NCBI RefSeq assembly: GCF_009184865.1
Contig: NZ_CP045096.1
Coordinates: 310,001 to 374,000 of the forward strand
Reading direction: 5' to 3'
From: Streptomyces phaeolivaceus
GTDB taxonomy: Bacteria; Actinomycetota; Actinomycetes; Streptomycetales; Streptomycetaceae
DNA: 64,000 nucleotides
The translations under genes were made by a program, and so were the position numbers. The notes beneath the pieces were generated by a model, which ran no database searches, was not told the origin of the DNA, and saw nothing but the letters and a program-made list of their open reading frames with translations. This document shows positions 1 to 64,000 of the stretch, piece after piece. Positions within the stretch are counted from its first letter, which is position 1. Each line of letters begins with the position of its first letter.

Positions 1-90
1 TCCGGTGCAGGAGTAGCGGCCGTCCTCGTGTCGTCGGGCGGCGCCGGTCGGCGTGCGCCCGTCGGCGCGTGGGGCATACACACGGGCCAT
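1..90 (-). CDS. 5' end of an unidentified gene, cut by the window edge
   Basis: An ATG at 90 opens a frame that runs to the left edge without a stop (about 30 codons, beginning MARVYAPRADGR). The start codon directly abuts a strong inverted repeat (88-111) that looks like a MarR operator, so transcription may start at or very near the ATG and the message may be leaderless. It follows a MarR regulator gene in the same orientation, which makes it a plausible target of that regulator. Too little sequence is present to name a product, and the frame could be fortuitous in such GC-rich DNA. Confidence 0.35.
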   Translation of the reverse strand, partial: MARVYAPRADGRTPTGAARRHEDGRYSCTG

Positions 91-111
91 GGTTGTCGTT
101 TGACAACTATG
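88..111. promoter_or_regulatory. Inverted repeat, likely MarR operator
   Basis: The arms GTTGTC and GACAAC are perfect, separated by 4 bases, and extend outward to ten-base arms with one mismatch. It lies between the end of the MarR gene (196) and the start codon of the leftward gene at 90. MarR dimers typically bind such palindromes; that this regulator binds here is inferred from position. The same GTTGTC half-site recurs in a perfect palindrome at 8172-8198. Confidence 0.55.
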
Positions 112-195
112 GCCGGGAGGCAACAGAGTGAACCGGGCGAAGCGCGTGGGAAGGGTTGTGATGAGGCTGTCGGACCGGGATCGGGTCGGCGGCGG

Positions 196-669
196 TCAGG
201 CGCTCCGCGCGTCGGTGGCGTCGCCCTCGTGGATCTGTGCCGCCGCGGCGGCGCAGAACGCCTCCAGCCCCTCCAGCAGCGCGGTCCGCTTCCCCGCGGG
301 CATCTGCTCCAGCACGGACCCGAGGGCCCGTTCCCGCCGGGCGCGCAGGTCCACCAGGAAGGCCTGTCCGCGCCGGCTCAGCCGCAGACACAGTTCGCGC
401 CTGCTGGCCGTGCTGGCGTGGCGCTCGACGAAGCCCACCGCCTCCAGGCGGTCGCACAGGCGGCTGGTGGAGGGCGGGGTGGAGCCGAGGGCGTCGGCGA
501 GCATGCGCAGATTGATGCCGTCGTTGTGCTCCAGGATGAACAGCACCCGGATCTGGGACGCGGACACCGGTGCCGTCGAGGCGCGCCCCCACAGGACCTC
601 CAGCAGTTCGGCCGCCTCGGAGGTCACACGCGCCACCTCGTCGGGTCGCGGGTGGGAGGAGGAAGTCAC
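196..669 (-). CDS. MarR-family transcriptional regulator
   Basis: A 157-residue winged-helix regulator of ordinary MarR length. The helix-turn-helix lies near residues 50-85, where LRMLADALGSTPPSTSRLCD is the DNA-reading segment, followed by the wing (VERHASTASRRELCLRLS) and a C-terminal dimerisation helix. The GTG at 669 is chosen because it gives a normal N terminus; the frame stays open far upstream but only as the antisense shadow of the phosphatase gene. It is divergent from that phosphatase, and a palindrome at 88-111 lies just past its 3' end before the next leftward gene. The ligand is unknown. Confidence 0.85.
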   Translation of the reverse strand: MTSSSHPRPDEVARVTSEAAELLEVLWGRASTAPVSASQIRVLFILEHNDGINLRMLADALGSTPPSTSRLCDRLEAVGFVERHASTASRRELCLRLSRRGQAFLVDLRARRERALGSVLEQMPAGKRTALLEGLEAFCAAAAAQIHEGDATDARSA

Positions 670-732
670 GGGCCCACTCTTCCAGGCATCTCGAACACTG
701 TCAGCTCTGGAAAGAATGGCGTATCCGACATC

Positions 733-1917
733 GTGAACAGATTCGTGGCAGCCGAACGGGCCCTGCGCTCCGCTGCTCCGCACCACCTGGTGGACGCGTT
801 CCGCGACGTACTGGGCGCCGAATGGTCGGCGCGGGACGTCGAGTTCTACCTGGCCGACTACTCGCTCACCACGCTGCGGCCCACGTCCGCGCACCCGGAT
901 TCCCCGGATCCGCTGCCGGTCCACGACGGTCCGGCCGGGCGGGCGTTCGGGGCGCGGGAACCGTGTGTGGAGCGGCGTGGCGAGGGCCCTGTGCGGGCGT
1001 ATCTGCCGGTCACCGTGCGCGGTGACCGGCTGGGTGTGCCGGGTGTGACCCTGCCGTCCGCCGCGCACGCCGACGCGTGCCTGGGTGAACTGGCCGAGCT
1101 GGCCGGGGTGCTGGGCCATGAGCTGGTCGTGGCGGAGCGGGACACCGATGTGTACGTCCGGGCGCGTCGCTCCAGCAGGCTGACGCTGGCGGCGGAGATG
1201 CAGTGGCAGTTGCTGCCGGGGCGCTCCTCCAGCCGGGCCGAGTACGCGCTCGGCGGTCAACTGGAGCCCGCCTACGCCGTCTTCGGCGACAACTTCGACT
1301 GGTCCGCCGACGCCGACCGGCTGATGCTGTACGTCACCAACGGCATGGGCGAGGGCATCGAGGCGTCCCTGCTGACCCATCTGGGGATCAACGCGCTGCG
1401 CAACGCCCGCCGGGCGGGGCTGCCCGTCGCCGACCAGGCGGCCCTGGCCGACCAGGCCGTGCACGCCCGGTACGGCGGGGCCTCGCATCTGTCGGTGCTT
1501 CTGCTGGATCTGAATCTGGCCACCGGGCACCTGGAGATCGTCGACGCGGGCTCCCCGCGGACGCTGCTGCTGCGCGACGGGAACGTCGGCGTCGTCGCGC
1601 TCGACGCGCAGCTGCCGCTGGGGATGTTCGAGGAGACGGACTACAGCGCCCAGGAGGTGCGGATCGAACCGGGCGACCGGCTGGTCTTCGTCAGCGACGG
1701 GGTGTACTCGGTCGCCACGCCCTCCGGGGAGACGTACGGGGAACGGGCGCTGGCCCGCGCGGTCAACGCCACCCGGCTGCTGCCCGCCGCCGACGTGCCC
1801 GGCGCGGTGCTCAGGGAGCTGTCCGGTCACCGCGGGACACCCGAGGCGGACGACGACGCGCTCGTGGTCTGTCTCGACTGGTTCGGCCGGGAGGAGGCCT
1901 GCCCGCCCCACCGATGA
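733..1917 (+). CDS. SpoIIE/RsbU-type PP2C serine phosphatase
   Basis: A 394-residue soluble protein with a GAF-like N-terminal region (about 15-140) and a C-terminal PPM/SpoIIE phosphatase domain (about 155-390). Metal-site segments are FGDNFDW, NGMGEG, FVSDGVYS and DDDALVVCL. Relatives dephosphorylate anti-anti-sigma (STAS) proteins in partner-switching control of stress sigma factors, and a STAS protein is encoded immediately downstream. The first metal motif lacks the usual GGD (it reads FGDNF), so activity could be altered. The start is the GTG at 733; an AG-rich stretch upstream serves as a weak ribosome site. Confidence 0.85.
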   Translation: MNRFVAAERALRSAAPHHLVDAFRDVLGAEWSARDVEFYLADYSLTTLRPTSAHPDSPDPLPVHDGPAGRAFGAREPCVERRGEGPVRAYLPVTVRGDRLGVPGVTLPSAAHADACLGELAELAGVLGHELVVAERDTDVYVRARRSSRLTLAAEMQWQLLPGRSSSRAEYALGGQLEPAYAVFGDNFDWSADADRLMLYVTNGMGEGIEASLLTHLGINALRNARRAGLPVADQAALADQAVHARYGGASHLSVLLLDLNLATGHLEIVDAGSPRTLLLRDGNVGVVALDAQLPLGMFEETDYSAQEVRIEPGDRLVFVSDGVYSVATPSGETYGERALARAVNATRLLPAADVPGAVLRELSGHRGTPEADDDALVVCLDWFGREEACPPHR

Positions 1918-2008
1918 ACCCGTCCGTCAGTCGCTCACCCGTCGTTTTCCCAGCCCTTTCCAGTCGTTTCCCGAGCGGGGAGGCGCACCAGTATGTGAGG
2001 AGAGACCC

Positions 2009-2857
2009 GTGCCGGAACAGGACACGGCAGACCGGCAGTTGACACCGGCCCAGGAGGTGGCGCGGTTCCTGCGCGACCGCCAGGAACAGATCGCCCAGCG
2101 GTGGGCCGACGCCGCGCTGTTCCGTACCGTCTTCACCCACTCCCGGGACGAGGCGGTGGAGGCCGGCCGGGCCGTCGTGGACGCGCTCGCCGCCGTGGCC
2201 GCCGCCGACGGCGTCGAGGACGCGGAGGCCGGCGGCTTCCACGTGGTCCGCGAGCAGCTGGCCCGGACGGCGGCCTCCCGGTCGCGGGCCGGTTCCACGG
2301 TCACGCAGATCTCCGCCGAGGTGGACGCGCTGCGGCCGTCCGTCACCGAGCTGTTCCTCGCCGAGTTCACCGCCGCTCCGGCCACGCATCTGCGGGAGTG
2401 CGCCACGACCCTGACGGTCCTGATGGGCACCCTGCGGCTGGTGGTGCTGGAGACCGCGCTCAGCGAGGGCGAGGAGCTGATCCACCGGCAGCGGCTGCAG
2501 CTGATGGAGGTCGCCACCCCGGTGATCAAGCTGTGGGAGGGCATCGTCGCCGTCCCCCTCATCGGCACCCTGGACAGCGCCCGCAGCCAGGTGGTGATGG
2601 AGCGGCTCCTCGACTCGATCGTGGAACAGCACGCCCGGTTCGCGATCCTGGACATCACCGGTGTGCCGACCGTCGACTCCCTGGTGGCCCAGCATCTGAT
2701 GAAGACCGTCGCGGCGGCGCGGCTGATGGGCGCCGAGTGCGTCGTCTCCGGCATCCGGCCGCCGATCGCGCAGACCATCGTCCATCTGGGCATCGACCTC
2801 AGCTCGGTTCTCCACCGCCTCGAGAACCTGCCGGTCGAAGTCGGCGGGGCCGGTCAT
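2009..2857 (+). CDS. RsbR-type STAS-domain protein without an in-frame stop at its end
   Basis: The frame starting at 2009 encodes an N-terminal RsbR-like helical region (1-165) followed by a STAS domain (about 175-275; conserved DITGVPTVDSLVAQHL and IAQTIVHLGIDL). Such proteins sense or relay stress to anti-sigma factors in partner switching, which suits the SpoIIE phosphatase just upstream. The oddity is the 3' end: homologues of this type finish soon after the STAS domain, but here the frame stays open to 3979, across the whole opposite-strand methyltransferase gene. The end given is where recognisable protein stops, not a stop codon. A frameshift near 2815-2860 (a stop lies in another frame at 2970) or a true C-terminal extension are both possible. 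Confidence 0.7.
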
Positions 2858-2959
2858 GCGGGGGGCCTACCCGAAGTGCCCGGGAGTACACGGCCGTCAC
2901 CGCACGCTCCCGTGTCACCACGCGCACCGGTTCGGTCCGCGCCCGCCGGACCGGTGCCG

Positions 2960-3769
2960 CTACGCCTTGTAGGCCACTCCCCCGTAGACGTCGGTCGGTT
3001 CCGGGGCGGTGCCCGGTTCGGCCCGCCACAGCGGGCAGGAGACGATGCCGGGCTCCAGCAGTTCCAGGCCCTCGTAGTAGGCGTGCAGCTGGCGGGGGCT
3101 GCGCAGGACGTACGGGACGGCGCCGGTGTCGTCGTAGCCCTCCTGGGCGCGCTTGAGTTCGGCGTCGGTGTCCGTGCTGTCGTAGTGGACGAAGTAGCTG
3201 CCGGACGGCAGGGCGGCCTGGAGGCGGCGGACGATCTCCTTGGCCTCCTCGTAGTCCTGGATGTGGCCGAGGATGCCCATCAGCATCAGCGCCACCGGCT
3301 TGTCGAGGTCGAGGATCTTCCCGGCGGCTTCGAGGATGGTGTCCGGGTCGTGCAGATCGGCGTCGACGTAGTCGGTGACCCCTTCCGGGGTGCTGGTGAG
3401 CAGCGCCTGCGCGTGCCGCAGTACCAGCGGGTCGTTGTCGACGTAGACGATGCGGGACTCCGGGGCGGCCTTCTGGGCGACCTGGTGGGTGTTGTCGTAC
3501 GTCGGAAGGCCGGTGCCGATGTCCAGGAACTGGCGGATTCCGCGCTCGCGGGCCACGAAGGTGACCGTGCGGATGAGGTAGACGCGGGAGGCGCGGGCCA
3601 TCGTCTCGATGTTGGGGGCGATCACCCGGTAGGCGTCGCCCGCCTCACGGTCGACCTCGTAGTTGTCCTTGCCGCCCATCCAGTAGTTCCAGATGCGGGC
3701 CGAGTGCGGCACCGTGGTGTCGATCTTCGACAGGGCTTCCTGATCGGGAGTGGGGTGGCCTTCTGCCAT
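2960..3769 (-). CDS. S-adenosyl methyltransferase (DUF574, PF04672 type)
   Basis: A 269-residue protein of an actinobacterial SAM-dependent methyltransferase family. The N terminus carries the family signature PHSARIWNYWMGGKDNYEVD (residues 21-40), the SAM-binding loop is DIGTG at 83-87, and VDNDPLVL marks the second Rossmann acidic residue. Substrates of this family are mostly unknown; it is very abundant in Streptomyces and often sits beside DUF397 and helix-turn-helix genes, as here. ATG at 3769 is preceded by an AGGAG-like site. Confidence 0.9.
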   Translation of the reverse strand: MAEGHPTPDQEALSKIDTTVPHSARIWNYWMGGKDNYEVDREAGDAYRVIAPNIETMARASRVYLIRTVTFVARERGIRQFLDIGTGLPTYDNTHQVAQKAAPESRIVYVDNDPLVLRHAQALLTSTPEGVTDYVDADLHDPDTILEAAGKILDLDKPVALMLMGILGHIQDYEEAKEIVRRLQAALPSGSYFVHYDSTDTDAELKRAQEGYDDTGAVPYVLRSPRQLHAYYEGLELLEPGIVSCPLWRAEPGTAPEPTDVYGGVAYKA

Positions 3770-3803
3770 GGGGACTCTCCTGCCTCACATCGCGTGGTCG
3801 TCG

Positions 3804-4304
3804 CTAACCTATCGTCAACTGCCGTGTGTTTCGCCAGAGTTGGGGCGCACGGGAAGCCGGCGCACGGATGGGGCCGCCCGGTTCGCCGACATCGACGGTC
3901 ACCACGGGTACGTGCTGGGCGAGGGTGCGGAAGACACGGGCGTAGGCGGTGGCGGCCTCCGTGGCCTCGGACGTGGTGAGGTGGAGCATGGCTCCGTCGC
4001 GTTCGGCCACGGCGTCGGCGAGGTCCAGTGCCTGCGGCCAGGTGACCCGGGAGCGGCCACGGCGCAGCGGTCCGTGGACGAGTTCCGCGATGAGGTTGCC
4101 GTCGACGGCCAGTCGGCCGGGCCCGGCGAGGAGTTCACGGCAGGGCAGGGCCGGGTCCAGATGGTGGAGGGCGGACGGCATCCGCCGGACCTCGAAGCCG
4201 AGGTGGGCCAGCCCGGCCACCAGACGGTCCCGGCCGCCCCCTTCGTGTCCCTCGACGATCAGCGTGCGGTACCGGGTGAGCGCGGGCAGAGGTGGCGGGG
4301 TCAT
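3804..4304 (-). CDS. Hypothetical protein with degenerate P-loop kinase fold
   Basis: A 166-residue protein. The segment RTLIVEGHEGGGRDRLVAGL resembles a Walker A loop of thymidylate-kinase-like P-loop enzymes, but the usual GKS/T lysine is replaced by Arg-Asp (GGGRD). Later, GRLAVDGNLIAELVHGPLRRG resembles the ARG-containing segment of small nucleoside kinases (DR-x-x-x-SELVYG). It may be a catalytically impaired or diverged kinase. The ATG at 4304 is preferred to one 90 bases upstream because the extra residues are low-complexity. It lies between the DUF574 methyltransferase and DUF397 genes, same strand. Confidence 0.6.
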   Translation of the reverse strand: MTPPPLPALTRYRTLIVEGHEGGGRDRLVAGLAHLGFEVRRMPSALHHLDPALPCRELLAGPGRLAVDGNLIAELVHGPLRRGRSRVTWPQALDLADAVAERDGAMLHLTTSEATEAATAYARVFRTLAQHVPVVTVDVGEPGGPIRAPASRAPQLWRNTRQLTIG

Positions 4305-4464
4305 CCCCGCCCCTCGGCAGCGGGCGGCAGGTCCCGGCCGGGGGCACGAGGCGGCGTACGCATGCCGCCAGTCTGGTCGTGCCCGGGGGCCCACGGGAGT
4401 GCGCGCACGGGTTGTCCGGTTGTGCGGGCGTAGTGATCCGGCCGGGGTCGGGCCCCGGGCGGCG

Positions 4465-4716
4465 TCAGGCGATCAGGAAGTCGGCCTGGCCCGCCTTCGC
4501 GCCCGCCAGGAACGCCACCATCTCCTCCCGGGAGTAGACGAGGGCGGGGCCGTCCGGGTCGGTGGACTGGCGGAAGGCGACGCTGCCGTCGGGCAGGCGT
4601 TTGGCCTCGACGCAGGAGCCGCCGTTGGTGCCGCTCCAGGGCTTGCGCCAGCCCTCGGCGCCGAGTTCGGGTGCGGGCACACCGCTGCGGACGGGGCCGT
4701 CGGGTGTCCTTGCCAT
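4465..4716 (-). CDS. DUF397 small protein
   Basis: An 83-residue protein with the DUF397 signature: a W-x-K/x-SGTNGG segment (WSGTNGGSCVEAKRLPDG), a central beta motif VAFRQSTDPDGPALVYS and a C-terminal FLAGAKAGQADF. These small proteins pair with a helix-turn-helix DUF5753 regulator, acting like the Streptomyces whiJ/bld-type regulatory pairs; some behave as toxin-antitoxin-like partners. It starts 3 bases after the stop of the upstream DUF5753 gene, so the two are certainly cotranscribed. Confidence 0.9.
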   Translation of the reverse strand: MARTPDGPVRSGVPAPELGAEGWRKPWSGTNGGSCVEAKRLPDGSVAFRQSTDPDGPALVYSREEMVAFLAGAKAGQADFLIA

Positions 4717-4719
4717 GTG

Positions 4720-5601
4720 TCACAACTCCTTGCGTAGAGCCGCCAGGATGTCCCTGGTCCGGGACACCGGTTCCGCCTGCACGGACATCCGGTCCAGGAC
4801 CTCCAGATAGGTCACGACGTCCACGGGCTGATCGACGTACTGGGCGCCCGCGAGGCCCTCGGTGTAGACGATGTCGGGGAGTTCGGAGAAGCCGAAGCGG
4901 AAGTAGTGGAAGGGGCCGTACGCCCCCGGGTGGGGTCCGGCCGCGAACCGCATGATCTGGATTCTGATCTTGGGCCGTTCCGTCGCCTCGGCGAGCCGGT
5001 CGAGCTGGGCGCGCATCACCTCGGGGCCACCCACCGGCCGGCGCAGCACGGTCTCGTCGAGGATGGCCCACACGGCCGGCGCCTCGGGTTTGACCAGCAG
5101 GTCCTGCCGCCTCAGACGCAGGGCGACATGGCGTTCGACCTCCTCTCGGCTCGCGTTGGGAAAGCCGACCCGGATGAGGGCGGCGGCGTAGTCGTGGGTC
5201 TGCAACAGGCCGGGTACGTACTGGGGTTCGTAGAGACGGATGACGGCGGCTTCGCTCTCCAGGCTCACGTACGCGCTGAACCACTCGGGCAGCACATCGC
5301 GGAACTTGTGCCACCAGCCGGGCTGGTTGGCCTCGCGGGCCAGGGCGAGGAAGCCCTCGATCTCGGTGCCGGAGACCCCGTAGGTGCGCAGCAGCTCCTT
5401 CACGTAGGGGATGCGGAGACCGACCTCGGCCTTCTCCATACGGCGGACCGTCAGCGCCGTGACCTCGATGGCGCGGGCGGCTTCGTCGAAGGAGACTCCG
5501 GCCCGCTCCCGGAGCTGGCGGAGCCGCTTGCCGAGGACCATGCGCAGGACCGTGGGCGCCGCGGGAGCGCTCCCTCCGACGCGGGTCTCACTCACGTGCA
5601 A
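4720..5601 (-). CDS. Helix-turn-helix regulator with DUF5753 domain (WhiJ-like)
   Basis: A 293-residue regulator: XRE-type helix-turn-helix near residues 25-80 (LRQLRERAGVSFDEAARAIE), then the DUF5753 domain from about 90 to the end, including the hallmark YEPQYVPGLLQTHDYAAAL and the aromatic PFHYFRF region. Family members regulate development or secondary metabolism with a small DUF397 partner, encoded directly downstream. An alternative GTG start two codons in (5595) cannot be excluded. Confidence 0.88.
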   Translation of the reverse strand: MHVSETRVGGSAPAAPTVLRMVLGKRLRQLRERAGVSFDEAARAIEVTALTVRRMEKAEVGLRIPYVKELLRTYGVSGTEIEGFLALAREANQPGWWHKFRDVLPEWFSAYVSLESEAAVIRLYEPQYVPGLLQTHDYAAALIRVGFPNASREEVERHVALRLRRQDLLVKPEAPAVWAILDETVLRRPVGGPEVMRAQLDRLAEATERPKIRIQIMRFAAGPHPGAYGPFHYFRFGFSELPDIVYTEGLAGAQYVDQPVDVVTYLEVLDRMSVQAEPVSRTRDILAALRKEL

Positions 5602-5844
5602 CCTCCCGGGGCGGGATTCACAGCGTGCAGTGTGCCACGCGATCCGTTGACAAGGACAGGTCCTCGCGGTTCATTCTGCAATTATCAGAACGCAGGTTGC
5701 GGGCTGAGTTGTTCGGCCACCATAGTGATCGGGTGACCTGCCCCACACTGCGGGCAGCGTCCCTCGAACTCCTCCGGCCCGCCCAGGAGTTGGCGCCACG
5801 GCGGGCAGGGGCCGAGACACGCGCCGACACGATGCGACACCTGG

Positions 5845-7257
5845 ATGGCCGCCGTGACGAACGGATTACCGAGGAACCCGGTCAAAGGGGCCGGCGGGCC
5901 CAACAAGCCGCTGGCGGCGGCGCTGAAGGAGGCCGGCTGCTCGTACGCCTCCCTCGCCCTGCGGGTCAACGACCTGGGCCGCTGTCAGGGTGCGGAGACC
6001 AACTACGACAAGGCCTCCGTCACCCGCTGGCTCCAGGGCCAGCAACCACGGGGAAACACACCGGAGTTGATCGCCGCGGTGCTCGGCGAACGGCTGGGCC
6101 GCGCGCTCGCTCCGGCCGACCTCGGTTTTCCGCTGGATCGCGGACGGCCGGTGACGGGACGGGCGTTGATGTTTGTCGAGAACGTGTCGGAGACCCTGCA
6201 CACCCTGGCGGAGCTGGGCTCCACGGACATCTCCCGGCGCAGTCTGCTGGGTTCGGTGCCGTTCGTGCCCGGCGCCCTGACGAACCCTCAGCGGGCTTGG
6301 CTGCTCTGGCTGGTGGAGAGCCGGGACGCGCCCCGGCTGGCCCCGGTGTCGGGCGGCGGCCCGGTGGAGCAGGTGCACGCGATGCTCCGCATGTTCGACG
6401 AGATGGACAACCAGTACGGCGGCGGCGGTATCCGCACCAGCATCGTGCAGTACCTGACCACCGAGGTCATCCCGCTGCTCCAGCAGCGCGGTCTGCCGCC
6501 GCACCACCGGCGCGAGCTGTTCGCCGCCGCCGCCCGGCTTGCCGCGATGGCGGGCTGGAGTTCGTACGACGCCGGGGAGTACGGCCTGGCCCAGCGGTAC
6601 ATGACACAGGGGCTGCGGCTCTGCGCGGAGGGCCGTGACCATGTGCTGGGCGGTCAGATCCTGGCCGGGCTGTCCCATCTGGCGACCAGCCTGGGCCGCC
6701 CCGACGAGGGCGTGGCGCTGGCGCGGGCCGGGGTCGCCACCGCCAAGGACGCGGGCAGTCCGCTCGGGCTGATGCGGCTGCACGCCATGTCCGCGCGCGG
6801 ACACGCGGCGCTGGGCAGGCCCCGGGAGACCGCCGAGGCGCTGCGCGCCGCCGAGAAGCAGCTCGACGCCAGCCGGGGCGCGGCCCAGGAGTCGCCGTGG
6901 GTGCGGTTCCTCGACCACCACTACCTCCAGGCCGAGTCCGCCGTCTGCTTCCGTGACCTGGGCCTCGCCGCACAGGCCGAGCACACCGCGAGCGAGTCGG
7001 TGCGCGCCCACGCCGACCGCCGCCGGCGCCAGGCGATCAGCCGGTCGGTCCTCGCCACGGCCCACCTCCAGCAGAATCGTCTGGACGAGGCAATCGCCAC
7101 GGCCGACGACGCGCTCGAAGCGCTCGGCGGTGTGCACAGCGAACGCTCCATCCAGGCCCTGCGCGATTTCCGGGGCCGCCTGGCGTCCCGCCACCACGAG
7201 CCCCTCGTCCAGGACTTCGAACGCCGCTCGCGGGTGGTGCTGGGCACGGCCGCCTGA
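5845..7257 (+). CDS. TPR-containing transcriptional regulator (NsdA-like architecture)
   Basis: A 470-residue cytoplasmic protein. Residues 20-75 form an XRE-like DNA-binding region (VNDLGRCQGAETNYDKASVT then RWLQGQQPRG), and from about 200 onward there are tandem alpha-helical TPR-like repeats. This layout is shared by the Streptomyces sporulation/antibiotic regulator NsdA and several paralogues; specific function here is unknown. It is divergent from the DUF5753 gene, with a 243-base intergenic region in which no clear operator was seen. ATG at 5845 is used; GTG at 5854 is a close alternative. Confidence 0.75.
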   Translation: MAAVTNGLPRNPVKGAGGPNKPLAAALKEAGCSYASLALRVNDLGRCQGAETNYDKASVTRWLQGQQPRGNTPELIAAVLGERLGRALAPADLGFPLDRGRPVTGRALMFVENVSETLHTLAELGSTDISRRSLLGSVPFVPGALTNPQRAWLLWLVESRDAPRLAPVSGGGPVEQVHAMLRMFDEMDNQYGGGGIRTSIVQYLTTEVIPLLQQRGLPPHHRRELFAAAARLAAMAGWSSYDAGEYGLAQRYMTQGLRLCAEGRDHVLGGQILAGLSHLATSLGRPDEGVALARAGVATAKDAGSPLGLMRLHAMSARGHAALGRPRETAEALRAAEKQLDASRGAAQESPWVRFLDHHYLQAESAVCFRDLGLAAQAEHTASESVRAHADRRRRQAISRSVLATAHLQQNRLDEAIATADDALEALGGVHSERSIQALRDFRGRLASRHHEPLVQDFERRSRVVLGTAA

Positions 7258-7285
7258 CCGCGCCCGACCCGCCGTCGGAAGCGCC

Positions 7286-8092
7286 TCAATAGCCGTACGG
7301 CGAGGGCGCGTTCTGGGCCCGGTCCACGGGCAGATGGGCGCCGGAGACGCCGGTCGCCCAGTCGGAGAGCAGGAACACCACCGTGCGCGCCACCTCGTGC
7401 GGGGTGACGGGGGCGCCGGTCGGCAGCTCCGCCCCGGCGAAGGCCTCGTACGCCGAGGGGTCCTCCCGGCGCATACGGTCCCAGCGGCGGCCGGGGATCA
7501 GCATCGAGCCCGGCGAGACGGTGTTGACACGGACGCGGTCCGGGCCGAGTTCGCGGGCCAGGGTGGCGGCCAGTTGGATCAGGGCGCTCTTCGCCACCCC
7601 GTACTGGGCGGGCGGTCCCGGCTTCCAGCCCGAGATCGAGCCGATCAGCACGACCGAGCCGCCACCGGCCGCGCGCAGACCGGGCAGCGCGGCGCGGACG
7701 AGCCGTGCGGCGTGCCCGACGTTCAGGTCCCAGGTGGCCGCCCAGTCGGCGCTGTCGGCCTGCTCGAAGGTGCCGCCCCGGGAGCCGCCCACGCAGGCGA
7801 CGACACCGTCCAGAACACTCTGGTAGGGCGGGTCCCCCTCGGAGCCGAAGCGTTTCGCCGCAGCCGTGACGAAGTCCTCCAGCCGTCCGGGCTCGGTGAC
7901 GTCGAGCGCGGCGGTGACGAGCCGGGCCCGCTCCTCGCCGGTCAGCGAGTCACCCAGTGCCCGCAGCCCCGCCTCCTGACGCGCACAGGTCGCCACCCGG
8001 CCGCCCTCGGCGAGCAGCAGCCGTACGACACTTTCGCCCAGCCCCCGGCTCCCGCCGGTGACCACCACTGCCCTGCCGCGCACGTTCACCAT
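7286..8092 (-). CDS. SDR-family oxidoreductase
   Basis: A 268-residue NAD(P)-dependent short-chain dehydrogenase. The cofactor motif TGGSRGLG is at residues 12-19; catalytic Ser-Tyr-Lys appear in IGSISGW and QYGVAKSAL; RVNTVSPG closes the core. It resembles 3-oxoacyl-ACP reductase-like or sugar/steroid dehydrogenases, substrate unknown. ATG at 8092 is chosen because it places the cofactor motif at the usual distance; the longer open frame upstream is not protein-like. Its promoter region is shared with the rightward unit at 8221. Confidence 0.9.
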   Translation of the reverse strand: MVNVRGRAVVVTGGSRGLGESVVRLLLAEGGRVATCARQEAGLRALGDSLTGEERARLVTAALDVTEPGRLEDFVTAAAKRFGSEGDPPYQSVLDGVVACVGGSRGGTFEQADSADWAATWDLNVGHAARLVRAALPGLRAAGGGSVVLIGSISGWKPGPPAQYGVAKSALIQLAATLARELGPDRVRVNTVSPGSMLIPGRRWDRMRREDPSAYEAFAGAELPTGAPVTPHEVARTVVFLLSDWATGVSGAHLPVDRAQNAPSPYGY

Positions 8093-8171
8093 GGTCGGGA
8101 ACCTACACAGCGGGCGCCACCACCCGCCCGCAACTGCACAACCCCTCCACCACCTGGTGTTTTGTGTGGCC

Positions 8172-8198
8172 GGTGCTGTTGTCTTCGACAACAGCACC
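8172..8198. promoter_or_regulatory. Perfect 12-bp inverted repeat in divergent promoter region
   Basis: Arms GGTGCTGTTGTC and GACAACAGCACC are exact reverse complements around a 3-base TTC centre. It sits between the SDR start (8092) and the ribosome site of the small gene at 8221. As DNA it would make a strong dimer operator; as RNA it would form a 12-bp hairpin just before the GGAGG site. Its core GTTGTC-N3-GACAAC resembles the palindrome at 88-111. Confidence 0.6.
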
Positions 8199-8220
8199 CC
8201 CAAGGATTCGGAGGACCCCG

Positions 8221-8376
8221 ATGACGGCCGTCAGTGTCGGCCCGCCCCGCCGACGGACCCCAGCCGCGGCGGCGCACGACCCCGGGTGGAGCGTCCATGA
8301 CACCCCGTCCGCCGGAATGGACGTGGACGTGGACATGGACATGGACCGGTCGCCGGACGCGGTGAGGCTGCCTTGA
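8221..8376 (+). CDS. 51-residue peptide with Met/Val-Asp repeat, coupled to anti-sigma gene
   Basis: A small gene with an excellent ribosome site (GGAGG six bases before ATG 8221). The product starts MTAVSVGPPRRRTPAAAA, has a GWSVHDTPSAG segment and a C-terminal MDVDVDMDMDRS acidic run, ending at 8376. Its TGA overlaps the TTG start of the next gene by four bases, so translation is coupled. No signal peptide or membrane segment is visible. I do not recognise a family; a role as a leader or small partner of the downstream ATPase is inference from the overlap. Confidence 0.6.
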   Translation: MTAVSVGPPRRRTPAAAAHDPGWSVHDTPSAGMDVDVDMDMDRSPDAVRLP

Positions 8377-8792
8377 TCTCGATCGAGCGGTCCCGCCTCG
8401 TCCGGATGGCGGTACCCGCGCGCCCCTCGTGCGCCGCCCGGGTGCGGCGCACGGTGGCGGCGCACCTCGCCCGCTGGGAACTCTCCGCGATCCTCGACGA
8501 CGCGGTCCTCGCCACGGACGAACTGTTCGCCAACGCGGTCCGGCACGCGAGCACCGATCCCGCCGACACCGTCGGCGTGGTCCTGGAATGCTCCGGGCGC
8601 GAACTGCGTGTGACACTCGCCGACCCCTCGCCCGCGCCGCCCCGGCCACGGGCGGCGACCCCGTTGGCCGAGTCGGGCCGCGGGCTGTCGCTCGTCGCCG
8701 CGCTGGCCGACGACTGGGGCACCGATCCGCCGGAGCCGGGTGACGCGGGCAAGAGGGTGTGGTTCTCGCTCGCCGTCCGGGAGCCGATGTGA
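8373..8792 (+). CDS. Anti-sigma regulatory factor, HATPase_c-type kinase
   Basis: A 139-residue GHKL ATPase of the RsbW/SpoIIAB-like class common in Streptomyces. The N box is ELFANAVRHA (about 50-60), the G1 region LADPSPAPP and the G2 region GRGLSLVAALADDWG. These proteins phosphorylate or bind STAS antagonists and so release or sequester sigma factors. The TTG at 8373 overlaps the upstream stop by four bases and is preferred for that reason; ATG at 8406 is an alternative. Its own stop overlaps the GTG of the next gene. Confidence 0.82.
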   Translation: MISIERSRLVRMAVPARPSCAARVRRTVAAHLARWELSAILDDAVLATDELFANAVRHASTDPADTVGVVLECSGRELRVTLADPSPAPPRPRAATPLAESGRGLSLVAALADDWGTDPPEPGDAGKRVWFSLAVREPM

Positions 8793-9382
8793 AGGGCGCC
8801 CCGGCCATGGAACCCACGTCCCCTCCCGTCCCACGCCTCCCGGCGGAGTCCGGGTCCGACGCCGTGCCGCCCCCGAAGCGGGTGACGGCCGCCGAGTTGA
8901 TCCGCCGGGCCGAGGACGAACGGCGGCTGGCCCACGAGGCACGGTCCGCGTCCACCGCGCGGGCCCGCGACCGTATCGCCGCGTGCCACGCGGGCAACGG
9001 GGACGCCCTGCGCGCGATCGTCGCCCGCCACGGCTGGCCCACCGCCGAGTCGGTCGGCGAACCCGCCTCCACGGCGGCCCTGCTGATCCTGCTGCACTCC
9101 CCCGACCTCGGCTTCCAGCTCACCTGCCGCGATCTGATCGCCGAGGCCGCCGCCGACGGCCGCTGTCCCGCCGTGCACCACGCCTACATCGCCGACCACT
9201 GCGCGGTGGCCCTCGGCCGGCCCCAGTTCTACGGCACCCGTATCAACCCCGGCACGCTCTTCCCGTACCCCATCCGCCACCCCGAGACGGTCGACGAACG
9301 CCGCCGCGACGTGGGCCTCGGCCCGCTCACCGAGCATCTCCGGGCGGTGCGGCGCGGGTTGGGCGCGAGCGGCGGACTGTGA
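8789..9382 (+). CDS. DUF6624-like hypothetical protein
   Basis: A 197-residue soluble protein. It has a central helical part (ELIRRAEDERRLAHEARSAS) and a C-terminal region HAYIADHCAVALGRPQFYGT with RHPETVDERRRDVGL, features seen in DUF6624 proteins of unknown function. The start GTG at 8789 overlaps the stop of the anti-sigma gene (ATGTGA), indicating translational coupling and a shared role, perhaps in the same stress or partner-switching circuit. Confidence 0.75.
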   Translation: MKGAPAMEPTSPPVPRLPAESGSDAVPPPKRVTAAELIRRAEDERRLAHEARSASTARARDRIAACHAGNGDALRAIVARHGWPTAESVGEPASTAALLILLHSPDLGFQLTCRDLIAEAAADGRCPAVHHAYIADHCAVALGRPQFYGTRINPGTLFPYPIRHPETVDERRRDVGLGPLTEHLRAVRRGLGASGGL

Positions 9383-9454
9383 AACAACCGGCCTGCTCCG
9401 GGGAGGCAGTCGGCGTGGGCCGGTGGCGAGTGCGGCCCGGCCCCCGCCTCATCC

Positions 9455-10522
9455 TCAGCCCGCCGCCCACCCCGCGTAGAACAGGCCGAGGCCGGCGATC
9501 ACGCAGATGCCCTGGATGGTCCAGAAGCGGACCACGACGAGGACCTCGGACCAGCCCTTGAGTTCGAAGTGGTGCTGGAGCGGGGCCATGCGGAAGACAC
9601 GCTTGCCGGTCAGCTTGAACGAGCCGACCTGGATGACCACCGACATGGTGATCAGGACGAACAGCCCGCCGAGAACGGCCAGCAGCAGCTCGGTGCGGGA
9701 GCAGATCGCGAGCCCGGCCAGGGCGCCGCCGAGCGCCAGGGACCCGGTGTCGCCCATGAAGATCTTGGCGGGCGAGGTGTTCCACCACAGGAACCCGAAG
9801 CAGGCGCCCATCAGCGCGGCGGCGACCACCGCCAGGTCGAGCGGATCGCGTACCTCTATGCAGGAGGCGGGGTCGGTGAGTTCCATGGCGTTGGCGCACG
9901 AGTTCTGGAACTGCCACAGCCCGATGAAGGTGTAGCCGCCGAACACCATGACCGACGCGCCGGTGGCGAGACCGTCCAGACCGTCCGTCAGGTTCACCCC
10001 GTTCGACATGGCCAGGATCATGAACAGGGCCCAGACGACGAACAGCACCGGCCCGATGGTCCAGCCGAAGTCCGTGACGAACGACAGCTTCAGCGAGGCC
10101 GGCGTCTGCCCCCGGTCGTCCGCGAACCGGATGGCGAGCAGCGCGAACACGATGCCGACGATCAGCTGACCGGCCATCTTCGCGCCGGCCCGCAGCCCCA
10201 GCGAACGCCGCTTCACGATCTTGATGTAGTCGTCCAGGAAGCCGACCACGCCCATGCCCGCCATCAGGAACAGCACCAGGAACCCCGGATACGTCGGGCT
10301 CTCACCGGTGATGACCTTGGTCGCGGCGTAGGCGACGAGGGTGGCCAGGATGAAGGCGATGCCCCCCATGGTGGGCGTACCGCGCTTGCCGGCGTGGCCG
10401 CGTGGGCCGTCGTCCCGGATGTACTGCCCATAACCCTTCCGGGCCAGCAGCTTGATCAGCAGCGGTGTGCCGATCAGCGTCAGGAACAGGCCGATGGCCC
10501 CGGCGTAGAGGATCTGGTTCAT
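9455..10522 (-). CDS. mraY: Phospho-N-acetylmuramoyl-pentapeptide transferase (MraY), outside the dcw cluster
   Basis: A 355-residue polytopic membrane enzyme that transfers phospho-MurNAc-pentapeptide to undecaprenyl phosphate to form lipid I. Diagnostic segments are DDGPRGHAGKRGTPTMGG, the catalytic NLTDGLDGLA, GDTGSLALGG and the HHFELKGWSE loop. About ten membrane spans are apparent. Its neighbours are not cell-division or mur genes, so this is probably an extra copy beside the one expected in the dcw cluster; such copies can serve as drug-tolerant targets, but no MraY-inhibitor pathway is seen here. Confidence 0.92.
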   Translation of the reverse strand: MNQILYAGAIGLFLTLIGTPLLIKLLARKGYGQYIRDDGPRGHAGKRGTPTMGGIAFILATLVAYAATKVITGESPTYPGFLVLFLMAGMGVVGFLDDYIKIVKRRSLGLRAGAKMAGQLIVGIVFALLAIRFADDRGQTPASLKLSFVTDFGWTIGPVLFVVWALFMILAMSNGVNLTDGLDGLATGASVMVFGGYTFIGLWQFQNSCANAMELTDPASCIEVRDPLDLAVVAAALMGACFGFLWWNTSPAKIFMGDTGSLALGGALAGLAICSRTELLLAVLGGLFVLITMSVVIQVGSFKLTGKRVFRMAPLQHHFELKGWSEVLVVVRFWTIQGICVIAGLGLFYAGWAAG

Positions 10523-10574
10523 CGGACGGCGGTCTCCCCCTCGGTCGCGCTCTGATACGCGACGGCCTCACCGG

Positions 10575-10628
10575 TAACGCAGGTGTCACCAGTAACGCAG
10601 GTGTCTCTGGTGTCGCAGGTGTCGCTGG
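10575..10628. repeat. 18-bp tandem repeat, three copies
   Basis: Three consecutive 18-base units sharing the core CGCAGGTGTC occupy the 3' end of the EamA gene and the gap before mraY. In the EamA frame they encode the repeated tail (QRHLRHQRHLRYW), and the stop codon falls inside the first unit. The repeat length is a multiple of three, so copy changes would alter tail length without frameshift. Confidence 0.75.
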
Positions 10629-11632
10629 TTCTCACGGCCCCACCCTATGCAGTGACCTGATCTTCGTATCGCGGTGGGTAGTTGACGAAGGGACTGAGGT
10701 GAACTCGGCGGACGCTCGCGTGAATCGGCCGCCGGAGCGGGCACCGGAGCGGGCACCGGTCGTGGGCCGTCCCCACCGGGGCGCCCCACCCGGCCGGGTC
10801 GCCCCAGGAACACACCGACCAGGACCAGAAGCAGTCCGCACAGCTGTCGGCCCGTCAGTGACTCCCCGGCGACGGCCGTGCCGAGGAGGACGCCCGTGAC
10901 GGGGTTGAGGAGGCCGATCAGACCCACGGTGCCGGCGGGCAGCCGGCGCAGCCCGGTGAACCAGGCGACGAAGGCGAGCGCGGTGGCGATCAGGGAGACA
11001 TGGGCGAAGGCGAGGAGGGCCCCCGGGGAGAGCGTGGGCGGCGGGCCCTCCACGGCGACGGCGACCGGGAGCAGGAGCAGGCCCCCGGCGGTGAGCTGCC
11101 AGGCGGTGGAGGCGAGGACGTCGGTGCCGGCGTTCCAGCGTTTGGCCAGGATGTGACCGAAGGACGAGACGAGCAGGGCGGCGACCGAGCCGAGGATGCC
11201 GGGCACGCTGGTGGCCACCGCGCCCGTGAGCAGCATCAGACAGACCCCGACGAGCCCGATCACGGCGCCGCACAGATGCGCGCGGGCGGGCCGTTCGGCG
11301 ACCAGTGGCCAGGCGACCAGCATCATCGTCAGCGGGGCGGCGGCCATGACGGTCGAGGCGACGCTCGTCGGCAGCAGCTGGGAGGCGGCGTAGACGAGGA
11401 CGAAGAACACGCTCACGTTGAGCAGCCCCAGCAGCGCGGCCCGCCCCCACCAGACACCGCGCGGCAGCCTCCGGCACAGGGCCAGCAGGACGAGCCCGGC
11501 GGGGAGCGCCCGCAGGGCCGCCCCGTACAGCGGGCTGTCCGCCGGGAGGTACTCGTGCGTGACGAAGTAGTTGGCGCCCCAGGCCACCGGCGCGATCGCG
11601 GTCAGGGCCACCGCTCGCATATTGGCTTCCAT
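10586..11632 (-). CDS. EamA/DMT-family transporter
   Basis: A 348-residue inner-membrane protein with two EamA halves, about ten hydrophobic helices, beginning MRAVALTAIAPVAWGANYFV. Drug/metabolite transporters of this type export amino acids, metabolites or toxic compounds. The last 60 residues are an atypical Pro/Arg/His-rich tail made partly by an 18-bp tandem repeat. ATG at 11632 lies within the first of two palindromes shared with the divergent MarR gene, strongly suggesting repression by it. Confidence 0.88.
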   Translation of the reverse strand: MEANMRAVALTAIAPVAWGANYFVTHEYLPADSPLYGAALRALPAGLVLLALCRRLPRGVWWGRAALLGLLNVSVFFVLVYAASQLLPTSVASTVMAAAPLTMMLVAWPLVAERPARAHLCGAVIGLVGVCLMLLTGAVATSVPGILGSVAALLVSSFGHILAKRWNAGTDVLASTAWQLTAGGLLLLPVAVAVEGPPPTLSPGALLAFAHVSLIATALAFVAWFTGLRRLPAGTVGLIGLLNPVTGVLLGTAVAGESLTGRQLCGLLLVLVGVFLGRPGRVGRPGGDGPRPVPAPVPAPAADSRERPPSSPQSLRQLPTAIRRSGHCIGWGRENQRHLRHQRHLRYW

Positions 11633-11662
11633 GGAAGACAATATAACTTCCCCGGAAGCTAT
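11621..11662. promoter_or_regulatory. Two adjacent CTTCC-N2-GGAAG palindromes (MarR operators)
   Basis: Site 1 (11621-11642) is ATTG-x-CTTCCATGGAAG-x-CAAT and includes the EamA start codon. Site 2 (11643-11662) is ATA-x-CTTCC-N2-GGAAG-x-TAT and ends two bases before the MarR ATG. The centres are 21 bp apart, two helical turns, so two dimers would bind the same DNA face. Autoregulation and repression of EamA are inferred. Confidence 0.7.
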
Positions 11663-11663
11663 C

Positions 11664-12200
11664 ATGGTGGGCATGGAGGAACGTCCGTCACCACCCGACC
11701 GCGTGGCCCGTATCCAGGCCGACTGGCGCCGTGAGCGGCCCGACCTCGACGTGGGCCCGCAGGCGGTGATCGGCCGGCTGCACCGCCTCGCGGACCGGCT
11801 CACCGAGGAACTGTGTCTGGTCTACGGCCGCTACGGGCTCAGCGAGGGCGAGTTCGACGTGCTCGCCACCCTGCGCCGGGCGGGTGCGCCCTTCGAGCGG
11901 GCGCCCGGCGAACTGGCCGCGCACACCATGGTCACCACCGGCGCGATGACGAAGCGGATCGACCGACTGGAGCGGGCGGGGCTCGTCACCCGCCGCCGCG
12001 CCGAGGACGACCAGCGCGGCCGGATCGTCGCCCTCACCCGGCCGGGGCGGGAGCTGATCGACGCGGCGTTCACCGAGCACATGCGCAACGAGCGCCGACT
12101 GCTGGATCTGCTGACGGAGGCCGAGGCCGGGTCACTCGAAACGGTGCTCACGACATGGCTGTCCCGGCTGGACCGCCCGGGGCCCTCCGACGACGGGTGA
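11664..12200 (+). CDS. MarR-family regulator divergent from EamA transporter
   Basis: A 178-residue winged-helix regulator. The recognition region is FERAPGELAAHTMVTTGAMT, followed by KRIDRLERAGLVTRR and wing RAEDDQRGRIVALT. It is somewhat longer than typical MarR at the N terminus. ATG 11664 has a GGAAG site five bases upstream, part of the palindrome; ATG 11673 is an alternative. The paired operators between it and the EamA gene point to ligand-induced export control. Confidence 0.88.
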   Translation: MVGMEERPSPPDRVARIQADWRRERPDLDVGPQAVIGRLHRLADRLTEELCLVYGRYGLSEGEFDVLATLRRAGAPFERAPGELAAHTMVTTGAMTKRIDRLERAGLVTRRRAEDDQRGRIVALTRPGRELIDAAFTEHMRNERRLLDLLTEAEAGSLETVLTTWLSRLDRPGPSDDG

Positions 12201-12305
12201 CGCGGCGGCCCGGCCACCGACCGACCGCCGGATACGGACCGTGTCGTGCCCTCCCCCACCGGCCCACCGCCCGGTCACCCGGCTCGGGCTGAGACACTGC
12301 ACGTC

Positions 12306-12806
12306 ATGGCCTCTTTCACTCCCGCGCGCGCACTGATGATGCTGACCACCGGGCTGACCTGTCTGCTGATGGCGGGCGGCGCCCTGATCGGCGCGCTGAT
12401 CGGCGGCGGTGTCGTCGCCCTGGGAGCGGCCGTGTGCGCCGGGCTCGTCGGCATGGTGGGCTCGCTCATCGTGCGGCGGCGGGCCATGGCGCACTTCGCC
12501 ACGGCCCAGCGGCAGGCCGGGCAGCGGGGCTACGCCGAGGGCATCGCGCACGGCGTGCTCATCCATGTGACCGCCTACGAGGCCGCCGTCTTCCCCCGCA
12601 CCGGGCCGAACGGCGTCAGCGCCGAGGAGCGCGCGGCCCGCCGCACCATCGCCTACCGCATGGCAGCCCTGGACGAGGTCCCCCAACGTGTCCGCGTCGC
12701 CGCCGCCGACGCCCTCGCCCTCCTCGACAAGACCGACCGCGAGGGCGCCGAAGAGGCCCTGGCCCGCCTCGCGACGACGGTACGGCTGGAGTACTCGCGC
12801 CTGTGA
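12306..12806 (+). CDS. Small membrane protein of unknown function
   Basis: A 166-residue protein with two closely spaced membrane helices in the N-terminal third (from about residue 9 to 60, rich in Gly-Ala-Leu) followed by a basic RRRAM stop-transfer and a soluble helical C-terminal domain (GYAEGIAHGVLIHVTAYEAAVF). The pattern is seen in conserved Streptomyces membrane proteins; I cannot assign a role. It ends 30 bases from the convergent aldo/keto reductase. Confidence 0.7.
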   Translation: MASFTPARALMMLTTGLTCLLMAGGALIGALIGGGVVALGAAVCAGLVGMVGSLIVRRRAMAHFATAQRQAGQRGYAEGIAHGVLIHVTAYEAAVFPRTGPNGVSAEERAARRTIAYRMAALDEVPQRVRVAAADALALLDKTDREGAEEALARLATTVRLEYSRL

Positions 12807-12835
12807 GACCTTCGGCGCCCGTACGGCGGTCGCGC

Positions 12836-13804
12836 TCAGTGGCCGCTGATCCCCCGAGGTGTGTACGGCCGCTCCAGTTCCTCGATCTCCTTCTCGGTCA
12901 GGGTGATGTCGAGTGAGGCCACGGCGTCGGTGAGGTGGTGGGGCTTGGTGGCGCCGACGATGGGGGCGGACACCGTGGGGCGGCCGGACAGCCAGGCGAG
13001 GGCGATCCGGGCGCGGGGCACCCCGTGTTCCGCGGCGATCCGGGTGACGGCGTCGACGATCTCGCGGTCGCCCTCCTGGTACAGGGTCTTGCCGAAGTTG
13101 TCGGTCTCGGTGCGTGCGGTGACGGTGTCCGAGTCCCGGGTGAGGCGGCCCCGGGCCAGCGGGCTCCAGGGCAGGGTGGCGACGCTCTGGTCCGCGCACA
13201 GCGGGAGCATCTCGCGCTCCTCCTCGCGGTAGAGGAGGTTGTAGTGGTTCTGCATGGACACGAACCGCGTCCAGCCGTTCGCCCGCGCCGCGTGCTGCAT
13301 CTTGGCGAACTGCCAGGCGTACATCGAACTCGCCCCGAGATAGCGGGCCTTGCCCGCCTTCACCACGTCGTGCAGGGCCTCCATCGTCTCCTCGACCGGG
13401 GTGTTCGGGTCGAAGCGGTGGATCTGGTAGAGGTCGACGTGGTCGGTGCCGAGGCGCCGCAGGCTGTTGTCGATCTCCGTCATGATCGCCTTGCGGGAGA
13501 GCCCCGAGGCGTTGGGGCCCTGGTGCATGGCGCCGTTCACCTTGGTCGCGAGGACGATCTCCGCGCGCGGCGCGAACTCCGCGAGGGCGCGGCCGACGAT
13601 CTCCTCGCTGGTGCCGTCGGAGTACACGTTCGCCGTGTCGAAGAAGTTGACGCCCGCGTCCAGCGCCTGCCGGATCAGTGGGCGGGAGGCCTCCTCGTCC
13701 AGCGTCCAGACGTGCGTGCCTCGGTCGGGGAGGCCGAAACTCATGCATCCGACACAGATCCGGGACACGTCCAGACCCGTCGAGCCGAGCTTCACGTACT
13801 GCAT
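12836..13804 (-). CDS. Aldo/keto reductase
   Basis: A 322-residue NADPH-dependent (beta/alpha)8 oxidoreductase. The catalytic tetrad is visible as Asp-Tyr in DTANVYS, Lys in ATKVNG and His in YQIHRFD; the cofactor pocket motif GATKPHHL lies near 280. It belongs to the AKR family of yeast/bacterial general aldehyde reductases; substrate unknown. Confidence 0.9.
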   Translation of the reverse strand: MQYVKLGSTGLDVSRICVGCMSFGLPDRGTHVWTLDEEASRPLIRQALDAGVNFFDTANVYSDGTSEEIVGRALAEFAPRAEIVLATKVNGAMHQGPNASGLSRKAIMTEIDNSLRRLGTDHVDLYQIHRFDPNTPVEETMEALHDVVKAGKARYLGASSMYAWQFAKMQHAARANGWTRFVSMQNHYNLLYREEEREMLPLCADQSVATLPWSPLARGRLTRDSDTVTARTETDNFGKTLYQEGDREIVDAVTRIAAEHGVPRARIALAWLSGRPTVSAPIVGATKPHHLTDAVASLDITLTEKEIEELERPYTPRGISGH

Positions 13805-13894
13805 CGTTGCGACTCCTGCCTGTGGGGTGTGCGGCCGACACAGCGTACGGAGGAGCGGGGGTGCCGGGCGGTCGGATCCGGTACCGCCGGGCGG

Positions 13895-15223
13895 TCAGAT
13901 CCGGTACCGGCGCAGGGCCGGGGTCACCGTCGCCAGGAGCAGTACGGCGGCGATGACGAGGAGGCCGCCGCCGACGACCGCCGCGCGGGCGCCGAAGGCC
14001 GCTCCGGCGGTGCCGTGCAGGACATCGGCGAGTCGGGGGCCGCCGGCCACGACCACGGTGAAGACGCCCTGCATCCGGCCGCGCATCTCGTCGGTGGCGG
14101 CGGACAGCAGGATGGCCCCGCGGAAGACCATGGACACCATGTCGGCGACCCCGGCGGCGGCGAGGAACAGCACGGCGAACCAGAGACTGGTGCTCAGCCC
14201 GAAGCCCGTGATGGCGGCGCCCCAGGCCAGTACGGCGCCGATGACCATGAGGCCGTGCCGGTTCGAGCGGGAGAAGGTGCCCGACATCAGTCCGCCGACG
14301 ACCGCGCCGATGGGGATCGCGGCGAACAGCAGACCGAGGGCGAGGCCCTCGCCGTAGGGCGCGTACGTGGTGTCGGCCAGCTGGGGGAAGAGGGCGCGCG
14401 GCATGCCGAGGACCATCGCGATGATGTCGGCGAGGAAGGACAGCAGGAGCACCTTGTGCAGGGCGATGTAGCGGAAGCCCGCGAGGACCTCCCGCCAGCC
14501 CGCCCGCTTGGTCGTCGCCGTGTCGAGGGGTGGCAGGGGCGGCAGCTTGTAGACCGCCCAGAGGGTGACGCAGAGGGCGAGCGCGTCGATCAGGTACAGC
14601 TCGGCCAGGCCGATCACCGGGATGAGGGCGCCGGCGAGCAACGGGCCGGCCACCAGGCCGAGTTGCATCACGGTCGAGCCGAGGGCCGCGGCGGCGGCGA
14701 GTTGGCCCGCGGGGACGAGGCGGGCCACGGAGGCGTTGCGGGCGGGTGCGTTGAGGCCGAAGAACGCCTGCTGGAGGGCGAGCAGGGCCATCAGCGCCCA
14801 GACGGATTCGAGGCCGGTGACGGCCTGCACCCAGAACAGCACCGAGGTGACGGCGATACCGGTGTTGGTGACGAGCAGCAGAGTGCGGCGGTCCACGCTG
14901 TCGGCGACGGCGCCGCCCCACAGCGCGAACACCACCAGGGGCAGCAGTCCGGCGAGGCTCGCGTAGCCGACCCAGGCGGAGGAGCCGGTGATGTCGTAGA
15001 TCTGCTGGGGCACGGCGACGGCGGTCAGCTGGCTGCCGACGGCCGTGACGATGGTCGAGGACCACAGCCGCCGGTAGGCGGGACGGCGCAGTGGGCGGGT
15101 GTCCATCGCCCAGCGGCGCCAGCCCCGGCCGGGCGGCGTCGGGGAGCCGTCCTCGGGTGCGGTGTCGTCGCCCTCCGGTGCGGTGTCGTCGCCGGCGCTG
15201 CTCTTGGTGGTGTCCACGGGCAT
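13895..15223 (-). CDS. MFS transporter
   Basis: A 442-residue major facilitator with about twelve membrane helices. Motif A appears as GGAVADSVDRR (between helices 2 and 3) and a second-half equivalent SGTFSRSNRHG. The sequence is of the enterobactin-exporter (EntS)/macrolide-efflux-like class, which exports drugs or siderophores. The N terminus has a short acidic repeat (GDDTAPEGDDTAPEDG) before the first helix. ATG 15223 is chosen over an upstream extension that is not protein-like. Confidence 0.88.
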   Translation of the reverse strand: MPVDTTKSSAGDDTAPEGDDTAPEDGSPTPPGRGWRRWAMDTRPLRRPAYRRLWSSTIVTAVGSQLTAVAVPQQIYDITGSSAWVGYASLAGLLPLVVFALWGGAVADSVDRRTLLLVTNTGIAVTSVLFWVQAVTGLESVWALMALLALQQAFFGLNAPARNASVARLVPAGQLAAAAALGSTVMQLGLVAGPLLAGALIPVIGLAELYLIDALALCVTLWAVYKLPPLPPLDTATTKRAGWREVLAGFRYIALHKVLLLSFLADIIAMVLGMPRALFPQLADTTYAPYGEGLALGLLFAAIPIGAVVGGLMSGTFSRSNRHGLMVIGAVLAWGAAITGFGLSTSLWFAVLFLAAAGVADMVSMVFRGAILLSAATDEMRGRMQGVFTVVVAGGPRLADVLHGTAGAAFGARAAVVGGGLLVIAAVLLLATVTPALRRYRI

Positions 15224-15339
15224 CCTGATGCTCAATACATCTTTCGATACGGACACCACTATCGCGGAGATCACCACCGCCGGGACAGACGGTTTCCCCG
15301 TCGTCTCACATGGTGTCGGCGTGCGCGCGTCACGTCGGC

Positions 15340-15957
15340 TCACGCTCCGGCGATGAGCATCCCGCCGAGCGCGAGCATCGTCACCGCGACCAGTCCGTCG
15401 AGGACGCGCCAGGCCGAGGGGCGGGCCAGATGGCGGCTGAGCAGCCGGGCGCCGAAGCCGAGGGCGGCGAACCAGCAGAGGCTGGCGAGGCCGGCGCCCA
15501 GGCCGAAGGTCCAGCGCAGGGGGCCGTGGTCGGAGGCGAGGGAGCCCACCAGGAACACGGTGTCCAGGTAGACGTGCGGGTTGAGCCAGGTCAGCGCCAG
15601 ACCGGTGAGCACGGCCCGGCGCCGGGAGCCCGCCGCCCCGTTCTCCGTGCGCAGCGCGCCGTCGCCGGGCCGCAGGACACGGCGGGCGGCCAGGGCGCCG
15701 TAGACCAGGAGGAAGCCGCCGCCGACCAGGGCGACCGCCCTCAGCGCGCCGGGCCGGGCGACGACCACCGCGCCGACCCCGGCCACGCCGAGGGCGATCA
15801 GCAGCGCGTCGGAGAGGGCGCAGATCGCGACGACCGGGAGGACGGCGTCGCGGTGCAGCCCCTGGCGCAGGACGAAGGCGTTCTGGGCGCCGATGGCGAC
15901 GATCAGGGACAGGCCGGTGCCGAATCCGGCGGCGAGGGCGGTCATTTCGCTGAACAC
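15340..15957 (-). CDS. lysE: LysE-family amino-acid exporter
   Basis: A 205-residue membrane protein with six helices and the LysE/ArgO signature GAQNAFVLRQG near residues 23-33 and WLNPHVYLDTVFLVG near 125-139. It exports lysine or arginine when intracellular levels rise. It is divergent from, and separated by only 66 bases from, the gene for its usual activator LysG/ArgP, as in Corynebacterium glutamicum. Confidence 0.9.
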   Translation of the reverse strand: MFSEMTALAAGFGTGLSLIVAIGAQNAFVLRQGLHRDAVLPVVAICALSDALLIALGVAGVGAVVVARPGALRAVALVGGGFLLVYGALAARRVLRPGDGALRTENGAAGSRRRAVLTGLALTWLNPHVYLDTVFLVGSLASDHGPLRWTFGLGAGLASLCWFAALGFGARLLSRHLARPSAWRVLDGLVAVTMLALGGMLIAGA

Positions 15958-16023
15958 ACCCCCGACGCTAGGAAAAGCGGCGTCATGCGTACAGCTAAAG
16001 ATTCTTACGTATCATTAGCGCTC

Positions 16024-16938
16024 ATGATGTCCGAGCTGCCGTTGGATCTGGTGCGCACGCTGCTCGCGGTGGTGGACGAGGGCACGTTCGACGCGGCGGC
16101 CGGTGCCCTGCATGTGACGCCGTCGGCGGTCAGCCAGCGGGTCAAGGCGCTGGAGCAGCGGGTCGGCCGGGTGCTGCTGATCCGGGAGAAGCCGGTGCGG
16201 GCGACCGAGTCCGGCGAGGTGATCGTGCGGTTCGCGCGGCAGCTGGCCCGTCTCGAACGCGACGCGCACACCGCGCTCGGCCTGACCGGCGCCGGGCAGA
16301 CCCCGACCACGCGGGTGTCGATCGCGGTGAACGCGGACTCGCTGGCCACCTGGTTCCTGCCCGCCCTGACCCGGGTGCCCGAGGACCTGCGCCCCTGCTA
16401 CGAGCTGCTCCGCGAGGACGAGCAGCACACGGCCCGGCTGCTGCGCGAGGGGCTGGTGATGGCCGCGGTCACCTCGGCGCCGGACGCCGTGGCCGGCTGC
16501 TCGGTCCGGCCGCTCGGGCGGCTGCGGTACCTGCCCTGTGCGACGCCCGCGTTCGCCGAGCGGTGGCTCGGCGCCGGTTCGGGTGTGCCACTGGAGGACG
16601 TGATCGCGGACGCGCCGGTCGTGTTCTTCGACCGGCGGGACGACCTCCAGAACGCGTTCGTCCGCCGGCTGACGCGGGGCCGCCCGGCCGGTGTGCGACG
16701 GCATCATGTGCCGACCTCGGAGGGCTTCGTGGAGGCCGTGGCCGCCGGGATGGGCTGGGGCATGGTGCCCGCCGCGCAGGCCGAGCGGCTGCTGGACGCC
16801 GGGCGGCTCGTCGATCTGGCGCCGGAGCGGGGTGTGGACGCCCCGCTGTTCTGGCAGCAGTGGAAGCTCGACTCCCCCGCGCTGACGGCCGTGGCGGAGG
16901 CGGTCGCGGCGGAGGCCGCCGAGGCGCTGGACCCCTGA
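16024..16938 (+). CDS. lysG: LysG/ArgP-type LysR regulator
   Basis: A 304-residue LysR regulator that activates the basic-amino-acid exporter when lysine, arginine or histidine accumulates. The N-terminal helix-turn-helix (LLAVVDEGTFDAAAGALHVT then PSAVSQRVKALEQRVGRVLL) and effector domain (INADSLATW-like VNADSLATWFLPALTR, and EGFVEAVAAGMGWGMVPAAQ) match C. glutamicum LysG closely from memory. Two adjacent ATG codons (16024, 16027) are possible starts. The target lysE is divergent. Confidence 0.9.
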   Translation: MMSELPLDLVRTLLAVVDEGTFDAAAGALHVTPSAVSQRVKALEQRVGRVLLIREKPVRATESGEVIVRFARQLARLERDAHTALGLTGAGQTPTTRVSIAVNADSLATWFLPALTRVPEDLRPCYELLREDEQHTARLLREGLVMAAVTSAPDAVAGCSVRPLGRLRYLPCATPAFAERWLGAGSGVPLEDVIADAPVVFFDRRDDLQNAFVRRLTRGRPAGVRRHHVPTSEGFVEAVAAGMGWGMVPAAQAERLLDAGRLVDLAPERGVDAPLFWQQWKLDSPALTAVAEAVAAEAAEALDP

Positions 16939-16977
16939 GGCCGAGGCCCGCGCCTCCCGCCTCCCCCGCCGCCCGCG

Positions 16978-17670
16978 TCAGGCGCCTCCCCCGGCGGCGA
17001 ACGGCCCCTCCAGCGCGGCCCATTGGAGCAGCATGATGGTCTTGGCGTCGGCGATCTCCCCGCCGCGGATCATCTCCAGGGCCCGGCGGAAGGGCAGTTC
17101 GACGAGTTCGATGTCCTCGCCCTCCTCGTCGAGGCCGCCGCCCTCGTGGGTGCGGGTCGACGGGCCGTAGGGGGCGGCGTAGAAGCTGACGCGTTCGGTG
17201 ACCGAGCCGGGGCTCATATAGATGTCGAAGACGTGCTGGATCTCGCCGATGGTGTGGCCGGTCTCCTCGACGACCTCGCGCCGCACGGCGACCTCGGGGT
17301 GCTCGTCCTCCTCGTCGAGCAGGCCGCCCGGCGTCTCGATCAGCATCCCGTCCGGGTGGCCGTTGACGTACACCGGGTAGCGGAACTGCCGGGTGAGCAG
17401 CACGGTTTCGCGGTCGGTGTCGTAGAGGAGGACGGTGGCGCCGTTGCCCCGGTCGTGCGTCTCGCGTTCCTGGGTGCTCCAGGTGCCGTCGGCGTGCTGG
17501 AAGTCGAAGGTGGTGGTGCGCTCCACGTACCAGTTGCTGGACAGCAGTTGGACGTCCCGTACCTTCACGCGCGGGTTGCCGGTGAGTTCCCGGCCGGTGC
17601 GGTCGAGTCCGGTACGGCCCCGGCGGTCCGGGAGGTCGACACCGACGGTGCCGACGGTCTTGTTGGTCAT
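16978..17670 (-). CDS. Nudix hydrolase (NudK/ADP-sugar pyrophosphatase-like)
   Basis: A 230-residue Nudix enzyme hydrolysing a nucleoside diphosphate linked to a sugar or other group. The Nudix box GGLLDEEDEHPEVAVRREVV-EETG satisfies G-x5-E-x7-REU-x-EE-x-G-U. The N-terminal domain (VQLLSSNWYVERTTTFDF) resembles GDP-mannose/ADP-ribose pyrophosphatases of the NudK type, which act as dimers. Single gene; 103 bases separate it from the divergent AIM24 gene. Confidence 0.88.
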   Translation of the reverse strand: MTNKTVGTVGVDLPDRRGRTGLDRTGRELTGNPRVKVRDVQLLSSNWYVERTTTFDFQHADGTWSTQERETHDRGNGATVLLYDTDRETVLLTRQFRYPVYVNGHPDGMLIETPGGLLDEEDEHPEVAVRREVVEETGHTIGEIQHVFDIYMSPGSVTERVSFYAAPYGPSTRTHEGGGLDEEGEDIELVELPFRRALEMIRGGEIADAKTIMLLQWAALEGPFAAGGGA

Positions 17671-17773
17671 GTGTCCGCTTCTACCATTCCGATCATGGCG
17701 TTGTCAGGCGCCTCAAATGGCGCACCGCGCGCGTCGCTTGGCGGAAGCGGGCACTCCGGGACAGCATGCCCGT

Positions 17774-18451
17774 ATGAAGAGCGATCTTTTCTCCAACGAG
17801 AACATGGTCCAGCCGGCGTACGCGCCGGGGATGAGCGTCCAGAACGCCAAGTCGATCAAGTACGCGGTCAACGGCGAGATGCTCGCCCGGCAGGGCGCGA
17901 TGATCGCCTTCCGGGGGAACCTCCAGTTCGAACGCAAGGGCCAGGGCGTGGGCGGCATGCTCAAGCGCGCGGTCACCGGGGAGGGGCTGCCGCTGATGGC
18001 GGTGCGCGGCCAGGGCGAGGCCTGGTTCGCGCACGAGGCGCAGAACTGCTTCATCGTCGACATCGAGCCGGGTGATGTGTTCACCGTCAACGGCCGCAAC
18101 GTGCTCTGTTTCGACGCCTCGCTGGCGTACGAGATCAAGACCGTGAAGGGCGCCGGGATGACCGGCGGCGGCCTGTTCAACAGTGTGTTCACCGGGCAGG
18201 GCAGGCTCGGTCTCGTCTGTGACGGCACTCCGCTGGTCATCCCGGTCTCGCCGCAGCTGCCGGTGTTCGTGGACACGGACGCGGTCGTCGGCTGGACGGC
18301 CCACCTCAGCACCTCGCTGCACCGCTCCCAGTCCTTCGGCTCGATGATCCGGGGCGGCTCCGGCGAGGCCGTGCAGCTGAAGCTGGAGGGCGAGGGCTTC
18401 GTGGTGGTCCGGCCGAGCGAGGTGACCCCGCAGAAGGCCCAGCAGCACTGA
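17774..18451 (+). CDS. AIM24-family protein
   Basis: A 225-residue all-beta protein of the AIM24/TIGR00266 family (motifs GEMLARQGAMIAFRGNLQF, VNGRNVLCFDASLAYEI and FVDTDAVVGW). Bacterial members are conserved but of unknown biochemistry; the mitochondrial namesake affects inner-membrane architecture. ATG at 17774 follows a short AG-rich leader. Confidence 0.9.
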   Translation: MKSDLFSNENMVQPAYAPGMSVQNAKSIKYAVNGEMLARQGAMIAFRGNLQFERKGQGVGGMLKRAVTGEGLPLMAVRGQGEAWFAHEAQNCFIVDIEPGDVFTVNGRNVLCFDASLAYEIKTVKGAGMTGGGLFNSVFTGQGRLGLVCDGTPLVIPVSPQLPVFVDTDAVVGWTAHLSTSLHRSQSFGSMIRGGSGEAVQLKLEGEGFVVVRPSEVTPQKAQQH

Positions 18452-18546
18452 GCCGCCGGGCGACGAGGGGGCCCGGTGGGCGACCGCCGGTGAGCGACTC
18501 CACCCACTAACGAACAGATTTTCGAATCGCGGAGTACGCTGCGGGT

Positions 18547-19173
18547 ATGGCCACGCACCTCCAGGGCTCCCTCTTCGACCAGTCCGACGACCTCCGCCTC
18601 GGCCCCCTCGACGGCCTGCGTCGGCGTGAGCTGGGCGCCGGGGCCTGGGTCGACGTCCTGCCCGGGTGGCTCGGCGGGGCCGACACGCTGTTCACCCGGC
18701 TCGCCGAAGAGGTGCCCTGGAAGGCGGAGCGCCGGCAGATGTACGAGCGGACGGTGTCCGTACCGCGTCTGCTCGCCTTCTACGGCGCCGAGGACGCCCT
18801 GCCGGATCCCGTCCTGGACGAGGCCCGGCAGGCGCTCTCCGCGCACTACGGCGCCGAGCTGGGCGAGCCGTTCGCCACGGCGGGGCTCTGCCACTACCGC
18901 GACGGCCGGGACAGCGTGGCCTGGCACGGCGACCGGATCGGGCGGGGCGCCCGGGAGGACACGATGGTGGCGATCCTGTCCGTGGGCGACCCCCGCGATC
19001 TGGCCCTGCGCCCGCACGGCGGCGGGCGGACACTGCGGTTCCCTCAGGGGCACGGCGACCTGATCGTGATGGGCGGCTCCTGCCAGCGCACCTGGGACCA
19101 CGCGGTTCCCAAGTCGGCGCGGGCGGTGGGGCCGCGCATCAGCATCCAGTTCCGGCCACGGGGCGTGCGGTAG
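18547..19173 (+). CDS. alkB: AlkB-type 2-oxoglutarate/Fe(II) dioxygenase
   Basis: A 208-residue DNA/RNA repair demethylase. Iron ligands are His127 and Asp129 (WHGDRIG) and His185 (WDHAVPK); Arg197 and Arg203 in RISIQFRPR fit the 2-oxoglutarate site. It oxidatively removes 1-methyladenine and 3-methylcytosine lesions. It stands alone, not beside ada, and ends 16 bases before the convergent monooxygenase. Confidence 0.9.
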   Translation: MATHLQGSLFDQSDDLRLGPLDGLRRRELGAGAWVDVLPGWLGGADTLFTRLAEEVPWKAERRQMYERTVSVPRLLAFYGAEDALPDPVLDEARQALSAHYGAELGEPFATAGLCHYRDGRDSVAWHGDRIGRGAREDTMVAILSVGDPRDLALRPHGGGRTLRFPQGHGDLIVMGGSCQRTWDHAVPKSARAVGPRISIQFRPRGVR

Positions 19174-19189
19174 CGGCGCCCGGGGTCCG

Positions 19190-20413
19190 CTACTTCCGGC
19201 CGGCGAGGGCGCGCGACTGGGACGAGCGGGCCAGCTTCGGGCCCAGCCAGCGCTTGAGGCGGCGCAGCGCCTCCAGACGGCCGACCGCGCGGTCGAGGCG
19301 GTAGTAGACCTGCGGCGGCACATAGGGCAGCAGCGGGGAGTGGCGCTGGCCGAGGAGCGCGAACATCTGCTCGGGCGGCAGGTCGATGTACCGGTGGATG
19401 TTCTCGTACCACTGGGCGCTGTGGCGGGCCGCGCTCTGCAGCCGCAGCAGCTCGGACTTGCGCCGGCGCTCGTACGCGGCGAGCGCGGTCTCCGTGTCCG
19501 GATGGGCGCCGAGGGCCTCGGCCAGGCAGATCGCGTCCTCCAGGGCGAGGGTGGTGCCCGCGCCGATGGAGTAGTGCGTGGTGTGGGCGGCGTCGCCGAG
19601 CAGGACCAGATTGCCGTGCCGCCAGGAGCGGTTGGTCAGGGTGCGGAAGGTGAGCCACTGGGCGGTGTCGTCGTCCTGGGCACGACCCAGGAGCGGGTGG
19701 CCGTCCAGGATGTCGGCGAACAGCTTCTCCAGCAGGGCCAGGCCGTCCGCCTCGCCCATGCGGTCCAGGCCCAGGCCGCTCAGCGTCCTCGGGGAGCACT
19801 CGACGACGCAGGTGCTCTGCTCGTCGCTGAACGGGTAGGCGTAGGCCCAGATCCAGCCGTGGTCGGTCTCCTGGAAGGAGAAGGTGAAGGCGTCGTAGAC
19901 CTTGGTGGTGCCCAGCCAGCCGTAGACGTTGCGGCCGAGGGTGATGTCGCTGCCGAAGCGGTCGGCGTGCCGCTCGCGCACCGCGCTGTGGACGCCGTCG
20001 CCCGCGACGACGAGATCGGCCTCGGGCAGGTCGTCGGCGGTGATCTCGTCCTCGTACTCCACGCGGACCCCGAGGGCCCGCGCCCGCTCGGCGAGCAGCT
20101 CCAGCATGCGACGCCGGCCGATGCCGAAACCGTCGTCGCCGGGCTGGACGGTCGTACGGTCGCGGACGTACGCCACGCCGCTGTTCCAGTTGACGGAGTT
20201 CTCGCTGATGGCGAGGGCCGTCTCGGGGTCCTTCTCGCGGAGCTTGTCCAGCAGTTCGGACCAGTAGGTGACACCCCAGCCGTAGGTCGATCCGGCCGGG
20301 TTCCGTTCATGGACGGTGATGTCGTGGGACGGGTCCTGCCGCTTCATCAGGATCGAGAAGTACAGGCTCGCCGGTCCGCCACCGACGCACGCGATCTTCA
20401 CGCGAACTCCCAT
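19190..20413 (-). CDS. FAD-dependent monooxygenase resembling the hydroxylase half of salicylyl-CoA 5-hydroxylase
   Basis: A 407-residue flavoprotein hydroxylase. The ADP-binding motif VGGGPASLYFSILMKRQDPS starts near residue 9; VVAGDGVHS and GDAAHTTHYSIGAGTTLALE are the second and third FAD motifs. The N-terminal half closely follows salicylyl-CoA 5-hydroxylase and 2-aminobenzoyl-CoA monooxygenase, which are often fused to a reductase domain; here only the monooxygenase part is present. No CoA ligase is nearby, so the substrate may differ. Confidence 0.82.
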   Translation of the reverse strand: MGVRVKIACVGGGPASLYFSILMKRQDPSHDITVHERNPAGSTYGWGVTYWSELLDKLREKDPETALAISENSVNWNSGVAYVRDRTTVQPGDDGFGIGRRRMLELLAERARALGVRVEYEDEITADDLPEADLVVAGDGVHSAVRERHADRFGSDITLGRNVYGWLGTTKVYDAFTFSFQETDHGWIWAYAYPFSDEQSTCVVECSPRTLSGLGLDRMGEADGLALLEKLFADILDGHPLLGRAQDDDTAQWLTFRTLTNRSWRHGNLVLLGDAAHTTHYSIGAGTTLALEDAICLAEALGAHPDTETALAAYERRRKSELLRLQSAARHSAQWYENIHRYIDLPPEQMFALLGQRHSPLLPYVPPQVYYRLDRAVGRLEALRRLKRWLGPKLARSSQSRALAGRK

Positions 20414-20739
20414 TTCGCTGCGCAAAGCGATCAATTGACCACGAAGAGTAGCAGTGCGCGCGCACTCCGGATTCACGTCACTTTGCCCGCGTGATCCCGG
20501 CCACGCGATCCGCGCCGACACCGCAAGATCATCGGCGCCACCGCCGCCACCGGGCGGAATATCTCCCTCCACCCTCGCCCCGGAGGCCGTGGCAGCAAGA
20601 TCATCCTTATTCAACCTTGCACGACATTTACTTAATTGTCCGGATCGGAGCCAACCGACTCCCTGGGATTTCCCCCGCTCCTCCATGGATCGATAGGCAT
20701 GACGGGTCATCAACCCACCCTTTCCCAGGAGGCCTTCGC
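20414..20739. other. Intergenic region between the monooxygenase and mel genes
   Basis: This 326-base region has a noticeably AT-richer patch (about 20600-20660) likely to contain the mel promoter, and ends with a strong AGGAGG site eight bases before melC1. The leftward monooxygenase start lies inside a small inverted repeat TCGCT-N6-AGCGA near 20415. No coding frame or known operator was recognised. Confidence 0.4.
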
Positions 20740-21150
20740 ATGCCCGACCTCACCCGCCGCCACGCGCTCGGCGCCGCGGCAGCCCTCGCCGTGACCGTCG
20801 GCACCCCGCTCACCGCCGCGGTCGCGGACGACCACGCAGACCACGCAGACCACGCAGACCACGCAGACCACGACGGCGACGCCGGTCATGGCGGCCGACA
20901 GGCCCCCCGGGCCTTCGACGAGGTCTACCGGGGCCGTCGGATACAGGGGCACGCGACCGAGGGCGGCGGTCACCATCACGGCGCCGGGTACGCCGTGTTC
21001 GTCGACGGCGCCGAACTGCATGTGATGCGGAACGCCGACGGCAGCTGGATCAGCGTCGTCAGCCACTACGCCCCGGTGTCGACCCCGCGCGCCGCCGCCC
21101 GCGCCGCGGTCGACGAACTCCAGGGCGCCCGTCTCGTCCCCTTCGGCTGA
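20740..21150 (+). CDS. melC1: Tyrosinase cofactor MelC1 (copper chaperone)
   Basis: A 136-residue secreted helper that loads copper into tyrosinase MelC2 and takes it through the Tat pathway. The Tat signal is [15 protein letters not shown] (residues 5-19). The MelC1 core ([18 protein letters not shown] then [20 protein letters not shown]) is intact. Unusually the mature N terminus carries four perfect His-Ala-Asp repeats (about residues 31-45), encoded by a 9-bp tandem repeat, giving a strongly metal-binding segment. AGGAGG precedes the ATG. Confidence 0.95.
20830..20871 (+). repeat. 9-bp tandem repeat inside melC1
   Basis: Four exact copies of GACCACGCA plus a partial fifth encode Asp-His-Ala repeats just after the MelC1 signal peptide. 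Being a multiple of three, copy-number change by slippage would lengthen or shorten the metal-binding tract in frame. Confidence 0.85.
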
Positions 21151-21212
21151 TCCCCACCCGCACCACCCGCACCACCGGATCCACCCGAACGACCGCGAGG
21201 AGCCGCAGCACC

Positions 21213-22037
21213 ATGACCGTACGCAAGAACCAGGCCACCCTGACCGCCGACGAGAAACGGCGCTTCGTCGACGCGCTGATCGCGCTCAAGCGCTCGGGCC
21301 GCTACGACGAGTTCGTCACGACCCACAACGCGTTCATCCTCGGCGACACCGACAACGGTGAACGCACGGGCCACCGTTCGCCGTCCTTCCTGCCCTGGCA
21401 CCGCAGATTCCTGCTGGAGTTCGAACGGGCCCTGCAGTCCGTGGACCCGACCGTCGCGCTCCCCTACTGGGACTGGACGGCCGACCGCACGGCCCGCTCG
21501 TCACTGTGGGCGCCGGACTTCCTCGGCGGCACCGGGCGCGGCCGCGACGGGCAGGTGATGGACGGCCCGTTCGCCGCGTCCACCGGTGACTGGCCGATCA
21601 ACGTACGCATCGACGGCCGCACCTATCTGCGGCGCTCCCTCGGGGGCGCGGTACGGCAGTTGCCGACCCGGGCCGAGGTGGACTCGGTGCTCGCGATGTC
21701 CACGTACGACATGGCGCCCTGGAACAGTGCCTCGGACGGTTTCCGCAATCATCTGGAGGGCTGGCGGGGTGTGAACCTGCACAACAGGGTGCATGTCTGG
21801 GTGGGCGGTCAGATGGGCACCGGGGTCTCCCCCAACGACCCGGTCTTCTGGCTGCACCACGCGTTCGTCGACCGGCTGTGGGCCGACTGGCGGCGCCTGC
21901 ACCCGGGCTCGGCGTATCTGCCGGGCGCCGGGACACCGAACGTGGTCGACCTCGACGAGACGATGAAGCCGTGGAACGACTCGACCCCGGCGGCGCTGCT
22001 GGACCACACCGCGCACTACACGTTCGACGCGGCCTGA
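21213..22037 (+). CDS. melC2: Tyrosinase MelC2
   Basis: A 274-residue type-3 dicopper monophenol oxygenase that makes melanin from tyrosine. All six copper ligands are at the canonical Streptomyces positions: His38, His54 and His63 (CuA) and His190, His194 and His216 (CuB). No signal peptide; it is secreted piggy-back with MelC1 encoded 62 bases upstream in the same operon. Length matches other Streptomyces tyrosinases. Confidence 0.97.
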   Translation: MTVRKNQATLTADEKRRFVDALIALKRSGRYDEFVTTHNAFILGDTDNGERTGHRSPSFLPWHRRFLLEFERALQSVDPTVALPYWDWTADRTARSSLWAPDFLGGTGRGRDGQVMDGPFAASTGDWPINVRIDGRTYLRRSLGGAVRQLPTRAEVDSVLAMSTYDMAPWNSASDGFRNHLEGWRGVNLHNRVHVWVGGQMGTGVSPNDPVFWLHHAFVDRLWADWRRLHPGSAYLPGAGTPNVVDLDETMKPWNDSTPAALLDHTAHYTFDAA

Positions 22038-22044
22038 CCCGCGC

Positions 22045-22776
22045 TCACGCCGTTCCGGCGGTCGCCGTGCGGCACTCCGGGTGCCCCCAGCCCTGGTCGT
22101 TCTTGGCGATCTGCTCGCCCGCGGCGTAGGGACGGCCGCACAGGCAGCGGCCGGGAAACTTCGCCTTGATGGTGCGGGACGAGGCCGAGGACGACGAGGA
22201 CGAGCCGTTCCGGGTGCCGGACCTGCCGGGCTTCCCGGACTTCGCGGACTTCTTCGCCGCGCTCCAACGGGACGGGACCGTGTCGGGGGCGGCCGGGGGT
22301 TCCGGGGAGCCCAGTTCGGTGCCGGCGGGTTCCTGGACGACGGCCGCCTGGCTGGCCGCGCGGTCGGCGAAGTCGTTGAGCGGGTCGCCGTCGACCTGGT
22401 GGGCGGGGACGTAGCGGAACTCCACGGCGCGGTCGGCGAGCAACTCGTCGATACGGACCACGAGTTCCTGGTTGGCGACCGGCTTGCCGGCGGCCGTGCG
22501 CCAGCCGTTGCGCTTCCAGCCGGGCAGCCAGGTGGTGACCGCCTTCATCGCGTACTGGGAGTCCATCCGGATCTCGATCGGGACGGCCGGGTCTGTGGCC
22601 GCCAACAGCCGCTCCAGCGCCGTGAGTTCGGCGATGTTGTTGGTGGCTCTGCCCAGCGGGCCGGCCTCCCAGCGCGAGGGGATCTCGTCGTTCTCGGCGA
22701 CCACCCAGGCCCAGCCCGCTGGTCCCGGGTTTCCCTTGGACGCTCCGTCACAGGCGGCCACAACACGTTCCGGCAT
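22045..22776 (-). CDS. Ribonuclease HI with C-terminal Cys-rich extension
   Basis: A 243-residue protein. Residues 1-130 form RNase HI: active-site acids in CDGASKGNPGPAG (Asp10), NNIAELTALE, RMDSQYAMK and NDFADRAA. A Ser/Lys-rich linker follows, then a C-terminal segment RCLCGRPYAAGE with a later GWGHPEC that could bind zinc. It removes RNA from RNA-DNA hybrids. ATG 22776 is used; ATG 22788 adds four residues and is equally possible. Confidence 0.85.
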   Translation of the reverse strand: MPERVVAACDGASKGNPGPAGWAWVVAENDEIPSRWEAGPLGRATNNIAELTALERLLAATDPAVPIEIRMDSQYAMKAVTTWLPGWKRNGWRTAAGKPVANQELVVRIDELLADRAVEFRYVPAHQVDGDPLNDFADRAASQAAVVQEPAGTELGSPEPPAAPDTVPSRWSAAKKSAKSGKPGRSGTRNGSSSSSSASSRTIKAKFPGRCLCGRPYAAGEQIAKNDQGWGHPECRTATAGTA

Positions 22777-22833
22777 GCGCTCGATCATGCCATGCGCGGG
22801 GGTGTGGGACCGTCCACGGGTCACACACCCCGC

Positions 22834-23643
22834 TCAGTCCACGTCCGTCATCGGCGGCATCTCGCCCTGGGCGTTGGTGACGTCGATGACGGAGAACGAG
22901 GCGCCCTGCGGGTCGCTGAGCGCGGCGAAGCGGCCGAAGGGGGTGTCCATCGGGCCGTAGCGCAGGATGCCGCCGAGCTTGGTGGCCTTGGCGACCGCGT
23001 CGTCGCAGTCGGCGACGGTGAAGTACACGTTGATGAACGAGGGCACCTCGGGCGGGAAGTCCTCCGCCGTCATCCGCATCCGGCCGAGGAGCGGGTCCGC
23101 CCCCAGGTGGAAGACCCGGAAGTCCATGTGCGGGCTGTCGGGATCCTCCATCCGCTTGGCCCGGAACGGGAAGACGGCCGGGAAGAACGTGTCCGACTTC
23201 TCGGGCTCGCGGGTGAAGACCTCGGCCCAGATGTACGCACCGGGCACGCCCATGGCCTCGAAGCCCTCGTGAACTCCGGCCTGCCAGACGCCGAAGACGA
23301 CACCGTCCGGGGAGCGGGCGAGCAGCATGGAGCCGAACTCGCCGACCCGCATCGGCTCCATCAGCACCTCGCCGCCGTTGTCGCGGACCTTGGCGGCGGT
23401 GGCGTTCACATCGGGCGAGGCGAAGTACAGGCACCAGGCGGACTGTCCCTCCTGGCCGGGCATCGGCGGGACGACCGCGGCCACCGCCTTGCCGTCCACG
23501 TACGCCTGGGTGTAGTTGCCGTACTCGGTGGACGACTCGCCGAACGTCCAGCCCAGTACGTCGCCGTAGAAACTCTTCGCCGCCTCGACATCGCTGAACA
23601 TCGCGTCGGCCCAACAGGGCGTTCCCTCGGGATGTGCGGCCAT
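22834..23643 (-). CDS. VOC-family protein with two glyoxalase modules
   Basis: A 269-residue protein made of two vicinal-oxygen-chelate repeats (about 10-125 and 138-255; GTPCWADAMFSDVEAAKSFY and GAYIWAEVFTREPEKSDTFF). Such double-module proteins in Streptomyces are hydroxylase-like or antibiotic-binding; the substrate is unknown. ATG 23643 fits a GAGGAG ribosome site ten bases away; an upstream GTG overlaps that site and is unlikely. Confidence 0.85.
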   Translation of the reverse strand: MAAHPEGTPCWADAMFSDVEAAKSFYGDVLGWTFGESSTEYGNYTQAYVDGKAVAAVVPPMPGQEGQSAWCLYFASPDVNATAAKVRDNGGEVLMEPMRVGEFGSMLLARSPDGVVFGVWQAGVHEGFEAMGVPGAYIWAEVFTREPEKSDTFFPAVFPFRAKRMEDPDSPHMDFRVFHLGADPLLGRMRMTAEDFPPEVPSFINVYFTVADCDDAVAKATKLGGILRYGPMDTPFGRFAALSDPQGASFSVIDVTNAQGEMPPMTDVD

Positions 23644-23867
23644 GACTGCCACTCTCCTCGGTTCGACTGGTGGTTCCCCCGGACAGGTGGCCTCCCCGGT
23701 CTCACGCTAGCCAGGACCGCTCCCGGACGCGCGCCGAACGGGACGGACCGCGTGAAACCGGCAGGGGATCCAGAGGACGGGGGCACGTTCGGGACCACGG
23801 CTGTGCGTCGTCTGATAATTTCAGCGACGCTCGCACTCCCGTTCGCCTCGACTCGTGAGGTGCCACC

Positions 23868-24290
23868 ATGTCCGGCCGGCCGTTCAGACGTACGGCGCCG
23901 CCGTGCGCCCGGGGCCGGTCGGCGCGTCTGATGCTCGTGGTCTCGCTGGTCCTCACCACGTTCGTGTTGTTCTGCGCGGGTGCGCCGCCCGGTGAGGCTC
24001 CGGCGCCGCGCCCGCACTCGGTGTCGGCGGATCTCCCGGCGGAGCGGCCGGACAGCGCGCGGGCGGGCGCGGTGGAGCGCGACCCCTGTGAGCACAGCCC
24101 CGGCGGGCACGACTGTCATGCCGCCGACCCGGCGGCGGTGCTGGGCCAGGCGCCGCTGCCCGGCGCCGATCACACCGCCGCGTCCTGGCAGCCCGCGTCG
24201 GCACCGGCACCGGTCGCGTCCTTCGGCTCCGGGGAGCCGGGGCGGGCCCGTCCTCCCGATCTCCACGAACTGCAGTTGCTCCGCGTCTAG
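23868..24290 (+). CDS. Hypothetical secreted or membrane-anchored protein
   Basis: A 140-residue protein with a basic N terminus, one hydrophobic segment (about 20-38, RLMLVVSLVLTTFVLFCAGA) and a Pro/Ala-rich exterior part containing a Cys/His cluster (CEHSPGGHDCH, about residues 74-84) that might bind metal. No family recognised. It lies 93 bases upstream of the DUF3105 gene, in the same direction, and may be cotranscribed. Confidence 0.6.
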   Translation: MSGRPFRRTAPPCARGRSARLMLVVSLVLTTFVLFCAGAPPGEAPAPRPHSVSADLPAERPDSARAGAVERDPCEHSPGGHDCHAADPAAVLGQAPLPGADHTAASWQPASAPAPVASFGSGEPGRARPPDLHELQLLRV

Positions 24291-24383
24291 GCCGGACCCG
24301 GCCCGTACGACGCGCACATACGACTCGCATCGCAGGACCGCCGTGCCCGCGCGGGCACGGCAGGGAGCAGAAGGACGATCCCC

Positions 24384-25061
24384 ATGGCTTCATCCAAGTC
24401 GAAGGCCAAGAACGGCGGACCGACGGGCAAGAACTCCAGCCCCAAGGCCAGGGAGGCGGCGCGGCGTGCCCGCGTCGAGGAGATACGCAAGGCCGAGCAG
24501 TCCCGGGAGCGGCGCATGCGGCTGCTCACGCTCGGCGTCACCGGTGTGATCCTCGCCGGGCTGGTGGGCGGCGGCTGGTTCCTGATCGACTCCGCCCAGG
24601 AGAAGGAGGAGGCGAAGGCCGCGCCGGTCGACGGGGTGAAGAGCTGGTCGAAGCTCTCCCAGAACCATGTCGCCGAGCCCGTCGAGTACAAGATGAGCCC
24701 GCCCGTCGGCGGCGACCACAACCAGGTGTGGGTCAACTGCGACAAGCAGGTGTACACCAAGGTCGTGCCGAACGAGAACGCGGTGCACGCGCTGGAGCAC
24801 GGCGCCGTCTGGATCACGTACAGCGACAAGGCGGCCAAGGCGGATGTCGAGTCGCTCACCGATCTCGTGAACAAGACGACGTACACCTTCATGAGCCCCT
24901 ACGAGGACCAGTCCTCGCCCATCGTGCTGAGTGCCTGGGAGCACCAGTTGAAGGTGGACAAGGCGTCCGACCCGCGGGTGCAGAAGTTCCTCGACAAGTA
25001 CGTGCAGGGCGAGCAGACGCCGGAGCCGGGTGCCGCGTGCTCCGGCGGGATGACCCCGTGA
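24384..25061 (+). CDS. DUF3105 membrane-anchored protein
   Basis: A 225-residue protein: a Lys/Arg-rich cytoplasmic N terminus with a charged helix, one membrane helix (about 45-70) and an extracellular DUF3105 domain with the conserved VGGDHNQVWVNC and NAVHALEHGAVWITY motifs, whose His residues suggest metal binding. Function unknown. In Streptomyces it commonly follows a small secreted protein gene with metal-ligand clusters, the arrangement seen here. A terminator hairpin follows at 25084. Confidence 0.88.
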   Translation: MASSKSKAKNGGPTGKNSSPKAREAARRARVEEIRKAEQSRERRMRLLTLGVTGVILAGLVGGGWFLIDSAQEKEEAKAAPVDGVKSWSKLSQNHVAEPVEYKMSPPVGGDHNQVWVNCDKQVYTKVVPNENAVHALEHGAVWITYSDKAAKADVESLTDLVNKTTYTFMSPYEDQSSPIVLSAWEHQLKVDKASDPRVQKFLDKYVQGEQTPEPGAACSGGMTP

Positions 25062-25083
25062 GCGGCGGCACCTCCTGAGCGGA

Positions 25084-25118
25084 GAGGGCGTCCGGTCGTT
25101 TCCGTTCCGGGCGCCCTC
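25084..25118 (+). terminator. Hairpin terminator after the DUF3105 gene
   Basis: A 12-bp stem (GAGGGCGTCCGG pairing with CCGGGCGCCCTC, one G-U pair) with an 11-base loop starts 23 bases after the stop codon. No U-run follows, which is usual for actinobacterial terminators. Confidence 0.65.
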
Positions 25119-25200
25119 GTGGCCGACACGGGTCTTCCGCCCCGCCCCGGGCTGTGCTTGCCTGGGGAGCCTTTTCGATGGCCGGGGCGGGAGTCGCCGT

Positions 25201-26130
25201 ATGCGCAAGCCGTGGATCGTGGGAGTGGTGGGGGCGGTGCTCACCGCGCTGCTGCTCGGCGGGTGCGGGGATCCGGCGTCCGGGCCGGACGAGGCCCCGG
25301 TGTCGGCCGCGGCTCCGGACCCGTCGTCGACCACCCGCCGAAGGGCCGCCACGGCGTCCCCCGCCGAAGAGGGCGACCCGGTGAAGCCGGCGCCGAAGGT
25401 GCTCTACCTCGGTGACTCGCTCGCGACGGAGAACCAGAACGTCCTGGGCTCCTTCCTGAAGGACGATCTGGCCGCCCGCTACACCAGCGCCCCGTACTCG
25501 GGCACCACCCTGTGCGACTACCTGGAGGGCACCGCCGACCGGTCGCTGGTGCCGCCGCAGGACAAGGCCGCCGCGCTGGTGCGGCGGCTGGGCCCGGACT
25601 ATGTGGTGCTGCAGTTCTGGGGCAACTCCTGGGACTACACGCCCTGCATGGACGGTGTCACCTTCGGCGAGGACCGTGCCGAGTACTTCCGGCGGTACAC
25701 GGCCGCCGCCGATCTGCTCACCGAGCAGATCGCGGACGCGGGCGGCACGCACCGGCCGAGGATCGTATGGGTGTTGCAGGGCCCGGACCCGATGACCCCG
25801 GACCGGATCCGCCGGGTGAACGCCCTGTACCAGAAGCAGGCCAAGGCCTCCGGTGATCTGGTCGCCGACGCCGGCAAGGCCGTGAGCCCGGCCGCCGACC
25901 GCTACACCTGGGCCCAGTACCTGCCGTGCACGGCGTACGAGCGCGCGCACGACGGCTACTGCACCCAGCCCGGCCGGGCCCGCACCGCCCTCCATCACGA
26001 CGAGGACTTCCTGCACTTCTGTCTGGCGCCGACGACGTCCAAGCCGCGGCCGTGCCCGGTGCCGTCCCCGGGGATCACGCGGATGGCCCGGGAGATCACC
26101 CGGGCCATCGCCGACGCGAGCGGTGCCTAG
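25201..26130 (+). CDS. SGNH/GDSL-like hydrolase lipoprotein
   Basis: A 309-residue predicted lipoprotein. The signal ends in lipobox LLGGC (Cys22). The mature protein has KVLYLGDSLATEN (block I, catalytic Ser), a long SGNH core with WGNSWDY and a HHDEDFLHFC segment that may contain the catalytic Asp-His. Such exported esterases deacylate cell-wall polymers or lipids. Its stop codon overlaps that of the convergent terC gene by four bases. Confidence 0.82.
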   Translation: MRKPWIVGVVGAVLTALLLGGCGDPASGPDEAPVSAAAPDPSSTTRRRAATASPAEEGDPVKPAPKVLYLGDSLATENQNVLGSFLKDDLAARYTSAPYSGTTLCDYLEGTADRSLVPPQDKAAALVRRLGPDYVVLQFWGNSWDYTPCMDGVTFGEDRAEYFRRYTAAADLLTEQIADAGGTHRPRIVWVLQGPDPMTPDRIRRVNALYQKQAKASGDLVADAGKAVSPAADRYTWAQYLPCTAYERAHDGYCTQPGRARTALHHDEDFLHFCLAPTTSKPRPCPVPSPGITRMAREITRAIADASGA

Positions 26131-27161
26131 ACCCGCTGCGAGGTGGTGGGCTCGTCGTCCCCCGCGCCACCCGTGTCCGCCGCACCGGCCGCTTCCGCGG
26201 CTTCCGCCGCCTCCTTCTCCTGCTGCTTCTTCGACGCCCACAGGCTCGTCACGGTCGTGACCGCGAGGACCAGGACGATGAACCCGAGGGAGAACGGGAT
26301 GGAGATCTCCGGGACATGGACACCGGACTCGTGCAGGGCGTGGAGGACGAGCTTCACGCCGATGAAGCCGAGGATGATCGACAGGCCGTAGGAGAGGTGG
26401 ACGAGCTTCTTCAGCAGGCCGCCGATGAGGAAGTACAGCTGGCGCAGGCCCATCAGGGCGAAGGCGTTGGCGGTGAAGACGATGTACGGGTCCTCGGTCA
26501 GGCCGTAGATCGCGGGAATGGAGTCCAGGGCGAACAGGACGTCCGTGGAGCCGATCGCGAGCATCACGACCAGCATCGGCGTCATCACCCGCCTGCCGTT
26601 CTCCTCGATCCACAGCTTGGTGCCGTGATACCGGTCGGCCACCCCGAAACGCTTCTCCACCGCCTTGAGAAGCCTGTTCTCCTCGTACTCCTCCTCGTGG
26701 CTCCCCTTGCGGGCGTCCTCCACCAGCTTCCACGCCGTGTAGATCAGGAACGCGCCGAAGAGGTAGAACACCCAGGAGAACGTGGAGATGATCGCCGCAC
26801 CGGCCGCGATGAAGACCGCCCGCAGCACCAGGGCCATCAGCACCCCGACCATCAGCACCCGCTGCTGATACTGCGAGGGCACCGCGAACTTCGCCATGAT
26901 CAGCACGAACACGAACAGGTTGTCGACGCTCAGCGACTTCTCGGTGATGAAGCCCGCGAAGAACTCCCCCGCCGGCCTGCCCCCGCCGACCGCGAGTATC
27001 ACCAGACCGAACGCGATGGCCAGAGCGATCCAGACGGCCGACCAGATCCCGGCCTCCTTGATCGACACGTCATGGGGTTTGCGGCCGATGAAGAAGTCGA
27101 CGCCCACCAACACGCACAGAGCGACGACGGTGAGCAGCCAGGTGGTCAGGGTGACGTTCAA
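26127..27161 (-). CDS. TerC-family integral membrane protein
   Basis: A 344-residue membrane protein with about nine helices. Conserved acidic membrane residues typical of TerC/Alx are in GVDFFIGRK, SVDNLFVFVLIMAKF and STDVLFALDSIPA. Family members are implicated in manganese export or metal loading of secreted enzymes and in tellurite resistance. Start is a TTG at 27161, chosen because GGAGGA lies four to nine bases upstream. I looked for a manganese (yybP-ykoY) riboswitch upstream and saw none. Confidence 0.88.
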   Translation of the reverse strand: MNVTLTTWLLTVVALCVLVGVDFFIGRKPHDVSIKEAGIWSAVWIALAIAFGLVILAVGGGRPAGEFFAGFITEKSLSVDNLFVFVLIMAKFAVPSQYQQRVLMVGVLMALVLRAVFIAAGAAIISTFSWVFYLFGAFLIYTAWKLVEDARKGSHEEEYEENRLLKAVEKRFGVADRYHGTKLWIEENGRRVMTPMLVVMLAIGSTDVLFALDSIPAIYGLTEDPYIVFTANAFALMGLRQLYFLIGGLLKKLVHLSYGLSIILGFIGVKLVLHALHESGVHVPEISIPFSLGFIVLVLAVTTVTSLWASKKQQEKEAAEAAEAAGAADTGGAGDDEPTTSQRV

Positions 27162-27322
27162 GGTTCCTCCGGGTAACAGGTGGTGCACAGGAAAGCCTCA
27201 CCGGCATCCTTTGCATCCGCTACCCGGCTCAGGTAAAGAATGACCGAAATCCCCGTACACACCCTGGTGGCGGCCCTGTCGCGGAGACCGCCCACCAGGG
27301 TGAGAGGTGTTGCCGGCACCGG

Positions 27323-27802
27323 CTACTCGCCCGCGTACGCCTTCCGCAGGGCGGCGAGGTCGAATTTGCCCATCGACATGAACGCGGCGGTCGCGCGGGC
27401 CACCTTCTGCGGGTCGGAGTCGCTGATCATGTCGATGAGTTCGGCGGGCACGACCTGCCAGGACACTCCGAACCGGTCCTTGAGCCAGCCGCAGGGGCCC
27501 GGCTCGCCGCCCTCGGTGAGGCTGTTCCAGTAGTAGTCGATCTCGTCCTGGTCGGCGCAGAGGATCTGGAAGGAGACGGCCTCGGTGAACTTGAACTCGG
27601 GGCCGCCGTTCAGCGCGACGAACCGCTGGCCGTTCGCCTCGAACTCCACGGTGAGCACGGAGCCGGCCGGCCGGGGCGCGCCCTCGCCGTAGTGGGTGAC
27701 GCGGCCGAGCCGGGAGTTCTTGAAGACCGAGACGTAGTGGGCCGCCGCCTCCTCGGCCCGGCCGTCGAACCACAGGCAGGTGGTGAATCCGTCGCTGGAC
27801 AT
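27323..27802 (-). CDS. VOC/PhnB-like protein (3-demethylubiquinone methyltransferase-like fold)
   Basis: A 159-residue PhnB/YjdN-like glyoxalase-fold protein. Hallmarks are [21 protein letters not shown] at the N terminus, [20 protein letters not shown] in the middle and [11 protein letters not shown] near residue 109. Function of this family is not established. Single gene between terC and the clpP3 promoter region. Confidence 0.88.
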
Positions 27803-27931
27803 GGGTGCCTCCTCGGGCGGGGTGTGTCGTCTCCCCTGGGGTGTGTCGTCATCTGTATCGACCGGCCCCGGTCCACAAACTCATCGGTGGCACGGGGACG
27901 AGATGCGCCGGGCGGGGGCGGCGATCGGCGC

Positions 27932-27961
27932 TCTGCTATCGGCGAATCTGCCGTGGGCAGA
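27932..27961 (+). promoter_or_regulatory. Two abutting PopR-type boxes upstream of clpP3
   Basis: The downstream site (27947-27961) is a perfect TCTGCC-GTG-GGCAGA palindrome; immediately before it (27932-27946) is a degenerate copy, TCTGCT-ATC-GGCGAA. From memory, S. lividans PopR binds repeated TCTGCC-N3-GGCAGA elements to activate clpP3 clpP4, so the match fits the popR gene found next door. They lie about 80-110 bases before the clpP3 start. Confidence 0.8.
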
Positions 27962-28041
27962 GAAAGGCCAGGTGAGGGGCGGTTCCCGGGGAGGGTGGAG
28001 ACAGCGGCCGTCGCGGTCGCGTTCACCCCCAGGGAGGAACC

Positions 28042-28698
28042 GTGACTCCATTGATCACCGGCCGGGCCCCCGCGCCCGCCCCGCGCGCCGAGGAGGGCGA
28101 CACCGCGCCGTCCCGCTTCGACGACCATCTCGCCACGCAGCTCCTCGCACAGCGGATCGTCCTCCTCGGCACCCAGGTCGACGAGGTCTCCGCGAACCGG
28201 GTCTGCGCCCAGTTGCTGGTGCTGTCGGCGGAGGACCCGCGCACCGACATCAGTCTGTACATCAACAGCCCGGGTGGTTCGGTGACGGCGGGTCTCGCCA
28301 TCTACGACACGATGCGGCTGATCCCGAACGACGTCGCCACGCTGGCGATGGGTTTCGCGGCGAGCATGGGCCAGTTCCTGCTGAGCGTCGGCACGCGGGG
28401 CAAGCGGTTCGCGCTGCCCAACGCGCGGATCATGATGCACCAGCCGTCGGCCGGGATCGGCGGCACGACGGCCGACATCGAGATCCAGGCGCAGAACCTG
28501 GAGTTCACCAAGCGGGCCATCGAGCGGATCACCGCGGAGCACACCGGCCAGTCCGAGGAGACGATCTCCCGGGACGGCGACCGCGACCGCTGGTTCACGG
28601 CCGAACAGGCCAGGGAGTACGGGATGGTCGACCGGGTGGTCGAGTCGCTCGACGACGTACGGCCGGCCTCTTCACGGCGACGGATGGGACTGCAGTGA
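28042..28698 (+). CDS. clpP3: ATP-dependent Clp protease proteolytic subunit ClpP3
   Basis: A 218-residue serine peptidase subunit. Catalytic Ser108 ([10 protein letters not shown]) and His133 ([10 protein letters not shown]) are present, with the acidic member in the DGDRDRWF segment near 180. In Streptomyces the clpP3 clpP4 operon is a backup for clpP1 clpP2 and is switched on by PopR when ClpP1/P2 activity fails. GTG 28042 has GGGAGG upstream. The stop overlaps the clpP4 ATG by one base. Confidence 0.93.
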
Positions 28699-29300
28699 TG
28701 GGGACCTACACCATTCCGAACGTGGTCGAGCGGACCGCGCAGGGCGAGCGGTCGTACGACGTGTTCAGCCGGCTGCTGTCCGAGCGGATCATCTTCCTCG
28801 GCACGGAGATCGACGACGGGGTGGCCAACGTCGTCATCGCGCAACTCCTCCATCTGGAGGCTGCGATGCCGGACCGCGAGATCTCGGTGTACATCAACTC
28901 GCCCGGGGGATCGTTCACTTCGCTGATGGCGATCTACGACACGATGACGTTCGTACGGGCGCCGATCTCGACGCTCTGTGTGGGGCAGGCGGCGTCCACG
29001 GCGGCGGTGCTGCTGGCGGGCGGGGATCCCGGGCGGCGGTACGTGCTGGAGCACGCGCGGGTGCTGCTGGGGCAGCCGGCCAGCGGGGGCCGTCAGGGGA
29101 CGGTGTCCGATCTCGCGCTCCAGGCCAAGGAGATGGTGCGGATCCGGGCGCAGGTGGAGGGGGTGCTCGCCCGGCACACCGGGCGTGAGGTGGCAGAACT
29201 GCGGGCCGACATGGACCGGGACAAGGTGTTCGCGGCCGAGGAGGCGGTGGCGTACGGGCTGGCGGACGAGGTGCTGAGCCGACGGCTGGTGGAGGTCTGA
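28698..29300 (+). CDS. clpP4: Clp protease subunit ClpP4, catalytic His replaced
   Basis: A 200-residue ClpP-fold subunit that would assemble with ClpP3. The nucleophile Ser100 is present ([10 protein letters not shown]) and the acidic residue region DMDRDKVF is present, but the position of the catalytic His reads LLGQPASGG instead of LHQPSGG, so residue 125 is Gly (codon GGG at 29070). This subunit is therefore expected to be catalytically inactive, unless neighbouring residues compensate. Start overlaps the clpP3 stop (TGATG). Confidence 0.92.
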
Positions 29301-29313
29301 GTTCCGCGCCCCG

Positions 29314-29697
29314 TCAGGCCACGAGGCACAGGCCGTTGTAGGAGGCCTTGGGTGTGCTGCGGGTCAGTTCGGTCTGGGCCAGGGAGAGGAGGTCTCCCAG
29401 GCTCAGGCCGAGGGCCTGGGCGGCTGCCGCCAGAACCTCCGAGGAGGCCTCCTTGCGGCCCCGTTCCACCTCGGAGAGGTACGGCATGGAGATGCGGGCC
29501 GCGTCGGCGACGTCCTTCAGGGTGCGTTCCTGGGCCAGGCGTTCGCGGCGGAGCACGTCGCCGACGAGGTCGCGCCACAGGGGTTCCCTGGCGGGCGGGG
29601 CCGGTGGGGCGGCCGGAGGCGCCGTGGCCGGGCGGGTCCGGGCCGTCGCCGGGCGCAGGGGGACGACTCGGGCTTCGTTCGACGCGTGTGGGCTCAC
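29314..29697 (-). CDS. popR: PopR-like XRE activator of clpP3-clpP4
   Basis: A 127-residue regulator. A Pro/Ala-rich N terminus precedes a helix-turn-helix (about 50-105; LAQERTLKDVADAARISMPY then LSEVERGRKEASS), the sequence type shared by PopR and ClgR. It ends in LVA, resembling the C-terminal degrons recognised by ClpP1/P2; PopR is known to be degraded by ClpP1/P2 through its C-terminal residues, so its accumulation turns on clpP3 clpP4. It is convergent with clpP4, and matching palindromes lie upstream of clpP3. Confidence 0.85.
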   Translation of the reverse strand: MSPHASNEARVVPLRPATARTRPATAPPAAPPAPPAREPLWRDLVGDVLRRERLAQERTLKDVADAARISMPYLSEVERGRKEASSEVLAAAAQALGLSLGDLLSLAQTELTRSTPKASYNGLCLVA

Positions 29698-29780
29698 CCC
29701 CTCAGCCTAGGAACTCGTCGCGCCACGGGAAGGGTTCGGCGTTCCGCCCTCAGGGAAATCCCGGTTCCGCGCGCCGCGGT

Positions 29781-30374
29781 TCACTGGCCGATGCGGCCGT
29801 CGACGCGTTCACGCAGGAGGTCGGCGTGCCCGTTGTGCCGGGCGTACTCCTCGATCATGTGGACGAGGACCTCGCGCAGGGCGATGGGCTCGTCGTCGTG
29901 GCGTCCGGTGACGGCGAGGTCGGGGGCGGCGGCCACGAAACGTTCGGCGAAGGCGACCTCGGCGCGCCAGGTCCGCCAGGCGTCGGCGACGGCCTCGGGG
30001 TCGGCCACGGCGTCGTTGAAGTCCCCGTCGGGGTCGTCGCCGGCCCGGTAGTGGCGCGGCGCGGCCGGTTCGCCCGCCAACGCCTCGCGGAACCAGTACT
30101 GCTCCACGCCGGCCAGATGGCGTACGAGCCCGAGCAGCGACATGTTCGACGGCGGCACCGAGCGGCGGGCCAGGGCCCGCGCGTCGAGGCCCGCGCACTT
30201 CAGCTCCAGGGTGAGGCGCTGGTTGCGCAGAAAGCCGACCAGGGTGGCCCGCTCGCCCTCGAAGCCGCCTTCGCCGCGCGGGTCCCCTTCGGGGCCGACG
30301 AACCGGTCGCCCCAGCCGGGTTTCCGCTCCGGCAGGGGCTGGTCGTCGGGCCGTGTCTCCAAGCTGTCACTCAT
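29781..30374 (-). CDS. DinB/DUF664 family protein
   Basis: A 197-residue four-helix-bundle protein of the DinB/mycothiol-dependent family. Metal-binding His are expected in SLLGLVRHLAGVEQYWF and HMIEEYARHNGHADLLRE, both present. These proteins use mycothiol or bind a divalent metal; substrate unknown. ATG 30374 is preferred over one four codons upstream; neither has a clear ribosome site. Confidence 0.85.
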   Translation of the reverse strand: MSDSLETRPDDQPLPERKPGWGDRFVGPEGDPRGEGGFEGERATLVGFLRNQRLTLELKCAGLDARALARRSVPPSNMSLLGLVRHLAGVEQYWFREALAGEPAAPRHYRAGDDPDGDFNDAVADPEAVADAWRTWRAEVAFAERFVAAAPDLAVTGRHDDEPIALREVLVHMIEEYARHNGHADLLRERVDGRIGQ

Positions 30375-30425
30375 GCGGAGGATCATCGGCCGTCACCGCC
30401 CCGGTCCGCCACCGCATTCCGCCGG

Positions 30426-31358
30426 TCAGCCCCTCCGGCTGCCCCTGGTGGTCATCAACTGCTCACGGAGAACGGTCAGTTGGTGTGAGGTGTCGACGGC
30501 ACGGTTCTCGTCCAGGGTCGTCAGGGCGAGGAGCAGGACATCGGCGACGACGAGCGCGGTGAGGGCCTCCGAGGTGATGCCCGTGGGGGTGTGCGGGGCG
30601 GTCAGGACGGCGTCGACGCGGTCGCCGAACTCCTCGCCGAGTTCGTCGGTGACGAGGACGACCCGGGCCCCGACCGCCCGCGCCCGTTCGACGAGGACGG
30701 TCAACTCGTGCAGGGCGCGCCCCGGTTGAAAGATCACCACGGCGTCGCCCTGGCGGAGCGCGAGGAGGTGGTCGGCGAGCGCGAAACCGGTGGCGCCGCA
30801 GAAGCGGGAGCGGCGGTCGATGCGGCCGAGGGCCAGGGAGAGATGGCGGGCGGCCGGTTCCGAGGCGGCGATGCCGAAGCAGTGGATCTCGACGGCGTCG
30901 GCGAGCGCGGTCACGGCGGCCCGCAGGGCGTCCGGCGCGGTCAGCCGCCGGGTCTGGTCGATGCGTTCCTGTGCCTCGTCGATCACATCGGTCCAGATGC
31001 CGTCGAGGTCCGGGCCGACATGGGCGATGCGCCGCTTGAGCCGTACCTCGGGGGCCACGGCGGTGGTGAAGCCGGAGGCCAGCTCGCGCTTGAGGGCGGG
31101 CAAGCCGGCGTAGCCGAGGCGCTGGAGCGCGCGGACCACGGTGGCGTTGCTGGTCCCGCTGGCCGTGCCGAGTTCCTGGGCGCCGGCGAAGAGCAGCTGC
31201 TCGACGGGGGCGCCGACCAGGTACTGGGCGACCGCCCGCTCGGACGCGGAGAGGCTCTCCCAGTGGTCACGGACCGCCGCCCGGAGCCGCGCCAGACCCT
31301 CGCCGAGATCGCCGCGGTCTCCACGATCCTCGTGATCTGAAATTTTCATTACAGACAT
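30426..31358 (-). CDS. MurR/RpiR-family regulator with SIS domain
   Basis: A 310-residue regulator: N-terminal RpiR helix-turn-helix (about 25-95; FAGAQELGTASGTSNATVVRA) and a C-terminal SIS domain (about 135-275) that binds phosphosugars, with VEIHCFGIAASEPAARHLS and GDAVVIFQPGRAL. Streptomyces members often sit divergent to a dipeptide-type ABC transporter operon; here only a fragment of such a permease remains across the promoter. ATG 31358 has AGGA five bases upstream. Confidence 0.88.
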   Translation of the reverse strand: MSVMKISDHEDRGDRGDLGEGLARLRAAVRDHWESLSASERAVAQYLVGAPVEQLLFAGAQELGTASGTSNATVVRALQRLGYAGLPALKRELASGFTTAVAPEVRLKRRIAHVGPDLDGIWTDVIDEAQERIDQTRRLTAPDALRAAVTALADAVEIHCFGIAASEPAARHLSLALGRIDRRSRFCGATGFALADHLLALRQGDAVVIFQPGRALHELTVLVERARAVGARVVLVTDELGEEFGDRVDAVLTAPHTPTGITSEALTALVVADVLLLALTTLDENRAVDTSHQLTVLREQLMTTRGSRRG

Positions 31359-31432
31359 TGACTTCCTCGTGACGGTCGTTACTCTCCTGGACGACACATT
31401 CCAGGAGGGAAGCTTCTCGTAACCGACGTTAC
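31338..31432. promoter_or_regulatory. Candidate operators at the rpiR-like promoter
   Basis: A TGAAA-x-TTTCA palindrome (31338-31348) overlaps the gene start. Two further sites 50 bp apart share GT-x-AC-N4-GTTAC: 31369-31382 and 31419-31432, the latter with perfect GTAAC/GTTAC arms. Their number and spacing suggest control by the adjacent regulator; which element it binds is not determined. Confidence 0.5.
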
Positions 31433-31457
31433 AGCACAGCGTCATCCACGGGCAGCT

Positions 31458-31547
31458 CTGCTCGCCGCGTGGCGCGGCGGCTGGGTCGACACGTTCGTCT
31501 CCCGGGTCACGGACGTCATGTACGCCTTCCCCGGGCCGCTGTTTACC
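31458..31547 (+). pseudogene. Remnant of a dipeptide/oligopeptide ABC permease (DppC-like)
   Basis: Thirty codons, with no start and no stop of their own, read LLAAWRGGWVDTFVSRVTDV then MYAFPGPLFT. This matches the GGW-x-D-x-R-x-TDV-x-FAFP segment of DppC/OppC-type inner-membrane permeases. Sequence on either side is unrelated to a permease. The rest of the transporter is absent from the window. It is a residue of the ABC operon expected divergent to the RpiR regulator. No transposase is nearby. Confidence 0.7.
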
Positions 31548-31779
31548 GTTGGCCGCCGTGCCCAGGAAGGGCTGGGACCCGGACGACGCGGTCGCGGCAC
31601 GGGCGGCGCTCGCCGGGCAGCCGACGGGCTGAGGTACGAGCGTGATCTGCGCGGTGGCCCGGTCGCGACCGAGCAGGGCGACGCGTGGGGCGTCCAGGTC
31701 CGGTTGGCCCGGGGCCCGGTCGGCCGGGTCGGCCGGGTCGGCCGGGTCGGCCCCGGGGACGCTTCGTCGGCCGGGCCGG
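31548..31779. other. Scar DNA between the permease remnant and the DUF6777 gene
   Basis: One short frame (31549-31632) reads VPRKGWDPDDAVAARAALAG and ends in TGA like the tail of another protein, source unknown. Beyond it is a four-copy 9-bp tandem repeat. No complete gene is visible. Confidence 0.45.
31718..31752. repeat. 9-bp tandem repeat, four copies
   Basis: GGTCGGCCG is repeated four times head to tail in non-coding DNA just before the 3' end of the DUF6777 gene. It may be a slippage product within the scar region. Confidence 0.75.
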
Positions 31780-33069
31780 TCAGGACTCCGGGGTGACCGA
31801 CTCCAGGGCGCTGAGGGACGCCGTCTCGGTGGTCGTGGTGTCGTCGGGCAGCGAGTCGGCCGTCTCGGGGCTCTCCGACTCCGTCGTGGGCTCGGAGGTC
31901 TCCGGCTCGGGTTCCGGTGACGAGGGGGTCGACGGAGTCACCGAGGACGAGGAGGGGCAGGGGCTCTCGGTCCTGCCCTCACCGGAGTCTCCGCCCGGGG
32001 TCGAGCGGCACGGCTCGGGCTTCTTGGTGGGCGGCTTCTCGGTGAACGACGTCGACACCGACGGGGAGGGCCGGTCGACGGGCGGGTCGGTCTTCTTGTC
32101 CTTCCCTCCGGTGTCGCCCCTGGGCCGGGTGAACCAGTCGTCGTGCTCGGCGTCGTAGAGGACGAAGACCTTGACGATCGTCGTCGAGCCCTCGACGACC
32201 ACGACGTTCTGCGGCCGGTACGACGGCCAGGAGTCGCCCTTCGGCTCGGGCGTGGTCTTCTGCGCGACCGGCTGCTTCAGCGGGTTGCCGCAGGCGCAGC
32301 GCACCCGGGGCACCCCCCGGTCGTCGACGAGGACGGCGGTGCCGGCCTGGAGGACGGCCTGATAGCTGGTGGCGGCGCCGTCGCGGTAGCCGTGGTTGGT
32401 GACACGGGTGTCCATGCGCAGCTGCACCGGGGTGAGCGAGCGCAGATGGGCGGGCACCCCCGAGGACTTGACGCCCGCGACGGAGGCGAACGCGTCGTTC
32501 TTGGCGGGGTTCGCCCCGAGCACCTCGATCTGCTTCTCGACATCGCAGCTGGCGACGTTCCGGGTACCGCCGTAGAGGCCGGGGGACGCGCCGTCCACGG
32601 CCCGCGTCACATTGCCGGGTTCCGAACTGCCCGGTGACGCCTCGGGGGTCTCGGGCGGGGTGGAGCTGTCCGTCGCCGTCGACTCGGTGAACGGGTCCGG
32701 GCCGGACTTGCCCGCCGCCTGGAGGAACACCTCCCCGTCGGCCGAGCCGCCCGAGTCGTCGGAGCGGGTGAAGACGACGATCAGGACCACCGCGACCACG
32801 GCCGCGGTGACCATGAGGGCGATCCGGGGAGCCGACCGCCACCAGGGGTGACCGGGACTCCCGGACCCCTGCCCGGAGTCACCGGATCCGCCGGAGCCGC
32901 CGCCGGGCCCGCCGGGGCCCTCCGGTCCGCCCCCGCCGCCCGTGCCGCTCGGCGGGGTGGGGCTCGGCGGGGTGGGGCTCGGCGGGGTGGGGCTGGGTTG
33001 CGTCGGCCCGGAGAGCGGGCCGGACGGCGGGCCGGTCGGACGGCCGGAGGACGGTTGCTCGGAGCTCAC
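31780..33069 (-). CDS. DUF6777-type membrane-anchored protein
   Basis: A 429-residue protein: a Pro/Gly-rich cytoplasmic N terminus with SPTPP repeats (1-75), one membrane helix (about 80-102), and an extracellular domain (about 155-330) with a GLYGGTRNVASCDVEKQIEV start and CACGNPLKQP, resembling DUF6777 proteins of Streptomyces. The C-terminal 100 residues are a Ser/Thr/Pro/Glu-rich tail. Function unknown; architecture suggests a cell-envelope protein. Confidence 0.8.
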   Translation of the reverse strand: MSSEQPSSGRPTGPPSGPLSGPTQPSPTPPSPTPPSPTPPSGTGGGGGPEGPGGPGGGSGGSGDSGQGSGSPGHPWWRSAPRIALMVTAAVVAVVLIVVFTRSDDSGGSADGEVFLQAAGKSGPDPFTESTATDSSTPPETPEASPGSSEPGNVTRAVDGASPGLYGGTRNVASCDVEKQIEVLGANPAKNDAFASVAGVKSSGVPAHLRSLTPVQLRMDTRVTNHGYRDGAATSYQAVLQAGTAVLVDDRGVPRVRCACGNPLKQPVAQKTTPEPKGDSWPSYRPQNVVVVEGSTTIVKVFVLYDAEHDDWFTRPRGDTGGKDKKTDPPVDRPSPSVSTSFTEKPPTKKPEPCRSTPGGDSGEGRTESPCPSSSSVTPSTPSSPEPEPETSEPTTESESPETADSLPDDTTTTETASLSALESVTPES

Positions 33070-33262
33070 GGGGCTTCTCCCGCCATAGGGGCACTGCGGC
33101 GATGTGCGGCTTTCAGGCGATTTCCTGCTCTTACCCTGCGTTTACCGCCGCTTTATTCCACAACAGGCCCATTGTGTGCTCTGGCCCCGTGCCACCCGCA
33201 AGCCGAGCGGGCCGGGGGCTCCCGGCGCGCGGAGTGCCTCCGGCGTGCTTAGCGTGGCAAGA

Positions 33263-34552
33263 GTGAGTCCTCGGACACTGAGTCCCCGGCAGGCGAGCGC
33301 ACCCGAGCGGGAGGTCGCCCGGCACGGCTGGCTCCAGGCCCTGGCCACCGTGCTCGCCGGGCTGATCGCGATGATCGTGACGGCGTCCCTGGGGCTGTGG
33401 GCGGCGGGTGCGGCGGACCTCCCGGACGGCGCGTTCCCCCGGGTCGTCGCGGCCACCGTCGTGACGGCGGTCGGCGGCACGATCGAGCTGTCCGGCGGCG
33501 CCGGGGCCTTCGCCGAGACCCGGGCGGGTCTGACGGCGATCCCCCTGTCGGTGACCCTGGTGGGCGCGCTGGTCATGGCCGCCGGGTTCCTGCGACCACT
33601 GCGGCACCGGGCGGTGGCGGGGGCGACCGAACTCGCGGGCTGGGCGGCACGGATCGCCGTCCTGTGGCTGGCGGCGCTGATCGGCCTCGCGATCGCGGCC
33701 CGGCAGACCTTCGACATCCCGCTCGGCGACGTGGGCGACTTCTTCGGCACCTCCGCCGACGTGGGCTTCGAGACGGCCGTGGTGCCGACCGTGTTCTTCG
33801 GACTGCTGTGGCTCGCCGGGGTCCTCGCCCTGGCGCTGCTGGTGTCGCGCGGGGCGCCCCTGCCGGCGCGGCTGCTGCGGTTCCAGGAGTCGGTGCGGCC
33901 GGCCGCGTACGCGATGGTCGGGCTGCTGCTGGCGTATGTCGGGATCGGGCTGGTGATCGCGGTGGTGGTGGCGCTGACCCGTGGGCACGCCGCCGAGACG
34001 GCCGCGGTGATCCTGCTGGGTCTGCCGAACGTGGTGTGGCTGGTCTTCACGATCGGTCTGGGTGCCACCTGGGACAGCCAGGTCGAGGGGCCGTTCGGGC
34101 TGCCGATGCCGAAGATCCTGGACGAGGTCGTGCGCGGCCCGGATGTGTCGACCCTGAACCTGGGCTCGCTCGCCGAGTACGACGGCCGGGTGTGGTGGCT
34201 GCTCGTCGTGAACGCCGTGCTGCTGATCGGCGCCGCGTTCGTGATGGCGGCCCGCTCACCGGCCCGGATGCGGCTGTGGCAGCACGCCGTGCACATGGCG
34301 GCGGCGCTCGTGCTCACCGTGCTGACGGTGTGTCTGGTGGCCCGGATCTCCGCGCACTACGGGCTGTCGGTCATCGGCATCGGCGACCTCGGCGGGGACC
34401 TGGGCGGCGAGCTGTATCTGCGGCCCCATCTGTGGTCCGCGCTCGGACTGGCCGTCGTCTGGGGGCTGGTGACCGGGTTCCTGGGCGGGGCGCTGGCCAA
34501 GGGAGTGCATCGGCGGGGCGCGGTCGGCGCGGACGCCGAGCGCACCCCGTAG
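33263..34552 (+). CDS. Streptophobe-family membrane protein
   Basis: A 429-residue integral membrane protein with ten or more helices, typical of the Streptomyces streptophobe family (EREVARHGWLQALATVLAG at the N terminus, WDSQVEGPFGLPMPKILDEV in a central loop). No biochemical role is known. GTG 33263 is selected because it starts just before the conserved region; GTG 33254 is possible. A hairpin terminator follows at 34627. Confidence 0.82.
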   Translation: MSPRTLSPRQASAPEREVARHGWLQALATVLAGLIAMIVTASLGLWAAGAADLPDGAFPRVVAATVVTAVGGTIELSGGAGAFAETRAGLTAIPLSVTLVGALVMAAGFLRPLRHRAVAGATELAGWAARIAVLWLAALIGLAIAARQTFDIPLGDVGDFFGTSADVGFETAVVPTVFFGLLWLAGVLALALLVSRGAPLPARLLRFQESVRPAAYAMVGLLLAYVGIGLVIAVVVALTRGHAAETAAVILLGLPNVVWLVFTIGLGATWDSQVEGPFGLPMPKILDEVVRGPDVSTLNLGSLAEYDGRVWWLLVVNAVLLIGAAFVMAARSPARMRLWQHAVHMAAALVLTVLTVCLVARISAHYGLSVIGIGDLGGDLGGELYLRPHLWSALGLAVVWGLVTGFLGGALAKGVHRRGAVGADAERTP

Positions 34553-34600
34553 GCGGACGCCGCCCGCACCCCGTAGGCGGATGCCGCCCGCACCCCGTGG
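34541..34600. repeat. 24-bp tandem repeat spanning the streptophobe stop codon
   Basis: Two near-identical 24-base units (CGCACCCCGTAGGCGG core, one mismatch) plus half a third. The first unit contains the end of the streptophobe gene (Arg-Thr-Pro-stop), so the repeated units duplicate the gene terminus downstream of the stop. Confidence 0.75.
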
Positions 34601-34626
34601 ACGGGCGGCGACCACCGGCCCACGAC

Positions 34627-34652
34627 GGGCGGGCGCCGTGGCGCGCCCGCCC
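34627..34652. terminator. Bidirectional hairpin between the streptophobe and N-hydroxylase genes
   Basis: A perfect 10-bp stem GGGCGGGCGC/GCGCCCGCCC with a 6-base loop sits between convergent genes ending at 34552 and 34665 and could terminate both. Confidence 0.65.
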
Positions 34653-34664
34653 GGGGTCAGTCGC

Positions 34665-35999
34665 TCAGTCCCCCGTCGGCGTCGGGTCCGCGGCGCGGCG
34701 GGCCACGAGGGAGGCGCAGATCTCCCCGGCACGCACCGCCGTGGTGGAGAGCAGGGTCGAGGTGAGGCCGTGGGTGTGCTCGGTGCCGCCCTGGAGGTAG
34801 ATGTCGGCGGTGACGTCGGGCACGGTCGCCACCCGGTGGTCACGGCCGACGCGTAGGGCGTCCTCCTCGTCGCGCAGGCAGAGTTTGCCGATCTCGCCCA
34901 GGTTGTCGCCGACGCCCTGCGGCTGGTAGCCGGTGGCGTAGACGAGGAGGTCGGCGGAGAGGATCTCGCGCTCCCCCGTCGGCAGGAACTCCACGGTCAC
35001 CTTGACGTCCTCCGCGCCCGCGTCCACCTCGCGCAGCCGGGAGACGTTCATCATCCGCAGCCGCTCGTGGCCCTGGACCTTCTCCTGGTACATGGTCCGG
35101 GACAGGGCCTCGATCAAGTCCATGTCCACGACGGAGTAGTTGGTGCTGCGGTGGTAGTCGAAGAGCGACTGCTTCACCTCGCGGGGCGAGTCGTAGTACA
35201 GGTCGACGGCCTCGGGGTCGAAGATCTTGTTGGCGAAGGGGCTGTCGTCGGCGGGCGTGTAGCCGTACTTGGCGAAGACGGAGCAGATCTCGGCCTCGGG
35301 GAAGTTGCGGTGGAGGTAGTCGACGGCCTCCGCCGCGCTCTGTCCGGCGCCCAGGACGACGGCCCGGCGTATCGGCTGTCCCGAGGCCCGGACCTTCTCG
35401 ACGCGGGGCAGCAACTCGCTGTTGTGCCAGACCCGTTCGGACAGCGAGGCGCCCTGCGGGAGCCGCGGTTCCAGGCCGGTGGCGACACAGACGCTGCGGG
35501 CGCGGCGGACGGTCAGGCTGTCCGGGTCGCCGGGCACCCGGCTGGTGACGTCGAACCAGCGGACCTCGCCGTCCCGGGTGACGGGGCGCACGGAGACGAC
35601 CTCGGAGGAGTACTCGACGAGGTGCGCGACACGGGCGGCGGCCCACTCGAAGTAGTCGTGGAACTCGATACGCAGGGGGAAGAGGGTCTTGAGGTTGAGG
35701 AAGTCGACAAGGCGGCCCTGGTCGCGCAGGTAGCACAGGAAGCTGAAGTCGCTGGTGGGATCACGCATCGTCACCAGGTCCTTCAGGAAGGACACCTGCA
35801 TGGTGGCGTCGTCGATGAGCATCCCGCGGTGCCATCCGAAGCGGGGTTGTCTCTCCAGGAACCCGACCTTCAGTCCGCCCTCCGGTCCACTGTTCGCGGA
35901 CTGTTCATGCAGTGCGATGGCGAGTGCGAGATTCGATGGGCCGAACCCGATACCCAGTACGTCGTAGATGGAATCCGGCCCGGTGTGCAGCGTTGTCAC
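34665..35999 (-). CDS. L-ornithine/L-lysine N-monooxygenase (siderophore hydroxylase)
   Basis: A 444-residue flavoprotein N-hydroxylase of the PvdA/SidA/IucD/CchB family that makes N-hydroxyornithine or N-hydroxylysine for hydroxamate siderophores. Seen: FAD motif GIGFGPSNLALAIAL (about 14-28), MQVSFLKDLVTMRDPTS, NADPH motif VLGAGQSAAEAVDYL and the C-terminal LVYATGYQP. GTG 35999 is chosen because AAAGG lies seven bases upstream; ATG 36014 is an alternative. An iron box lies at 36072. No synthetase or formyltransferase using its product is nearby. Confidence 0.92.
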   Translation of the reverse strand: MTTLHTGPDSIYDVLGIGFGPSNLALAIALHEQSANSGPEGGLKVGFLERQPRFGWHRGMLIDDATMQVSFLKDLVTMRDPTSDFSFLCYLRDQGRLVDFLNLKTLFPLRIEFHDYFEWAAARVAHLVEYSSEVVSVRPVTRDGEVRWFDVTSRVPGDPDSLTVRRARSVCVATGLEPRLPQGASLSERVWHNSELLPRVEKVRASGQPIRRAVVLGAGQSAAEAVDYLHRNFPEAEICSVFAKYGYTPADDSPFANKIFDPEAVDLYYDSPREVKQSLFDYHRSTNYSVVDMDLIEALSRTMYQEKVQGHERLRMMNVSRLREVDAGAEDVKVTVEFLPTGEREILSADLLVYATGYQPQGVGDNLGEIGKLCLRDEEDALRVGRDHRVATVPDVTADIYLQGGTEHTHGLTSTLLSTTAVRAGEICASLVARRAADPTPTGD

Positions 36000-36071
36000 C
36001 GCATCGCCTTTCATAGAGCGGGTCACAGAGTTTCTCAATCAGGAACACAACCTCCCTCAAGCAAAGACATA

Positions 36072-36090
36072 TTAGATAAGGCAAGCCTTA
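36072..36090. promoter_or_regulatory. Iron box (DmdR/IdeR-type)
   Basis: TTAGATAAGGCAAGCCTTA matches the actinobacterial iron-box consensus TTAGGTTAGGCTAACCTAA at most positions and lies about 75-90 bases upstream of the N-hydroxylase start, so the gene should be repressed when iron is plentiful. Confidence 0.85.
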
Positions 36091-36255
36091 CCTAGCAACG
36101 GTGAGGGGGCTCATGTGCGGGTCGTCATGTTCGGGTACCAGACCTGGGGGCCACTTCCGCACGGTGGGCGGATGTCTGACGGCTCGTCCCTGAACCGGCG
36201 GGGGCGGTGGGCCCGTTCGTGACACTTCTCACAGGCGCCCGCCCCCGGCCGTGTG

Positions 36256-37857
36256 TCAGCCGGCGGTGCCCGCCACGGACACCGGGTCCGCGCCGCCCGT
36301 CTCGGTGCCCTCGTGGTGGCGGCCCATCGGGATGACCATCGGCGTACGGCTGACGGGGTCCTCGCCCACGACGCAGCGCAGCCCGAAGACGTCCTCGACC
36401 ATCGCGGCGGTGATGACGTCGGCCGGGGTGCCCTCGCCGGCGACGCGCCCGCCCTTCATGGCGATGACGTGGTCGGCGTACCGGCAGGCCTGGTTGAGGT
36501 CGTGCAGGACCATCACGACCGTGCGGCCCTGGTTCCGGTTGAGGTCGGTGACCAGGTCGAGGACGTCGATCTGGTGGGCGAGGTCGAGATAGGTCGTCGG
36601 CTCGTCCAGCAGCATCACGGGGGTGCCCTGGGCGACGGCCATGGCGATCCAGGCGCGTTGCCGCTGGCCGCCGGAGAGTTCGTCGACGGGCCGGTGCGCG
36701 AGGTCGGTCATGGCGGTCGCCCTGAGCGCCTCGTGGACGGCCTCCTCGTCGCCCTTCGACCACTGCCGCCACCAGGTCTGGTGCGGTGAACGCCCGCGCC
36801 CCACCAGGTCGACGACCGTCAGCCCCTCGGGGGCGATGGGACTCTGCGGCAGGATGCCGAGCTGCTGGGCGAGGGTGCGGGTCGGGATCGAGTGCACCGA
36901 GCGGCCGTCGAGATGGACGACACCGGCCTTGGGCGTCAGCAGCCGGGCCAGGGCGCGCAACAGGGTGGACTTCCCACAGGCGTTGGCCCCGACGATCGCC
37001 GTCACCCGGCCCGTCGGGATCACCAGGTCGAGATCGTCTACGACGATCCGGTCGTCGTAGGCCAGGCGGAGACCCTCGGCGCGCAGCTCGGGGCCGTCCG
37101 CGCGGGAGCCGACGCGGTGGCCGGGGCGAGAATCCGAGCGCGGATCGGGGCGGGAGCCGGTGGGGGCGTCGGCACGGGAGCCGTCCCGGGCTTCGGCGTC
37201 GGTATCACCCGGGACACCGGCACGCGAGCCTCCCCGCGCTGCGGCGGCGGCACCGGCCGGGGCATCCGGACGGGCACCGGACGGGGCCTCGGCACCGGAA
37301 CCGGCCGAGGCCGCGGCCTGGGCACGCGGGCCGACCCGGACTTCGGCACCGCTGTCGGCCGGGACACCGGCACGCGGGCCGACCCGGACTTCGGCGTCGG
37401 CATCACCCGGGACACCGGCACGCGAGCCTCCCCGCGCTGCGGCGGCGGCATCCGGACGGGCACCGACCGCCCCTTCGGCACCGGGACCGGCCGAGGTGTC
37501 CGCACGGGAATCGGCGGGGACTTCGGCGTCGGTATCACCCGGGACACCGCCACGGGAACCTCCCCGCGCTGCGGCGGCAGCACCGGCCGGGGCATCCGGA
37601 CGGGCACCGACCGCCCCTTCGGCACCGGGACCGGCCGAGGTGTCCGCACGGGAATCGGCGGGGACTTCGGCGTCGGCATCACCCGGGACACCGCCACGGG
37701 AACCTCCCCGCGCTGCGGCGGCGGCACCGGCCGGGGCGTCCGGACGGGCACCGGACGGGACTTCGGTGTCGGGGTCGGTGTGGGAGTCGGTGTGGGAGTC
37801 GGCAGAGGCGTCCGCACGGACTTCGCCCTTCGTGACCGGTTCGTACTTCGATGACAC
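36256..37857 (-). CDS. Iron-siderophore ABC transporter ATPase with repeat-built N-terminal extension
   Basis: A 533-residue protein. The C-terminal 278 residues are a normal FecE/FepC-type ATPase: Walker A GANACGKST (290-298), LSGGQ signature (394-398), Walker B VMLLDE (414-419). In front is an extension of about 255 residues composed of 48-residue Ala/Gly/Arg/Asp/Pro-rich repeats (two near-identical copies at 36-83 and 84-131, two diverged). Relatives have almost no residues before the ATPase core. The frame is kept throughout and the gene starts 4 bases after the permease stop, so the extension seems translated. Confidence 0.9.
   Translation of the reverse strand: MSSKYEPVTKGEVRADASADSHTDSHTDPDTEVPSGARPDAPAGAAAAARGGSRGGVPGDADAEVPADSRADTSAGPGAEGAVGARPDAPAGAAAAARGGSRGGVPGDTDAEVPADSRADTSAGPGAEGAVGARPDAAAAARGGSRAGVPGDADAEVRVGPRAGVPADSGAEVRVGPRAQAAASAGSGAEAPSGARPDAPAGAAAAARGGSRAGVPGDTDAEARDGSRADAPTGSRPDPRSDSRPGHRVGSRADGPELRAEGLRLAYDDRIVVDDLDLVIPTGRVTAIVGANACGKSTLLRALARLLTPKAGVVHLDGRSVHSIPTRTLAQQLGILPQSPIAPEGLTVVDLVGRGRSPHQTWWRQWSKGDEEAVHEALRATAMTDLAHRPVDELSGGQRQRAWIAMAVAQGTPVMLLDEPTTYLDLAHQIDVLDLVTDLNRNQGRTVVMVLHDLNQACRYADHVIAMKGGRVAGEGTPADVITAAMVEDVFGLRCVVGEDPVSRTPMVIPMGRHHEGTETGGADPVSVAGTAG
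37093..37752 (-). repeat. 144-bp in-frame minisatellite in the siderophore ATPase gene
   Basis: Four units, the first two copies nearly identical (period 144 bases, for example the same sequence begins at 37447 and 37591), the third missing 12 bases, and the fourth diverged towards the ATPase core. Length is always a multiple of three. Because of repeat structure and GC content all three frames on both strands look open here, but only the minus frame joins to ABC motifs. Confidence 0.85.
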
Positions 37858-37861
37858 GTCT

Positions 37862-38971
37862 TCAGCCTCCTGAACCGGCGCGGTTGGCGCGGATGAGCAG
37901 CCACAGCAGGACGGGGGCGCCGAGGACCCCGGTGACGACCCCGACCGGAAGTTCCGTGTCCGGGATGATCTTCCGGGCGGCGAGGTCGGACACCAGCACC
38001 ATCACGGCGCCGGTGAGCCCGGCCGCGACGGGTGGCGGGAACGGGGTGCCGGCCAGGCGCTGGGCGACCTGGGGTGCGGCGAGCGCCACGAAGGCGACCG
38101 GTCCGGCGGTCGCCGTACCGAAGGCGACGAGCCCGACCGAGATGAGCAGGACGGCGACCCGGACGGTGTGCACCCGGGTGCCGAGGCCCTTGGCGACGTC
38201 GTCCCCGAGCTGCAGGATCCGGATCTGCCGGCCGAGGAGCACCGCCGGGGGCACCAGCACGGCCATGGTGATCGCGAGCGGGCTGATCTGGTCCCAGGTG
38301 CGGCCGTTGAGGTTGCCGACGAGCCAGCCGAGGGCGGCCTGGGCCTGGAAGCGCTGGCCTCGGGCGAGGAGGTAGTCGGTGATGCTGGTGCAGATCCAGG
38401 CGATGCCGATGCCGACGAGGACGATGCGGTAGCCGGTGGTGCCGCGTTTCCAGGCCAGGACGTACACCAGCAGTCCGGCGGTCAACGCGCCCAGCAGGCC
38501 CAGGGCTTGCGTGTTGAGGCCGCTGTCCCGGCCGAGGACGATCCCGGCGACGACCACCGCGCCTGCGCCCTGGGTGATGCCCATCATGTCGGGGCTGGCC
38601 AGCGGGTTGAGCGTCACGGTCTGGAGCAGGGCCCCGGAGATGCCGAACGCGATGCCGACGAGCAGCCCGGCGAGGGCGCGGGGCAGCCGCAGTTCGTGCA
38701 CGATCAGCTGGGTGCCGGGGTCGCCGACGCCCACCAGGGCCTTCATCACATCGGTGACCGGCAGGTCGATGTCGCCGACGGAGGTCTCCACGGAGAACGC
38801 CAGGAACGTGGCGGCCGACAGCAGCAGACAGACGGCGAGCAGCCGGGGGCGTACGACACCGGAGACGGGCGGGACCGGGATGCGGAACGCGAGGCGGTCG
38901 CCGGTACGCCGGGTCGGCGTCGGGTCCGCGTCGCCCTTCGGGGGCGGCACGGGCGCGAGTTCGGTGGTCAT
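37862..38971 (-). CDS. FecCD-family iron-siderophore permease (second subunit)
   Basis: A 369-residue permease with about nine to ten helices (LRLPRALAGLLVGIAFGISG, NPLASPDMMGITQGAGAVVV, GAPVLLWLLIR). It pairs with the permease at 39049 to form the membrane channel for ferric siderophore import. ATG 38971 is preceded by GGAG; the ATPase gene begins four bases after its stop. The open frame extends upstream but is only a shadow of the other permease gene. Confidence 0.92.
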   Translation of the reverse strand: MTTELAPVPPPKGDADPTPTRRTGDRLAFRIPVPPVSGVVRPRLLAVCLLLSAATFLAFSVETSVGDIDLPVTDVMKALVGVGDPGTQLIVHELRLPRALAGLLVGIAFGISGALLQTVTLNPLASPDMMGITQGAGAVVVAGIVLGRDSGLNTQALGLLGALTAGLLVYVLAWKRGTTGYRIVLVGIGIAWICTSITDYLLARGQRFQAQAALGWLVGNLNGRTWDQISPLAITMAVLVPPAVLLGRQIRILQLGDDVAKGLGTRVHTVRVAVLLISVGLVAFGTATAGPVAFVALAAPQVAQRLAGTPFPPPVAAGLTGAVMVLVSDLAARKIIPDTELPVGVVTGVLGAPVLLWLLIRANRAGSGG

Positions 38972-39048
38972 CGGCTCACAGCTCCACGGGTTCGGTCTGC
39001 AGGGGCCCGCGTCCGCCCGGTGGTCGTGCGGTGGCGTGCGGTCATGGG

Positions 39049-40089
39049 TCACAGCTCCGCGAGGCGTCGGCGGCGGACCAGTGCGATGAAGAAGGGGCCG
39101 CCGATGAAGGCGACGAGGATGCCCGCCTGGATCTCGGTCGGGCGGGCGATCAGGCGGCCGGCGATGTCGGCGGTCAGCAGGAGGCAGGGCGCCAGGACGG
39201 CCGACAGGGGGAGGAGCCAGCGGTGGTCGGGGCCGAGGCCCGCGAGTTGGGCGAGGACGCGGGCGATGTGCGGGACGACCAGGCCGACGAAGACGACGGG
39301 GCCGATGACGGCGACCGCTCCCCCGGTGAGCAGGGTGACGGCGACGACCCCCTGGACGCGGATCGGGCCGAGCCTGAGGCCGAGGGACTTGGCCACGTCG
39401 TCGCCGAGCGCGAGGCTGTTGAGGGCCGGGGCGCAGGCCAGGGCGAGGATCGCGCCGACGGCCAGGAACGGCAGGACACGGAGGAGGACTTCCTGGTCCT
39501 GGTCGGCGAGCGAGCCCGCGCTCCAGAAGCGGTAGCGGTTGAGGGCGTCCGGGTCGGTCAGGGCTATGGCGCTGGTGAGGGAGAAGAGCAGCGAGGTCAC
39601 GGCCACGCCCGCCAGGGCGAGTTTGACGGGGGTGGAGCCCGACCGGCCGAGGCCGCCGAGGACGTACACGAGGACGCTGGCGGCGAAGGCGCCGCCGAAG
39701 GCGAACCAGATGTAGCCGTACACCGAGGACATGCCGAGCACGCCGACCGACAGGACGACCGCGAAGGCGGCGCCCGCGCTGACGCCGAGGATGCCGGGGT
39801 CGGCGAGCGGATTGCGGGTGAGCGCCTGCATCAGCGCGCCCGCGAGACCGAGGGCGGCGCCGGTGGCGAGACCGAGGGCGGTGCGGGGCAGCCGTACCGA
39901 CCAGATGACGGTGTCGACACGGGCGTTGGGGGGGTTGCCGAGCAGGGTGTGCCACACCTGGTCGAGGGGGACGCCGAGCGCGCCGAACGCCATCGACAGG
40001 GCGCACAGTGTGATCAGTGCCACGCCCGAGAACGTCAGCAGCAGTACCGCGCGGGGGCCTTTCGCCACCCGGACCGCAGAGGTCCCCAC
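39049..40089 (-). CDS. FecCD-family iron-siderophore permease (first subunit)
   Basis: A 346-residue permease (VRLPRTALGLATGAALGLAG, NPLADPGILGVSAGAAFAVV, FIGGPFFIALVRRRR). First gene of the iron-regulated uptake operon permease-permease-ATPase. GTG 40089 is chosen since it has GAAAG eight bases upstream and gives the usual length; an upstream GTG at 40137 would place an iron-box-like element inside the coding region. Confidence 0.9.
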   Translation of the reverse strand: MGTSAVRVAKGPRAVLLLTFSGVALITLCALSMAFGALGVPLDQVWHTLLGNPPNARVDTVIWSVRLPRTALGLATGAALGLAGALMQALTRNPLADPGILGVSAGAAFAVVLSVGVLGMSSVYGYIWFAFGGAFAASVLVYVLGGLGRSGSTPVKLALAGVAVTSLLFSLTSAIALTDPDALNRYRFWSAGSLADQDQEVLLRVLPFLAVGAILALACAPALNSLALGDDVAKSLGLRLGPIRVQGVVAVTLLTGGAVAVIGPVVFVGLVVPHIARVLAQLAGLGPDHRWLLPLSAVLAPCLLLTADIAGRLIARPTEIQAGILVAFIGGPFFIALVRRRRLAEL

Positions 40090-40107
40090 GTCTTCAACTT
40101 TCTTTGC

Positions 40108-40164
40108 TGAGGCTTGCCTTAACCGTAGAGCGAGCACCCCGTGAATTAGGTAACCCTTACCTTA
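40108..40164. promoter_or_regulatory. Iron boxes upstream of the siderophore uptake operon
   Basis: A strong site TTAGGTAACCCTTACCTTA is at 40146-40164 and a weaker AGGC-N2-GCCT element at 40108-40124. Both lie upstream of the first permease gene and fit DmdR/IdeR repression under iron sufficiency. Confidence 0.8.
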
Positions 40165-40219
40165 ATATTCCCGCGACCCGGCTCAGACCGCACGCCTTCC
40201 CGTACCCCGCCCGCCCGCG

Positions 40220-41296
40220 TCAGGACGCGGGCTGCTCCACCTTGGTGTCCGTCTCGCCGTCGACGGCCGCCGCCAGCTGCGGGGCCAGCCGCTCGACCAC
40301 GTACGGCAGGCTGAGGACCGAGACGAAGGACGTGGCGTTGCCGTAGTCGCTGGACTCGTTGACGAAGACCTCGCGGCCCTCCTTCACGACACCCACGTCC
40401 TTGTACGAGGCGTCCTTGTGCAGCTTCGCGGCGTCCCTGACCGGGTCCGCGACGATCCACACGATGGCGTCCTGGTCGAGCAGGTCGGTGCGCTCCTTGC
40501 TGATGTTGGCGCCGAACTGGTCACCGATCGCCTTGTCCAGGTCGGCCGGCAGGGAGAAGCCGAGGCCGGTCAGGATGCGCGAGCGGACGTCCTCGCTGCC
40601 GTAGACGAACATGCCCTCGTACGGGGTGGCCATGACGGCCGTGGCGCCCTTGAACTCGGGGTGCTCGTCGGCGACGGCCTTGATCTTCGCCTCGGTGTCG
40701 GCGACCGCCTCGGTCGCCTCCTTCTCCTTGCCGAGCGCCTTGCCGATGGTCTCGGTCTGCTCCTGCCACGGCACGCCGTAGTCGCTGTACGCCTTCGGCT
40801 GGGCGACCACGGGCGCGAACTTGGACAGCGACTCGTACTGCTCCTTGGTGAGTCCGCCGTACACCGCGAGGATCAGATCGGGCTGGAGGGCGGCGATCTT
40901 CTCCACCTGCGGGCCGGTGCCGGTGTCCTTGAGGACGGTCGGGGCCGCGGCGGAGCCGAGCTTGTCCGCGGCCCAGGGGCCGATGGCGCCCTTGTAGCCA
41001 CCGAGCCATTCGGTGGTGCCGACGGGGACCTTGCCGAGGGCGAGGACCGCGTCCTGGTCGGTGAGGCCGACCGTGACGATCCGCTCGGGCTCGGCCTCGA
41101 TGGTGGTGCTGCCGTACTTGTGGTCGAGGGAGACCGGGAAGGCGGACTCGCCGGAGGAGGTGCTCGCCTTGGTGCCGGTGTCCGACGCGTCGGAGTCGTC
41201 GTTCGAGGTGGAGCCGCCGCCGCACGCGGTGGCGAGGAGCAGGGTGGCGGAGGCGAGCACGACGGCGAGCCGCGGCGCTCTACGGGAGCGGAACAT
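40220..41296 (-). CDS. Iron-siderophore-binding lipoprotein
   Basis: A 358-residue FepB/FhuD-type receptor. Lipobox LLATACGGG (Cys25); the mature protein has SLDHKYGSTTIEAEPERIVT typical of ferric-siderophore binding proteins, and QPDLILAVYGGLTKEQY. It delivers ferric siderophore to the permeases at 37862-40089. It is the last gene of the ABC1-ABC2-SBP unit (its ATG overlaps the upstream stop), a unit whose 5' end has been lost at 44.5 kb, so its own promoter may be missing. Confidence 0.92.
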   Translation of the reverse strand: MFRSRRAPRLAVVLASATLLLATACGGGSTSNDDSDASDTGTKASTSSGESAFPVSLDHKYGSTTIEAEPERIVTVGLTDQDAVLALGKVPVGTTEWLGGYKGAIGPWAADKLGSAAAPTVLKDTGTGPQVEKIAALQPDLILAVYGGLTKEQYESLSKFAPVVAQPKAYSDYGVPWQEQTETIGKALGKEKEATEAVADTEAKIKAVADEHPEFKGATAVMATPYEGMFVYGSEDVRSRILTGLGFSLPADLDKAIGDQFGANISKERTDLLDQDAIVWIVADPVRDAAKLHKDASYKDVGVVKEGREVFVNESSDYGNATSFVSVLSLPYVVERLAPQLAAAVDGETDTKVEQPAS

Positions 41297-43173
41297 CAGA
41301 GGTCCTTCGGTTCGGGTTCCTGTGGAGCGATACGTGTGGGGGGCTCGGGGGCCGGCCGGGGGTCGGTGTCGCGGGCGTCCGACCAGGCCGACCAGAGGGC
41401 GGCGTAGGGGCCCCGCGCGGCGCGGAGTTCGTCGTGGGTGCCGCTCTCGACGACCCGGCCGGCCTCCATCACGACCACCCGGTCGGCGGTGGCGGCCTGG
41501 CTGAGGCGATGGGCGACGATCAGCGCGGTCCGGCCGTCCATGGCGCGGGCGACGGCCTTCTCCAGCGTCCGCGCCCCGGCGCTGCCCGCCTCGGCGGTGG
41601 CCTCGTCGAGGATCACCAGGGGCGGGTCGGCGAGGATCAGCCGGGCCAGCGCCAGGGCCTGGGTCCGCTCGCCGCTGAGGCGGTGGCCGCCGTCGCCGAC
41701 GACCGTGGCGAGCCCGTCGGGCAGGGCCTCCGCCCAGCCGAGGGCGTCCACGCGGTCGAGCGCGGCACGCAGTTCGTCGTCGGTGGCGTCGGGCCGGGCG
41801 AGCCGCAGATCGTCGGCGAGGGGGCCCGCGAAGACGTGGGTCTCCTGGGTGATCAGGGCGATCGTGCGGGAGGCGGCGGAGCCGAGTTCGGTGGGCGGGA
41901 TCCCGCCCACCAGGACGTCGCCGGTGGTGGGCGGCTGGATGCCCGCGACCAGCTTGGCCAGGGTGGTCTTGCCGGCTCCGCTGGCGCCGACGAGGGCCAC
42001 GCGTTCGCCGTGCCGGACCGTCAGGTCGATGTCGTGCAGGACGGGGTGGCCGGTGCGGTAGGCGTGGCCGAGGCCTCGGACGGTGACGTCGACGCCGCCG
42101 GCCCGGACGGTGTGCTCCGGGACCGGGGGCACCGGCTCGTCCGTGACACCGACCAGCCGGGCGAGGCCCGCGGTGGCCGACTGGGCGTCGTCGAGGAGGG
42201 CGAGAGCCGCGTTGACGGGACCGAACAGACCGTGGAAGTACAGGGCGGCGGCGGTCGTCGTACCGATGCTGGCGGAGCCGTCGCGGACCAGCCAGTAGCC
42301 GGTGACGAGGACGGCGGCCAGCCCGATGTACTCGGCGATGTGCAGTCGGCTGTAGAAGCCGATGACCAGCCGTACGCCCCGCATGGTCAGCGCCACCACG
42401 GACCAGGAGCGGTCGGTGACCCGCTCGGTGTGCTCCTCGCCGAGGCGGAACGACCGGACGGTGGAGCTGCCGCCGATGGTGTCCAGCATCTGCTGCTGCT
42501 GGGCGCCCGCGGCGACCCGCTGTTCGGCGTAGAGCGGGATGGCGCGGGCGACGTACCAGCGCGCGGTGGCGATCTGCACGGGGACCGCGAGCAGCGTGGC
42601 CAGCAGGAAACGCCAGTCGAGCAGGGCCATGGCGCCGAGTGTCAGGAAGATGGTGAGCAGGGAGTGGCACAGCGCGGGCAGCGCGTTGCGGACGGCGTCG
42701 GCGATGAGGGAGACGTCGGCGGTGACCCTGGCGGTCAGGTCGCCGGCGCCGGCCTTCTCGACCCGCTCCAGCGGGAGGGCCAGGGCGCGGTCGACGAAGC
42801 GTTCACGGAGTCGGGCGAGGGTCGTCTCGCCCAGCCTGGCCATCTGCGAGAGACCGAATCCGGCGGTGACGCCCTGGACCACGGCGACGGCCACCAGCAG
42901 GGCGGCGGTGACCGTGATGGTGTCGGCGGAGCCCCGGTCGGCGGCCAGGTCGACGATCCGGCCCAGCAGGGGCTGCACCAGCAGGCCCACGGCGGTGGAG
43001 CCCACCATCACGACGAAGGCGGACAGCGCCGGCCGCCGCTGCGGGCGCAGCAGCTCGGCGACCGCCGCCCGGGTGCGGGCCGGGGTGGCGACGGGCAGCA
43101 GTTCGGGTCCGGGGCGGTCGCCGCCACGGGGTGCGGCCTCGACCGTGGTGTCGGCGTCGGGTCGCTCGGTCAT
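41296..43173 (-). CDS. ABC half-transporter (TMD-NBD), heterodimer member with degenerate signature
   Basis: A 625-residue fused membrane/ATPase protein with six helices (about 45-320) and NBD (about 360-600). Walker A GASGAGKTT, Walker B PLVILDEAT and the H-loop IVAHRLS are intact, but the C-loop signature reads RLSGERTQALALAR rather than LSGGQ. It resembles siderophore-related half-transporters (CchG/IrtB-like). Start overlaps the upstream half-transporter stop by four bases, consistent with a heterodimer. Confidence 0.9.
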   Translation of the reverse strand: MTERPDADTTVEAAPRGGDRPGPELLPVATPARTRAAVAELLRPQRRPALSAFVVMVGSTAVGLLVQPLLGRIVDLAADRGSADTITVTAALLVAVAVVQGVTAGFGLSQMARLGETTLARLRERFVDRALALPLERVEKAGAGDLTARVTADVSLIADAVRNALPALCHSLLTIFLTLGAMALLDWRFLLATLLAVPVQIATARWYVARAIPLYAEQRVAAGAQQQQMLDTIGGSSTVRSFRLGEEHTERVTDRSWSVVALTMRGVRLVIGFYSRLHIAEYIGLAAVLVTGYWLVRDGSASIGTTTAAALYFHGLFGPVNAALALLDDAQSATAGLARLVGVTDEPVPPVPEHTVRAGGVDVTVRGLGHAYRTGHPVLHDIDLTVRHGERVALVGASGAGKTTLAKLVAGIQPPTTGDVLVGGIPPTELGSAASRTIALITQETHVFAGPLADDLRLARPDATDDELRAALDRVDALGWAEALPDGLATVVGDGGHRLSGERTQALALARLILADPPLVILDEATAEAGSAGARTLEKAVARAMDGRTALIVAHRLSQAATADRVVVMEAGRVVESGTHDELRAARGPYAALWSAWSDARDTDPRPAPEPPTRIAPQEPEPKDL

Positions 43174-44504
43174 GTCAGAACCGCCGTACGGTAGTCGGCG
43201 CACTCGTCGACGAGGCGCTCGTGGTCGCCGGTCGCGGTGACCCGGCCGTCGTGGAGGAGGACGGCCCGGTCGGTGACGGCGAGCAGGGCCGGGCTGTTGG
43301 TCACCAGGAGTGTGGTGCGTCCGCCGCGGACGTCCCTGATCCCGGCGGCGATACGGCTCTCGGTGACGGCGTCGACGGCGGTGGCGGGCTCGTGCACGAC
43401 GAGGACCGGCGCGTCGGCGGCCAGGGCGCGGGCCAGGGCGACGCGTTGCCGCTGTCCGCCGGAGAGCGAACGGCCGCGCGCGGTGACGGGGGTGTCGACG
43501 CCGTCGGGGAGCGCGCGGGCGACCTCGTCCGTGCCGGAGGCGGCCATGGCGGCGGTGACTACGGCCGGTACGGCCCCGGTTGCCGGGGACGCGGGGGCGC
43601 CGGTCGCCGCCGTGACGTTGTCCAGGACCGTGCCCTCGAACAGGTCGGCGTCGTGCTCGGCGACGAGGATCGCCGCGCGTACGTCGGTGAGGCCGAGCGC
43701 GGTCAGCGCGGTGCCGTCCAGTTCGACGGCGCCCTCGTCGGGGTCGACGCGGCGGCCGAGGCAGCGCAGCAGGGCGGCGGCGTCGGCGGGGTCGGTGGTG
43801 GCGACGCCGACGGTCTCGCCGGGGGCGATGTCGAGGTCGAGGCCGCGCAGGGTGCCGTGGGTGAGGGCGCGGAGGGTGAGCCGTCCCTCGACGCCGCCGA
43901 TCGCGACGGGGTCGGCGGAGGGTGCCTCGGACACGTCACCGGGGGCGTCCAGCACCTCCGCGATGCGGGCGGCGGAGGCGCGGCCCTGCGCCAGTTCGGC
44001 GTTGATCCAGGCGAACTCGCCGAGCGGGCCGACGATGAACAGGGCGAGGCCGACGGAGGAGACGAGTTCGCCGAGGCCGATGTCGCCGCGCGCGGCGAGA
44101 TGTCCGCCGACGAGGGCGACCACCGCGATGAACGCGCCGGTGAGGATGGTGACCACGCCGTTCTGCCAGGCCTCGGCGCGGGCGGCGCGCAGGGTCGCGG
44201 CCAGGGAGTCCTGGCTGACGCGCCGGTAGCGGGCGACGGCCGCCGTCTCGGCGCCGATGCCCTTGAGGACACGTAGTCCGGCGACCAGGTCGGCGGCGAC
44301 ACCGGAGGCCCGCGCGGCGCGTTCCCGCTCGGTCTCGCTGCGCCGTTCCAGGGGCTTGCTCAGCAGGTGCCCCAGCCACAGCAGCAGCGGGGTGCCGAGC
44401 AGGACGAGGAGGCCCAGGGCGACGTTGGTCAGCTCGCCCGGCAGCCGGCCCTCCTCGGCGCCGCCCTCGGGCGCGAGGACACGGCCGACGAGTTCGGCTT
44501 CTCG
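43170..44504 (-). pseudogene. 5'-truncated ABC half-transporter, partner of the downstream gene
   Basis: The last 444 residues of a TMD-NBD protein, beginning inside the membrane domain (RAEAELVGRVLAPEGG) with no start codon before a stop in this frame; only an internal GTG at 44156 exists. About 130 N-terminal residues, with the first helices, are missing. The signature is intact (SLSGGQRQRVALARAL), but the Walker A region reads ATTDPADAAALL with no lysine and Walker B is VLVVHEPAT, so its own ATP site is degenerate. The break coincides with the truncated amidohydrolase on the other strand. Confidence 0.8.
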
Positions 44505-44506
44505 GG

Positions 44507-45451
44507 CACAGCCCCATCGAGGGCGCCGCGTACCAGCTAGCCCAGGAGTCGGGCCGACTGCCGCTGCGGGTACGGCTGATGGTGGCCGCCGACGCGCTGC
44601 GGCCGGTGGGCGCGGACGCCGAGGACACCACGAGCCGGGCGATCGACCTCGGGCTGCGCACCGGCTTCGGGGAGGGCCCGCTCTCCCTCGGCGCGCTCAA
44701 GGTCTTCACCGACGGCGGCATGATGGCCCGTACGGCGGCCCTCACCAGCCCCTATCCGGGCGCCGACGGCGCCCAAGGAACCGGTGGCTCCGGTCAGCTG
44801 GCGGACGAGCCCGAGGTGCTGGAGAGCACGATCGTCGAGGGCCATCTCGCGGGCTGGCAGCTCGCCGTGCACGCGATCGGCGACCGGGCCCTCGATGTCG
44901 CCCTGGACGCGCTGGAGAAGGCGCAGAAGCTGAGCCCCCGCCCGGAGGCCCGCCATCGCGTCGAGCACGCCGGCCTGGTCCGGCCCGACCAGCTGCCGCG
45001 GCTTGCCGCGCTCGGCGTGACCGTCGTCATCCAGCCGAGCTTCCTGCGCTACTACGGCGACGACTACGCCACGATCATGGGCGAGGACCGGGCGGGCTGG
45101 CTCTACCGGGGCCGGGGCTTCCTCGACCACGGCGTCCGGGTCGCCGGCAGTTCGGACCGGCCGGTGGCGAACGGCGCCCCGCTGCGGGCGATCCAGTTCA
45201 TGGTGGAGCGGGCCTCGGAGTCCGGCCGCCTCATCGGCCCCGCCGAGACGCTCACCGTCGACGAGGCGCTGCGCGCGTACACCGTCGAGGCCGCCCGCGC
45301 CTGCCACTGGGAGACCGACGCGGGCAGCCTCACCCCCGGCAGGCGGGCCGACCTCGTGGTGCTGGGCGACGATCCCCGCCGGGTGGACGTGTCGCGGATC
45401 GGGGACATCGAGGTGGTGCGGACGTTCGTCGAGGGCGAGGACGCGTACTGA
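44507..45451 (+). pseudogene. 5'-truncated amidohydrolase (YtcJ-like)
   Basis: About 314 residues corresponding to the C-terminal part of a YtcJ/amidohydrolase-family enzyme: GALKVFTDGGMMAR, AVHAIGDRALDVALDALEKA, RVEHAGLV, AGSSDRPVAN and the C-terminal GRRADLVVLGDDP. The N-terminal metal-binding HxH region and normal start are missing; the frame simply begins at the junction near 44505. ATG 44579 is internal with no ribosome site. Usual length is about 540 residues. Confidence 0.8.
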
Positions 45452-45486
45452 CGGACCGGCCTCCGCCACAACGGGGTCGGTCCGGG

Positions 45487-46437
45487 TCAGACCGGCGGGC
45501 GCCGGGCCGGGATCGTACGCAGGAAGTCCGCCGACGGCACGAAGAACATGGTTCCGGTCACGGCCCGGGAGAAGTCCAGGATCGGATCGTGGCCGGCCGG
45601 CGGTTCGCCGAGGAACATCTTCCGCAGCATGGTCTCGGGGACCTCGGGGTCGCGGGCGTAGGCGATGAAGTACGTACCGAACTCGCCCTGTCCGGGCCTG
45701 CCGAAGGGCATGGCGGCGCGCAGTATGCGCTGCTCGCCGCCGTCCGGGCCGACGAGGGTGTTGACGTCGACGTGCGAACCCTCCACGTCCAGCTCCAGAT
45801 TGGTCAGTTTGGTCCGGCCGATGACCTTTTCCTGCGCCTCGACGGCGAGTTCCTCCCAGGAGTCCACGTCGTGCAGGTACTTCTGCACGAGCACATAGCT
45901 GCCGCCCCGGAAGTCGGGGTCCTCGTCGCCGACGAGGACCGTGTCGGCGGCGACGCGTCCGACCGGGTTCTCGGTGCCGTCGACGAAGCCGAGGAGGTTG
46001 CGGGAGTCGAAGTACGCGAAGGCCTGGACCTCGTCCTCCAGGGTGGCCGCGCCGCGCAGTTGCCGCATGATCTCGGCGGCCAGCGCGAAACACAGGTCGA
46101 CGCGCGTCGCGCGGATGTGGAAGAGCAGATCGCCCGGTGTGGACACGGCCCGGTGCCGGGGCCCCTCCAACTCCCGGAAGGGGTGCAGCGCGGCGGGCCG
46201 GGGCGCGCCGAAGAGTCGGTCCCAGGCCTCCGCGCCGATCCCGGCCACACAGCCCAGGGCGCCTTCGGGGCTGGAGAAGCCCACCGCCCTCTCCAACCCG
46301 GCGAGTCCGGCCAGCACCTCACGGGCCGTCGGCTCGCCGCCCGGGGCGACGGTGACGACCAGAAAGACCGCGGCGGGTGTCAACGGACCCAGCATCGGCT
46401 GCGGCAGAACGTCATCGGACACGACCGGCAGTGCCAT
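45487..46437 (-). CDS. Dyp-type peroxidase
   Basis: A 316-residue haem peroxidase. The GXXDG motif is GFVDGTENP (about 150-158); the proximal-haem His is expected in VEGSHVDVNTL and the distal Arg in RILRAAMPFGRPG. There is no Tat signal, so this is a cytoplasmic or encapsulin-targeted class B-like form. No encapsulin gene is adjacent. Standard length for the class. Confidence 0.9.
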   Translation of the reverse strand: MALPVVSDDVLPQPMLGPLTPAAVFLVVTVAPGGEPTAREVLAGLAGLERAVGFSSPEGALGCVAGIGAEAWDRLFGAPRPAALHPFRELEGPRHRAVSTPGDLLFHIRATRVDLCFALAAEIMRQLRGAATLEDEVQAFAYFDSRNLLGFVDGTENPVGRVAADTVLVGDEDPDFRGGSYVLVQKYLHDVDSWEELAVEAQEKVIGRTKLTNLELDVEGSHVDVNTLVGPDGGEQRILRAAMPFGRPGQGEFGTYFIAYARDPEVPETMLRKMFLGEPPAGHDPILDFSRAVTGTMFFVPSADFLRTIPARRPPV

Positions 46438-46699
46438 GGCTCCCCCTCTTCACGTGCCACACGTGCGCCCCACGCGTGGACCACATCCCCTCGGGACGGC
46501 TCGGGCGGCCGTTCCGCCCCCCTCACCATGCCCGGTCGGGACGGGGACGATACCCACCAGTTCCGTACACCCCGCAAACAATGATGAACGACACAACCTC
46601 GCAGGTCACAAGGGTGGCCACGGAAGTGCGGGTCCATGTTGTATACGCGAGGACCGGGACGCCCAATACTGTGCGCAGACGTCACCAGGGGGGCACCCG

Positions 46700-47365
46700 A
46701 TGAAGTGGTTCCAGCGCGACCGCGCCAAGCAACGGCCGGATATGGTGCGGGAGTTCGGCGTCGACAAGAGCGACGAGCCGCCCCGGCAGGCACCCCCGTT
46801 GCTCACCGCCGGCGGCCCGGCGCTCCAGCGGCTCGGCGGAGACGGTGACGAGGTCGGCCGGCTGACCACGGGCACGGGGCCGGTGATCCTCGACATCGTC
46901 CACCCGGGGACCGGGCACTTCGTGGTGGACGCACTCGACGGACGGCTGCACTCGCAGAGCCAACTCGTCTACACCGACGGTCCCTTCTCGTGCCGTGCCC
47001 TGGTGAACGCCGACGACCGGCCGGTGCGGGCGCTGCGCGTCCAGGCGGACGGACCGTGGACGGTCGACGTCCGCCCGGTGTCGAGCGCGCTGTCCTGCGA
47101 GGGCCCCACGCGGCGCCCGGCCTCGGACGTGCTGCGCCACACCGGCGGCCCCGCGATCGCGACGCTCCGGTACGAGGGCGATCCCCGGTCCGACGACGGC
47201 GGTTACTTCCTCGTGGACACCTTCGAGCCGGACGGCACCGGTTTCCTCGACGAGCTGGCCAATCACGTCGGCCCCTGGCAGGGCGAGGCCGCGCTCACCG
47301 GCCCCTGTCTCATCTACGCCCGCTCCGACGGCCCCTGGTCCCTCACCGTCCGCCCCCTCGTATAA
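46700..47365 (+). CDS. Conserved hypothetical protein of Streptomyces
   Basis: A 221-residue protein with two copies of a beta-rich motif (GTGPVILDIVHPGTGHFVVD and GGPAIATLRYEGDPRSDDGG), each followed by a WTVDV/WSLTV strand. The repeats resemble those of secreted or surface beta-sandwich proteins but there is no signal peptide. Function unknown. The GGG-rich leader before ATG 46700 supplies a ribosome site. Confidence 0.75.
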   Translation: MKWFQRDRAKQRPDMVREFGVDKSDEPPRQAPPLLTAGGPALQRLGGDGDEVGRLTTGTGPVILDIVHPGTGHFVVDALDGRLHSQSQLVYTDGPFSCRALVNADDRPVRALRVQADGPWTVDVRPVSSALSCEGPTRRPASDVLRHTGGPAIATLRYEGDPRSDDGGYFLVDTFEPDGTGFLDELANHVGPWQGEAALTGPCLIYARSDGPWSLTVRPLV

Positions 47366-47406
47366 ACGGATGACCCTCTCCTCTCTCTGTAGGGTTGGCC
47401 TGAGGA

Positions 47407-47682
47407 CATCCGGCGCTTGCCGTAGAGGTCGCCGAGGCGTCCGCCGACGGGGCCGAAGACCGCGCCCGTGAGCAGCGTCGCGGTGATCACCCAGGTGGCG
47501 TTCGCCGCGCCGGTGTCGAGGATCGTGGGCAGGTCGGTGAGCAGCGGTGTCACCAGCGTCTGCGTGACCGCGGCGACGATGCCGGCGAGCGCCAGCGTCG
47601 CGATGACACCATCCGGGCGGATGGCGGGCGGGGGGTTGGCCGTCAAGGAATCCTTGGTGCGATGAAACCGGCGACAGGGCAT
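47407..47682 (-). pseudogene. 3'-truncated MFS transporter remnant
   Basis: The first 90 or so residues of a DHA2-like major facilitator: helix 1 (IATLALAGIVAAVTQTLVT), the loop LLTDLPTILDTGAANATWVI, and helix 2 ending in motif A GRLGDLYGKRRM. Coding similarity stops there (47407) and the frame runs into unrelated sequence; helices 3-14 are absent. It is divergent from a MarR gene, its presumed regulator, across a large palindrome. Confidence 0.75.
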
Positions 47683-47707
47683 ACGTCATGCACCTGGCGT
47701 GCAGCAT

Positions 47708-47731
47708 ACATGCATCATGCATGATGCATGT
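47708..47731. promoter_or_regulatory. 24-bp perfect palindrome in the MFS/MarR intergenic region
   Basis: The half site ACATGCATCATG is followed directly by its exact reverse complement with no spacer. Further half-site-like CATGATGCA elements occur on the right side (47738-47747). It lies between the MFS remnant and the divergent MarR gene and is a strong operator candidate. Confidence 0.7.
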
Positions 47732-47837
47732 CTCGCGCATGATGCACATCACGGGTACGCTGCCTGGTCCGGCGGGGCGGGCCCGCCGGGATGGAAAGAT
47801 CGCCCTGGCCGTGTCCGCAACGAGGAGGTAGGCGACC

Positions 47838-48293
47838 GTGGAAGAGCCGACGCGCCGGGTCGAGTACGAGAACATGCTGCTCGGGCGCTACCAGCATCTG
47901 AGCCAGAGCAAGGGGCGCCGCAAGGACTCCGCGCTGGAGCGCAGCGCGTACATCCTCCTCAGTCGCATCCGTGTCGAGGGGCCGATGTCCATCAGCGAGC
48001 TGAGCGAGGCCTTCGGTCTGGACGCCTCCACCCTGCGCCGGCAGACCGCCGCCGCGCTGCGCGCCGGGCTGGTCGAGCACATCCTCGCCCCGGAGGGCGG
48101 GGTGGCGCGGAAGTTCCGTATCACCGAGGAGGGCGAGCGCCGGCTGGACGAGGAGCGGGAGGGCAACGTCCGCAGCCTCAGCCAGGTGCTGGAGGGCTGG
48201 TCCGACGACGACATCACCGGGTTCGCGGACTGTCTCGAACGCTTCAACACGAGCATCGAGCGGCTGCACGGCAAGACCTGGCCGCGCCCGTAG
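47838..48293 (+). CDS. MarR-family regulator of the lost MFS transporter
   Basis: A 151-residue winged-helix protein. The reading helix is GPMSISELSEAFGLDASTLR then RQTAAALRAGLVEHI, followed by a wing VARKFRITEEGERRLDEE. GTG start at 47838 with AGGAGG ten bases upstream. Its divergent target was presumably the truncated MFS gene; its operator palindrome is intact, so it may now be a regulator without its original target. Confidence 0.85.
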   Translation: MEEPTRRVEYENMLLGRYQHLSQSKGRRKDSALERSAYILLSRIRVEGPMSISELSEAFGLDASTLRRQTAAALRAGLVEHILAPEGGVARKFRITEEGERRLDEEREGNVRSLSQVLEGWSDDDITGFADCLERFNTSIERLHGKTWPRP

Positions 48294-48346
48294 CCACCGG
48301 CCGGATGCCGAATGCCGGATGTCGCGTGCCGGGTAGCCTCGGGGGC

Positions 48347-48808
48347 ATGCGGATCTCCGTCTCCTCGGACATGGACGAGCCCGTCGCCCGCTTCCTCCTC
48401 ACGGAGTTGCGCGGCCGGGGCCACGAAGTAGTGACGTACGGCGCGCTGCGCCCCGGGGACGACGCCCGGTGGGCGGTGTGCTCGGAGGCGGCGGCGCGCG
48501 AGGTCGCCTCCGGGGCCTCGGACCAGGCGGTGGTGTGCTGCTGGACGGGCACGGGCGCGTCGATCGCCGCGAACAAGGTGCCCGGCGTACGGGCCGCGCT
48601 GTGCACGGACGCGTACACGGCGGACGGCGCCCGCCGCTGGAACGACGCCAACGTGCTGGCGATCGGGCTGCGGCTGACCTCCGAGCCGCAGCTCAAGGAG
48701 ATCCTGGACGCCTGGTTCGCGGCCGAGGCCGGTCAGGACGCCGAGGACCGGGAGAACGTGGCCCATGTGGAGCGGCTCGACGTCAACCGGGGTACGGGCC
48801 GGGCCTGA
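48347..48808 (+). CDS. RpiB/LacAB-family sugar-phosphate isomerase
   Basis: A 153-residue isomerase-fold protein (MRISVSSDMDEPVARFLLTE, CCWTGTGASIAANKVPGVRA, NDANVLAIGLRLT). The family interconverts ribose-5-phosphate/ribulose-5-phosphate or related sugars; the catalytic Cys is expected in the VVCCWTGTG segment, where two Cys occur. The N-terminal active-site pattern is GSDHAG in RpiB but SSDMDEP here, so substrate may differ. Its 3' end overlaps the convergent kinase gene by 26 bases. Confidence 0.82.
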   Translation: MRISVSSDMDEPVARFLLTELRGRGHEVVTYGALRPGDDARWAVCSEAAAREVASGASDQAVVCCWTGTGASIAANKVPGVRAALCTDAYTADGARRWNDANVLAIGLRLTSEPQLKEILDAWFAAEAGQDAEDRENVAHVERLDVNRGTGRA

Positions 48809-49790
48809 TGAAGACGGGCTCGGCCCAAGGCGGCGGCTCGGGCGGTGCCTCGGGCGGTCCGGACGCCTTCGGCGGGACGGCCCAGGTCGGCGCGTGCCCC
48901 GGCGGGAAGCCGCGTGCCGTGTCCGCCGCCCTGAGCGCGGCCACGAAGGAGAGACAGGAGTCGTACCGGTCGTCCGGGGACTTGGCCAGCGCCGTCGCCA
49001 TGACCTGGTCCACCGCCGGTGGCAGGTCGGGCCGTCCGCCGGTCAGCGGGGGCGGCTCGTCGTACTGATGGGCCCACAACAGGGCCATGTCGTCGTCCCG
49101 TTGGAACGGGGGCCGGCCGGCGAGGGTCTCGTGGACGACGCAGGCGAGGCTGTAGACGTCGCAGCGGCCGTCGACGGGCTTGCCCGAGATCTGTTCCGGA
49201 GCCACGTAGTCGAGTGTGCCCACGAACTGGCCGACGCTGGTGAACCCGGTGAGCGACAGCGACTTCTTCGTCAGACCGAAGTCGGTGAGATAGACGTGCT
49301 CGGGATGGTCGCTGTCGGTGCCCTGCGCGACCAGGATGTTGCCGGGCTTGACGTCTCGGTGCACCAGCCCGTGGTCGTGCGCGGCGTCGAGCGCGGAGGC
49401 GACCTGGGCGGCGATCCGGGTGGCCGTCATGATCGGCAACGGGCCCTCCCGGTCCAGGAGATGACGCAGATCGCTGCCGGCGACGTACCGCATGGCGATG
49501 TAGAGGACGCCGTCCGTCTCGCCCGCCTCGAAGACGGGCACGATGTGCGGATGGTCGATGGCGGCGGCCACCCGTGACTCATGGGTGAAGCGGCGCCGGA
49601 AGGTGTCGTTGCGGGCCAGTTCCGGGGCGAGCAGCTTCAGCGCGACGGTCCGTTCCAGCCGTAGGTCCAGGGCCTGGTAGACGACGGCCATACCGCCGCG
49701 GCCGATCTCGCGTTCGATGCGGTAGTCCGCGATCTGCCGCCCGACCAGCTCCGAGGGGCGCCCCGCGTACGGCTGGGTGTCACTCATCAC
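48783..49790 (-). CDS. Serine/threonine protein kinase (PASTA-less Hanks type)
   Basis: A 335-residue kinase. Gly-rich loop IGRGGMAVVYQALD, catalytic LVHRDVKPGNILVA, DFG in YLTDFGLTKK, activation segment VGTLDYVAPEQISG. The kinase domain takes residues 20-280; the remaining Pro-rich tail lacks a membrane helix, so the kinase is cytoplasmic. It is the last gene of an operon with an FHA-ABC transporter whose FHA domains could bind its phosphorylated substrates. The start overlaps the preceding gene by 11 bases. Confidence 0.92.
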   Translation of the reverse strand: MMSDTQPYAGRPSELVGRQIADYRIEREIGRGGMAVVYQALDLRLERTVALKLLAPELARNDTFRRRFTHESRVAAAIDHPHIVPVFEAGETDGVLYIAMRYVAGSDLRHLLDREGPLPIMTATRIAAQVASALDAAHDHGLVHRDVKPGNILVAQGTDSDHPEHVYLTDFGLTKKSLSLTGFTSVGQFVGTLDYVAPEQISGKPVDGRCDVYSLACVVHETLAGRPPFQRDDDMALLWAHQYDEPPPLTGGRPDLPPAVDQVMATALAKSPDDRYDSCLSFVAALRAADTARGFPPGHAPTWAVPPKASGPPEAPPEPPPWAEPVFIRPGPYPG

Positions 49791-50490
49791 GGGTCACCGG
49801 CGGGACGAGACGCGTGGGTTCGCCGTCACTCGGCCCGCGCGGGGCGGGCCGCCGCTCGGTCGGCGGGTGTTCGGCCGGTGCGTGCTCGGGTTCCTGGACG
49901 ACACGGGTCGGCTCCGGGGTCGGCGCCGGTTCCGGGGCCGGGGTCGGGGTCGGGGTCGGGGTCGGCGCCCCGGCCGGCGGTACCTGTGGGGCGGCCGGTG
50001 TCTCGTGGGGTTTCTCGGCCACGGCGAACGTGCTCAGCCGGGCCCCGTCGCAGTACACCCATCGCTCGTGCGCGGCGTCGAACAGCCACAGCGACTCGCC
50101 GTCGACGACGACGCCGATCCGCAGCCCCTTCGTCCGCTCACGGAAAGCCTCCCCGTCCCGGTGCCCGGCGGCCAGCGCCTCCGCCTCGGTGCGGTAGCGG
50201 GTGAGGGCCTCCTCGGCGCGGGCGAGCAGCGGGCGCGGGTCGGCCGTACGGGCGGCGTCCGCTCCGGCGGCGGGCGGGTCCTGCGGTACGGCGACGAGGA
50301 GTCGGCCGTCGACCCAGGCGGACCACCCGTTGGCGCACAGGACATGGCCCCAGTCACCGCGCCGCCCCAGGAGCTGGACCGGCAGCAGCGCGTCGAGGGC
50401 CACGGTGGGCCGCGACGGATCGGGGGCGTCCCACGCGGACAGGCCGCCCGGCGGGACGACATGGGTGGGGAGGAACTCGGGGGTCGTCAT
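49780..50490 (-). CDS. Hypothetical protein with SH3-like strand and Pro/Thr tail
   Basis: A 236-residue protein. Its N-terminal part (LSAWDAPDPSRPTVALDALL then PVQLLGRRGDWGHVLCANGW) looks like a bacterial SH3-type beta barrel; a second part (LRIGVVVDGESLWLFDAAHE) precedes a tail of Pro-Thr repeats. It lies between the FHA-ABC transporter gene (gap 5 bases) and the kinase gene (overlap 11 bases), so it is part of the signalling operon; a substrate or scaffold role is inference. Confidence 0.75.
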   Translation of the reverse strand: MTTPEFLPTHVVPPGGLSAWDAPDPSRPTVALDALLPVQLLGRRGDWGHVLCANGWSAWVDGRLLVAVPQDPPAAGADAARTADPRPLLARAEEALTRYRTEAEALAAGHRDGEAFRERTKGLRIGVVVDGESLWLFDAAHERWVYCDGARLSTFAVAEKPHETPAAPQVPPAGAPTPTPTPTPAPEPAPTPEPTRVVQEPEHAPAEHPPTERRPAPRGPSDGEPTRLVPPVTRDE

Positions 50491-50495
50491 CGCGG

Positions 50496-52823
50496 CTACT
50501 TCCGCATCACCGCGGGTTCGCGGCGGCGCAGCAGCCGGGCGACGAGACAGCCGCAGAGCAGCGAGAGGACGACGAGCATCCCCATGTCGAGCAGCCAGAC
50601 GCCCGCCGAGTGCGCGAACAGCGGGTCCGAGGTGTCGGGGACGATCTCTTCGAGGTCGATGGTGCCGGCCATCGCGGCGAACGCCCACCGCGACGGCACC
50701 AGCCACGCCAGCTGTTCGAGGACGATCGTGCCGCGCACATCCAGCAGGGCTCCGCAGAACACCACCTGGACGATGGCGAGGAGCACCAGCAGCGGCATGG
50801 TGACCTCCTCCTTGCGGACCAGCGCGGAGACGACCAGGCCGAGCATCATCGCGGTGAACGCGAGCAGCGCGACGGCGACCGTGATCTCGACCAGGGGCGG
50901 CAGCAACACGCCTTCGCCACCGGGGGCGTTGAGGTCGACGCCGAGCAGGGCGACCAGGGTGAGGACGACCGCCTGGAGGATCGTGACGGTGCCGAGGACG
51001 ACGACCTTGGACATCAGATACGCGGATCTGGACAGCCCCACGGCCCGTTCGCGCTGGTAGACCACCCGTTCCTTGACCAGTTCGCGCACGGCGTTCGCCG
51101 CGCCCGTGAGCACACCGCCGACGCACAGGATGAGCAGCGCGTTCATGGCGGTCTCGCGGTCCAGGGTGCTGCCCGCGAGCGCCCTGGCCATCGCGCCCAT
51201 CACGAACGGCAGCGCGATCATGATGGCGAGGAAGGTGCGGTCGGCGCTCAGCGCGGCCGTGTACCGGCGGACCAGGGTGCCCAGTTGGGCGCCCCAGCTC
51301 TGCGGTTTGGGCGGTGGCGGTGCCGCGGCGACCGGTTCCGGGTCGGGCAGGTACGGCTGTTCCATGGCGGCGGTGACGTACTGCCGCCGGAACGGCGAGT
51401 CGCGGTACTCCCCCGCCCAGTCCCGCTCCCGGTCCCGTTCGAACGCCTCGAAGGCCTCCGGCCACTGCTCGAACCCGAAGAAGGCGAGGGTGTCGTCCGG
51501 CGGCCCGTAGTAGGCGACCTTGCCGCCGGGCGCGAGGACGAGGAGACGGTCGCAGACATCGAGGCTGAGGACGCTGTGGGTGACGACGATGACGGTACGG
51601 CCGTCGTCGGCGAGGCCGCGCAGCATGTGCATCACCGAGCGGTCCATGCCGGGGTCGAGCCCGGAGGTCGGCTCGTCCAGGAACAGCAGCGAGGGTTTCG
51701 TCAGCAGTTCCAGGGCGACGCTGACCCGTTTGCGCTGGCCGCCGGAGAGGCTGTGGATGGGCTGGCCCGCGCGCTGTTCGAGGCCCAGTTCACGGATCAC
51801 CTCGTCGACCCGGGCCTGTCGCTCGGCCTTCGCGGTGTCCTGCGGGAAGCGGAGTTCGGCGGCGTAGGCGAGCGCCCTGCGGACGGTCAGTTGGGCGTGC
51901 AGGATGTCGTCCTGCGGGACCAGACCGATGCGCTGGCGCAGTTCGGCGTAGTCGCGGTAGAGGTCGCGGCCGTCGTAGAGGACCGTGCCGCTGTCGGCGG
52001 GGCGCTGTCCGGTGAGGGCGTTCAGGAGGGTGGACTTGCCGGCGCCGCTCGGGCCGACGACGGCGAGCAGGCATTTCTCGCCGACCGGAAACGACACCCC
52101 GTCCAGGAGTGTCTTCCGGCCGCGGTCGACGGCGACGGTGAGTTCCTGGACATCGAGGGAGACCTCGCCGGTGTCGACGTACTCCTGGAGCTCGTCGCCG
52201 ACCAGGCAGAACGCGGAGTGGCCGATGCCGACGATGTCACCGGGAGTGACCGGCGCCCGGTCGACGGGCGTGCCGTTGAGGAAGGTGCCGTTGTGGCTGC
52301 CGAGGTCGACGATCTCGTACGTGCCCTCGGGCCGTGCCCGTAGCTCGGCATGCCGGCGGGAGACGACGAGGTCGTCGATGACGAGGTCGTTGTCGGCGGC
52401 GCGGCCGATGCGGACGGTCCGCTCGGGCAGCGGGCGGACACTGGTGGGCTGCCGGAAGGTGCCGGTGGAGGCGGGGCGGAGGATGCCGGAGGGCCGCTCG
52501 GGGGCGTGGCCGGTGAGCACGGCCCGGGGGCCGTCGGGGAGGCTGCCGAAGTGGATGACGGTGCCGGGGCCGACGTCCCACTCGTGGACGCGGTGACCGT
52601 CGGCGTAGGTGCCGTTGGTGCTGTCCTCGTCCTCGATGGTCCAGTGGCCCTCCGCCGCCCGCAGCACCGCGTGGTGCCAGGAGACCCGGTCGTCGTCGAG
52701 AACGACGTCGCTGAGCGGGTCGCGTCCCACGTGGTAGGCGTGGGACGGGGTCATCACGGTGGAGCCCGACTCGGTCTCCAGCACGAGTTCGGGCGCAGTC
52801 GGTGCGATCGACCGCTCTGCCAT
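50496..52823 (-). CDS. FHA-FHA-ABC transporter fusion (ABCG/ABC-2 type)
   Basis: A 775-residue protein: two FHA phosphothreonine-binding domains (about 28-100, HVGRDPLSDVVLDDDRVSWH; about 135-215, IGRAADNDLVIDDLVVSRRH and SHNGTFLNG), an ABC ATPase (about 230-455; GPSGAGKST, LSGGQRKRVS, LLFLDEPTSG) and a six-helix ABC-2 membrane domain (about 545-770). This is the Rv1747-like layout, a kinase-controlled exporter; here the kinase is encoded in the same operon. Catalytic motifs are intact. Confidence 0.92.
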   Translation of the reverse strand: MAERSIAPTAPELVLETESGSTVMTPSHAYHVGRDPLSDVVLDDDRVSWHHAVLRAAEGHWTIEDEDSTNGTYADGHRVHEWDVGPGTVIHFGSLPDGPRAVLTGHAPERPSGILRPASTGTFRQPTSVRPLPERTVRIGRAADNDLVIDDLVVSRRHAELRARPEGTYEIVDLGSHNGTFLNGTPVDRAPVTPGDIVGIGHSAFCLVGDELQEYVDTGEVSLDVQELTVAVDRGRKTLLDGVSFPVGEKCLLAVVGPSGAGKSTLLNALTGQRPADSGTVLYDGRDLYRDYAELRQRIGLVPQDDILHAQLTVRRALAYAAELRFPQDTAKAERQARVDEVIRELGLEQRAGQPIHSLSGGQRKRVSVALELLTKPSLLFLDEPTSGLDPGMDRSVMHMLRGLADDGRTVIVVTHSVLSLDVCDRLLVLAPGGKVAYYGPPDDTLAFFGFEQWPEAFEAFERDRERDWAGEYRDSPFRRQYVTAAMEQPYLPDPEPVAAAPPPPKPQSWGAQLGTLVRRYTAALSADRTFLAIMIALPFVMGAMARALAGSTLDRETAMNALLILCVGGVLTGAANAVRELVKERVVYQRERAVGLSRSAYLMSKVVVLGTVTILQAVVLTLVALLGVDLNAPGGEGVLLPPLVEITVAVALLAFTAMMLGLVVSALVRKEEVTMPLLVLLAIVQVVFCGALLDVRGTIVLEQLAWLVPSRWAFAAMAGTIDLEEIVPDTSDPLFAHSAGVWLLDMGMLVVLSLLCGCLVARLLRRREPAVMRK

Positions 52824-52932
52824 GGGGAAAATTCTACCGATACGCCCGGATATGCGCGCCCGCCCGCTTCGGGAGGCCGCCTCAGGCGGTCGGCCGAGGC
52901 GGCCGACCGAGGTGTCGCCCGCGGCGGCGGGC

Positions 52933-53343
52933 TCAGGCGGCGGGGGCGGCGATTCTCTGGGCGATGCGCTGCATCCGTACGGCGTCGACGGACTCCGCGA
53001 GCAGTTCGTACTCCGTGGTGTCGTCGTTGGTGGCGATCCGGACCAGGTTTCCGGCGGCCAACTCCTCGGCGACCAGGTCCTGTTGGCCGTCGTCGGTGGT
53101 CCAGGCGCGCAGCTGGCTCGGTACGTCCGGCACGGTGTCGGCGACCGGAACGACCGCGTTCGGGGGGAAGTTGGGGTTCTCGGGCCGTGGATCGAGGCGT
53201 TCGGCGATCCATAACGCGCGGTCGCGCATCCACCACAGCGCCAGCGCCAACGTGGGGGCGCGATAGGTACCGAGGGGCACACCGACGCGCCGGCCGTCGC
53301 ACCAGCCGTACGCGGTGACATGGCACAGGAATTCGTCGTGCAC
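52933..53343 (-). CDS. Hypothetical protein upstream of the FHA-ABC operon
   Basis: A 136-residue cytoplasmic protein (VTAYGWCDGRRVGVPLGTYR, WWMRDRALWIAERLDPRPEN). No family recognised. It lies 110 bases upstream of the FHA-ABC gene in the same direction and may be the first gene of that operon. ATG 53343 is used. Confidence 0.65.
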   Translation of the reverse strand: MHDEFLCHVTAYGWCDGRRVGVPLGTYRAPTLALALWWMRDRALWIAERLDPRPENPNFPPNAVVPVADTVPDVPSQLRAWTTDDGQQDLVAEELAAGNLVRIATNDDTTEYELLAESVDAVRMQRIAQRIAAPAA

Positions 53344-53774
53344 GCTTCACTCCCCCGATCGCACGCGGACTCGCTCTCGCCTCACAGATTTGCTGGTCGT
53401 GCACATCCGGCGACCTGAAAGTCACGCACAGCGACATGAAGAGCGCGCACGGGTGCGCGTTCGTTCATGACTCAATCGCCCTGTCAGTCGAGTATCGACA
53501 CTCCTGACCCTCTGTCACCATGCCAATTCAGCCAGTCTCCTGGCATATGCGAGCGCGCGATTGGCTGAAACGATGCGAAGGGCCCGCTGAGCGGGGGTTT
53601 CTCCTCTCATACGTGTGCGCTCGGCGGAGTGTTCAACGCGTGCGGTTCGAAAGCGGGTGCGGGTCCGGTGGGGGCTGGTCGCGCAGTTCCCCGCGGCCTG
53701 TGTCTTTCAGGGCGCGGGGAACTGCGCGAGAAGCCCCCACCGGACCGCGGGCAACCCGAAGCCGGACGAGAAAG
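53344..53774. other. Non-coding region with a long hairpin
   Basis: 431 bases without a gene. The left part carries the promoter of the gene at 52933; around 53480-53560 the sequence is AT-richer. The right part holds a large inverted repeat (53662-53746). No RNA gene was recognised. Confidence 0.5.
53662..53746. terminator. Long inverted repeat of a common Streptomyces type
   Basis: Two 34-base arms (left starting GGTCCGGTGGGGGCT, then GCGCAGTTCCCCGCG) pair almost perfectly around a 17-base loop. The GCGCAGTTCCCCGCG core recurs in many Streptomyces intergenic regions, which I recall from memory. It sits just after the 3' end of the aldo/keto reductase and likely terminates it. Confidence 0.75.
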
Positions 53775-54776
53775 CTACCCCTTGCCCTCGATGATCGCGT
53801 CGATGCGGGCCAGCTCGTCCGCCTCGAAGTCGAGGTTGTCGACGGCGCCCACACTGTCCTCGATCTGCCGCGCACTGCTCGCGCCGACGAGCGCGGAGGT
53901 GACCCGGCCGCCGCGGAGCGTCCAGGCCAGGGCGAGCTGGGCCAGGGTCTGGCTCCGGGCCTTGGCGACCTCGTCCAGCGCGCGCAGCCTGCCGACCAGG
54001 TCCTCGGTGACGGCGTCGGAGTTCAGGAACGGGCTGTCGCTCGCCGCGCGGGAGCCCTCCGGGATGCCGTCGAGGTAGCGGGAGGTCAGCAGGCCCTGCT
54101 CCAGCGGGGAGAAGACGATGGAGCCGACCTGGAGTTCGTCGAGGGCGTCGAGCAGGCCCTCGCTCTCGGGGCGCCGGTCGAGCATCGAGTAGCGCGGCTG
54201 ATGGATGAGGAGCGGGGTGCCCAGGTCGCCCAGGATGCGGGCGGCCTCGCGGGTCTGCTCGGCGGAGTAGTTGGAGACACCGACGTACAGCGCCTTGCCC
54301 TGCTGGACCGCCGAGTGCAGCGCGCCCATCGTCTCCTCCAGCGGAGTCTCCGGGTCGGGGCGGTGCGAGTAGAAGATGTCGACGTGATCGAGGCCCATGC
54401 GCTTCAGGCTCTGGTCGAGCGAGGAGAGCACATACTTCCGGGAGCCCCACTCGCCGTACGGGCCGGGCCACATCAGATAGCCGGCCTTGGTGGAGATGAC
54501 CAGCTCGTCACGGTACGGCGCGAAGTCGGCCTTGAGCGCCTCGCCGAGGGCGGACTCGGCGGAGCCGGGCGGCGGGCCGTAGTTGTTGGCGAGGTCGAAG
54601 TGGGTCACGCCGAGGTCGAAGGCGCGGCGCAGGATGGCCCGCTGGGTCTCGACGGTCCGGTCCGCCGGACCGAAGTTGTGCCACAGGCCGAGCGAGATCG
54701 CGGGAAGCTTCAGGCCGCTGCGTCCGGTGCGCCGGTAGGGCATGTCCGCGTAGCGGTCGGGGTGTGCGGTGTACAA
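53775..54776 (-). CDS. Aldo/keto reductase of the YghZ/L-glyceraldehyde-3-phosphate reductase type
   Basis: A 333-residue AKR14-like enzyme (MPYRRTGRSGLKLPAISLGL, HFDLANNYGPPPGSAE with catalytic Asp/Tyr, STKAGYLMWPGPYGEWGSRK with Lys, and FYSHRPDPETPLEE with His). It reduces methylglyoxal, L-glyceraldehyde-3-phosphate or similar. Start is a TTG at 54776 with GGAG five bases upstream; this gives the usual YTAHPDRYADM N terminus. Divergent to a LysR regulator. Confidence 0.9.
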   Translation of the reverse strand: MYTAHPDRYADMPYRRTGRSGLKLPAISLGLWHNFGPADRTVETQRAILRRAFDLGVTHFDLANNYGPPPGSAESALGEALKADFAPYRDELVISTKAGYLMWPGPYGEWGSRKYVLSSLDQSLKRMGLDHVDIFYSHRPDPETPLEETMGALHSAVQQGKALYVGVSNYSAEQTREAARILGDLGTPLLIHQPRYSMLDRRPESEGLLDALDELQVGSIVFSPLEQGLLTSRYLDGIPEGSRAASDSPFLNSDAVTEDLVGRLRALDEVAKARSQTLAQLALAWTLRGGRVTSALVGASSARQIEDSVGAVDNLDFEADELARIDAIIEGKG

Positions 54777-54904
54777 CGCGACTCCAGAGAGGTTGGCACG
54801 GTGGGACCGAGGGTCCCCGAGAACCGGTGTCCACTCTTTCGCGACCTGGGGGCATTGGTCCAACAGAAGAATCCGATGGGATTCAGCGCCTACGCTTCTC
54901 AGTC

Positions 54905-55810
54905 ATGGAACTCCGCCATCTCCAGCACTTCGTCGCGGTCGCCGAGGAGGAGCACTTCACCCGGGCCGCCGAACGGCTGCTGGTCTCCCAGTCGGGTCTG
55001 TCGGCCTCCGTCCGGGCCCTGGAGCGCGAGCTGCAGACCCCGCTGTTCGTACGGACGACCCGCAGGGTGATGCTCACCCCGGCCGGGCGGGCGCTGCTGA
55101 CCGAGGCGGAGCGGATCCTCGCGCAGGTGCGGTCGGCCCGGGAGGCGGTGGCCGCCGTGCAGGGCGTGCTGCGCGGGATGCTCGCGCTCGGGTCGGAGCA
55201 GTGTGTGGCCGGCCTGCATGTGGCGGGGCTGCTGGCGGCGTTCCGGCGGCGGCACCCCGATGTGGAGATCTGTCTGCGGCAGGCGGGCTCGGGCGCCCTC
55301 GCCGAGGAGGTCGCGAGCGGGCGGCTCGATCTGGCGTTCGCCGTACGGACGGCACAGGAGGACACCGATCAGCTGCGCGTCGTCCCGCTGTCCAGCGAGC
55401 CGATGACCGTGCTGTGCCACCCGAGCCATCGGCTGGCGGCGGCCGGCGCCGCCGTGACCCCGGAGGAACTGGGCGGCGAGGTCTTCGTCGACTTCCACCC
55501 GGACTGGGGCCCGCGCCGCGCCACCGACGCGGTCTTCGCCGCGGCCGGTGTCCGCCGGGCCGTCGCCCTGGAGGTCAACGACGTGCACAGCCTCCTCGAA
55601 CTCGTCGACGAGAACCTCGGCGTCGCCGTCGTCCCCCGCCACTTCCGGCACAAACGCGAGTCCCTCACCTCGCTCGCCGTCAAGGGCACCGGCGAGACCA
55701 TGTACGAGACGGTCGCCCTGCTGCCGCCCCCGCAGGCAACCAGCCCGGCGGCCCGCGCCCTGATGGGGCTGCTCGATCCGCCGGCCGGGTGCTCCGAGGT
55801 CAGTCGCTGA
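54905..55810 (+). CDS. LysR-family regulator divergent from the AKR
   Basis: A 301-residue regulator: N-terminal helix-turn-helix (LQHFVAVAEEEHFTRAAERL then LVSQSGLSASVRALERELQT) and a periplasmic-binding-type effector domain. It is 128 bases from the divergent aldo/keto reductase start and presumably controls it in response to a carbonyl compound. Its last codons overlap the convergent gene by 11 bases. Confidence 0.9.
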   Translation: MELRHLQHFVAVAEEEHFTRAAERLLVSQSGLSASVRALERELQTPLFVRTTRRVMLTPAGRALLTEAERILAQVRSAREAVAAVQGVLRGMLALGSEQCVAGLHVAGLLAAFRRRHPDVEICLRQAGSGALAEEVASGRLDLAFAVRTAQEDTDQLRVVPLSSEPMTVLCHPSHRLAAAGAAVTPEELGGEVFVDFHPDWGPRRATDAVFAAAGVRRAVALEVNDVHSLLELVDENLGVAVVPRHFRHKRESLTSLAVKGTGETMYETVALLPPPQATSPAARALMGLLDPPAGCSEVSR

Positions 55811-57242
55811 GGGAGGACCAGCGGCGGTTCAGGGTGTCGTACCCGTAGCGCGGCAGGCCCTTGATCGCGGTCGTGCGGAACGGGCGGCCCGCGTCGTCGA
55901 TCCGGACCGTGCCGGTGCGGCCCTCGGAGGACCACTCCAGCTCCAGATACCAGCCGCAGTCACAGGTCTCTGTCTCGGCGGAGATCATCAGCACCTCCGG
56001 GTCGTCGGCGGACACCTGGTACGGAAGCCGCACGGCCGGGATCCGTACGTCCAGGTCGGCGCCGTCGACCGGGCGGGCGATCGGCCGGTCCTTGTCCAGG
56101 TCCACGTCGAAGTACCGGGGGCTGACCCTGCCTCCGCAGCCCTGGTCCATGGCGTAGGAGTTGCCCTTGGCGGGGGCCGCGCGGCCGACGACGCGCACCC
56201 GCAGCGCCGTGAGGACGACGGCGGTGGACTTCCGCCCCTGCACCGTGATCTCCACGATCGTGTTGCGGCCGTGCACGCCCTGCTGGGTCGCGGCCCAGAC
56301 GCCCGCGTCCTGCGGCGCGGGCGGCGGGGGCACCTCCTTCGGCGGCTTGGCGACCACGTAGTCGTGCCCGCAGCCGAGCGCCCAGAGCTGGGAGTTCGCC
56401 GTCCAGGTGAGGGGCACACCGGTGGCCGGGGGCCGGGTCGCCCTCGTGTCGTCGCCCTTCGTGGGGTCGTCCTCTGGCTCGGCGCTGGAGGTCGGGGTGG
56501 GCGTGGGCGAAGGGCTCTTCGTGCCGCCGCTGGTGTCCGGCGAGGGGGACGGGCTCGTGGGCCCGGTCGAGGGACGCTGGGCTCCCGAGGTCGTACGGGA
56601 CGGGGCCGGCTCACCACCCTGAGCGTCGCCGTCCCCCGGGGACCCGCCGGACGGCAGCACGGTGAGGCTCCCCAGCGTCGCGACGAGCACCGCGACGACG
56701 GCCGCGCTGACGAGCGTGCGCCTACGACGGTGCCAGGGGCGACGGGCCGAGGGCACCGACTCGGGCACATCGTCGGGGCCGACAGAAGCGGTGGGCGTGG
56801 TGAGGTCGATGGCCTGGACCGACTCAGGAGACTCGGCGGACTCGGCGGGCTCGGTCGGCTCGGTGGGCGCGGCGGACCCCACAGGCTCGACCTCCTCGAC
56901 CGGCTCCGCCTCCTCACCCGACTCTGCCGGCCCTGCCGGTTCCGGTGCCGTGGGGCCGCTCGCCGCTCCCCCGCCCGTCCGCGCCCGCTGCCGGGCCGCC
57001 ACCGCCGGCAGCCAGAGCCGGTGGAGTTCGAGCCGCTCCTCCGGTGTCGCCCCGCAGAGCGCGGCGAAGCGTTCGACGGGCGCGAAGTCGAGCGGGACGG
57101 TGTCCCCCGCGCAGTAGCGGTGCAGTGTCGAGGTGTTCATGTTCAGGCGGCGGGCCAGCTGCCCGTAACTGCGGTCCGTGCGTTCCTTGATGCGCGTGAG
57201 CGCCGCCGCGAACTCGCGCACGTCGTCCGGTGCTGCCGACAC
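55800..57242 (-). CDS. Membrane-anchored helix-turn-helix protein with C-terminal sensor-like domain
   Basis: A 480-residue single-pass protein: N-terminal XRE helix-turn-helix (about 8-65, AALTRIKERTDRSYGQLARR then LNMNTSTLHRYCAGD), an acidic linker, one membrane helix (about 176-197), a Ser/Pro-rich segment with SPSPTPTPTS, and an extracellular domain (about 290-480; WTANSQLWALGCGHDYVVAK, CDCGWYLELEWSSEG). Streptomyces has many such transmembrane HTH proteins, and their signal is unknown. GTG 57242 has GGAG four bases upstream. Confidence 0.8.
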   Translation of the reverse strand: MSAAPDDVREFAAALTRIKERTDRSYGQLARRLNMNTSTLHRYCAGDTVPLDFAPVERFAALCGATPEERLELHRLWLPAVAARQRARTGGGAASGPTAPEPAGPAESGEEAEPVEEVEPVGSAAPTEPTEPAESAESPESVQAIDLTTPTASVGPDDVPESVPSARRPWHRRRRTLVSAAVVAVLVATLGSLTVLPSGGSPGDGDAQGGEPAPSRTTSGAQRPSTGPTSPSPSPDTSGGTKSPSPTPTPTSSAEPEDDPTKGDDTRATRPPATGVPLTWTANSQLWALGCGHDYVVAKPPKEVPPPPAPQDAGVWAATQQGVHGRNTIVEITVQGRKSTAVVLTALRVRVVGRAAPAKGNSYAMDQGCGGRVSPRYFDVDLDKDRPIARPVDGADLDVRIPAVRLPYQVSADDPEVLMISAETETCDCGWYLELEWSSEGRTGTVRIDDAGRPFRTTAIKGLPRYGYDTLNRRWSSLSD

Positions 57243-57493
57243 TGTTCTCCACGTCCTCCCCGTCCCGGGACGGCATCCCGGGCACTCCCTATACATGCAC
57301 GTCAGAAGGGCTGGGATGGTTCCATGGCCGAGGGCCGGGCGTCGGCCGTCGCGCTCACGCCCGGTGACGGCCGATGCTCTGGGTGGCGCACCGACCAGGA
57401 CCGGACGGACCATCCGGCGTCGGCGGCGAAGCAGCACCTCTCACTCATCTCATCCATGTACGCATCTCACGTACTCGTTCACGGGGGACAGCC

Positions 57494-58114
57494 ATGCCCA
57501 GGCACACCCGAGCCCGCACCCTGACCGCACTCGTCGTGGCGGGCCTCACCGCGGGCTCCGCGCTCGCCGCCGGCGCCGTCCCGGCCGCCGCCGCGGAGGC
57601 GAGCGGCGGGCCGAAGTACCTGTCGGCGTCCGAGCTCCCGCCGCACCCGTCGTCCTCCTGGACCGCCGGCAAGATCGAGGACGGTGTTCCGGAGGAGTTG
57701 CGGTACTGCCTGGGCGACGCGCTCCTGGCCTACGACATCAACCACCGCTCCTTCCGGACGGACCTGGACACCGGTGCCCGCCAGCTGGTCGTCGTCACCG
57801 GCAGCGCCGGCAGGGCCAAGGCGCTCGCCACGCGGCTGAACAAGGACTTCAAGAACTGTGTGAGCGACTCCTCCGACCCGGACGTCGAGGCCGAGTACCG
57901 GGACCTCGGGACGCTGCCTGTCGAGGAGGGCGCCCGCGTCCACGGGGTCGCCACCGTCACGTCCTGGGGGGCCGTGGACATCCGGCTCCTGTCCGTGGGC
58001 CGGGACGGCCGGACCGTGACCGTCGTGGACTGGGGGCAGATGGGCGGCTTCAAGGACGCGCCCGTCAAGGCCTTCAAGAAGACGACGACCACCGCCGTCA
58101 ACAAACTCCACTGA
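57494..58114 (+). CDS. Secreted hypothetical protein
   Basis: A 206-residue protein with a Sec signal peptide (about 1-34, cleavage after AAAAEA-like sequence) and a mature domain with two Cys (YCLGDALLAYDIN and FKNCVSD) likely forming a disulfide. No family recognised. A GGGGGA site precedes ATG 57494. A hairpin follows at 58249. Confidence 0.75.
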   Translation: MPRHTRARTLTALVVAGLTAGSALAAGAVPAAAAEASGGPKYLSASELPPHPSSSWTAGKIEDGVPEELRYCLGDALLAYDINHRSFRTDLDTGARQLVVVTGSAGRAKALATRLNKDFKNCVSDSSDPDVEAEYRDLGTLPVEEGARVHGVATVTSWGAVDIRLLSVGRDGRTVTVVDWGQMGGFKDAPVKAFKKTTTTAVNKLH

Positions 58115-58248
58115 CCGACCACCGCTCACCCACCGGCGCTGCGGGCCCGGAACACGCCCGTGCGGTGGAAGGTCACCGACAACGGCACCTCGACCTCAAG
58201 ATCTTCCACATCGGCACCAAGGGCGCCGCCGGAAGCCGACAAGAACCC

Positions 58249-58279
58249 CGCAGCGCCGGATCGGGGGACCGGCGCTGCG
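58249..58279. terminator. Hairpin upstream of the second DinB gene
   Basis: Perfect 11-bp arms CGCAGCGCCGG/CCGGCGCTGCG separated by 9 bases, 135 bases after the secreted protein gene and 58 before the next start. It probably terminates the former; an operator role is possible. Confidence 0.55.
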
Positions 58280-58336
58280 AGACGGGGCGGGGACGGGGGC
58301 GGTGCGGGCACGGCCCCCGTGCCCGATGGTGGACGT

Positions 58337-58870
58337 ATGGCTATGGATGCGAAGGACGTTCTCGGCGACGCGTACGGCCGGATCAAGGAGGAGGTCCACG
58401 CCGCCGTGGACGGACTGTCCCCGGCGGACCTCCACGCCCGTCCCGCCCCCGACGCCAATTCCGTCGCCTGGCTGGTCTGGCATCTGACCCGGGTCCAGGA
58501 CGACCATGTGGCCGACGCCTCCGGGCTGGACCAGGTCTGGCTGTCCCAGGGCTGGGAGAAGCGGTTCGGGCTCACGCTGCCGTCCCGCGACACGGGCTAC
58601 GGGCACGGTCCGGCGCAGGTGGCGAAGGTACGGGTGGACTCGGGCGACCTGCTCACCGGCTACTTCGACGCCGTGCACGAACGGACTCTGGGGTTCGTGC
58701 ACGGCCTCGGCGCCGACGACCTCGACCGGATCGTGGACGAGCGATGGACCCCGGCCGTCACCCTCGGCGTACGCCTGATCAGTGTCCTGGCCGACGATCT
58801 CCAGCATGTCGGCCAGGCGGCCTACGTACGGGGGCTGGTGCGGGGTCAGCGCGAGGACGCCGACGCGTAG
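58337..58870 (+). CDS. DinB-family protein (DUF664, mycothiol transferase-like)
   Basis: A 177-residue four-helix-bundle protein. Metal-site residues are in [18 protein letters not shown] (His and following helix) and in [17 protein letters not shown] near the end. The [10 protein letters not shown] motif is typical of mycothiol-dependent S-transferases. No partner genes nearby. The 3' end overlaps the adenosine deaminase gene by 25 bases. Confidence 0.85.
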
Positions 58871-59922
58871 CCGGGCAGGACCACGTCCTCGATGAGGGCG
58901 TTGCGCTCGTCGAAGGGGAGGAAGGCGCTCTTGAGGGCGTTGACGGTGACCGTGCGCAGCTCGTCGACGGTCCAGCCGGCCTCCTCCACGAGCAGGGTCA
59001 TCTCGCGGGTCATGGTGGTGCCCGAGACGAGACGGTTGTCCGTGTTGAGGGTGACGCGGAAGCCGAGGTCCCTCAGCGTCGTGATCGGGTGCTCGGCGAT
59101 GGAGGTGGCCGCGCCGGTCTGGAGGTTGGAGGTGGGGCACATCTCCAGGGCGATACGGCGGTCGCGGACCCAGGAGGCGAGACGGCCGAGCTTGCCGTCG
59201 ACGATGTCCTCGGTGATCCGGACGCCGTGCCCGATGCGCTGGGCACCGCAGACCTGGAGGGCCTGGTGGATGCTGGGCAGCCCGTGGGCCTCGCCGGCGT
59301 GGATGGTGAAGGGCACGCTCTCGGCGCGCAGGTGCTCGAAGGCGGCCAGGTGGTCGGCGGGCGGGAAGCCGTCCTCGGCGCCCGCGATGTCGAAGCCGAC
59401 GACCCCGGCGTCCCGGAAGGCCACGGCCAGGTCGGCGGCCTCACGGACCCGGTCGAACATCCGCATCCCGCAGAGCAGCGTGCCCACGCGGACGGGCGTG
59501 CCCTGGGCCGCGGCCTTGGCCATACCGGCGGCCAGCCCCTCCTGCACGGTCTCGACGACCTCGCTCATGGTGAGCCCGCCCCGGGTGTTCAGCTCGGGCG
59601 CGTAGCGCACCTCGCCGTAGACGACGCCGTCGGCGGCCAGGTCGAGCACATACTCCTCGGCGGTGCGCAGCAGGCCCTCGCGGGTCTGCATCACGGCGAG
59701 GGTGTGCTCGAAGGTGGCTATGTAACGCACCAGGTCACCGGAGTTGGCGGCCTCGTAGAACCAGGCGGCCAGTGCCTCCGGGTCGGTCTCCGGGAGGGTG
59801 TGACCGACCTCCGCCGCCAGTTCCACCAGCGTGGCGGGGCGCAGACCGCCGTCGAGGTGGTCGTGCAGGACGGCCTTGGGGAGACGGCGGATCACTTCGG
59901 CGTCTATGCGCGTAGCAGACAT
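58846..59922 (-). CDS. add: Adenosine deaminase
   Basis: A 358-residue zinc enzyme that converts adenosine to inosine. Zinc ligands are [10 protein letters not shown] (two His, residues 20-22), His and Glu in TIHAGEAHG (catalytic Glu) and the Asp in [21 protein letters not shown] is conserved. Full length. It is followed, in the same direction upstream, by a VOC protein gene with a gap of 51 bases. Confidence 0.95.
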
Positions 59923-59973
59923 GGCGTTCGTTCCTCGGCAGGTGGTGCGACGGGGTGGGTCGTGAGGTGGGGT

Positions 59974-60384
59974 TCAGCCGGTGGCGGGCTGGAGGAGGTC
60001 CCAGCGGTTGCCGTACAGGTCCTCGAAGACGGCGACCGAGCCGTACGGCTCATGGCGCGGCTCCTCCAGGAACCTGACGCCGGCGGCCCGCATGCGGGCG
60101 TGGTCGCGGGCGAAGTCGTCGGTGTGCAGGAAGAACCCGACGCGTCCCCCGGTCTGGTCACCGACCCGGGCGCGCTGCGCGTCGTTCTTGGCCCGCGCGA
60201 GCAGCAGTCCGCCGCCCGGTGCCGCGCTCCCCGGTCCCCCGCTCCCCGGCTCGACGACGACCCAGCGGCTGCCGTCGGGCCTCGACTCGTCCTCGGCGAG
60301 CGTGAAGCCGAGCGCCTCCGTGTAGAAGCGGATCGCCTCGTCGTAGTCGTCGACCACGAGGGCGACCAGGGCAATGCGTCTCAT
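59974..60384 (-). CDS. VOC-family protein (glyoxalase/dioxygenase fold)
   Basis: A 136-residue single-domain vicinal oxygen chelate protein (MRRIALVALVVDDYDEAIRF, LEEPRHEPYGSVAVFEDLYG then NRWDLLQP). Substrate unknown. ATG 60384 gives a normal N terminus; the upstream frame extension is not protein-like. Possibly cotranscribed with add. Confidence 0.88.
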   Translation of the reverse strand: MRRIALVALVVDDYDEAIRFYTEALGFTLAEDESRPDGSRWVVVEPGSGGPGSAAPGGGLLLARAKNDAQRARVGDQTGGRVGFFLHTDDFARDHARMRAAGVRFLEEPRHEPYGSVAVFEDLYGNRWDLLQPATG

Positions 60385-60477
60385 CGGGGCCTCTCGGGTG
60401 GCTCGGGTCGCTCGGGGTTCCCGGGAGGTTATACGTAACACGCGCCGGACGGCAAATGGCGTTTCCGTCTCCGGTCC

Positions 60478-60520
60478 GGGGCTCCGGCCCACCCCGGTCG
60501 GTGGGGTGGGCCGGAGCCCC
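60478..60520. terminator. Strong hairpin terminator
   Basis: An 18-base perfect stem (GGGGCTCCGGCCCACCCC and complement) with a 7-base loop, located just after the stop codon of the leftward gene ending at 60538. It terminates that gene. Confidence 0.8.
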
Positions 60521-60537
60521 GGGTCACTCGCCCGGGG

Positions 60538-61722
60538 TCACTCCCCCGGGGACGCCTTGCGCAGGGCGGCGATGCAGGTGTTGAGGGCCTCCTGGAGTTC
60601 CTCCAGGCGCTGGAGCATGTCGTCCTCGTAGATGGCGTCGAGGTCGACGGCGTCGTCGAGGGTCAGCTCCTCGAAGACCTTCGTGGCCTTCTGCAGGCTG
60701 CTGTAGAACTTCGTCCGGCGCTCCTGGACCCGCAGCTCGGGGTCGGCCTGCACGGTCTGGACGACGAGTTCCTTGACGGTGTCGTACGCCTCCGTCGCCC
60801 ACTCGCCGGTGTCCTCGTCGTCGTTCAGCTCGTCGATGAGGGACAGGTGGCGCTCGGCCTCGGCGCGCAGTTCGGCGGTGGCGTCGATGACCTGCCCGGC
60901 CGGGGTCTTGACCTGCCCGTTCTCGACGATCTGCCGGACGTAGCCGATCCGGCTGGCCGCCTGGGTCTCGTTGGCGACGGCCTTCTTCAGCTCGTCGGTG
61001 CGGGCGATGTCACGGGCCAGCCCGGCCTGGAGGGAGGGGTCCTCCTTGAGGCGGTCGAGGAGCGCGGTGCGGGCCGCCTGCGCGGTGGAGGGGTCGGCGA
61101 GGATCGCGGCGCGCAGCGCGGTGGGGTTCTCGGCGACCTCCAGCGCCTTGGTCGGGCGGATGCCCTCGGCCTCGGCCGCCGCCGTGATCGCGGTGCCCCG
61201 GTCGGAGGTCGCGCTGGACCGGGAGCTGTAGTAGGTCAGCCAGACGTCCGAGTCGGGGAGGTCGATCTCCTCGCCGGGTGCCAGCGCCTCGAAGTGCGGG
61301 ACCATGCCGTCGTCGGCCGCCCTGTCCCACGCCTTGTAGTACCGCATGACCCGCTCCGGCGAGCACCCGGCCAGCTCGGCGAACTGTTTCGCCGACACCT
61401 TCGGCGTCTCCCCCGCCGTCTCCCCGCCGGGCCGCACGCTCCGCGCCACCTTCAACGCGAACGCCCAGCCGCCGGTGCGCGCGTACACGCCGAACTCCCG
61501 GGCGTCACGGGCGACTTGCTCGTCCACGACGTCAACGGTGTCGATGGGGGTGTCATCGATGGGGGTGTCGTCGACGGAGGGCTGTGCCGGTTCCGCGGCG
61601 GTGCCCGGCTCGACCCAGAAGCCTTCGTCCTGCGACGGAATCCCCCCGGTGGCCTCCGGTGTGACGGGCGTCCCGTCGGCGGGCGGTACGGCCGATGCGG
61701 AGTGGGCGGTGGCTACGCTCAC
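60538..61722 (-). CDS. Conserved hypothetical helical protein
   Basis: A 394-residue, highly acidic, mainly helical protein. A short Asp-rich repeat (VDDTPIDDTPIDTVDVVDEQ, about 49-68) precedes a region resembling a helix-turn-helix or ParB-like domain (VSAKQFAELAGCSPERVMRY, about 109-128), followed by coiled helices to the end. No membrane segment. Function unknown; ParB/KorB-like DNA binding is a weak inference. Start GTG 61722. Confidence 0.7.
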   Translation of the reverse strand: MSVATAHSASAVPPADGTPVTPEATGGIPSQDEGFWVEPGTAAEPAQPSVDDTPIDDTPIDTVDVVDEQVARDAREFGVYARTGGWAFALKVARSVRPGGETAGETPKVSAKQFAELAGCSPERVMRYYKAWDRAADDGMVPHFEALAPGEEIDLPDSDVWLTYYSSRSSATSDRGTAITAAAEAEGIRPTKALEVAENPTALRAAILADPSTAQAARTALLDRLKEDPSLQAGLARDIARTDELKKAVANETQAASRIGYVRQIVENGQVKTPAGQVIDATAELRAEAERHLSLIDELNDDEDTGEWATEAYDTVKELVVQTVQADPELRVQERRTKFYSSLQKATKVFEELTLDDAVDLDAIYEDDMLQRLEELQEALNTCIAALRKASPGE

Positions 61723-61770
61723 GGGTGACTCTCCCGGGTGGTGACGAACGGCAGGGACAGAACAGGCAGC

Positions 61771-62727
61771 CTATATGAACCCGTTGGTGCCGCTTTGCCC
61801 CGACGCCTCGCCCCGGTGTGCGGCGTCCAGCCGGGCCATCTCCTCCGCCGTGAGCCGCAGCGCGCCCGCGGCGATGTTCTCGGCCAGATGGTCGGGATTC
61901 CCCGTCCCCGGGATGGCGAGGACGTGCGGGCCCTGGTGGAGGGTCCAGGCGAGCCGGATCTGCGCGGGGGTGGCGTCATGGGCGCGGGCGACGGCGAGCA
62001 GGGCGTCGTCGTGGGCGGTGGTCGCGCCCTCGGGGCCGGCGTCGCCGGCGATCGCGTAGAACGGGACGAAGGCGATGCCCAGTTCACCGCAGAGGCGCGG
62101 CACCTCGTCGGCGGCGGGTTCGGGTACCCCCAGGGCGAACCGGTTCTGGACGCAGACGACCGGCGCGATCGCTCGGGCCTCGGCGAGGTGCCGGGGCTCG
62201 ACGCCCGAGATCCCGAGGTGGCGGACGAGCCCGGCCTCCCGAAGCTCGGCCAGCGCGCCGAAGTGCTCGGCGATGGAGTCCTGCCGCATCCGGCGCAGAT
62301 TGACGACGTCGAGGTGGTCGCGGCCCAGCTGCCGCAGGTTCTCCTCGACCTGGCCGCGCAGCTGGTCGGGGCGGGCGGCCGTGCCCCACTCCCCCGAGTA
62401 CTCGCGGTGCGGTCCGACCTTGGCGACGAGGACCAGGCCGTCCGGGTAGGGCCCGCCGAGCGCGCTGTTGATCAGTTCGTTGGCGGAGCGCAGGGAGGAG
62501 AAGTAGAAGGCGGCCGTGTCGATGTGGTTGACGCCCAGCTCGATCGCGCGCCGCAGCACCGCGATCGCCCCCTCGCGGCCCCTCGGTGTGCCGAGATGGA
62601 AGGCGGCGCTGCCCGTCAGCCGCATCGCGCCGAAGCCGACACGGTTGACGGGCAGATCACCCAGTGTCCAGGTACCCGCCGCGCTCGCGGTGGTCACGGC
62701 GTTCACGGCGGTCGTCTCCGAGTTCAC
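61771..62727 (-). CDS. Aldo/keto reductase (pyridoxal reductase-like)
   Basis: A 318-residue AKR. Catalytic residues: Asp/Tyr in HIDTAAFYFSSLRSANELI, Lys in LVAKVGPHREY; at the His position the sequence is DVVNLRRMRQ, so the usual LH is replaced by NLR. Such a change occurs in some pyridoxal 4-dehydrogenase/reductase-like AKRs. Cofactor motif PGTGNPDHLAENIA is intact. Start GTG 62727. Confidence 0.88.
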   Translation of the reverse strand: MNSETTAVNAVTTASAAGTWTLGDLPVNRVGFGAMRLTGSAAFHLGTPRGREGAIAVLRRAIELGVNHIDTAAFYFSSLRSANELINSALGGPYPDGLVLVAKVGPHREYSGEWGTAARPDQLRGQVEENLRQLGRDHLDVVNLRRMRQDSIAEHFGALAELREAGLVRHLGISGVEPRHLAEARAIAPVVCVQNRFALGVPEPAADEVPRLCGELGIAFVPFYAIAGDAGPEGATTAHDDALLAVARAHDATPAQIRLAWTLHQGPHVLAIPGTGNPDHLAENIAAGALRLTAEEMARLDAAHRGEASGQSGTNGFI

Positions 62728-62794
62728 CGCCGCAGTCTCGCACGCGCCGGGCGCGGCACCCTCCGGAAGCTACGGAGGGATGGACGAGTTCGCG

Positions 62795-63682
62795 TCAGCA
62801 GTAGAGGTTGCCGCCCGCCGAGGTGCCGAGTATCTGGACGAACCGCTGGTAGGCGCTCACCCGGCTCTGCACCTGTGCCGGGTTCTTGCCGTCGCACTCC
62901 AGCGAGCCGTTGATGCTGCGGATCGTGTGTCCGAATCCGGCGCTGTTGACCATCGCGTTGTGGCCGGTCATGGTGCCGGGACCCTTCTGGGTGTTCCAGT
63001 ACCACAAGGCGGTCTTCCAGGCGACGGCCGCGTCGTTCTGCACCAGCCAGGGGTTGCCCAGCAGGTTCAGGCCGAGCGCGTCACCGGCCGCCTTGTAGTT
63101 GAAGTTCCAGCTGAGCTGGATGGGGCCGCGCCCGTAGTAGGCCGCCTGTCCGGCCGGGCAGCCGTAGGACTGGCTCCAGTCGCAGTAGGTGGGGTAGTTG
63201 GCGGTGTTCTGCTCGACGATGTGGACGAGCCCGCCGGTCTCGTGGTTGACGTTGGCGAGGAAGGCGGCGGCCTCCTGCTTCTTGATCGTGTCACTGCCGG
63301 TGGTGGCGAACGCCGGGTAGGCGCTCATGGCCGCCCGCAGCCCGCTGTACGTGTAGAACGAGTTCCGGCTCGGGAACATCTGGTTGAACTGCGCCTCGCT
63401 CACCACGAACCCGGAGGGGTTGGTGGGGCCGTTCTCGCAGGCGTACGGCTCCCAGTACCAGGTGCTGATGGTGGGGTCGTAGCCCGGGTTGTCGTGCTCG
63501 GCGATGTACGCCTTGCCGTCGGTGTAGCGCACGATGTTGCCGGTGACGTAGGACCTTCCGGCCACCCAGTTCGGATAGCTCGAACAGGGGGCGGCGGACG
63601 CGCTCTGGGCGGGCAGCAGCAGAGGGGTGGAACCGCCGATGACCAGCGCGGTCAGTACGGCGGCGATACGGCGCCTCGACAC
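62795..63682 (-). CDS. Secreted family 19 chitinase with N-terminal chitin-binding domain
   Basis: A 295-residue exported endochitinase. Signal peptide (about 1-32), a CBM5/12-type module (about 34-82, GRSYVTGNIVRYTDGKAYIA, WYWEPYAC), and a GH19 catalytic domain (about 90-295) with catalytic Glu in ANVNHETGGLVHIVEQN and QTYGRGPIQLSW-like YYGRGPIQLSWNFNYKAAG. GTG 63682 has AAGGAG eight bases upstream. Induced by chitin oligomers, probably through DasR-type sites upstream (63830-63858). Confidence 0.93.
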   Translation of the reverse strand: MSRRRIAAVLTALVIGGSTPLLLPAQSASAAPCSSYPNWVAGRSYVTGNIVRYTDGKAYIAEHDNPGYDPTISTWYWEPYACENGPTNPSGFVVSEAQFNQMFPSRNSFYTYSGLRAAMSAYPAFATTGSDTIKKQEAAAFLANVNHETGGLVHIVEQNTANYPTYCDWSQSYGCPAGQAAYYGRGPIQLSWNFNYKAAGDALGLNLLGNPWLVQNDAAVAWKTALWYWNTQKGPGTMTGHNAMVNSAGFGHTIRSINGSLECDGKNPAQVQSRVSAYQRFVQILGTSAGGNLYC

Positions 63683-64000
63683 GGGACCAACTCCTTCGTG
63701 GAGCACGGCCGCACCCGGGCAAGGGCCCGAAGGGCATGACTGGACTGAACCTCGCGCGCACGCGCCGGCGGAGCCGGCCACGGCGTGGGGGCGGCCATGG
63801 TGGGGGGTGGTGGGCACACTCAACCGCGTTGGTATGTACCAGTCAAGGGTGTAGACCAGTCAACCCGTATGACACCAGGTCAGGTCCGTCGCGGGCCGAT
63901 CACGGGGCCGAGCGGCCCGGTGGGGGGTGGAGCGAACCGTCGCTCGTGGAGCCGCCGGGGTGCGGCCCCTGCGGCTCCTATGCAAGCGCAGCGGGCTGAC
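63683..64000. other. Chitinase promoter region to the window edge
   Basis: 318 bases with no gene. The chi-box repeats lie at 63830-63858. Nothing else beyond them (63860-64000) was recognised, apart from short GC-rich inverted repeats. Confidence 0.5.
63830..63858 (-). promoter_or_regulatory. Two chi-box/DasR-like elements upstream of chitinase
   Basis: Read on the minus strand, ACTGGTCTACACC and ACTGGTACATACC are two 12-bp class elements, 17 bp apart, resembling the Streptomyces chitinase direct repeat TGGTCTAGACCT and the DasR dre consensus. Chitobiose or glucosamine-6-phosphate relief of DasR repression is expected; not demonstrated here. Confidence 0.75.

What the first reader, a model, noticed from the sequence alone, without database searches (positions are those of the whole stretch)
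43170..45451. Two divergent genes lost their 5' ends at one junction near 44.5 kb
On the minus strand an ABC half-transporter gene begins inside its membrane domain with no start codon; on the plus strand an amidohydrolase begins after its N-terminal metal-site region. Their protein-like sequences meet at about 44505 within a few bases. Both genes point away from each other, so one deletion must have removed both 5' ends, both promoters and everything between. No IS or repeat marks the joint. The alternative is an assembly join of two distant contigs.
Basis: partly seen in the sequence, partly recalled or inferred. Interest (0 to 1): 0.72.

Follow-up and report, generated by a model that had tools for sequence, protein, structure and literature searches.

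The report
Deletion beheads two neighbouring Streptomyces genes
A Streptomyces chromosome has lost about 1.1 kilobases between two genes that point away from each other, removing the starts of both genes and a probable iron-responsive switch, while close relatives keep the region; this looks like ordinary, recent gene loss, not a new kind of system.

Summary
The ABC half-transporter (minus) and the amidohydrolase (plus) lack their 5' ends and meet at 44495-44499; the first in-frame start codons are at 44156 and 44579. In 16 distinct related records the two genes are divergent neighbours, both open and near full length in 14. So the joint is a local deletion (1133-1172 bp against 9 of 11 relatives measured, 1065 and 1677 in the other two), not a join of distant contigs. 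The missing DNA was not found elsewhere in this genome, and among the printed matches from 392 genomes only the window's own spans the joint. Also lost is an iron-box-like site just upstream of the ABC gene in 12 of 12 relatives examined, so a three-gene transport unit probably lost its promoter. Two related species lost amidohydrolase sequence by other deletions that spare the ABC gene. Private substitutions give no sign of long decay. Most likely illegitimate recombination; a local assembly error is unlikely but needs reads to exclude.

The parts
43170..44499 (-). 3' remnant of an ABC half-transporter gene (ABC_membrane + ABC_tran); lacks about the first 96 residues and a further 37 internal residues of the L039 homologue
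44418..44422 (.). joint of a 111-bp in-frame deletion inside the ABC membrane domain, 5-bp microhomology GGCGA
   Evidence: 111 bp in 11 of 11 relatives measured (one search printed 105 for L052 from a wrong anchor of mine; one search gives 111)
44423..44494 (-). 72-bp ABC segment kept in native order between the two deletion joints
44495..44499 (.). joint of the ~1.1-kb deletion; CGGCT, of which the two sides share seven bases (CGGCTCT) in the closest relative L148 and fewer in most others; followed by a 2-bp difference from relatives
44495..45451 (+). 3' remnant of an amidohydrolase gene (Amidohydro_3); lacks about the first 210 of 521 residues
41296..43172 (-). second ABC half-transporter gene, frame intact, downstream and cut off from the lost upstream region
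40220..41266 (-). iron-siderophore-type binding protein gene (Peripla_BP_2), frame intact, third gene of the presumed unit; the upper coordinate is where I cut the query, not a mapped start
40146..40164 (.). remaining iron-box-like palindrome upstream of the FecCD permease genes, downstream of the beheaded unit
45487..46449 (-). DyP-type peroxidase gene, frame open, next gene beyond the amidohydrolase; same order in L039, L042, L044, L100 and L010/L148

Best explanation
A real, recent deletion by illegitimate recombination. Shown by comparison: close relatives have an amidohydrolase gene and an ABC(half)-ABC(half)-binding-protein row reading away from each other, with an iron-box-like site next to the ABC start; the window lacks about 1.1 kb between short matches there, plus a separate 111-bp piece between GGCGA matches. 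Inferred: broken or stalled DNA was rejoined at short matches (microhomology-type end joining or replication slippage). Inferred consequence: neither remnant gives a working protein, the presumed heterodimeric transporter has lost one half, and the second half and the binding protein have lost their probable iron-controlled promoter.
For: Divergent neighbours in 16 distinct related records, both genes open and near full length in 14 of 16. Missing length 1133-1172 bp in 9 of 11 relatives measured. Flanks collinear to window 47358 in L039. Missing segment not found elsewhere in the genome. Among printed matches of the 392-genome search only the own genome spans the joint. Random joints in this stretch share 5 bp or more in 1.4% of draws; the small joint has 5, the large one 7 if L148 stands for the ancestor. 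Genome encodes one Ku match and three PF01068 ligase matches. Iron-box-like site before the ABC gene in 12 of 12 relatives, none between 40165 and 44505 in the window. In S. ambofaciens, repair of induced breaks left deletions of 191-23,591 bp (PMC5869714, passages).
Against: No reads and no second strain of the species were available, so an assembly fault is not excluded. Both frames are still open and private non-synonymous/synonymous counts (ABC 3/6, amidohydrolase 7/11) are like those of relatives; this fits a recent loss but equally fits whole genes wrongly assembled. The counts are small. The microhomology at the large joint falls to about three bases with most relatives other than L148, and a 2-bp mismatch follows it. 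In PMC5869714 the 191-23,591-bp scars were from breaks in the central chromosome; breaks in the arms gave large deletions and circularization (passages).
Confidence: 0.87

Rival explanations
1. Local assembly error: the strain has the whole region, but about 1.1 kb and 111 bp were dropped by the assembler or came from chimeric reads.
For: Frames still open and no sign of relaxed selection in the remnants; no second strain to check.
Against: Only 5-7 matching bases at the joints, too short to collapse as a repeat (inference). Two separate losses and a 2-bp change would be needed. The genome is rated 99.95% complete in 2 contigs.
Confidence: 0.08
2. Join of two distant contigs or a large rearrangement.
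For: None found.
Against: The genes are divergent neighbours in 16 distinct related records, flanks are collinear, and the missing piece was not found elsewhere in the genome.
Confidence: 0.01
3. The shortened ABC gene is a functional short form.
For: The 111-bp loss is in frame and the frame is open.
Against: No start codon before 44156, about two thirds through the remaining membrane stretch; half of ABC_membrane is missing; none of 83 relative loci examined has this form.
Confidence: 0.03

Closest known systems
End-joining deletions in Streptomyces (induced breaks in S. ambofaciens, PMC5869714; abstract and passages seen)
   Same: Kilobase-range deletion in a Streptomyces whose genome encodes Ku; a figure legend there marks microhomologies at repair scars
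   Different: Here natural, cause not observed; there these scars came from the chromosome centre; here a second small deletion lies 72 bp away
Iron-box (DmdR1/IdeR-type) controlled genes of Streptomyces (passages of PMC12161575 and PMC6401478)
   Same: Relatives have TTAGGTAAGGCTAAC-type sites 46-48 bp before the presumed GTG start in L148 and L039; the unit contains a ferric-siderophore-type binding protein (below NCBIfam cut-offs)
   Different: Regulator binding not tested; in this strain the site is deleted
Heterodimeric ABC transporters with one degenerate ATP site, such as TM287/288 (PDB 3qf4, E 4.7e-40; the best-scoring matches there are ABCB1 entries)
   Same: Two half-transporters side by side; the first has LSGGQ but no canonical Walker A, the second a canonical Walker A and an altered signature (read; motif definitions recalled)
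   Different: Substrate and direction unknown; pairing inferred; first half truncated here

Membership tests
Pseudogene by deletion | Whole homologues exist and the copy lacks required parts | tested here: met
Pseudogene by deletion | No functional product made | not testable with these tools
   Only the lack of a start codon near the joint was shown
Microhomology-type end-joining deletion | Short identical stretch at each joint, longer than chance | tested here: inconclusive
   GGCGA (5 bp) at the small joint; at the large joint seven bases with L148 but about three with most other relatives, and a 2-bp mismatch follows. Random joints: 5 bp or more 1.4%, 3 bp or more 8.9%
Microhomology-type end-joining deletion | Made by an end-joining pathway | not testable with these tools
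   Ku and ligase matches present, which is only permissive
Iron-box regulated unit (in relatives) | Iron box near the promoter | tested here: met
   12 of 12 relatives: 11 score 14-16 of 19, L044 scores 12; one of 20 shuffles of 11.5 kb reached 14; window lacks it
Iron-box regulated unit (in relatives) | DmdR1 binds and represses | not testable with these tools
   none
Amidohydrolase (Amidohydro_3) | Whole domain with N-terminal metal site | tested here: not met
   Profile 189-469 of 472 only

The most novel reading that the evidence does not exclude
Both deletions and the 2-bp change came from one complex repair or template-switching event (72 bp of native DNA kept between two short-match joints), and the spacer between these two genes is a loss hotspot: S. 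scabiei and S. stelliscabiei lost amidohydrolase sequence there by other deletions that stop just short of the iron box, while this strain's deletion crosses it.
Probability: 0.25. Interest if true: 0.35.

Novelty: new member of a known kind. Interest (0 to 1): 0.2.

Why it matters
It shows how one deletion in a divergent spacer can disable two genes and take a probable iron-controlled promoter from a transport unit, with a two-joint scar that can be read because relatives with the whole region exist. It matters mainly for annotation: neither remnant should be listed as a working gene. The repeated loss of the amidohydrolase side in related species is a small evolutionary point.

Tried and rejected
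Considered a translocation: the missing DNA was not found elsewhere (besides the local flanks only three weak matches of 32-40 bases). Considered a rescue copy: the best other ABC match in the genome is 44% identical, the best other amidohydrolase matches 37-38%. Considered that other species share the truncation: L103 looked N-terminally short, but its N-terminus aligns at 46% identity; L067 has runs of N and an N-terminal piece. Six weak loci (L112-L117) were left out of the count. Searched viral contigs for the joint: 0 matches, of little weight. A strict iron-box search of the window gave nothing; the relaxed pattern gave six matches. The FecCD gene gave no substitution count because I cut it in the wrong frame; rows failing the identity, coverage or stop filters were dropped there too (L039 from the second ABC gene and the binding protein; L151 and L041 from the amidohydrolase; L149, L152, L151 and L041 from the peroxidase). 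The sigma-70 scan found nothing at 43900-45000, which says little for Streptomyces promoters. In one search the small deletion in L052 was printed as 105 from a wrong anchor; one search corrects it to 111.

Full report
Observation. The minus-strand ABC half-transporter and the plus-strand amidohydrolase run without stops to a common point. Pfam finds ABC_membrane only from profile position 140 and Amidohydro_3 only from position 189, while the homologues in L039 (S. europaeiscabiei by its record title) are covered from position 2. The first in-frame start codons are GTG 44156 and ATG 44579. Neither remnant has a start near the joint.

Comparison. The window lies at 310001-374000 of contig 2 of a 10.18-Mb genome in two contigs, so in a chromosome arm if contig 2 is the linear chromosome (inference). 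In 18 loci, 16 distinct records, the amidohydrolase is the divergent neighbour of the ABC gene (L039, L042/L150, L043, L044, L045, L050/L155, L052, L055, L057, L100, L104, L148, L149, L152, L153, L154), 65-998 bp apart and at most 254 bp apart in 12 of the 16. In 14 of the 16 both genes are open and near full length; the L055 amidohydrolase has a frame break and a stop, and the L100 ABC gene matched only to residue 328 in that test. In four more loci an amidohydrolase lies elsewhere in the stretch, in one (L041) it is partial, and in 60 of 83 none was seen, so the neighbourhood is a trait of this clade and not of all carriers of the ABC gene. The order amidohydrolase-DyP peroxidase is shared by L039, L042, L044, L100 and L010/L148.

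Size. Relative to L148, L149, L150, L152, L039, L044, L045, L100 and L052 the window lacks 1143, 1172, 1148, 1171, 1147, 1164, 1158, 1133 and 1169 bp; relative to L043 1065 and to L155 1677 bp, whose spacers are shorter and longer. A DNA search of 392 genomes of the genus gave 151 with a match, the window's own included; of the rows printed only the own genome spans the joint, and the others end at query 1108-1125 or begin at 1196-1214 (not all rows were printed). The N-terminal part of the ABC gene was found in 83 of 83 loci, in two of them (L067, L103) through a second alignment piece. The lost segment was not found elsewhere in this genome.

A second deletion. The alignment breaks again at 44418-44422: 11 of 11 relatives measured have 111 more bases inside the ABC membrane domain (with L052 corrected). 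It is in frame (37 codons). The 72 bases between the joints keep native order. GGCGA (5 bp) is shared at the small joint. At the large joint CGGCT is kept; the two sides share seven bases in L148 and about three in most other relatives. Random joints in this stretch share 5 bp or more in 1.4% and 3 bp or more in 8.9% of draws. After CGGCT the window differs from relatives by two bases.

What was lost. In 12 of 12 relatives looked at, a sequence of the form TTAGGTAAGGCTAACTACA lies upstream of the ABC start; 11 score 14-16 of 19 against the consensus and L044 scores 12; one of 20 shuffles of an 11.5-kb stretch reached 14. It lies 46 and 48 bp before the presumed GTG in L148 and L039. The consensus is recalled; iron boxes and DmdR regulation in Streptomyces are described in passages of PMC12161575 and PMC6401478. 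The window has no such site between 40165 and 44505; its own lie at 40103-40121 (weaker), 40146-40164 and 36072-36095. The second ABC gene and the binding protein follow the first ABC gene in nine of nine loci tested (seven distinct records), and the window's FecCD and ATPase genes were not found beside them there, within the flanks held, at E 1e-30. The unit that lost its switch is therefore probably three genes long (inference).

Function (inference). The first half-transporter has LSGGQ but no canonical Walker A; the second has a canonical Walker A but an altered signature (motifs recalled). They would share one competent ATP site, so loss of the first half should disable the pair. The amidohydrolase lost its N-terminal metal-site region.

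Timing. Substitutions private to the window are 3 non-synonymous and 6 synonymous in the ABC remnant (relatives 0/1 to 9/9) and 7/11 in the amidohydrolase remnant (relatives 0/7 to 7/11); in the second ABC gene 9/27, the peroxidase 5/15, the binding protein 5/2 (ratio 0.75; L148 2/1, L041 5/0). The remnants show no sign of long decay. The binding protein, which keeps its frame, has the highest ratio of the window's genes, but on seven changes.

Recurrence. S. stelliscabiei (L041) keeps only an amidohydrolase 3' part; its joint removes the equivalent of L039 8350-9527, and its peroxidase stretch does not align either. S. scabiei (L040/L151) lacks the equivalent of L039 6677-9547, amidohydrolase and peroxidase both, with 48 bases unaligned at the joint. 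Both stop before the iron box and leave the ABC gene whole. The endpoints differ from each other and from the window's, so at least three deletions are the simplest account (inference).

Mechanism. Illegitimate rejoining at short matches is the simplest account. The genome encodes Ku and PF01068 ligases. In S. ambofaciens, repair of induced breaks in the chromosome centre produced deletions of 191-23,591 bp with NHEJ signatures (PMC5869714, passages), with microhomologies marked in a scar figure legend; breaks in the arms gave larger rearrangements. Which pathway acted here cannot be told, nor whether the two deletions were one event.

Verdict. An assembly fault remains possible, at about 8% by my estimate.

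Noticed in passing
40146-40164: Iron-box-like palindrome between the binding protein gene and the FecCD permease genes; the FecCD/ATPase genes were not found next to the binding protein in nine loci (seven records), suggesting a synteny break near 40.2 kb.
   Followed up: partly
36072-36095: Overlapping iron-box-like matches just beyond the ATPase gene.
   Followed up: no
43170-44417: The ABC half has a degenerate nucleotide site (no canonical Walker A, H in place of D in Walker B), also in L039, L040, L041 and L042, so this looks like a family trait and not decay.
   Followed up: partly
L041:9071-9530: S. stelliscabiei carries another amidohydrolase remnant, from a different deletion that ends before the iron box.
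   Followed up: yes
L055:7816-9379: The amidohydrolase of this relative has a frame break and a stop, a further sign that the gene is dispensable.
   Followed up: no
L149:6105-6123: A second strong iron-box-like site lies just beyond the amidohydrolase 3' end in this relative.
   Followed up: no
L152 (genome G254): The ABC gene occurs twice in genome G254, near both ends of its contig in opposite orientation, as expected of terminal inverted repeats.
   Followed up: no
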